Below are positions 1-21,718 of a stretch of 21,718 nucleotides of DNA, piece after piece. The stretch's first letter is position 1, and each line of letters begins with the position of its first letter. A program made the translations under genes and the position numbers. Source of the stretch: a virus; IMG/VR virus record IMGVR_UViG_3300036806_000130, positions 1-21,718 of that record. One strand, written 5' to 3'. The notes below the pieces were generated by a model. It searched no databases, had not been told where the DNA came from, and saw only the letters and a list, made by a program, of their open reading frames with translations.

Positions 1-59
1 AGGCCGAACAGCGCGAGGCCGAACATGGCCCAGAGCGTGGCGAGCTGCCATCCGGTCAC
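1..59 (-). CDS. Partial small membrane protein, N-terminus only
   Basis: A GTG start at 59-57 overlaps the TGA of the upstream gene (GTGA). The frame stays open to the window edge and begins MTGWQLATLWAMFGLALFG, a hydrophobic stretch that fits the start of a membrane segment. The tight overlap matches the coupling used throughout this operon, which is the main reason to accept it. Only about 19 residues are visible, so no family can be named. Confidence 0.5.
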   Translation of the reverse strand, partial: MTGWQLATLWAMFGLALFG

Positions 60-319
60 GGCCCCTCCCGGCCGTTCAGGTCCGCGTCGGCGGTGAGCAG
101 CACCGCCGTGATCCGGTCGAGGTTCTCAGCGATGGAGACGAGCGCCATGAACGACGCCATCTGTGCGGCCTCGAATTGCGCTTTGCCCGCGCCGGGGCTG
201 TGCGGCTCGCGGGCGGCGATGTAGGACACGGTCGACGCCCAGTCTCGGGCCATGGCCAGCGGCCCCGGCAGGTCGGGCCCCGGCGTGATGAGCGCCCCGG
301 CCTCGGGCTCGGCGGTCAC
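56..319 (-). CDS. Small hypothetical protein (87 aa)
   Basis: I do not recognise this protein. It starts with GTG at 319, overlapping the TGA of the previous gene in a GTGA junction, and its own stop overlaps the start of the next gene. The N-terminal third is rich in Pro and Gly; the rest (about residues 25-80) looks helical, with an Ala-rich stretch that ends in a Leu/Ile/Val-rich helix. There is no clear signal peptide or membrane segment. It lies at the distal end of the recombination operon among other small unknown genes. The coding call rests on codon bias and on the overlaps at both ends. Confidence 0.6.
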   Translation of the reverse strand: MTAEPEAGALITPGPDLPGPLAMARDWASTVSYIAAREPHSPGAGKAQFEAAQMASFMALVSIAENLDRITAVLLTADADLNGREGP

Positions 320-693
320 TTCCCGGCCTCCTTGCCCGTGTCGGGCTCGTCGGGGTCGACCGGGCTGTCGGGCTCGCGCATGGCGTCGAACGCCTTGCGG
401 ATCTCGTCCTCCAGCTCAAACTCCAGGGTCGTCTGTCCCGAGTCGAATTCGACCGACCGGCGCAGCATCGCCTCGGCCTGGTCGAGGTCTTGCGGCAGCA
501 GCCGGGCCACGCGGCGGATTCTCACGGTGATGACCTTGTCGTCCAGGTCGTAGTCCTCGGTGCCGCGCTTGCAGTCGAACACGATCATCGCGGCGCGGAG
601 CTGGCGCGGGTTCTTGGCCAGCTCGTCGGCGATCGTGGCGAGGCCGTTTGCCTCGCCCCTGGGTAGCAGCGCTTGGCCTTTCACGTCAGGCAT
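316..693 (-). CDS. Hypothetical phage protein with acidic tail (125 aa)
   Basis: Function unknown. The protein has a soluble alpha/beta look: a helix near residues 18-38, two or three strands between about 37 and 62 (AAMIVFDCKR, DKVITVRIRR), then a region ending in the acidic pattern ELEDEI near 108 and a C-terminal Asp/Glu/Pro tail. Its ATG at 693 lies inside the end of the upstream gene (8-base overlap) and its stop overlaps the downstream GTG start. Position just after the annealing-protein gene suggests a role in phage DNA metabolism, but that is inference from context only. Confidence 0.65.
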   Translation of the reverse strand: MPDVKGQALLPRGEANGLATIADELAKNPRQLRAAMIVFDCKRGTEDYDLDDKVITVRIRRVARLLPQDLDQAEAMLRRSVEFDSGQTTLEFELEDEIRKAFDAMREPDSPVDPDEPDTGKEAGK

Positions 694-925
694 GGTGTTT
701 CCCTTCTAGCGGGGGTGGGGCCAGCCGCGAGTTCACGGCGGCTATAGCGGCTTCCTGGGCGGCCAGCAGCTCCCCGGTACCGAGCCCCCGGCCGTGGTCG
801 TAGGCGGCGTACACGGCCCGCTGTAGCGGCTTGGGGACCATCGCCCAGTGGTCCCCGCACATCAGGAACCGCATGGCGATCTGGGCGATGCACTGCCCTG
901 CCGGGCAGCGGTGGGTCTCGGGCAT
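686..925 (-). CDS. Small putative zinc-binding protein (79 aa)
   Basis: The N-terminus carries C7-x4-C12-x10-C23-x2-H26, a plausible single zinc site, followed by a conserved-looking basic stretch (MVPKPLQRAVYAAYDHGRG). Similar small Cys/His proteins are common in actinobacterial phages and integrative elements and are usually unannotated. The start at 925 is supported by AGGAG eight bases upstream. It overlaps the end of the upstream gene by 64 bases and the start of the downstream gene by 8 bases. Zinc binding is inferred from the ligand spacing; a structural, DNA-binding or nuclease-related role are all possible. Confidence 0.65.
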   Translation of the reverse strand: MPETHRCPAGQCIAQIAMRFLMCGDHWAMVPKPLQRAVYAAYDHGRGLGTGELLAAQEAAIAAVNSRLAPPPLEGKHHA

Positions 926-1086
926 GGCGGGGGCTCCTGGGTGGCGATGATGCGGGCGCGCAGCTCGGGCAGCCCGTGGGCGGGTTCGATCAGGTCGGCC
1001 GCGGCGTGCAGCTCGGCGCGGACGCGGGCGGCGAACCGGGACCGGCCGCCTGGCGGGCCGGTGATGCGCGGGCGGCGGTGCTTCAC
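862..1086 (-). CDS. Small basic hypothetical protein (74 aa)
   Basis: Not recognised. The GTG start at 1086 overlaps the TGA of the upstream gene (GTGA). Residues 1-25 are strongly basic (MKHRRPRITGPPGGRSRF) and residues 20-50 look helical. The last roughly 20 codons overlap the start of the zinc-binding gene in another frame and have low-complexity composition, so the functional part is probably the first 50 residues. The long 64-base overlap is unusual beside the 4-base overlaps elsewhere and lowers confidence in the C-terminal end; a frameshift near 925 is another explanation. Confidence 0.45.
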   Translation of the reverse strand: MKHRRPRITGPPGGRSRFAARVRAELHAAADLIEPAHGLPELRARIIATQEPPPCPRPTAARQGSASPRSPCGS

Positions 1087-1334
1087 GGGAACTCGAGTTC
1101 CCGCGGGTCGTCGGGGACCAGGCCGCCGTCGTAGTGGGCGCGGTGGTCGGTGAGCTGGGCGGTCAGCTGCCGGTTCATGGCGATCAGGTGCTTGCGCTGG
1201 GCGTGCAGCTCGCGGACCTCGGCGATCAGGTCGGCTACGTCCTCGGGCCGCAGCGCCGGGCGGTCGTCGTAGCAGAATGCCAGCTCGGCCCGCCGTGCGA
1301 TGCCGGCCAGCTCGGCGTCAGTCAGGTTCCGCAT
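1083..1334 (-). CDS. Small helical protein, possible coiled coil (83 aa)
   Basis: Unknown function. The ATG at 1334 has a good GAGGAG ribosome site seven bases upstream and overlaps the end of the RecT-like gene by 17 bases. The body is mostly helical with heptad-like spacing from about residue 35 to 65 (DLIAEVRELHAQRKHLIAMN), consistent with a short coiled coil. The C-terminus is acidic and Pro-rich. Being coupled directly behind the annealing protein, it could be a small accessory partner, but nothing in the sequence proves it. Confidence 0.65.
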   Translation of the reverse strand: MRNLTDAELAGIARRAELAFCYDDRPALRPEDVADLIAEVRELHAQRKHLIAMNRQLTAQLTDHRAHYDGGLVPDDPRELEFP

Positions 1335-2382
1335 CGGGCGGCTCCTCGGGGGGCTCGGCGGGGTCGGCGGCCTCGGCGGCGGGGTCGGCGGAATGGTCGC
1401 CGTTCTGGTGAGCGCCCAGCTTGAGCAGGGCGTCGAGCCGCTCGATCGCGGTGATGGCCTCCTCGGGCGTCAGGTCGTTGGTCGACGCGACGGCGCGGCC
1501 CAGCCACGCGCTGAGCAGCCCCAGCACCTCCTCGCGGCTGGTGAACCCGAGGTCGCGCAGGCTGGCCAGGATGCGGGTCCGCGCCTTGGCCGTCAGCCGG
1601 GGCTCGACCCGCTGGGGCTCCTGGGGAACGGGCGCGGCCGGGGGCGCGGGCTCGGGCGCGGGCGGCATGGTGGCCGCTGGCAGCGCGACCCGTGCGGCCG
1701 GGGTCTTGCGCTTGGTGGTGGCGGGCTTGGCCGCTGACACCTCGGCGGCGGGTTGCACGGTGGCGGCCGAGCCGACCTCCAGCGCGGGCACCACGCCGTC
1801 GACGTTCTCCTCCAGCTCCTCGGCCATCACCGGCAGGCCGAGCATCGCGTCGGCCGCGACCCAGCGGGATGCCTCGGCGGTCGCCCGCGCTACGAGCATC
1901 GCCTTGGTCTGCGTTCGCCAGTTGGAGTACTCAGTGCCGGGAAACAGCTTGGCCGTGCGGGCGCGGTCGAGGTCCCAGGTCGAGGTCTGCCACTCCCCGC
2001 CAGCGCGGCGGCCGATCACCACGGCCCGCTGGCTGGTGGACTCCTTGACGATGATCTCGTGGCCGCGCTGTAGCAGCAGGGCGCGGGCAGCGAGGGCGTA
2101 CAGCCCGACCGTGCCCTTGATGATCGTGATCGAGCGCAGCGAGGCCATCGGCCCGAACCCCAGCTCCTGGCCCGCGAGCAGCACGGCGGTCACGGTGGCC
2201 ACCGTCCCGTCGTAGTCGAGTTGCCGCTGCTCGGGCTTGGCGTTGGGATTGGTATAGCGCCTGAGCTGCTCTGGCACGAACGGCGTGCCCGCCAGGGCCT
2301 TGGCGATCCCGGCCGCGGCCTCGGCCTCCTCGGCCCAGGCGCGCAGCGACACGGCAGCGGCATATTCTCCCGGTCGTCCCAT
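1318..2382 (-). CDS. RecT-like single-strand annealing protein
   Basis: This resembles the actinophage RecT-type recombination proteins that coat single-stranded DNA and anneal it to complementary strands. The recognisable core is residues 1-200: GQELGFGPMASLRSITIIKG, then VGLYALAARALLLQRGHEI, then a beta-rich part, then WRTQTKAMLVARATAEASRW, which is the typical layout of the family. The C-terminal 150 residues are an Ala/Pro/Glu-rich linker and a short helical domain. The exonuclease gene lies immediately upstream, as expected for a RecE/RecT-like pair. I place the start at ATG 2382 (354 aa), where TGATG couples it to a ten-codon leader. A longer in-frame ATG at 2427 (369 aa) has no ribosome site and its own first bases are the GGAGG sequence. 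Confidence 0.75.
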   Translation of the reverse strand: MGRPGEYAAAVSLRAWAEEAEAAAGIAKALAGTPFVPEQLRRYTNPNAKPEQRQLDYDGTVATVTAVLLAGQELGFGPMASLRSITIIKGTVGLYALAARALLLQRGHEIIVKESTSQRAVVIGRRAGGEWQTSTWDLDRARTAKLFPGTEYSNWRTQTKAMLVARATAEASRWVAADAMLGLPVMAEELEENVDGVVPALEVGSAATVQPAAEVSAAKPATTKRKTPAARVALPAATMPPAPEPAPPAAPVPQEPQRVEPRLTAKARTRILASLRDLGFTSREEVLGLLSAWLGRAVASTNDLTPEEAITAIERLDALLKLGAHQNGDHSADPAAEAADPAEPPEEPPDAEPD

Positions 2383-2414
2383 CACCGGGTCCGTACCGCT
2401 AGTGTGTGTCTCAT
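2382..2414 (-). CDS. Ten-residue leader peptide before the RecT-like gene
   Basis: ATG at 2414-2412 sits six bases after a perfect GGAGG (2421-2425) and encodes MRHTLAVRTR, ending in a TGA whose last base is the A of the RecT-like ATG (TGATG). This is the only well-placed ribosome site near the start of the annealing gene. A translated leader that hands ribosomes to the next start is a reasonable reading. The competing reading is that translation begins at 2427 in the annealing frame. Confidence 0.4.
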   Translation of the reverse strand: MRHTLAVRTR

Positions 2415-2458
2415 CTTGAGCCTCCATTCAATTGCGGCTTGATGGGGGTCGGGTATCG

Positions 2459-2487
2459 GCGGGCGCGTTCTTGCGGGGCGCGCCCGC
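2459..2487. other. Perfect 9-bp hairpin between exonuclease and RecT-like genes
   Basis: Arms GCGGGCGCG (2459-2467) and CGCGCCCGC (2479-2487) pair perfectly around an 11-base loop. On the transcribed minus strand no U-run follows, so it is a poor terminator in that direction; a weak T-run follows on the plus strand. It lies in the 68-base gap between the two recombination genes and could slow transcription or protect one message end. The function is inferred. Confidence 0.5.
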
Positions 2488-2495
2488 TTTGGTTG

Positions 2496-3347
2496 TCAGG
2501 AGTTGGTGACCAGCTCGCCCGTGGTGGCCGGGGAGCCCAGCCAGCTCGACGGCAGCCGGTAATCGCTGCCGCGTTCGGATTTCTCCATCCGGTCGAACAT
2601 CCACCGGGCGTGGAGAAAGAATTCCCACAGCTCGTCGTCGGTACTGACCGGGCGCAATTCGCACGCATCGGACTTGATCCACACCACGCCCGCCCTTTGT
2701 ATACCGAGCTGGCCCATTGGCTGCTCGACCTCGGGATGCTCGGGGTGCACGTACATCTCGGCGCGGCGGTAGGCGGTGGCTTGCAGCGCCGATTCCGGCC
2801 ACACACCCGAGGCCGTCGACTTGAGCTCAAGCAGCCACCGGGCGGGCGGGATGATCTGCATATCCATCAGCAGCTCAGGCAGGTCGGCGATCAGGTCGGC
2901 CGTGCCGCAATAGCGGTGAGTGCGCGACGCGACCACCAGCTCGGTGGCCAGCACGCCGGGCTTGATCCGGTCGAGCCAGTCCCGGTATGCCTCGACGTGG
3001 CCGCGCAGCTCCTCGGGCACGACCACGCCGGGGGGCTCCTCACCGTCCAGCAGCAGCTCAGCGGGCGGCGCGACCAGCTCCTCGGCCAGCCGGTGAATCT
3101 CGGTGCCCCGCCTGGCGGCCCGGTCGCGGGTGGTGTTGCGGGCTCCCTCCATCAGCCGCAGCCGTTCGCTGGGCTTGGTCTCCGAGAGGGTGGCCCAATT
3201 GTCGAGCGCATAGGCCGCCGTCTCGCGGGCGGCCCACCCTGCGAGGTTTATGGGGAGCACTTTAAGGACCGTGGTCACGCCGGGGACTTTTTCGTCGTCC
3301 ACGTGATAGGTGTGCCCGGACCCATACTTCCGTCGCCTGATGGCCAT
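2496..3347 (-). CDS. PD-(D/E)XK exonuclease, RecE/RecB-like (283 aa)
   Basis: A nuclease of the Cas4/RecB/lambda-exonuclease superfamily, expected to resect double-stranded DNA ends so that the neighbouring RecT-like protein can load. Motifs are in the right order: G81-T-E-I-H85 early helix, E136 in a strand (ATELVVA), G148-T-A-D151, the catalytic E174-L-K176 in LLELKS, and the motif IV pattern Q189-x3-Y193. Length is normal for a stand-alone phage exonuclease. Its ATG at 3347 shares a base with the upstream TGA (TGATG). The order regulator, small gene, exonuclease, annealing protein suggests a single transcript. The nuclease fold is well supported; polarity and substrate cannot be read from the sequence. 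Confidence 0.82.
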   Translation of the reverse strand: MAIRRRKYGSGHTYHVDDEKVPGVTTVLKVLPINLAGWAARETAAYALDNWATLSETKPSERLRLMEGARNTTRDRAARRGTEIHRLAEELVAPPAELLLDGEEPPGVVVPEELRGHVEAYRDWLDRIKPGVLATELVVASRTHRYCGTADLIADLPELLMDMQIIPPARWLLELKSTASGVWPESALQATAYRRAEMYVHPEHPEVEQPMGQLGIQRAGVVWIKSDACELRPVSTDDELWEFFLHARWMFDRMEKSERGSDYRLPSSWLGSPATTGELVTNS

Positions 3348-3583
3348 CAGTTGCCCACCCCGCTGACAGGCGCTGATGGGCGAACGTTACGCCCCTCGTT
3401 ATCCGGGTGTGATAGCGGGGGTGGTGTTTCGGAATTGGCGCGTGCGCGGTCGCGGGACGCGCGGAGCCGGATGGCCGCGAATAGCGCAGCGATGCGGCCG
3501 ATGGTTGCGTCGTCCGGGGGGGGCAGCAGTTCTAGCCGTGCGCGGAATCTGGCCGCGGCCTGCTCCCGGTCGGCCTCGTTCAC
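3347..3583 (-). CDS. Small hypothetical protein (78 aa)
   Basis: Unrecognised. The GTG start at 3583 overlaps the TGA of the regulator gene (GTGA), and the stop shares one base with the exonuclease ATG. Residues 1-50 look helical and Arg/Ala-rich (ARFRARLELLPPPDDATIGR then IAALFAAIRLRASRDRARAN); the rest is Pro/Ser-rich and probably disordered. Its place between regulator and exonuclease suggests co-expression with the recombination genes, with no direct evidence for a job. Confidence 0.6.
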   Translation of the reverse strand: MNEADREQAAARFRARLELLPPPDDATIGRIAALFAAIRLRASRDRARANSETPPPLSHPDNEGRNVRPSAPVSGVGN

Positions 3584-3831
3584 GATGCGGCCTCGGCGGG
3601 CGTGAACAGGTCGCGCACGTCATGCCCGTAGTAGTTGGCGAGGGCGGTGAGCAGGCCCAGGCTGGGCGGGCCGCCGACGCCCTTTTCAAGCTTGGCCAGC
3701 CAGATATAGCCGATGCGGTCGCCCTGGTCGGTGAGGTCCGCGCAGACCCGCTCACGCGATAGCCCGGATTCTTCCCGCCAGGCGGCCAGCAGCGCGGCGT
3801 TGAACAGCGCCACGATGGGGCTCCCTGTCAT
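3580..3831 (-). CDS. XRE/Cro-CI-type HTH regulator (83 aa)
   Basis: A small single-domain helix-turn-helix protein. The layout is typical of the XRE family: WREESGLSRERVCADL (helices 1-2), a turn, IGYIWLAKLEKG (recognition helix 3 running into the family's LE.G-type motif), then PSLGLLTALANYYG and DVRDLF. There is no C-terminal cleavage or multimerisation domain, so it is Cro-like in size. Two starts are possible: ATG 3831, without a ribosome site, or GTG 3813 (seventh codon), with GGGAG seven bases before it; the second looks better. It heads the exonuclease/RecT operon behind a TTGACA promoter candidate that carries the same TGTACTAG motif as the divergent control region, so self-regulation is plausible. 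Confidence 0.8.
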   Translation of the reverse strand: MTGSPIVALFNAALLAAWREESGLSRERVCADLTDQGDRIGYIWLAKLEKGVGGPPSLGLLTALANYYGHDVRDLFTPAEAAS

Positions 3832-3963
3832 CAGTCAGGATTGACTCGATGTGGCGACGGTCCAGGGAAGTCCACGTCATCGCGCCCCTGGCGGGCGCTC
3901 GGGTCTCCGGATATTTCTGTCAGCGACCCTCCGGGTAGGGCCTCGGTGTCGCCGGTCCCACCT

Positions 3964-3993
3964 GTACTAGCCGGCCAATCCTGTAGCTGTCAA
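3964..3993 (-). promoter_or_regulatory. Candidate promoter for the regulator/exonuclease/RecT operon
   Basis: On the minus strand a perfect -35 TTGACA (3993-3988) is followed after 18 bases by TAGTAC (3969-3964) as a weak -10. The plus-strand bases around the -10 read TGTACTAG (3963-3970), identical to part of the palindrome at 6153-6169. The predicted leader to the regulator start is roughly 125-145 bases. Confidence 0.5.
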
Positions 3994-4024
3994 CCCCAAC
4001 AGCCAAAACACCCGGCCCACGGCT

Positions 4025-4040
4025 CCCCAGTCTCCTGGGG
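4025..4040 (-). terminator. Candidate terminator after the recombinase operon
   Basis: CCCCAG/CTGGGG pairs over a four-base loop, about 45 bases past the stop of the last gene of the recombinase operon. On the minus strand a GTTTT run occurs about 15 bases further on, not directly after the stem, so termination here is plausible but not textbook. Confidence 0.35.
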
Positions 4041-4084
4041 GGCGCTGTAGGGCGCGGGTGTGTGTGGTTGGGTGGGGGCCGGGG

Positions 4085-4357
4085 TCAGCGGCTTACAGGC
4101 GGCTGTGGCGGCGTGGCCCTCGGGGGGCCGATCACGGGCCAGGCACCCACGGCATCGAGGGCGGCGGCCAGCTTGGCCTCGGGGACCTCCCGGCCGAACG
4201 GGACCTCGGCGACAACCACCCCGTTGGCCAGGCGGGTGATCAGGTGCCACCCGTCGAACCCGCCTCGCCGGGTCCTGCTGGTGTGCGTGCGGTACACCAG
4301 GTCGATCCGCAGGCCACCCGGCGCGGCCCACCGGGTAAGCCCGGCCGGGCGGGTCAT
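4085..4357 (-). CDS. Small hypothetical protein coupled to the recombinase (90 aa)
   Basis: This gene is easy to miss because a longer frame runs antiparallel to codon sense through the recombinase. Its ATG at 4357 overlaps the recombinase TGA (ATGA). The product begins MTRPAGLTRWAAPGG and has a compact alternating strand pattern (LRIDLVYRTH, GWHLITRLANGVVVAEVPFG), then an Ala/Leu helix (EAKLAAALDAVGAW) and a Pro-rich end. I recognise no family. Coupling to the recombinase suggests a partner or a second small DNA-associated protein; that is inference. Confidence 0.6.
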   Translation of the reverse strand: MTRPAGLTRWAAPGGLRIDLVYRTHTSRTRRGGFDGWHLITRLANGVVVAEVPFGREVPEAKLAAALDAVGAWPVIGPPRATPPQPPVSR

Positions 4358-5814
4358 GCTGCCACGCCCAGCGGGATCAGGTCGATGCGGTCGGCTGCGC
4401 TCAGGGCGGCCCCGCCCCCGGTGCCCGGCTGCACCTTGATCGGGGTCTGCACGGCCTCGCACAGAGTGCGCACCTGCTCGGCGGGGGTCAGGGCGGCCCA
4501 CTCGATCACCACGGGCACGCCGCCCTGCTGGTCGACCTTGGCCAGCTCGGCTAGCTCGGCCTCGGCCTCGGCGATCATCCGCTCGGCCTCGGCGGCCATG
4601 TCGGCGTACCGGGCGCGCACCTTGGGGCTGGGCATCCGCAGCCGCTTGCCGTCGAGGTCGGCGAGCTGCTCGGCGAGGTCGTCGACCAGGGCGTCCAGCT
4701 CGGCCCGCCGCTGCGCGGTCTCGGGGGCGCGGGCTGCCGCGGCCCGCGCTGCCGGGGTCTCGGCCCACGCCATCACGGCGTCCTCGATCAGCTCGTGCAC
4801 GTCGCTGGCGGGCACCGACACACCATGGCACGGGCGGGTGACGCCCAGGGCCTTGTGCGGGTTCTTGCACGAGTAGTAGGGCCGCTTGGTGCCCCGGTAT
4901 GTGACCGTGTCGCCGGTCAGCTGGTTGCCGCACTTCCCGCACCGCAGCACCGGGCCGAACGGGTAGCTGTTCACCTTGACCGGGCGGCCCCGCTTGCGGC
5001 TGGCGAACACCACGGCCAGCCGGTTGAACACGGGCTCGTCCAGCGGCCCGCCCTGCGGTGCCCGGCTGACGATCTCGCCCTCGGTGGTGGTCACCAGACC
5101 GGCGCTGGCCGGGCGGGTCAGGGCGGCCCTCAGCATCTTGGCACTGACCGGGCGGCCCGTGCTGTCGGTAATTGCCGGGGCGGCCGACCACGCGGTGTCG
5201 ATGCGGTGCTCGGGGTCATCGAGGACGGCCTGCGCGACCTCGGCCAGCCATGCGGCCTGGCCGGGGTCGACCTCCCAGTCGTCCCCGCCCTGGCGGAATC
5301 CCAGCGGCGGGTTGCCGCCGTACACGATCCGCAGGTTGCCCTGGCGGCGGGCCTCGTTCTTGTGGTTGCGGGCGCGGCGGCTGCCTGCGTCCGACTGGTT
5401 AATCGTCATGGCGGCCAGGTGGCGGAACATCGCCCGGCTGTCGCCGTTGCCCAGGTCATAGACACCCTCCGGGGTCAGCAGCATAATCCCGTGCCGCTCC
5501 CCGATGGCCAGCAGCCGCTCGGTGTCCAGCCCGTTGCGGCTCAGCCGGTCGGCGTGGTAGCTGAACGCGGCCTTGTGGGCTCCGGTGTCCAGCTCGACCA
5601 GGAACGCCTCCCAGCCCGGCCGGGTGATTGTCTGGTCCCACGCTGACAGGGCCTTGTCATCGAACCGGGGGCCGATGCTGTGGCCGCCCCATTCTGCGAG
5701 GCGTTCCAGGGTGGCGAATTGCAGGGGGATCGACTCGACCTGGCCGGTCTTCTTTTTGCGGCTCAGCCTGGCGTAGGCGGGCACGTCCTCGTAGGTCACG
5801 GCCGGGGCGGTCAT
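4354..5814 (-). CDS. Large serine recombinase (phage integrase type, 486 aa)
   Basis: A site-specific recombinase of the large serine family, expected to join phage and host attachment sites. The catalytic domain carries Y14-A-R16-L-S18, where S18 is the likely nucleophile, and the D89-R-L-S-R93 motif. A recombinase domain follows (about 150-285) with YGGNPPLGFR, then a zinc ribbon with C292-x2-C295 and C316/C329, then a coiled-coil stretch (about 365-425). The start at 5814 is chosen because it forms ATGA with the stop of the HTH gene; a longer in-frame start at 6039 would add 75 low-complexity residues that lie over that gene. Length is within the usual range for the family. Whether it acts alone in excision depends on a directionality factor not proven here. 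Confidence 0.9.
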   Translation of the reverse strand: MTAPAVTYEDVPAYARLSRKKKTGQVESIPLQFATLERLAEWGGHSIGPRFDDKALSAWDQTITRPGWEAFLVELDTGAHKAAFSYHADRLSRNGLDTERLLAIGERHGIMLLTPEGVYDLGNGDSRAMFRHLAAMTINQSDAGSRRARNHKNEARRQGNLRIVYGGNPPLGFRQGGDDWEVDPGQAAWLAEVAQAVLDDPEHRIDTAWSAAPAITDSTGRPVSAKMLRAALTRPASAGLVTTTEGEIVSRAPQGGPLDEPVFNRLAVVFASRKRGRPVKVNSYPFGPVLRCGKCGNQLTGDTVTYRGTKRPYYSCKNPHKALGVTRPCHGVSVPASDVHELIEDAVMAWAETPAARAAAARAPETAQRRAELDALVDDLAEQLADLDGKRLRMPSPKVRARYADMAAEAERMIAEAEAELAELAKVDQQGGVPVVIEWAALTPAEQVRTLCEAVQTPIKVQPGTGGGAALSAADRIDLIPLGVAA

Positions 5815-6008
5815 CGGGGGCCAGCCTCGGGGCTCAGGTGGGTCTGTCGGCCTGCCGATTTCAGGGCGTTCCGCACGACCTGGCGGCTCACCCCGCACTG
5901 GCGGGCGGCCTCGGCCTTGGCCTCGGCCAGGGTCAGGCCATCGCCCAGCAGGTCCACGATCAGGTTGTAGACGGTGCAGTGGGTCGGGGTCATCGGGCGG
6001 GGGGTCAT
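5811..6008 (-). CDS. Small HTH protein ahead of the recombinase (65 aa)
   Basis: A helix-turn-helix is readable at about residues 26-52 (LAEAKAEAARQCGVSRQVV then RNALKSAGR), with the GVSR turn typical of DNA-binding HTH proteins. The rest is short: a helical N-terminus (TVYNLIVDLLGDG) and a polar tail. The ATG at 6008 overlaps the stop of the 40-residue peptide (ATGA); a second Met at codon 6 is possible. The stop overlaps the recombinase start. A tiny DNA-binding protein co-translated with a serine integrase is a natural candidate for a recombination directionality factor or an operon regulator; neither is shown by the sequence alone. Confidence 0.7.
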   Translation of the reverse strand: MTPRPMTPTHCTVYNLIVDLLGDGLTLAEAKAEAARQCGVSRQVVRNALKSAGRQTHLSPEAGPR

Positions 6009-6127
6009 CGGGCACCGGCCTCGACGGCCAGGTGGTCAACGGTGGACGGCTTGCGCAGGGCGCCTACGGCCATCGTGATCACGGCTGCGATCGTGGTCCC
6101 GCATGTGGCGGCTGCTATGGCAATCAT
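6005..6127 (-). CDS. Forty-residue single-pass membrane peptide
   Basis: The ATG at 6127 has a strong GAGGAG ribosome site eight bases upstream, and its TGA overlaps the next ATG (ATGA). The product starts MIAIAAATCGTTIAAVITMA, a membrane-spanning helix of about 22 residues, followed by a basic junction (ALRKP) and a short soluble tail. It is the first gene after the divergent control region. Nothing identifies its role; small membrane peptides in this position could act in superinfection exclusion or as leader genes. The ribosome site and overlap make the coding call firm despite the short length. Confidence 0.6.
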   Translation of the reverse strand: MIAIAAATCGTTIAAVITMAVGALRKPSTVDHLAVEAGAR

Positions 6128-6152
6128 CTGGGTGGCTCCTCGTTGCTGTGCG

Positions 6153-6169
6153 GTTGTACTAGGTACAAC
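6153..6169. promoter_or_regulatory. Perfect palindromic operator candidate
   Basis: GTTGTAC and GTACAAC form perfect 7-bp inverted arms around TAG. The site lies 26 bases upstream of the 40-residue peptide start, so it would overlap the leftward promoter. Its core TGTACTAG recurs at 3963-3970 over the -10 of the regulator promoter candidate. It looks like a binding site for a dimeric regulator; the XRE protein at 3580-3831 is the nearest candidate. Confidence 0.6.
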
Positions 6170-6278
6170 AGCCGAGGTGCCCCCCTTTATTCCCCTGCCC
6201 CCTTGGGATCGTGAGATTTAATCCGGGGACGGGTGTGATCTGCACGACACGCCCGTGCCCCCCACTTTGGGTGACCTT

Positions 6279-6334
6279 ATGGCATGGCATGGCAACCCCT
6301 GGTAATTTGTGGCATGTAATGGCCACAAGTGGCC
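6279..6334 (+). repeat. Tandem ATGGC repeats and inverted GGCCAC repeat before the rightward operon
   Basis: Three perfect tandem ATGGC units (6279-6293) are followed by GTGGC, then GGCCAC-AA-GTGGCC (6321-6334), a perfect 6-bp inverted repeat ending 19 bases before the start codon of the first rightward gene. The spacing suggests an operator or a leader hairpin that controls access to that start. Confidence 0.45.
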
Positions 6335-6353
6335 CCCTACCAGGGAGAACGAG

Positions 6354-6752
6354 ATGTCCACAGACCAATCCACACCCACACCCACCCCGTCCACAGGCCC
6401 GCTCGTGCTGGTGATCCAGCCGGACGGCACGGCCACCACCGAGCACCTGCCCGCCACGGGCTCGATGGTGCAGGACCGCCAGCAGCTCGCCGTGATCAAT
6501 GAGCGGGTCGGCGGGTTCTTCACCACCATCGGCGACGGCTACTGGGTGGCCCTCGTCAACGAGGACGGCGAGCGGCTCGGGCTGCCCGCCAACACCGCGG
6601 CCGACCTGATCGCCCGAGCGCTGGGCTTCAAGTTCCGGCCCGGTGACGAGCTGGTCGGCGCGGTGATCTTCACCAGCCGCCAGGGCAGCGAGCTGGGCGA
6701 CTGCCCGGCCACCGTGATGGAGGTCGCCCGCCAGGCGGGGGTGATCGCGTGA
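6354..6752 (+). CDS. DUF3846-like protein (132 aa)
   Basis: First gene of the rightward operon. The start at 6354 is chosen because AGGGAG lies six bases upstream; a longer frame from 6309 lacks a site. After a Thr/Pro-rich N-terminus the body fits the DUF3846 pattern: LVLVIQPDGTA, then INERVGGFFTTIGDGYWVAL, then NEDGERLGLPANTAADLIAR, then GDELVGAVIFTS. Members of this domain family are small proteins of unknown function that are frequent in phages and mobile elements. No catalytic residues are evident. The downstream GTG overlaps its stop. Domain assignment is by recognition of the motif order and is moderately secure; function is unknown. Confidence 0.7.
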   Translation: MSTDQSTPTPTPSTGPLVLVIQPDGTATTEHLPATGSMVQDRQQLAVINERVGGFFTTIGDGYWVALVNEDGERLGLPANTAADLIARALGFKFRPGDELVGAVIFTSRQGSELGDCPATVMEVARQAGVIA

Positions 6753-7018
6753 GCGAGCGCCCGCTGGTCATGCACACCACCGAGGCCGCGATGGAGAGAC
6801 ACGCGCCCTACAACGAGGTGCGTTACTGCCTGATGGTGCCCGGCGAGACGCACCCGGTCGAGACGTTCGAGCGCGACCCCGAGGGGTTCGGGGCGATCAT
6901 GGCCGTCAACCGGGCGCAGGCCCTGTCACTCAATGGGGCCAAGTCGTGCGCGGTCTACATCGGGGAGCGGTTCCTGGTGGAGTACGCGAACGGCGGACGG
7001 GTGGCCAATGCCGAGTAG
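6749..7018 (+). CDS. Hypothetical protein (89 aa)
   Basis: Unrecognised. The GTG start at 6749 overlaps the upstream TGA. The sequence has an alpha/beta pattern: EVRYCLMVPG strand, then GFGAIMAVNRAQALSLNG helix, then AKSCAVYIGERFLVEYANGG strands. This looks like a small compact domain without membrane or secretion signals. Its end overlaps the start of the HTH gene by 11 bases, so both are probably made from one message. Confidence 0.65.
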   Translation: MSERPLVMHTTEAAMERHAPYNEVRYCLMVPGETHPVETFERDPEGFGAIMAVNRAQALSLNGAKSCAVYIGERFLVEYANGGRVANAE

Positions 7019-7232
7019 CCAGCCCGAGCAGCCCCCCCGCTGGGCGTCGGTGGCTGAGGCTGCGGCTTATGCCCGAGTGTCTGAGCGGACCATACGGCGG
7101 TGGGTCAAAGAGCGCAGGCTGCCCGCCGAGCGGATGGGACCGCGCAGAATCGAGATCGACCTGAACGAGCTTGACAAGCTACGGCGCCCAATCGGGGACG
7201 CCGACACCGAGGAGGAGGCAAGAACAGCATGA
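7008..7232 (+). CDS. MerR/excisionase-type HTH protein (74 aa)
   Basis: Residues about 12-58 match the helix-turn-helix family found in phage excisionases and small MerR-like proteins: SVAEAAAYARVSERTIRRWV, then KERRLPAERMGPRRIEIDLN, then ELDKL, with the typical wing after the recognition helix. The start at 7008 is the in-frame ATG inside the end of the previous gene; the longer frame from 6933 is out of step with local codon use. Its stop overlaps the next ATG. The family binds DNA, and members act as excisionases or transcription regulators. It is a second candidate directionality factor for the recombinase although encoded on the other operon. Confidence 0.78.
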   Translation: MPSSQPEQPPRWASVAEAAAYARVSERTIRRWVKERRLPAERMGPRRIEIDLNELDKLRRPIGDADTEEEARTA

Positions 7233-7708
7233 CGATCACCACCGGCCCGACCCAGGCCACCACCGGCAGACTGGTCGACGCGGACGTGCAGAGAGCCCTG
7301 CTGATGTCGTACAGCGAGGTCGGGCGGGCGAACAACAACAGCGTCCGCGCCGCCTGGCGGTTCGGCCAGTGCATCGACAGTTTTCTGGACGTCTACACGA
7401 TGGCCCAGCTCGCCGTCGCGGTGCGGAGGAGCGTCGGCACGCTGAACCGCTACCACCGGCTGTACGGGGCGTACCAGCGGCCCGAGCTGGCGGTCGAGGC
7501 GTCGGAGAAGCTCCAGACGTACAACGTCGACCTGATCTGGCAGCTACAGAACCAGCTCAGCCCGGTCGAGCACGCCCGGCCCTATGGCGGGCGCAGGTAC
7601 CGCTACCGATGCAACCACTGCCGCAGCGACGACGTGGCCCGCGAGGAATTCGACCCCGAGACCGGGGCGACGCTGGACCCCGAGACCGGCCTGCCGGTGA
7701 GCGCATGA
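7229..7708 (+). CDS. Hypothetical protein with possible HTH and CxxC (159 aa)
   Basis: I do not recognise the family. Residues 55-80 (MAQLAVAVRRSVGTLNRYHR) have the look of a helix-turn-helix, with a predicted helical bundle on both sides (RAAWRFGQCIDSFL, VDLIWQLQNQL). Near the end lies C128-N-H-C131 in a basic segment (GGRRYRYRCNHC), possibly half a zinc knuckle, followed by an acidic repeat with DPETG twice. ATGA overlaps join it to both neighbours. DNA binding is a fair guess, given the HTH-like part and basic segment, but is not established. Confidence 0.65.
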   Translation: MTITTGPTQATTGRLVDADVQRALLMSYSEVGRANNNSVRAAWRFGQCIDSFLDVYTMAQLAVAVRRSVGTLNRYHRLYGAYQRPELAVEASEKLQTYNVDLIWQLQNQLSPVEHARPYGGRRYRYRCNHCRSDDVAREEFDPETGATLDPETGLPVSA

Positions 7709-7884
7709 CGCCCGAGCAGACCCGAGCGGTGGCGACCCGCCAGTGCCCATTCTGCGGTGCCCCGCCCGGCGAGATGTGCGTCCGGGTCGGGGCGACGTAC
7801 AGCCCGCCGCTGCCCGGACTCACGCAGCCGCACCCGAACCGGCTGGCCGACGACGGCGAGCCCGTCGATGGCGGGTGTGAGTGA
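7705..7884 (+). CDS. Small Cys-rich putative zinc protein (59 aa)
   Basis: The ATG at 7705 overlaps the previous stop (ATGA). The product has C14-P-F-C17-G-A-P-P-G-x2-C25 and H43 in QPHPNR, the CPxCGAxPGxxC...H pattern shared by many small actinobacterial phage and mobile-element proteins that are thought to bind zinc. It is nearly all motif, so a structural or DNA-binding role is likely. The gene lies inside a longer frame that is only a shadow of its neighbours. The next gene begins at its stop. Confidence 0.68.
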   Translation: MTPEQTRAVATRQCPFCGAPPGEMCVRVGATYSPPLPGLTQPHPNRLADDGEPVDGGCE

Positions 7885-8543
7885 TGGGCAAGCTGCACGA
7901 TGCCATCGTGGCCCGGCTGGCGGCCGAGCTGGAGGCCCGCACCGCGTGGGACGAGCCCCCGGCCCTGTACCGGCTCGGCCTGCGCAGCAAGCAGGCCCGG
8001 CTGGTCGACGCGGAGGTGCCGCTGGACATCTGGGCGCTGGCCCGCCCGCCCGAGGTGCTCGACCGGCTGGCCGGGTACATGGCGAACCAGGGATGGCCGC
8101 TGCCGGGCGGGCTGCCGCCCGGCTGGGAGCTGCACGGGATGGCGTGCCGGCATGAGGGCTGGTGGGTCGACGTGGAGATGGCCGACCGGCCAGCGGCCAA
8201 GTACACCGCCGCGATGGCGGCCGAGCACCGGCTGGCCGACCACCCGGCGCGGGTCGAGATCCGCATGATGTACGCGGTCGACCGGGCCGGGATCACCTAC
8301 AGCTCGACCCTGTACCGGGACCAGGCCGAGGCCGAGACCATGATCGCCTACCCGACCGGGCGGGCGGTGGTGCACGGCCCGCGGGTCGAGGAGGCGATGG
8401 GCGGGTCCGATCACCTCTCGGTCCAGCCGACCGGGGCGGTGGTCGAGGCCCTCGACCGCATGGTGACGATCTTGACCGGGGCCACGCTGCCGCCCCGGGC
8501 GTCGTCGTATCTGGAAGATCACATGAGAGGAGGCCGCACCTGA
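7881..8543 (+). CDS. Hypothetical protein (220 aa)
   Basis: The largest protein of the rightward operon, not recognised. It starts with GTG 7881 (overlapping the previous stop) or ATG 7884 (TGATG). Recognisable traits are a helical N-terminus (DAIVARLAAELEARTAWDEP), a WALARPPEVLDRLAGYMANQ segment, a Trp-rich loop (GWELHGMACRHEGWWVDVEM), a strand pair (VEIRMMYAVDRAGITYSSTL) and a C-terminal helix. No catalytic signature is obvious. Size and position in a phage early operon leave the role open. Confidence 0.7.
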   Translation: MMGKLHDAIVARLAAELEARTAWDEPPALYRLGLRSKQARLVDAEVPLDIWALARPPEVLDRLAGYMANQGWPLPGGLPPGWELHGMACRHEGWWVDVEMADRPAAKYTAAMAAEHRLADHPARVEIRMMYAVDRAGITYSSTLYRDQAEAETMIAYPTGRAVVHGPRVEEAMGGSDHLSVQPTGAVVEALDRMVTILTGATLPPRASSYLEDHMRGGRT

Positions 8544-8845
8544 TGGCACGGCTAGGAGGGGTCAGGCCCGGACAGGGCACCACGGGACATTACGAGGTTC
8601 GCCAGGAGGTGCGCGGCCACCAGGGGCTGAGGTTCGCGGTGATCTGGTGGGTGCCGCCAGGCGGCGAGGGGAAGCCGATCCGGGTGTTTGACGCGGTAGA
8701 GGACCGGCTGCCCGGCCTGGCCGAGGCGGTGGCCGGATACCTGGTCGAGCACGAGCTGGCGTTCAGCGCCCCGGCCCAAGGCCAGATGCGGCGGGCGGGC
8801 GTCCCGTTCCAGGCCGCGCCCCCCGACGCCGAGGGGCCAGAGTGA
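8543..8845 (+). CDS. Hypothetical protein (100 aa)
   Basis: Unrecognised. The ATG at 8543 shares a base with the previous TGA (TGATG) and has AGGAGG about ten bases upstream. The product has a strand-rich middle (HYEVRQEVRGHQGLRFAVIW then WVPPGGEGKPIRVFDAVEDR) followed by a helix (LAEAVAGYLVEHELAF) and a polar tail. A longer frame starting at 8162 is only a shadow. Codon bias and the junctions support it as real. Confidence 0.65.
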   Translation: MARLGGVRPGQGTTGHYEVRQEVRGHQGLRFAVIWWVPPGGEGKPIRVFDAVEDRLPGLAEAVAGYLVEHELAFSAPAQGQMRRAGVPFQAAPPDAEGPE

Positions 8846-9060
8846 GGACCGGCTGGCCCCGGTGCGGGCTCCCGTTCTACGGCAGCCGCGACGAGATGAC
8901 GGCGGGTCAGTGGCGGGTGTGCTCCAAGCCGTGGGGTCACTTGTTCACGACCCATCGCGGCCCGCCGCTCGACCCGCCCGAGCACGACCCGGCCCGGCTG
9001 GCCGAAGCCGACGAGCGGCCCCACCTCTGGCCGGGCAAGCACACCGGGGGGCAGCTGTGA
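8842..9060 (+). CDS. Small hypothetical protein with Cys/His residues (72 aa)
   Basis: The GTG start overlaps the upstream TGA, and its own TGA overlaps the next GTG. C8, C27, H33 and H38 (RCGLPFYG, then WRVCSKPWGHLFTTH) could make one metal site. The second half is polar and Pro-rich. It may be another of the small zinc-binding proteins of this operon, but the spacing is not a standard finger. Function unknown. Confidence 0.58.
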   Translation: MRTGWPRCGLPFYGSRDEMTAGQWRVCSKPWGHLFTTHRGPPLDPPEHDPARLAEADERPHLWPGKHTGGQL

Positions 9061-9602
9061 GCGGGGAATGGGCGCGGCTGTCGGCCGCCCTGGAAGCGTG
9101 CAGCGGGAGCCCGGCCGCCGTCGACTACGACGAGGTGACCGAGCTGTACGCCGCGGCCGATGCGGTGCTGGCCCTGCGCGCCGCCGAGCTGACGGCCGAC
9201 GAGGCCGACCTGGCGCAGGTGATCGCCGACGCCGGGGTGACCGACGTGGAGGTGGTGCGCAGCGGCCCCCCGGTGGCCATCGTGTCGAGCCTGGAGCTTG
9301 CCCGGCAGGGCACGCTGAACGCCGACTACTTTGTCAACCGCAAGCCGGGCGAGACCGCCCCGGATTACCGGCGCAGGCGGCAGGCCGAGGACGCCATACG
9401 GCGGGCCGAGGGACACGAGCGGCACGCGGCCCGGTTGCGGGAGGAGGCCCGCGAGCTGATCGGGGATGACCTGATCCCGGTCACGAGCGTCTACGAGCGG
9501 GGCCAGGCTGACATGCTCATCCGGTTGGCGGCGATGGATCCCGCCCAGCGGGCCGAGCTGCTCAGCCGGGTACGGCACCCCTCGGGAGGTGAGCGCATGT
9601 GA
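9057..9602 (+). CDS. Hypothetical helical protein (181 aa)
   Basis: Not recognised. I chose the GTG at 9057, which overlaps the previous stop; the frame is open further upstream but runs across the neighbouring gene. The protein has an Ala/Glu-rich helical N-half (VTELYAAADAVLALRAAELT), a short alpha/beta part (VTDVEVVRSGPPVAIVSSLE), and a highly charged helix around 105-140 (DYRRRRQAEDAIRRAEGHER). The C-terminus is also helical (DPAQRAELLSRV). No enzyme motif is visible. The next gene starts inside its final codon. Confidence 0.65.
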   Translation: MSGEWARLSAALEACSGSPAAVDYDEVTELYAAADAVLALRAAELTADEADLAQVIADAGVTDVEVVRSGPPVAIVSSLELARQGTLNADYFVNRKPGETAPDYRRRRQAEDAIRRAEGHERHAARLREEARELIGDDLIPVTSVYERGQADMLIRLAAMDPAQRAELLSRVRHPSGGERM

Positions 9603-9769
9603 GCAGCAGCCTGTCCGAGGGTGATCTGCGGCTGACCGCCGAAGGCGACGTGCTGGAAATCGTCTCGCGTTACGGCGGCGAGGTGATCGTCGCCGGGCCC
9701 GTCACGGAGCGGATGGTCGGTGAGCTGGCCGACCTGGTGATCAAGTGGCATCGAGGTGACCGGCCGTGA
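9599..9769 (+). CDS. Small hypothetical protein (56 aa)
   Basis: A short gene joined to both neighbours by GTGA overlaps. GTG 9599 starts a product beginning MSSSLSEGDLRLTAEGDVLE, with three short strands (DLRLTAEGD, VLEIVSRYG, EVIVAGPV) and a C-terminal helix (ERMVGELADLVIKWH). The regular strand/helix pattern and two clean overlaps argue that it is real. No family recognised. Confidence 0.55.
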   Translation: MSSSLSEGDLRLTAEGDVLEIVSRYGGEVIVAGPVTERMVGELADLVIKWHRGDRP

Positions 9770-10050
9770 CGGGCTTCCGGGTGCGGATGTATGTCGCCGG
9801 GGAGATGGCCGACGAGTCGTGGGTGCCGCCCGAGGACGCCGAGGAGGTGGCCCAGCGGCAGCGGCGTATCGCGGACTGGGCCGACCTCAACGGCTACGGG
9901 TGGATGGTCGAGGTCCACGATCCCGACGCCCCCGAGGACACCGCGTTCCCGCTGAGGTTCGGCACCGACCGGGCCGGGATGGTGCTGCCGCTGGTGATGG
10001 GCGAGCGGGTGATCGACCTGCCCGAGCCGCCGATGCACACCAGCAACTAG
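9766..10050 (+). CDS. Hypothetical protein, last gene of the rightward operon (94 aa)
   Basis: GTG 9766 overlaps the previous TGA. The product starts MTGFRVRMYVAGEMADESWV and has a helix (DAEEVAQRQRRIADWADLNG) followed by strands (YGWMVEVHDPD, TAFPLRFGTDRAGMVLPLV). A small alpha/beta protein with no recognised domain. It ends 4 bases before two strong hairpins that would stop the transcript, which marks it as the end of the operon. Confidence 0.65.
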   Translation: MTGFRVRMYVAGEMADESWVPPEDAEEVAQRQRRIADWADLNGYGWMVEVHDPDAPEDTAFPLRFGTDRAGMVLPLVMGERVIDLPEPPMHTSN

Positions 10051-10054
10051 AGCG

Positions 10055-10093
10055 GGCTCGGTCTCCCGACTGGCGGGGGCCGGGAGCCGAGCC
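10055..10093. terminator. First hairpin between convergent operons
   Basis: GGCTCGG-T-CTCCCG (10055-10068) pairs with CGGGAG-CCGAGCC (10081-10093), 13 base pairs with a single bulge and a 12-base loop. It starts four bases after the rightward operon ends. No U-run follows; in actinobacteria strong GC hairpins often serve as terminators without one. Confidence 0.6.
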
Positions 10094-10094
10094 G

Positions 10095-10129
10095 ACAGAA
10101 CCCCGGTGCGATGCGCACCGGGGTTCTGT
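10095..10129. terminator. Second hairpin, 16-bp near-perfect stem
   Basis: ACAGAACCCCGGTGCG (10095-10110) and CGCACCGGGGTTCTGT (10114-10129) are exact reverse complements around ATG; in practice the closing pairs open into a slightly larger loop. It lies between convergent genes ending at 10050 and 10139 and should block transcription in both directions. Confidence 0.72.
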
Positions 10130-10138
10130 GTCTCGGTC

Positions 10139-10303
10139 CTAGCTCGGGCTGGCGGTGGCGGTGGTCGCCACGCTAGGGCTCGGGGTCACCGACGACGGCG
10201 GGCTGCTCCCTCCACGGGCTAGCCAGATGCCGTAGTCCAGGCCGAGGCCGACCACGAGCACCGACGCCAGCACGATCGTCCAGTTGCGGTTGAAGCGGTC
10301 CAA
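10139..10303 (-). CDS. Small single-pass membrane protein, TTG start (54 aa)
   Basis: The frame begins with TTG one base after the TAG of the secreted-protein gene and ends in TAG at 10141-10139. The product begins DRFNRNWTIVLASVLVVGLG after the initiator: a basic/polar N-terminus, a membrane helix of about 20 residues, then a Ser/Thr/Pro-rich tail. No ribosome site is visible, so expression would need re-initiation after the upstream gene. A GTG at codon 11 would remove the N-terminal anchor. The tail composition resembles the Thr/Pro linker of the neighbouring secreted protein. Coding is likely from composition, the start is uncertain and function unknown. Confidence 0.5.
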   Translation of the reverse strand: MDRFNRNWTIVLASVLVVGLGLDYGIWLARGGSSPPSSVTPSPSVATTATASPS

Positions 10304-10304
10304 C

Positions 10305-10922
10305 CTAGACGGCGGGCATCAGGGCCGGGCCGAACCGGGGCGCGTGCTCGTGCAGCCGCAGGCTCGCGCCCCGCCCGACGCCGAGCACCTGAATGTCGAA
10401 CCACTGGGGCCGGGACCGGACCAGGCAGCGGCCGAAGATGCCGCGCTGGAGGATGACCACCTCGCGGAGGCGGAAGGTGCCGAACGCGAACGCCCGCGGG
10501 CCGACGACCACGAACCGGCCGAGCTGGTCGAGGCGGGCGGTGCACGACCCGGCGTCGACTACCGGCGTGCCGAGGGGCGAGTGGAAGACGTGGAACATGC
10601 CGACCGGGCCGGTCAGGTTCCACGTCGCGTCGGTCGGGCTGGTCTCAACGTCGGAGCCCCGGCCGCGCACCGGGCCGGTGGCGAACACGCTGCCGGGGTC
10701 GGCCGTGCTGACGTGGAGGATGAACGCCTCGGGCCGCAGCCGGAACCGGGCGCGATGCGTGGGCGTCGGGGCCGGGACCGGGGTCACCGACACGGACGGG
10801 GTGGGCGACGGGGTGACCCCGGCGCTGGCCGATACGGCGGTTGCGGAGACCAGGCCGAGGCCCATCACGATGGCCCCCCCGAGCGCCGCCAGCCGGAACC
10901 GCTTGCGCGATACGTGCGTCAT
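10305..10922 (-). CDS. Secreted protein with signal peptide (205 aa)
   Basis: The ATG at 10922 has GGAA eight bases upstream. The N-terminus is a classic Sec signal: basic start (MTHVSRKRFR), hydrophobic core (LAALGGAIVMGLGLVSATAV), likely cleavage after SASA near 34. A Pro/Thr/Ser linker follows (35-55). The mature part (about 58-195) looks beta-rich, with two Cys (SCTARL; GRCLVR) that could form a disulfide. The GPVRGRGSDV motif is faintly like an actinobacterial family of small secreted beta proteins, but I cannot name it. It lies beyond the lysis genes, has its own promoter candidate, and is probably an accessory gene that changes the lysogen's surface or surroundings. Confidence 0.7.
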   Translation of the reverse strand: MTHVSRKRFRLAALGGAIVMGLGLVSATAVSASAGVTPSPTPSVSVTPVPAPTPTHRARFRLRPEAFILHVSTADPGSVFATGPVRGRGSDVETSPTDATWNLTGPVGMFHVFHSPLGTPVVDAGSCTARLDQLGRFVVVGPRAFAFGTFRLREVVILQRGIFGRCLVRSRPQWFDIQVLGVGRGASLRLHEHAPRFGPALMPAV

Positions 10923-10950
10923 AGGTGCGTTCCTTTCAGTGCGGGATATG

Positions 10951-10974
10951 GGGCCGGGTCTCCCTACCCGGCCC
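10951..10974. other. Perfect 9-bp hairpin in the leader of the secreted-protein gene
   Basis: GGGCCGGGT (10951-10959) pairs with ACCCGGCCC (10966-10974) over a six-base loop, 28 bases upstream of the start codon. There is no U-run on the minus strand. It could be a terminator for read-through from the DUF3050 gene or a stabilising element in the leader. Confidence 0.45.
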
Positions 10975-11024
10975 GCCCAAACCCTTTCACAGCCAGGTCA
11001 CAGGCAGGCGGCTAAGCCGCACGG

Positions 11025-11054
11025 ATTATGGAGGGCGACCGGCCCGCCGCGCAA
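11025..11054 (-). promoter_or_regulatory. Candidate promoter for the secreted-protein gene
   Basis: On the minus strand TTGCGC (11054-11049) and CATAAT (11030-11025) are separated by 18 bases; CATAAT matches five of six consensus -10 positions. Transcription would start near 11018, giving a leader of about 95 bases with two hairpins. Confidence 0.42.
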
Positions 11055-11271
11055 TGTCGACTACCCGCTGGAAGGCTCCCAGAGCGCCGTGGGGCCGCTG
11101 ACCGGCCTCTTGGGTACAACCACCCCGGCCAGTTCTGGGAGGGATTCCCGTTGGCCAGCGGCCTAATTGGAACAGCGGCTATCGAACACTTGCGGGCTCC
11201 GATTATGGGCGTGGGCCCGCGCCTGGGGGGGTTGACGCGGGCCGCACGACACCGGCTGACCCAGCAGCAGC

Positions 11272-12057
11272 CTAGCGGACGGCACCGGCAGCGGCCGGGA
11301 CCAGCGCCGAGACCACGCCGTCCCACAGCTGACGCCGCTCGGCCAGCGCCCCGGCCGCCGCGTCGCGGGCAGCGGCCCACCGGCCGGGGTGATCCCCGCA
11401 GAGCTGGCCGACCATGCGCAGCGCGGCGGGGCCGTGCTCGTCGCCGTCCAGCTCGATGTGGCGGCGCAGGTACTCGCGGAAGGTCGCCAGCTCGGGCGCG
11501 TCGAGCTGGTCGACGGCGCGGGCGAACATCGCCGGGATGACCTCCTCTCGGCTGAACGCGAACACCGCCGCCCGGCACCACAGCGGCTCGGTGGTCGAGG
11601 TCGACCAGGTGACGCGGAAGAACCGGGCGGCGGGCTCGGGAGCCTGGGCGCGGCCCACCGCGCTAACCGGGCTCGCGCCCTTGGCCAGCAGCCGCAGCAG
11701 CAGCCGGGCCGGGCGGGTGTCGGCCCCGGCCTGCTCCATCCCGAGCAGGTACATCTCGAAGTGCGACAGCACCCGCCCGTCGAGCTGGTCGCACTCCTCG
11801 GCCAGCACGATCTCGTTTATCAGGCGGCGGGTCGCGGGGTCGCCCCTCGGGATCCACGGCAGCGTGGTGCACGTCAGATCCCGCTGGAGGGACTTGAGCA
11901 GCGTCATGAAGTCGAGCACCGCGAAGACGTGGTGAGCCATGAAGACGCGGACGGCGGGCAGCGTGGTCAGGTGGTCGTAGACGGGGTGGCCGACGACCTC
12001 GGCGCGGGCCGGGGCGAGGTGCTCGGCCAGGTCGGTGATGCGGTCGAGCTGTGACAC
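11272..12057 (-). CDS. DUF3050 heme-oxygenase-like protein (261 aa)
   Basis: The sequence follows the DUF3050 family almost end to end: HPVYDHLTTLPAVRVFMAHH then VFAVLDFMTLLKSLQRDLTC, then NEIVLAEECDQ, SHFEMYLLGMEQAGADT, FSREEVIPAMF, and RRHIELDGDEHGPAALRMVG. The family is helical and predicted to share the heme-oxygenase fold that also includes diiron oxidases. Candidate metal ligands are E82, E87/E88, H99, E171/E172 and the D204-x3-H208 motif. I start at GTG 12057 because AGGAGG lies five bases upstream; a longer frame to 12126 has no site. A likely enzyme of host-type metabolism, it is unexpected right after the lysis genes and looks like an accessory (moron) gene. Substrate unknown. Confidence 0.85.
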   Translation of the reverse strand: MSQLDRITDLAEHLAPARAEVVGHPVYDHLTTLPAVRVFMAHHVFAVLDFMTLLKSLQRDLTCTTLPWIPRGDPATRRLINEIVLAEECDQLDGRVLSHFEMYLLGMEQAGADTRPARLLLRLLAKGASPVSAVGRAQAPEPAARFFRVTWSTSTTEPLWCRAAVFAFSREEVIPAMFARAVDQLDAPELATFREYLRRHIELDGDEHGPAALRMVGQLCGDHPGRWAAARDAAAGALAERRQLWDGVVSALVPAAAGAVR

Positions 12058-12110
12058 GGGGGCCTCCTGGGGACGACGCGCTGTACGCGCTTGTAAGGGG
12101 CTGGGGGGCA

Positions 12111-12145
12111 CTGCCCACCCAACCACCCATGGGGGCCGTGGGCAG
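12111..12145. other. Hairpin between the lysis genes and the DUF3050 gene
   Basis: CTGCCCAC (12111-12118) pairs with GTGGGCAG (12138-12145) over a 19-base loop, within the 122-base gap after the holin-like gene. It may end the late transcript before the accessory gene. The loop is long and there is no U-run, so support is modest. Confidence 0.35.
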
Positions 12146-12179
12146 CGTGGTGGCAGCTACTGGGGCGCGCTGGGCAGGG

Positions 12180-12317
12180 TCATGCGCGGGGGCTGCTGTC
12201 AGGGGGCTGGCCATCCCCGAGGCCCTTGCGGATCACCAGGATGGTGACCCACGCGGTGAGGATGCCGGTGGCCAGGTCCCCGCCGAGCGTCACCAGCACG
12301 ACCGCCCACCACGCCAT
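12180..12317 (-). CDS. Holin-like membrane peptide (45 aa)
   Basis: The ATG at 12317 shares a base with the endolysin stop (TGATG). The product begins MAWWAVVLVTLGGDLATGIL and continues with a hydrophobic run to about residue 29 (TAWVTILVI), then a basic-polar tail (RKGLGDGQPP). It could span the membrane once, or twice as a tight hairpin around GGD. Directly following an endolysin is the usual place for a holin, which permeabilises the membrane so that the endolysin reaches the wall. It is shorter than most known holins. The call is inferred from position and topology. Confidence 0.6.
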   Translation of the reverse strand: MAWWAVVLVTLGGDLATGILTAWVTILVIRKGLGDGQPPDSSPRA

Positions 12318-13096
12318 CAGGTGACCGGCGCGGTCCAGGTGGTGCTCCACGTCTGCGGGCCGACCAGCCCGTCGACGCCGAGGCCCTTTTCTGACTGGAA
12401 CTGGCGGCAGACACTCTCCGAGGCCGGGCCGTAAATCTGGTCCACGCTGATCGACCAGCCGCGTGAGCGCATCTTGTCTTGCCAGGTCCGCACGTCGCCG
12501 CACTGGCTGTTGTGGGTCTGCCCGAAGTAGTCGACGTGCAGCGGCGGGGCCGACCCGCCGCCCGAGGGGGGCGCGGTCGAGGACGAGCCGCCTGCCCATT
12601 CCAGCACCTTGTCCCACGGCCAGTTCGCGCCGGGGTCGGCGTGGCCGCACCCGGTCGAGCCGAGGTCGCCGTGGCCGCAGATCCCGGCGCTGCCGCCCTG
12701 GGCCTGGCTGGCGTTCAGCCGCTTGATCGGGATCCCGAGCTTGCCCGATTCCTCGCGGATCCAGTCCGCGATGTTGTGCAGCTGGTTGCTCCGGTTGTCG
12801 AGCCAATACTGGCGCGACCAGGAGGCGTAGCCGGATTGCTCGCAGCTCACCGACTCCGAGTTGTAATAGCACTGCGTCCACGCGCCGTTGGTCCGGGCGA
12901 CGCCCTCCCAGATTTGCCCCCGGTTGTTGTCGATGCAGACGTGGCTCGACGCGCCCACGTCGCCCTGGAAGTAGATCACGCAGTCTTTCGCGCCGTAGCT
13001 CCCGGTGAAGCCCTCCATTGTGTGGATCACCAGCAGCCGTTTCTTGCTGCCCCCCGAGTAGCTGCCGGTCGGATACCAGTGCCTAGTCAGGCTCAT
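12317..13096 (-). CDS. Endolysin: N-acetylmuramoyl-L-alanine amidase with PG-binding domain (259 aa)
   Basis: Cuts the amide bond between muramic acid and the stem peptide of peptidoglycan. Residues 1-165 are an amidase-2 (PGRP-like) domain: H25 in LLVIHTMEG, the core IWEGVARTNGAWTQCYYNSE, CGHGDLG at 140 and H152-A-D-P-G before WPW, giving the expected zinc His ligands (H25, H152, with H142 nearby). A Gly/Ser/Pro linker (169-186) leads to a C-terminal peptidoglycan-binding domain (187-255) with VDQIYGPASESVCRQFQSEK and VDGLVGPQTW. There is no signal peptide, so release needs the holin. It overlaps the small Pro-rich gene upstream by 14 bases. Confidence 0.92.
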   Translation of the reverse strand: MSLTRHWYPTGSYSGGSKKRLLVIHTMEGFTGSYGAKDCVIYFQGDVGASSHVCIDNNRGQIWEGVARTNGAWTQCYYNSESVSCEQSGYASWSRQYWLDNRSNQLHNIADWIREESGKLGIPIKRLNASQAQGGSAGICGHGDLGSTGCGHADPGANWPWDKVLEWAGGSSSTAPPSGGGSAPPLHVDYFGQTHNSQCGDVRTWQDKMRSRGWSISVDQIYGPASESVCRQFQSEKGLGVDGLVGPQTWSTTWTAPVT

Positions 13097-13352
13097 CGTC
13101 GGGCCACCGTCCGTCGAGCGGGCCGGGGTCGTTGCGGTCTTGCGGGCCGTAGCGCCCGTCTTCCCGCCAGCCCCTCGGCCTCGGGCCGGGCTTGGTCCAG
13201 CCCCACGGCTCGCCCTGCACCTCGGGGGGCGGCTCGGGCCGGGGCGGGGGCTGCTCTAGCTCGACCTCGCCGCGCTCGAGCTCCTCGTCGGTGTAGCTGT
13301 CGCCGGGGCGGATGAGCCGCCGCGGCCGGTCGTGTCCGTGTCTTGGTGGCAT
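13083..13352 (-). CDS. Small Pro/acidic-rich protein before the endolysin (89 aa)
   Basis: Starts at ATG 13352, following the TAGGAGG junction at the end of the fibre gene (GGAGG 12 bases from ATG, slightly long spacing). A longer frame to 13421 would run over the fibre gene and is rejected. The protein is low complexity: basic start (MPPRHGHDRPRRLIRPGDSY), an acidic segment (DEELERGEVELEQ), then many Pro, Gly, Trp and Arg residues. Probably disordered. It lies between fibre and endolysin in the late operon, so it may be a minor tail or lysis accessory protein; I recognise no family. Confidence 0.55.
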   Translation of the reverse strand: MPPRHGHDRPRRLIRPGDSYTDEELERGEVELEQPPPRPEPPPEVQGEPWGWTKPGPRPRGWREDGRYGPQDRNDPGPLDGRWPDDEPD

Positions 13353-13368
13353 GGTCCCTATCGTCCTC

Positions 13369-14427
13369 CTAGGTCCTGGGAACCAGCATGTTGAGATTCG
13401 CCACGCCGCTGCCGCCCGCATTGGTGTAGCTGTAGATGCCGCTCGTGGCGATCTGGAATCGGTTAAACGGGGTGCCCGCTGCTGGGGCTCCCGAGTTGCC
13501 GCCCGCCGTGTAAATCTTCGGCTGGCTCCCCGGGAAGGTCAGCGAGCAAGACGAGTCCAGCGCAGCAGGGAACGTCCACGTGTTAGCCGCGGTGAAGTGG
13601 AACATCAGGTCGAACTGCACGCAGTTGAGCGCCCCGATCAGCCGGTACCGGACCTGCGTATCCGACACCAGCCCCGAAGGCGAGCCAGGGTTAGTCGCGG
13701 TGAACCACGGGCCGATCTGGAGGTCAGCGGTGCCGGGGATGCCCTGGATGCCCTGCGGCCCCTGGATCCCCTGCGCCCCGGTGTCGCCCTTGACGCCCTG
13801 CGGTCCCTGCGCGCCGGTCGTGCCCGTGGTGCCCGTCGCCCCGGTGTCGCCCTTGACGCCCTGGGCGCCCTGCGGCCCGGCCGGGCCGGTCGGCCCCGCT
13901 GGGCCGGTGGCCCCGGTGGTGCCCGCTGGTCCCTGCGGCCCGGCCGGGCCGGGTGGCCCTTGCGGCCCGGTGCCGCCCCCGCCGCTGCCGGGGCTGTAGC
14001 TGACCGGGGCCGGGGTCAGCGTCATCTGCCCGGAGTAGGTCGCGTTGACCGGGACGCCGATGTGGCCGAGCAGGATCCCGCTCGTGCTGGCCCCGGCAGG
14101 CAGCACCGAGACGGTGAACAGCCCGGAGTCGGGGTCGGCGATCTCGGCGCGCAGCTCGTCGGTGCGGGCCGCCGAGCTGCCGCCCGGCGCGGCGTCGACC
14201 TGCAACGTCACGGCCGAGGAGAGCACCGCCACCGTGCCGTCGCCGCACGGCGCGATGGCCAGCCACCCGGCGTCGATGATGATGCCGAGCCCGTCGCCCG
14301 GCGAGAGCAGCACGGGCGTCACGATGCCGGTGTTATTGCCCGTCACCGCGGTGATCACCTGCCGGTCGTCCCACGCGGTGTAGCGGCCCGCCTGCCCCCA
14401 GCGCAGCAGCCCGGTCGGGGCGGTCAC
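13369..14427 (-). CDS. Tail fibre protein with collagen-like shaft (352 aa)
   Basis: Residues 1-140 form a domain shared with the preceding gene product ([20 protein letters not shown]..., [14 protein letters not shown]), probably attachment to the tail tip. Residues 154-234 are 27 uninterrupted Gly-X-Y triplets, a collagen-like trimer shaft. Residues 235-352 form a different C-terminal domain, beta-rich with Gly and aromatic residues, a likely receptor-binding head. The GTG start overlaps the upstream TGA. It sits where actinophages place fibres, after the hub and before the lysis genes. The host target cannot be read from the sequence. Confidence 0.82.
13726..13968 (-). repeat. Collagen-like Gly-X-Y repeat (27 triplets)
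   Basis: Encodes residues 154-234 of the fibre, from GPQGPPGPA to [17 protein letters not shown] occurs twice and GPA/GPQ triplets dominate, so the DNA repeats are internal duplications. Such stretches vary in length between related phages. Confidence 0.85.
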
Positions 14428-15329
14428 GAGCCCATGTCCTCGACGGTGAGCACCTGGATCGGCCCCGGCTCACCCCAGTTCTGATTCCCCGCCCGGTACG
14501 TGGCACCCGAGAGGCCAGCCCAGATTCTCCCGTTGAACGTCTTCTGGTACATCGTGTCGGTGGGCGCGTGCTGCCAGTTGTATTCGACCGCCACGGGCGT
14601 GCTCAGCAGGTTGTAGTTGGGAGTCCAGGGGATCGCCACGGCGCGGACCTCGGTCGCGCTCGACAGCGGCTGCCCGGTAGTCCGGTACCCGATCCCGGCC
14701 CGCCCCTCCATCTGGACTGCCGAGCCTGGGTACGTCAGCACGCACGTGGCCACCGACCAGAACCGCACCCGGTACCAGTTGCCGGGGATCATCAGCACCG
14801 GGCTGGAGTCGAGGTTGAATCCCGCGGTCGCCCACGTGCTCTGGTTGTACGACGAGGTATTGCTGGCGTTGGTGTAGGACAGCAGCCGCTTTTCCAGCAT
14901 CGGCGGTTGCGGGGTGATGGTCATCTGGCTGGCCAGGGTCGCGTTCGCCGGGACGAGCAGAGTCGCCAGCGGCAGGCCGGTGCGCCCGGCCGCCGCGCTC
15001 TGGGCGATGACCGCCAGCGACCAGGTTCCGCTGTCGGGCTGCACGTCGCACCACACCAGGTCGGTGCGGGTGCCGCTCGCCGGGCCAGCGTTCCCGGTGA
15101 CCGACAGGTCGACCCGCGAGCCGACCACCGCGCTCGTGCCGTCGCCGCACGACGCCACGCCCAGCCAGCCGCCCTTGACGGTGAGCGCCAGCCCGGCCCC
15201 GGCCGTCACGGTCGGCACCCCGGCCAGCCCCGTGCGGTTGCGGGTCACGGCGGCGATCACCGTCCGGTCATCAATCGCGTCATAGACCCCGGACTGGCCC
15301 CATGCCAGTTTTCCGCTGGGCGTCGTCAT
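14424..15329 (-). CDS. Tail-tip protein, paralogue of the fibre (301 aa)
   Basis: The start at 15329 has GAGGAGG five bases upstream. The N-terminal 145 residues match the next gene in order: [50 protein letters not shown]. There is no collagen-like shaft. The C-terminal half (150-301) is a separate beta-rich domain with many aromatic residues ([28 protein letters not shown]). Probably a baseplate or receptor-binding component. It lies 10 bases after the hub-like gene and overlaps the fibre gene by GTGA. The structural role is inferred from position and the shared domain. Confidence 0.75.
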
Positions 15330-15339
15330 CTGGTCCTCC

Positions 15340-16527
15340 TCATGGCAGCACGGTCATCGGGCCGCCGTGGAACACGGCCCGCACCTTGGCGTCGATCCGG
15401 TCGAGCCGCCCGAGTAGCGTTTCGCGTGCGCGGGGCGGGGGCGACGGCACGTTGACCGTCCAGGCAGCGGTCCCGGCTGCCGCGTCCACGCTGAGCTGGG
15501 TGAGCCGCCCGGCCACGGTGAGCCCGCCCGGCGTCAGCGGGGTGGTGGCCCGCACGGTCACGTCGTCGCCGACGCCGTACTGGCCCAGCGGCGGGAACGC
15601 CTCGGACGGGGTGACGGCGAGGGTGAGCGCGGGGGCGGCCTGCTGCTGGCTGGCTGTCGCGGAGCGCTGTTGCAGGGTCGTGTTGACGATGGTCCCGGCC
15701 CAGTCGTCCACCGCGTCGAGCCGGGGGAGGTCGGCCTGCGGCGCGTCGGTTACCGAGACCGGGGCGGCCGAGCCCGGCGCGGCAGTGTCGGCTACGTCCC
15801 CGACCGCGAACGTGCGCGTCCGGAGCTGGTCGGCGTCCCACGCCGCCGAGTAGCCCAGCGCGTCGCCCGCGGCCGACACGGCGAGCCCGGCCGACGCGGA
15901 CCCTACTCGCGGGTAGGCGATGCGCAGCGTGCACTGCGGGAGCCCGCCCGCCGTCATCGCGTACTCAGCGCGGAATTCCGGCCCCGAGATGACGCCGCAC
16001 AGGGCGGTCAGCATCGCCCCGCGGTTGTCGCCCTCAAGGTACTGGTACGTGCGGTCGCGGAGGAACCCGCTGCCCGCGCTGGTGGCCAGCAGCACGCCTA
16101 CGTCGGTGACCGGGGCGGCGAGGTCGGCGGCGATGGCCGTCTGCTCGACCTGGGTGTAGACGTGGTTGGGGAACACGTCGTATTGCCGCTTGAGCAGGTA
16201 GCCGGGCAGCTCGGTCAGGGTCAGCTGGACCTGGGTTGAGCCGTCGTCGGCTATGCCGGTCGGGACGCCGCACCAGTAGGGCAGCCCGCCGTACAGCGCC
16301 CACAGCCGCCAGGTCCACAGCTTGCGCAGCCGGGTCTCGTCTATGCCGCACGGCAGGCTGACCGTCGCGCTGCCGCTGCCGAACCCCGTCAGGACCGACG
16401 TGCAGGTGAACGCGGACACGTCGACCGGGCCGAGCGGCTTGGCCCCGACGACCAGGTCGGCCCAGAACGTCCACGCGCCCGGCACCGGGACCAGGGGGCG
16501 GGCGGCGAGCTCGGCCGTGTCGGTCAT
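15340..16527 (-). CDS. Tail hub/minor tail protein (395 aa)
   Basis: The ATG at 16527 overlaps the upstream stop (ATGA); the longer frame to 17007 is a shadow of the distal tail gene. The protein has an N-terminal part with WTFWADLVVGAKPLGPVDVS and LPCGIDETRLRKLWTWRLW, then YQYLEGDNRGAMLTALCGVI and a C-terminal beta region ending in RARETLLGRLDRIDAKVRAV, a short helix. Directly after the distal tail protein, this is the place of the tail hub (Tal or minor tail protein) that closes the tube and carries fibres. I see no peptidase motif. A relation to actinophage Gp37-like tail proteins is possible but unverified. Confidence 0.7.
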   Translation of the reverse strand: MTDTAELAARPLVPVPGAWTFWADLVVGAKPLGPVDVSAFTCTSVLTGFGSGSATVSLPCGIDETRLRKLWTWRLWALYGGLPYWCGVPTGIADDGSTQVQLTLTELPGYLLKRQYDVFPNHVYTQVEQTAIAADLAAPVTDVGVLLATSAGSGFLRDRTYQYLEGDNRGAMLTALCGVISGPEFRAEYAMTAGGLPQCTLRIAYPRVGSASAGLAVSAAGDALGYSAAWDADQLRTRTFAVGDVADTAAPGSAAPVSVTDAPQADLPRLDAVDDWAGTIVNTTLQQRSATASQQQAAPALTLAVTPSEAFPPLGQYGVGDDVTVRATTPLTPGGLTVAGRLTQLSVDAAAGTAAWTVNVPSPPPRARETLLGRLDRIDAKVRAVFHGGPMTVLP

Positions 16528-17459
16528 ACCCACGCTGACCGCCACGCGAGGGTGACCTGCCCGTAGCCCGCGCCGTACAGGTGCCAGCGGGCCGAGGACT
16601 GGGCATTGATGACCATCGGCACCGACCCGGCCAGCACGTAGGAGGCCCGCGAGAGCCCGCCCGCCGCGACGGCGGCCAGGGTGGCGGTGTAGACGAGGAT
16701 CTGCTGGCCGGTGTCGATGGGGGCGAGGTTGATGATGCCGCCCTGGTCGTCCGAGAGCTGGGACTGGTCGAGGTCCCCGCCGTAGAGGGCGAAGACGGGC
16801 GACGGCCAGTTCCCCGCGTTGGTCAGCAGCTGGGAGTTGGGCAGGTACGACGCGGCGTACTGCCAGGCATAGACCCGCTGGTAGGGGCGGCCGGTGGCCC
16901 CGCCCGGCCCGTTCGACAGGATCGCCTGCTGCCATTCCGCGTCGTACAGCGCGGGGTCGGCCGCGACGAGCACGACCTGCCAGCGGTAGGCGTTGCGGCC
17001 CAGCCACGTCAGGCTGAACTGGTCGGTCCCGCCGCGCACGCTGGCGGTCAGCGCCCGGTCCAGCGCCCCCGCGTCGGTGATGGTCAGGTCGGCGGGCTGC
17101 CGGGCAGCGGCCCGCACGGCGAGCTGGTCGCGGAGGCGGCCGAGCTGGTCACGCGGCCCGGCCGCCGCGCCGGTCAGCGTGATGCTCCTCGGGCCGAGGG
17201 TCTTGACGCCCCACCCGGCCCCGTCCGCGAGCACGAGGTCGGTGTCGTGCCCGGCCAGCGGCGGGGAGTCCAGCCATCCCTCGACGTTCTCGATGATCGA
17301 GCAGAGCCCGCCCGCCTGGTCGCCGGTATTGAGCGCCAACCCGTCCCAGAACACCGAGATGAGGCCGGGGGTGACCGGGGGGACCACGCTCGCGTCGGGG
17401 CCGTAGATCCAGTCGAAGCCCCGGTCGTAGCCACGGGTCAGGGCGTAGGGCGTGGTCAC
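16524..17459 (-). CDS. Distal tail protein / minor tail protein (311 aa)
   Basis: I start at GTG 17459, which overlaps the tape measure stop (GTGA); the ATG at 17483 lies within that gene. Traits fit a distal tail (Dit-like) protein: a beta-rich N-terminal domain with GPRSITLTGAAAGPRDQLGR followed by a helix (LRDQLAVRAAARQPADLT), a strand-rich RWQVVLVAADPALYDAEW segment, and a C-terminal galectin-like beta region (WPSPVFALYGG, INLAPIDTGQQILVYTAT). It lies immediately after the tape measure, the standard place for Dit. It would form the ring that joins tube to tip. Confidence 0.75.
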   Translation of the reverse strand: MTTPYALTRGYDRGFDWIYGPDASVVPPVTPGLISVFWDGLALNTGDQAGGLCSIIENVEGWLDSPPLAGHDTDLVLADGAGWGVKTLGPRSITLTGAAAGPRDQLGRLRDQLAVRAAARQPADLTITDAGALDRALTASVRGGTDQFSLTWLGRNAYRWQVVLVAADPALYDAEWQQAILSNGPGGATGRPYQRVYAWQYAASYLPNSQLLTNAGNWPSPVFALYGGDLDQSQLSDDQGGIINLAPIDTGQQILVYTATLAAVAAGGLSRASYVLAGSVPMVINAQSSARWHLYGAGYGQVTLAWRSAWV

Positions 17460-20404
17460 CGGGCACCTCCAGCGCCCGCCCACGCGAGCTGACGGGAGAC
17501 CGACGCGGCGATGGCCTGCTCAGACTGGCCAGCCTGCGGGTAGACATTGATCACGACGGGGGCCGCGCCGAGCCCCGCATGGCCGGCCGGGTGGCGGGTG
17601 AGCGGGCTCACCAGCTCGGGGCCACGCTCGGCGAACTTGTAGACCGTGCCGGTGTTGTGCCCGAACCCGGTCACGGGCTCGCGGATCACGCCGCCAGCGG
17701 CGAAGCCGAGCGCCCCGCCGAGCTTCTTGAGCGCCCCCGAGATGCCGCCGATGGCCACGCCGCCGATCGACTTGACGGCGTTCAGCGCCTTCTTAGGCAG
17801 CATGGCCACGGTGACCAGGCCGCGGCCCAGCATCGCGGCCAGCGCCTGCGGGAACCCGCCGAAGACCTGGTGGATGATCCCGCCGAGGTTGGCCTTGAGC
17901 AGCCCGACGACCAGGCCACGGATCAGGTTCCACCCGATCGAGATCATGACGGTCGACGGGGAGGCGATGCCGAAGAACCCCTTGACCGCGCCGATGATCG
18001 GGTCGACGATCGCGCCCTTGACCCAGCCCCCGATTCCCGAGATCGCGTTCAGGATGCCCTGCTTGATCCCGTTCACGATGTTGGCCCCGGCGTCGACCGC
18101 CGAGCCGACGATGCTGTTGAACCCGTCGCGGAACCGGCCGCCGATCTGGCCCAGCAGCCCGCCCGCTGAGCTGAGCAGCGACCGCAGGCCATTGACCACG
18201 GCATCGCGGATCCGGCCCGCGAACCCGCCCACGCTGGTGGCGATGCCCGACCACACCCGGAAGTAGGTGTCGCGGATCGAGCCGAGCAGCCCGGCCACGC
18301 TGTCGCGCAGGCTGGTCATCGCGCCGGTCACGGTGTTGCGGATCCGGGTGATGGTCCCGGTCACGAAGTTGGCGACCGCCGACCAGACCGAGAAATACGT
18401 CGAGCGGATCGAGGCGAGGATCGAGGCGATGCTGTTCCGCAGCCCGGTCATCGCCAGGAGCGCCCCGTCGCGCAGCCGGGTCACGAACCCGGTCACGGCG
18501 GTGAAGACGGCCGACCAGGTGCGCGCCGTGTTCTGGTAGACCGCCGACCAGGCCCCCGACACCGCCGTGCGCACGGCGGTGACCGCGCCTGCCACCGCGC
18601 TGCGGATCGCCCCCCACTTCTGGACGATCAGCAGCACGAGGTTGCCCATCCCGCCCGTCGTGATCGCCAGCAGGATCTGGAGCAGGCCCTGCCAGTGGTC
18701 CCGCACGAAGTTCGTCACGACGAGCACCACGTCGCGGATCGCCTGCCAGCTAGCGATGACGATCTTGCGGAAGGTCGCCGAGCGGGTCCAGGCGAGGTAA
18801 ATCGCGGCCGACAGCGCGGCGAGGGCCAGCACCACGATCCCGATGGGGTTGGCCAGCAGCGCGACGTTGAGCGCCTCCTGGGCGAACGTCCAGATCATGG
18901 TCGCGTTCTTGATGGCGAAGATCACGACCTCGGTGGCCACCACGGCGGCCCGCCACGCCTTGAGCGCCAGCGTCCAGGCGTACCAGATGGCGACCAGCGG
19001 CACGATGTAGGGCAGCAGCACGGCGAGGATGTTGGCCAGCGCGGTGATGGCCGGGACCAGCGGGGTGATCACGTGCAGGGCGGCCAGCAGCACGACGGTC
19101 AGCGCCGGGACCAGCGGCAGCACGGCGTTGAGCCCGGCCGCGAGCAGGGTGGCGAACACCTGCCCGAGCTGGGCGACGATGGGCATGAGCGCCTTCATCA
19201 CGGGGGCCAGCGCGCCCGCCACGGTGGCGGCGAGCTGCCCGAGCGCCTTGCGGGCGTCGGGGCTGGTCAGCGCCAGGGCGGCCAGCGCGGAGACCACGAT
19301 CCCGATGGGGCCGCCGAGCCCGGCGAACATCTCGCCGACGACGGGGATCTTGGTGAGGAACTGGCCGCCAGCGAACGCGGACAGGGCGGCCCCGATGGAC
19401 GCGATCTCGGGGGCGAATTTCCCGATGGCGTCGGACATGCCGTTGAGCTGGCCGGGCTTGAGGGTGGCGATCCATTTCGCTGACAGGTTGATGACCTGGG
19501 TGAAGGGGGCGAGGATCTTGGCGGCGGCGTCGCCTACGGCCTTGAGCACGGGGGCCAGCGCCCCGCCCGGCGCGAGGGCGTCCTTGAGCCCGCGGGCCAT
19601 CTTCCCGATGGAGACGATCAGCGGGCCGAAGCTCTTGAGCAGCTGTTCCCCGAGGCTGACCTGTATGTCGTGCGCCAGCCGGGGGAAGCTGGCCAGCACC
19701 CGCGCCGGGTCGTTCAGCGTCGCCGCCCAGGCCCCGGCGATGTGCTGCCCGGACTCCATGACGGCGTTCATGATGGCCTGCGACCGCTGAGCCCCGGTCA
19801 GCTTGGAGGCGGTCGTGCCGATCGACTCGGCGTAGGTCTTGAATGCGTCCTTGGTGTTGACGACGAGCCCGGCCTGCCGCAGGATCCGGGTGTTCCCGGT
19901 GGAGACCGACCGGGTGATCAGCTCCATCACGTCGGACACGCTCTTACCCGAGATCACCGATGCGTTCTGGGCGACGGTCGACAGCTTCACGGCGTTCGCC
20001 AGGCCGAGGTGCTCCTTGACGAAATCCGTCGTGACCGAGGTCGCGGCCTCCACGGTCAGGCCCTGCTTGCGCAGCGCCTCCACGGTCCCCTGCACGGCAG
20101 CGGTCGAGAGCCCGTTGGCGTGGGCGACGGCGCTGAGCGCCGTGCGCATCTTGTCGACGTTGGCCGCGACCTTGATCGACTTGGCCGCGAACGCGGTAGC
20201 CGCCAGGGTCGCGGTGCCCAGCGTGGTGGCAAGGCCCTTCCCGATCGAGCCGGTCGCCCGCCCGATCCCGGCCGAGATCCGCTGACCCATGGTGCGCCCG
20301 GCGTCGTTGCCCGCCTTGACCGCATCGGCGTGGACTTTCTGCGTCAGCGGCCCGGTGTCGCCCGTGACGCGGACCAGCAGCCCGCCGTAGCTGTAGTTAG
20401 CCAT
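17456..20404 (-). CDS. Tape measure protein (982 aa)
   Basis: Sets tail length and guides DNA ejection. The N-terminus is typical (VRVTGDTGPLTQKVHADAVK, AGNDAGRTMGQRI, then AAKSIKVAANVDKMRTALSA). The middle (about 330-560) contains several hydrophobic segments that could cross a membrane during ejection (ALAALALTSPDA, VAIWYAWTLALKAW). Residues 629-760 are three 44-residue repeats. The C-terminus ends with FAAGGVIREPVTGF and the ERGPELVSPLTRH motif common in actinophage tape measures. There is no lytic transglycosylase or peptidase motif. By the usual rule of about 1.5 angstroms per residue, tail length would be near 150 nm. Confidence 0.93.
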   Translation of the reverse strand: MANYSYGGLLVRVTGDTGPLTQKVHADAVKAGNDAGRTMGQRISAGIGRATGSIGKGLATTLGTATLAATAFAAKSIKVAANVDKMRTALSAVAHANGLSTAAVQGTVEALRKQGLTVEAATSVTTDFVKEHLGLANAVKLSTVAQNASVISGKSVSDVMELITRSVSTGNTRILRQAGLVVNTKDAFKTYAESIGTTASKLTGAQRSQAIMNAVMESGQHIAGAWAATLNDPARVLASFPRLAHDIQVSLGEQLLKSFGPLIVSIGKMARGLKDALAPGGALAPVLKAVGDAAAKILAPFTQVINLSAKWIATLKPGQLNGMSDAIGKFAPEIASIGAALSAFAGGQFLTKIPVVGEMFAGLGGPIGIVVSALAALALTSPDARKALGQLAATVAGALAPVMKALMPIVAQLGQVFATLLAAGLNAVLPLVPALTVVLLAALHVITPLVPAITALANILAVLLPYIVPLVAIWYAWTLALKAWRAAVVATEVVIFAIKNATMIWTFAQEALNVALLANPIGIVVLALAALSAAIYLAWTRSATFRKIVIASWQAIRDVVLVVTNFVRDHWQGLLQILLAITTGGMGNLVLLIVQKWGAIRSAVAGAVTAVRTAVSGAWSAVYQNTARTWSAVFTAVTGFVTRLRDGALLAMTGLRNSIASILASIRSTYFSVWSAVANFVTGTITRIRNTVTGAMTSLRDSVAGLLGSIRDTYFRVWSGIATSVGGFAGRIRDAVVNGLRSLLSSAGGLLGQIGGRFRDGFNSIVGSAVDAGANIVNGIKQGILNAISGIGGWVKGAIVDPIIGAVKGFFGIASPSTVMISIGWNLIRGLVVGLLKANLGGIIHQVFGGFPQALAAMLGRGLVTVAMLPKKALNAVKSIGGVAIGGISGALKKLGGALGFAAGGVIREPVTGFGHNTGTVYKFAERGPELVSPLTRHPAGHAGLGAAPVVINVYPQAGQSEQAIAASVSRQLAWAGAGGAR
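18125..18520 (-). repeat. Three 44-codon tandem repeats in the tape measure gene
   Basis: Repeat units start at TWSAVFTAVT, VWSAVANFVT and VWSGIATSVG, exactly 132 bases apart. Each has the Trp, then an R-I/L-R turn, then a helix ending near TYF or RF. The first two are close copies (both with SLR/GLR and SIRxTYF), while the third has drifted. Confidence 0.8.
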
Positions 20405-20813
20405 CGCTCACCACCACGCCGGGAATCGCGGCCAGCATCCGGGCGGCGTCGCCCCACGAGCTGGCCTTGCCCTCGCCCGGCTGTAGGGCCGCTGGGCCGC
20501 TCTGTGCGGACGGTGGGGCCGCTTGCCCCCGCTGGCGTGGCCTGGCCACCGGGCGGGGCCGGGAGGCTCCCTTAGCGCCGTTGGCGCGCAGCGTTACCCA
20601 GGTCAGGTCGGCCACGTGGTCGATCAGCACGGCGAGCAGCTCGGCCTCGGTCGACCACTGCTCGCCCGGCCTGCGGGCATACGGCGGGAGCCGCTCCAGC
20701 AGCACGTGCACCCGGCGCAGCGACACGGCCGGGTCGAGCACGTCCACGCCGTAGGCCGCGAGCATGGCGGCCTCTACGTCCGGGTTGAAACGAGCCGCTG
20801 CTGCGGCCTGGAA
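20397..20813 (-). CDS. Tail assembly chaperone 2, -1 frame extension
   Basis: The second tail chaperone frame, equivalent to gpT of lambda, translated as an extension of the first by -1 frameshifting. From the slippery site it reads FQAAAAARFNPDVEAAMLAA then YGVDVLDPAVSLRRVHVLLE and RLPPYARRPGEQWSTEAELL, ending 8 bases inside the tape measure gene. The ATG at 20765 is internal to this frame and need not be a start. The fusion would have about 244 residues (106 + 138). The middle is Arg/Pro-rich and variable. Such chaperones bind the tape measure and tail tube subunits during assembly. Confidence 0.82.
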   Translation of the reverse strand, partial: FQAAAAARFNPDVEAAMLAAYGVDVLDPAVSLRRVHVLLERLPPYARRPGEQWSTEAELLAVLIDHVADLTWVTLRANGAKGASRPRPVARPRQRGQAAPPSAQSGPAALQPGEGKASSWGDAARMLAAIPGVVVSDG

Positions 20814-21130
20814 TTTGGGAGGCTCACCCCGGTGGTATCGCCAGCCACCCGCTCGAACAGCGCCTCCAGCTCGCCCAGGTTGAGCCCGGCGTCGCGCAGC
20901 GCGGCGTATGCCTCCTGGCCGAGCAGGTCGGTCAGCGCCCCGGTCAGGTCACCCGACGCGAGGGCTTCCATCGCGGTCATCTCCCACTGCTTGACGGGCG
21001 GGATCGTGTAGCTCTCGCCCTTGTAGCGGAACGCGAACGGGACGGCCTCGGCCTCGGCTGCCGCGGCCTTGGCGGCGGCTTCGAGGTCGAACGGCTCGGG
21101 CGTGGTCCCGTTGCGCGGGTTGCCGCTCAC
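20774..21130 (-). CDS. Tail assembly chaperone 1 (118 aa)
   Basis: The gpG-like chaperone. The GTG start at 21130 overlaps the TGA of the major tail protein. It begins with an Ala/Glu-rich helix (FDLEAAAKAAAAEAEAVPFA), a strand pair (FRYKGESYTIPPVKQWEM) and helices (ALTDLLGQEAYAALRDAGLN, LGELEALFERVAGDTTG). In the zero frame only 12 residues follow the slippery site at 20813-20819 before TAG. Position between major tail and tape measure, and the frameshift, identify it clearly. Confidence 0.87.
   Translation of the reverse strand: MSGNPRNGTTPEPFDLEAAAKAAAAEAEAVPFAFRYKGESYTIPPVKQWEMTAMEALASGDLTGALTDLLGQEAYAALRDAGLNLGELEALFERVAGDTTGVSLPNSRPQQRLVSTRT
20794..20819 (-). promoter_or_regulatory. 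Programmed -1 frameshift signal (CCCAAAT plus hairpin)
   Basis: The heptamer C-CCA-AAT occupies 20819-20813 and is in the zero frame of the first chaperone (Pro105, Asn106). Five bases later GCCGC-AGCA-GCGGC (20807-20794) forms a perfect 5-bp hairpin. The -1 frame is then open to 20397 with a family-like sequence, while the zero frame ends after 12 codons. Confidence 0.85.
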
Positions 21131-21714
21131 CCGCTGCGGACGGTCGACTTGGTGGTGCCAGCGGCGGCACCGGCAGCCAGCGCCCCGGAGCCCGGCCCGA
21201 GCAGGATGGTCGCCATCACGCCCGCGTCGTCCAGCGCGGTGAGCTTGCAGTCCAGCGGCACGGCTTCCCCGCGCTTGAGCTGCATGTCGCCCGCGTCGCT
21301 CAGCGAGGCGCGGGTGAACCCGAGCCGCATCACCCGGTCAGCGTCGGCCGCGTCGATGGCGATGGCGTAGAGGTGCTGCGGGGTGTCCGACCGGACGGTC
21401 ATCGAGATCGACCCGTCAGCGGCCGGGGTCGGCGGGTCGGCGTCGAAGTACAGCCCCATGGTCAGCTCGTTGAGCTGCCACAAAATGAACTGAAGCGTGA
21501 TCGTCCGCTTGGTGATCACCGATCGCAGCGGGACCACCGACTGCCACGGGATCAGGTCGTTGCTGTCGGTCGCCTGGCCCACGGTCGGACCATCGTCGCT
21601 CAGATAGCCGAGGATGTCCCACGGGGTGGCGAACGGCGTGGAGGTGTCGGCCGGGAGGGCGGTGCCCACCGGGGCGAGATAGATACCGGGCCCGTTCGAG
21701 CTGCCGGTCTGCAC
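21127..21714 (-). CDS. Major tail protein (tail tube subunit, possibly 5'-incomplete)
   Basis: Forms the tail tube. The sequence NGPGIYLAPVGTALPADTST then PWDILGYLSDDGPTVGQATD is the usual start region of actinophage major tail proteins, followed by WQSVVPLRSVITKRTITLQF and QHLYAIAIDAADADRVMRLG with strand alternation, and a Gly/Ala-rich tail. The shown start is GTG 21714, but the preceding codon (GAG) is open and the window ends at 21718, so the true start may lie outside. The stop overlaps the chaperone start. It is the first visible gene of the tail module, and identification rests on sequence pattern and gene order. Confidence 0.85.
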   Translation of the reverse strand: MQTGSSNGPGIYLAPVGTALPADTSTPFATPWDILGYLSDDGPTVGQATDSNDLIPWQSVVPLRSVITKRTITLQFILWQLNELTMGLYFDADPPTPAADGSISMTVRSDTPQHLYAIAIDAADADRVMRLGFTRASLSDAGDMQLKRGEAVPLDCKLTALDDAGVMATILLGPGSGALAAGAAAGTTKSTVRSG

Positions 21715-21718
21715 CTCG

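Follow-up and report, generated by a model that had tools for sequence, protein, structure and literature searches.

A predicted diiron protein of the DUF3050 family in a high-GC phage and its candidate base-modification gene set

Why would a phage carry, behind its lysis genes, a gene for a heme-oxygenase-like protein of the DUF3050 family? The gene lies in a window of 21,718 bases (the whole stretch of DNA analysed here, which is an entire IMG/VR virus record with a GC content of ~0.72). The initial annotation regarded it as a chromosomal gene type, foreign to phage operons, that might serve lysogenic conversion or phage metabolism.

The locus and its phage

The virus is temperate, judging by its serine integrase gene, and its hosts are high-GC, probably actinobacterial, bacteria. 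Serine integrase, RecT and exonuclease genes lie to the left of the DUF3050 gene, with the endolysin, tail genes and tape measure to its right (Table 1). A small single-TM holin-like ORF stands between endolysin and DUF3050, so that the ORFs agree with the initial placement of the gene after the lysis genes, between a holin-like and a secreted-protein gene; plus-strand phage genes beyond the secreted-protein ORF converge on the minus-strand DUF3050 block. A longer alternative ORF begins at 12126, but both the Shine-Dalgarno sequence and the alignment fit a start at 12057. Between the window and contig L004, dN of DUF3050 (0.29) is below dS (0.66), which suggests purifying selection. The secreted protein has no family match in Pfam, PHROGs or NCBIfam; a conserved DUF3050/secreted-protein pair was rejected, the secreted protein of contig L125 showing only slight similarity (28% over 121 aa, E=0.001). 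The window also encodes a tail-fibre-like protein with collagen-type repeats.

Contigs L119 and L201, which like the window come from different samples, match its two ends almost perfectly and each other over 2656/2656 positions; all overlaps are flush with contig ends and join the three into a circle of ~39.3 kb. L119 continues from the window into capsid, portal, terL, terS and MazG genes, and L201 contributes ParB-like, guanine transglycosylase (TGT), FolE and SLOG genes. L119's left end is collinear with L004 just downstream of the TGT-FolE-SLOG block of L004, and L201 carries these genes where this collinearity had placed them. Because L201 and L119 overlap the window ends, the window phage holds the whole gene set discussed below. 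Near-identical contigs thus extend the window at both ends into a circle, and the DUF3050 gene is phage-resident rather than chromosomal; a prophage boundary at 12057-12180 is excluded by these overlaps and by the phage genes on both sides. On the circle DUF3050 lies ~23 kb from TGT. In relatives it sits beside terS, and the post-lysis position is peculiar to the window phage among those seen.

Table 1. Coordinates of features in the window and in related or compared sequences
Feature	Sequence	Position	Strand	Basis or remark
Left end of window	window	1-1607		1601/1607 identical to L201 1-1607 (reverse)
Secreted-protein gene, downstream of ~190-bp element	window	10305-10922	-	ORF
Conserved ~190-bp element, 3' of DUF3050, opposite orientation	window	11005-11240 (core 11025-11214)	+	copies in related contigs
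DUF3050 gene (HamA-like, predicted heme-oxygenase-like diiron enzyme)	window	11272-12057	-	261 aa; PF11251, AlphaFold2, invariant ligands
Shine-Dalgarno AGGAGG of DUF3050 gene	window	12063-12068	-	sequence; 5-nt spacer to GTG start
Endolysin (amidase-like, PG-binding domain), upstream neighbour	window	12317-13096	-	PHROG endolysin E=4e-23; PG_binding_1 1e-9
Tail-fibre-like protein	window	13369-14427		Gly-X-Y repeats, PF01391, E=6e-13
Right end of window	window	19525-21718		2191/2194 identical to L119 (reverse)
Element copy	L119	8110-8344
Element copy	L120	2594-2828
Element copy	L121	592-839
Element copy	L123	4306-4532
Element copy	L126	4889-5075
Element copy	L127	1830-2060
Element copy	L128	5351-5581
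Element copy	L201	5549-5729
Element copy	L205	6994-7168
Element copy	L206	3808-3938
ParB-like gene	L201	3949-4533
TGT gene	L201	5736-6542		phrog_887 1.5e-18, about first half of DpdA profile only
FolE gene	L201	6575-7198		PF01227 1.9e-39
SLOG gene	L201	7404-7904
Antisense IPT/TIG-domain or similar-looking gene	L201	5020-5499	-
Antisense IPT/TIG-domain or similar-looking gene	L126	10796-11278	-
Antisense IPT/TIG-domain or similar-looking gene	L130	1637-2596	-
DUF3050/radical SAM context, low-GC example	L155	6349-7926
DUF3050/radical SAM context, low-GC example	L159	2715-4493
DUF3050/radical SAM context, low-GC example	L138	5072-6214		also in kin
DUF3050 region, Mesorhizobium huakuii plasmid p_3	L195	172130-184786 of record

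Family, predicted fold and candidate metal site

The protein is a full-length, intact DUF3050 member, as first annotated: the PF11251 profile matches it over positions 2-233 of 233 with 277.5 bits (E=1.2e-82), far above the curated cut-off of 22.2, and it also matches phrog_34539 (9e-36). Its AlphaFold2 model (16 aligned sequences; pLDDT 91.7, pTM 0.88) is predicted to have the helical fold of the heme-oxygenase-like (HDO) superfamily. The best PDB match in Foldseek is HamA (9vwb; TM 0.87/0.91, 34% identity; phmmer 2.5e-47), whose entry is titled 'HamA, a Heme-Oxygenase-Like Enzyme' and is the only solved DUF3050 structure; a TenA homologue, UndA, CADD, HrmI and PolF follow. The model has no match below 1e-3 among the BFVD viral structures, and the protein none to known defence families.

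Ten residues of the window protein (E87, E88, D90, H99, R170, E171, R199, H200, D204 and H208) are invariant in 155-157 aligned relatives, among them H99, D204 and H208, which had been named from the sequence as metal ligands. Candidate ligands are E87/E88, H99, E171, H200, D204 and H208, and the six-ligand HDO pattern (E, H, E, H-x3-D, H) is present with E88 in the first place (E87 is also invariant), the assignment being made by analogy with SznF and PMC4520260 rather than from model coordinates. A CADD-like diiron site with the same ligand pattern had been predicted for DUF3050 in 2015 (PMC4520260). With this predicted fold and these ligands, the protein is probably an O2-activating diiron enzyme. 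The conserved Trp of a VWDFM motif (149/157 relatives) is Leu at residue 48 in the window and L004; this residue may line the active site and signal a substrate change.

Among characterised relatives, MgoB is a DUF3050 protein (PMC3298696) whose counterparts in the related, diazeniumdiolate-producing ham and pvf clusters are HamA and PvfA; N-N bond formation is the reaction proposed for HamA (PMC5878181, PMC11659414, PMC11705231). The window protein shares with HamA, MgoB and PvfA the Pfam family, the predicted fold and the HDO ligand set, but its gene falls in a separate clade and keeps company with FolE, TGT, SLOG and ParB-like genes. Neither an NRPS (HamD) nor an AurF-like N-oxygenase (HamC) or cyclase (HamE) was noticed in the ORF lists of three contigs and profile scans of part of their ORFs. 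The other HDO enzymes (UndA, CADD, SznF, HrmI, PolF) have the helical fold and the E/H/E/H-D-H ligand pattern in common with the protein, but at 12-17% identity in the structure search (SznF is absent from the matches listed), and the substrates known for them are not bases but small amines, acids or amino acids.

Companion genes, a shared element and viral spread

Read from its neighbourhoods, DUF3050 very probably belongs to a set of ParB-like, TGT, FolE and SLOG genes, which accompany it in the window clade, often together with MazG (near DUF3050 in L004, L125, L128 and L134). In L123, L124, L126-L128, L130 and L134, terS is followed by DUF3050 and an HTH gene, with terL next on those contigs that are long enough; upstream of these terS-type arrangements lie FolE, SLOG and a queuine-tRNA-ribosyltransferase-like (DpdA-like TGT) gene; L125 has the order MazG-DUF3050-terS. 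Elsewhere the genes are tightly packed, as ParB-TGT-DUF3050-FolE-SLOG (L203, L204), ParB-TGT-FolE-DUF3050-SLOG (L131) or TGT-ParB-SLOG-FolE-DUF3050 (L132), and further contigs read FolE-DUF3050-TGT-ParB (L129; the longer locus L212 adds an upstream SLOG match) and DUF3050-TGT-FolE-SLOG (L214). Gene order thus differs between backbones while the gene set stays.

The association holds in both directions. All high-GC DUF3050 contigs long enough on the upstream side (8/8) have both TGT and FolE. A comparison set of 21 records that are related by lysin or element but lack DUF3050, three of which (L119-L121) are fragments of the window phage or its kin, has FolE in 0/21 and TGT in 2/21. Conversely, FolE of the cassette type occurs on 16 contigs (at least 53% identity within the group, at most 36% to other viral FolE), with SLOG on all 16 and DUF3050 on 12 of the same contigs. 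The four others are L201, which is the window phage, its relatives L205 and L206, in which the post-lysis region is off the contig, and the 5.2-kb L202 (TGT-FolE-SLOG-terS). At 64 other viral FolE loci neither DUF3050 nor SLOG was found (0/64 each), and a TGT match was present at 49. Fisher's test of DUF3050 against cassette FolE gives p=3e-11, which is to be taken as a guide only because the contigs are partly near-duplicates (L211/L213; L208, L210 and L209 are near relatives).

This gene set recalls the phage 7-deazaguanine systems (FolE-QueD-QueE-QueC with DpdA; phages 9g, CAjan, Rosebush and Bipper), which likewise combine FolE and a DpdA-like TGT in one cassette, and the closest annotated relatives of the cassette TGT are DpdA-like proteins of mycobacteriophages. 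The window phage has the DpdA (TGT-like) and FolE components of that pathway. QueC and QueD, by contrast, were not found in the high-GC cassette records, where DUF3050 and SLOG appear instead: in searches of relatives other than L201, QueC was found in 0/18 records, mostly contig fragments, and QueD only in large low-GC records. The window-type FolE also forms a separate subfamily, and the window-type TGT is short.

A non-coding element of ~190 bp recurs around these genes, in several copies per phage. In the window, L123/L124, L126 and L127 it directly adjoins DUF3050 on the 3' side, and in L128 it follows MazG. L119, L120 and L121 carry it between their scaffold and capsid genes, the L121 copy being inverted, and L201 has a copy that immediately precedes TGT. 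In the DUF3050/TGT orientation its most conserved end reads CGGTCGC..TCCATAA(T) (in the window, CCATAAT at 11031-11025 on the minus strand), and in L201 ~12 nt separate this end from the start codon of TGT. This arrangement, with a -10-like CATAAT read by eye, suggests that the element is a promoter; sigma-70 promoter and terminator scans of the element region gave nothing. The element may be the unit by which these genes share control or move, a promoter-bearing shuffling unit. A coding function was ruled out, as no reading frame is open across all copies, and a structured RNA is unsupported (no Rfam match of note, weak folding z-scores, unfavourable covariation on both strands); blastn against isolated phages gave no match to the element. 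Genes for IPT/TIG-domain or similar-looking proteins lie antisense at element sites that differ from phage to phage: ahead of TGT, between scaffold and capsid, or behind DUF3050. They look like further shuffled cargo; of the three in L201, L126 and L130, only that of L201 was profile-tested.

How widespread are viral DUF3050 genes? In an alignment-based scan of IMG/VR, at least 118 contigs encode a relative, and these fall into high-GC phages (GC 0.60-0.74) and low-GC contigs (0.33-0.49) that look mostly aquatic and have a T4-type terminase among the neighbours. In a maximum-likelihood tree, 10 high-GC rows form one clade (99/87), within which the window groups with L004 (97/86), and 24 low-GC rows form another (100/99); four extra contigs join the high-GC group (14 rows, SH-aLRT 85). 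Both clades are virus-only among the rows sampled. With such clades and with sites in the packaging region or the cassette, the gene type is at home in phages, contrary to its first description as chromosomal. A recent pick-up from a host chromosome is disfavoured by the phage-only clades, with actinobacterial genomes under-sampled because the bacterial rows are the best matches listed from one genome scan (mostly Bacteroidota and Planctomycetota). HamA groups with Burkholderia/Robbsia/Thiodictyon plasmid genes while the window gene lies in the phage clade, a placement by which HamA orthology was rejected. The window protein and a second viral DUF3050 had no tblastn match in 50,697 phage records, so studies on isolates would miss phage DUF3050; the open-licence literature holds an incidental mention of DUF3050 in phages and nothing on the DUF3050-FolE-TGT-SLOG gene set.

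The low-GC proteins are also viral members of the family, but they form their own clade with other neighbours: a B12-type radical SAM gene flanks DUF3050 at 33/71 loci, mostly as the next gene, and a SPASM-type radical SAM maturase-like gene at 28/71, so viral DUF3050 has more than one context. In bacteria, the gene nearest the high-GC phage clade among the rows sampled is on a Mesorhizobium huakuii plasmid (L195), beside genes for two radical SAM proteins, an alanine racemase, a TldD-related peptidase and a P450, likely a biosynthetic cluster. Plasmids of Burkholderia glumae (L194) and Robbsia andropogonis (L196), which carry the closest HamA relatives among the rows sampled, share a conserved cluster of DUF3050, a hypothetical protein, an SDR oxidoreductase, a 'CoF synthetase' and MFS transporters; ham NRPS genes are not nearby.

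A possible role in base modification

What, then, might the enzyme do? We tentatively favour the idea that DUF3050 could act as the O2-dependent diiron enzyme in an alternative phage route of guanine/7-deazaguanine modification and, with equal caution, that the product may end as a modified base in DNA. The cassette genes would form one pathway: FolE, starting from GTP, would open the guanine nucleotide ring; the SLOG protein would free or trim a nucleotide or base; DUF3050 would carry out an O2-dependent oxidation at its diiron site, be it of the base, of the side chain of the base or of a precursor; the short DpdA-like TGT would exchange guanine in phage DNA for the product; and MazG would trim unwanted dNTPs. 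A likely use would be to shield phage DNA from host nucleases. DpdA phages carry 7-deazaguanines in their DNA that block restriction (PMC6884629). The predicted fold, the ligands, the two-way gene-set link, the virus-only clade and the DpdA-like TGT all speak for base modification. Against it, the match of the TGT to the DpdA profile covers roughly its first half only, and RNA is a possible target; FolE could feed folate or queuosine supply; DUF3050 is ~23 kb from the other set genes in the window phage, and L202 lacks it on 5.2 kb; and the low-GC viral clade keeps its radical SAM neighbours. A more specific proposal, which we hold to be doubtful, is a second, O2-dependent phage route to modified guanine, in which DUF3050 and SLOG would either stand in for QueD-QueE-QueC or attach an oxidised side group, and the short TGT would then insert the base.

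Alternatively, the protein could be a small-molecule enzyme akin to HamA, its best structure match, oxidising an amine or hydroxylamine for a diazeniumdiolate-like metabolite (signal or metallophore) of the lysogen, as HamA, MgoB and PvfA work in diazeniumdiolate clusters; FolE and TGT would then be a separate trait. Such lysogenic conversion would suit a temperate phage (serine integrase) and a gene that closes the late block next to one for a secreted protein. It is nevertheless unlikely: the phage genes fall outside the HamA clade, neither a gene of NRPS size nor any other ham partner was seen among the listed ORFs of three contigs, and the link to FolE, TGT and SLOG stays unexplained. In relatives, moreover, DUF3050 is co-directional with terS, terL and nucleotide/DNA modification genes, so that lysogenic conversion, as first suggested, is not favoured and takes second place to a part in a gene set for phage base modification. 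The other early suggestion, a phage metabolic gene, was roughly right, except that the evidence points to base modification and not to host metabolism.

The remaining readings are less probable. That the modified base from FolE and TGT goes to RNA (tRNA) or to a nucleotide pool and not to DNA, with DUF3050 acting within that route, would agree with the short TGT and its match to a queuine tRNA-ribosyltransferase PHROG, and other phages are known to supply tRNA or Q; the mycobacteriophage DpdA-like proteins as closest annotated TGT relatives, and a ParB-like partner that suggests DNA, make it quite unlikely. A protective or host-takeover enzyme, limiting oxidative stress or altering host metabolism during infection, would fit the MazG neighbours, a gene type linked to host nucleotide control. 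Its model would be the HDO-like DtpC of Acinetobacter, needed for peroxide control in desiccation (PMC13232832), but the likeness is by description only, the DtpC paper mentions no DUF, and the specific gene set would go unexplained, so that we regard this as improbable. Least probable by far is a chance passenger, a chromosomal DUF3050 picked up once and having no phage function. The site behind the lysis genes is a usual one for accessory genes, and 15 lysin- or element-related records lack DUF3050; yet dN is below dS, the ligands are invariant, and one phage clade spans several backbones with a specific gene-set link, by all of which a passenger is already contradicted.

Base modification thus remains the reading that we prefer, and if it is true, the phage protein would bring base modification into the HDO superfamily; to our knowledge, no such member has been described. 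Even in bacteria, DUF3050 is poorly understood, with one solved structure and a proposed role in N-N bond formation. Through its association with FolE, a DpdA-like TGT and SLOG in phages, the family acquires a second context that can be tested, and a new DNA modification may come to light.
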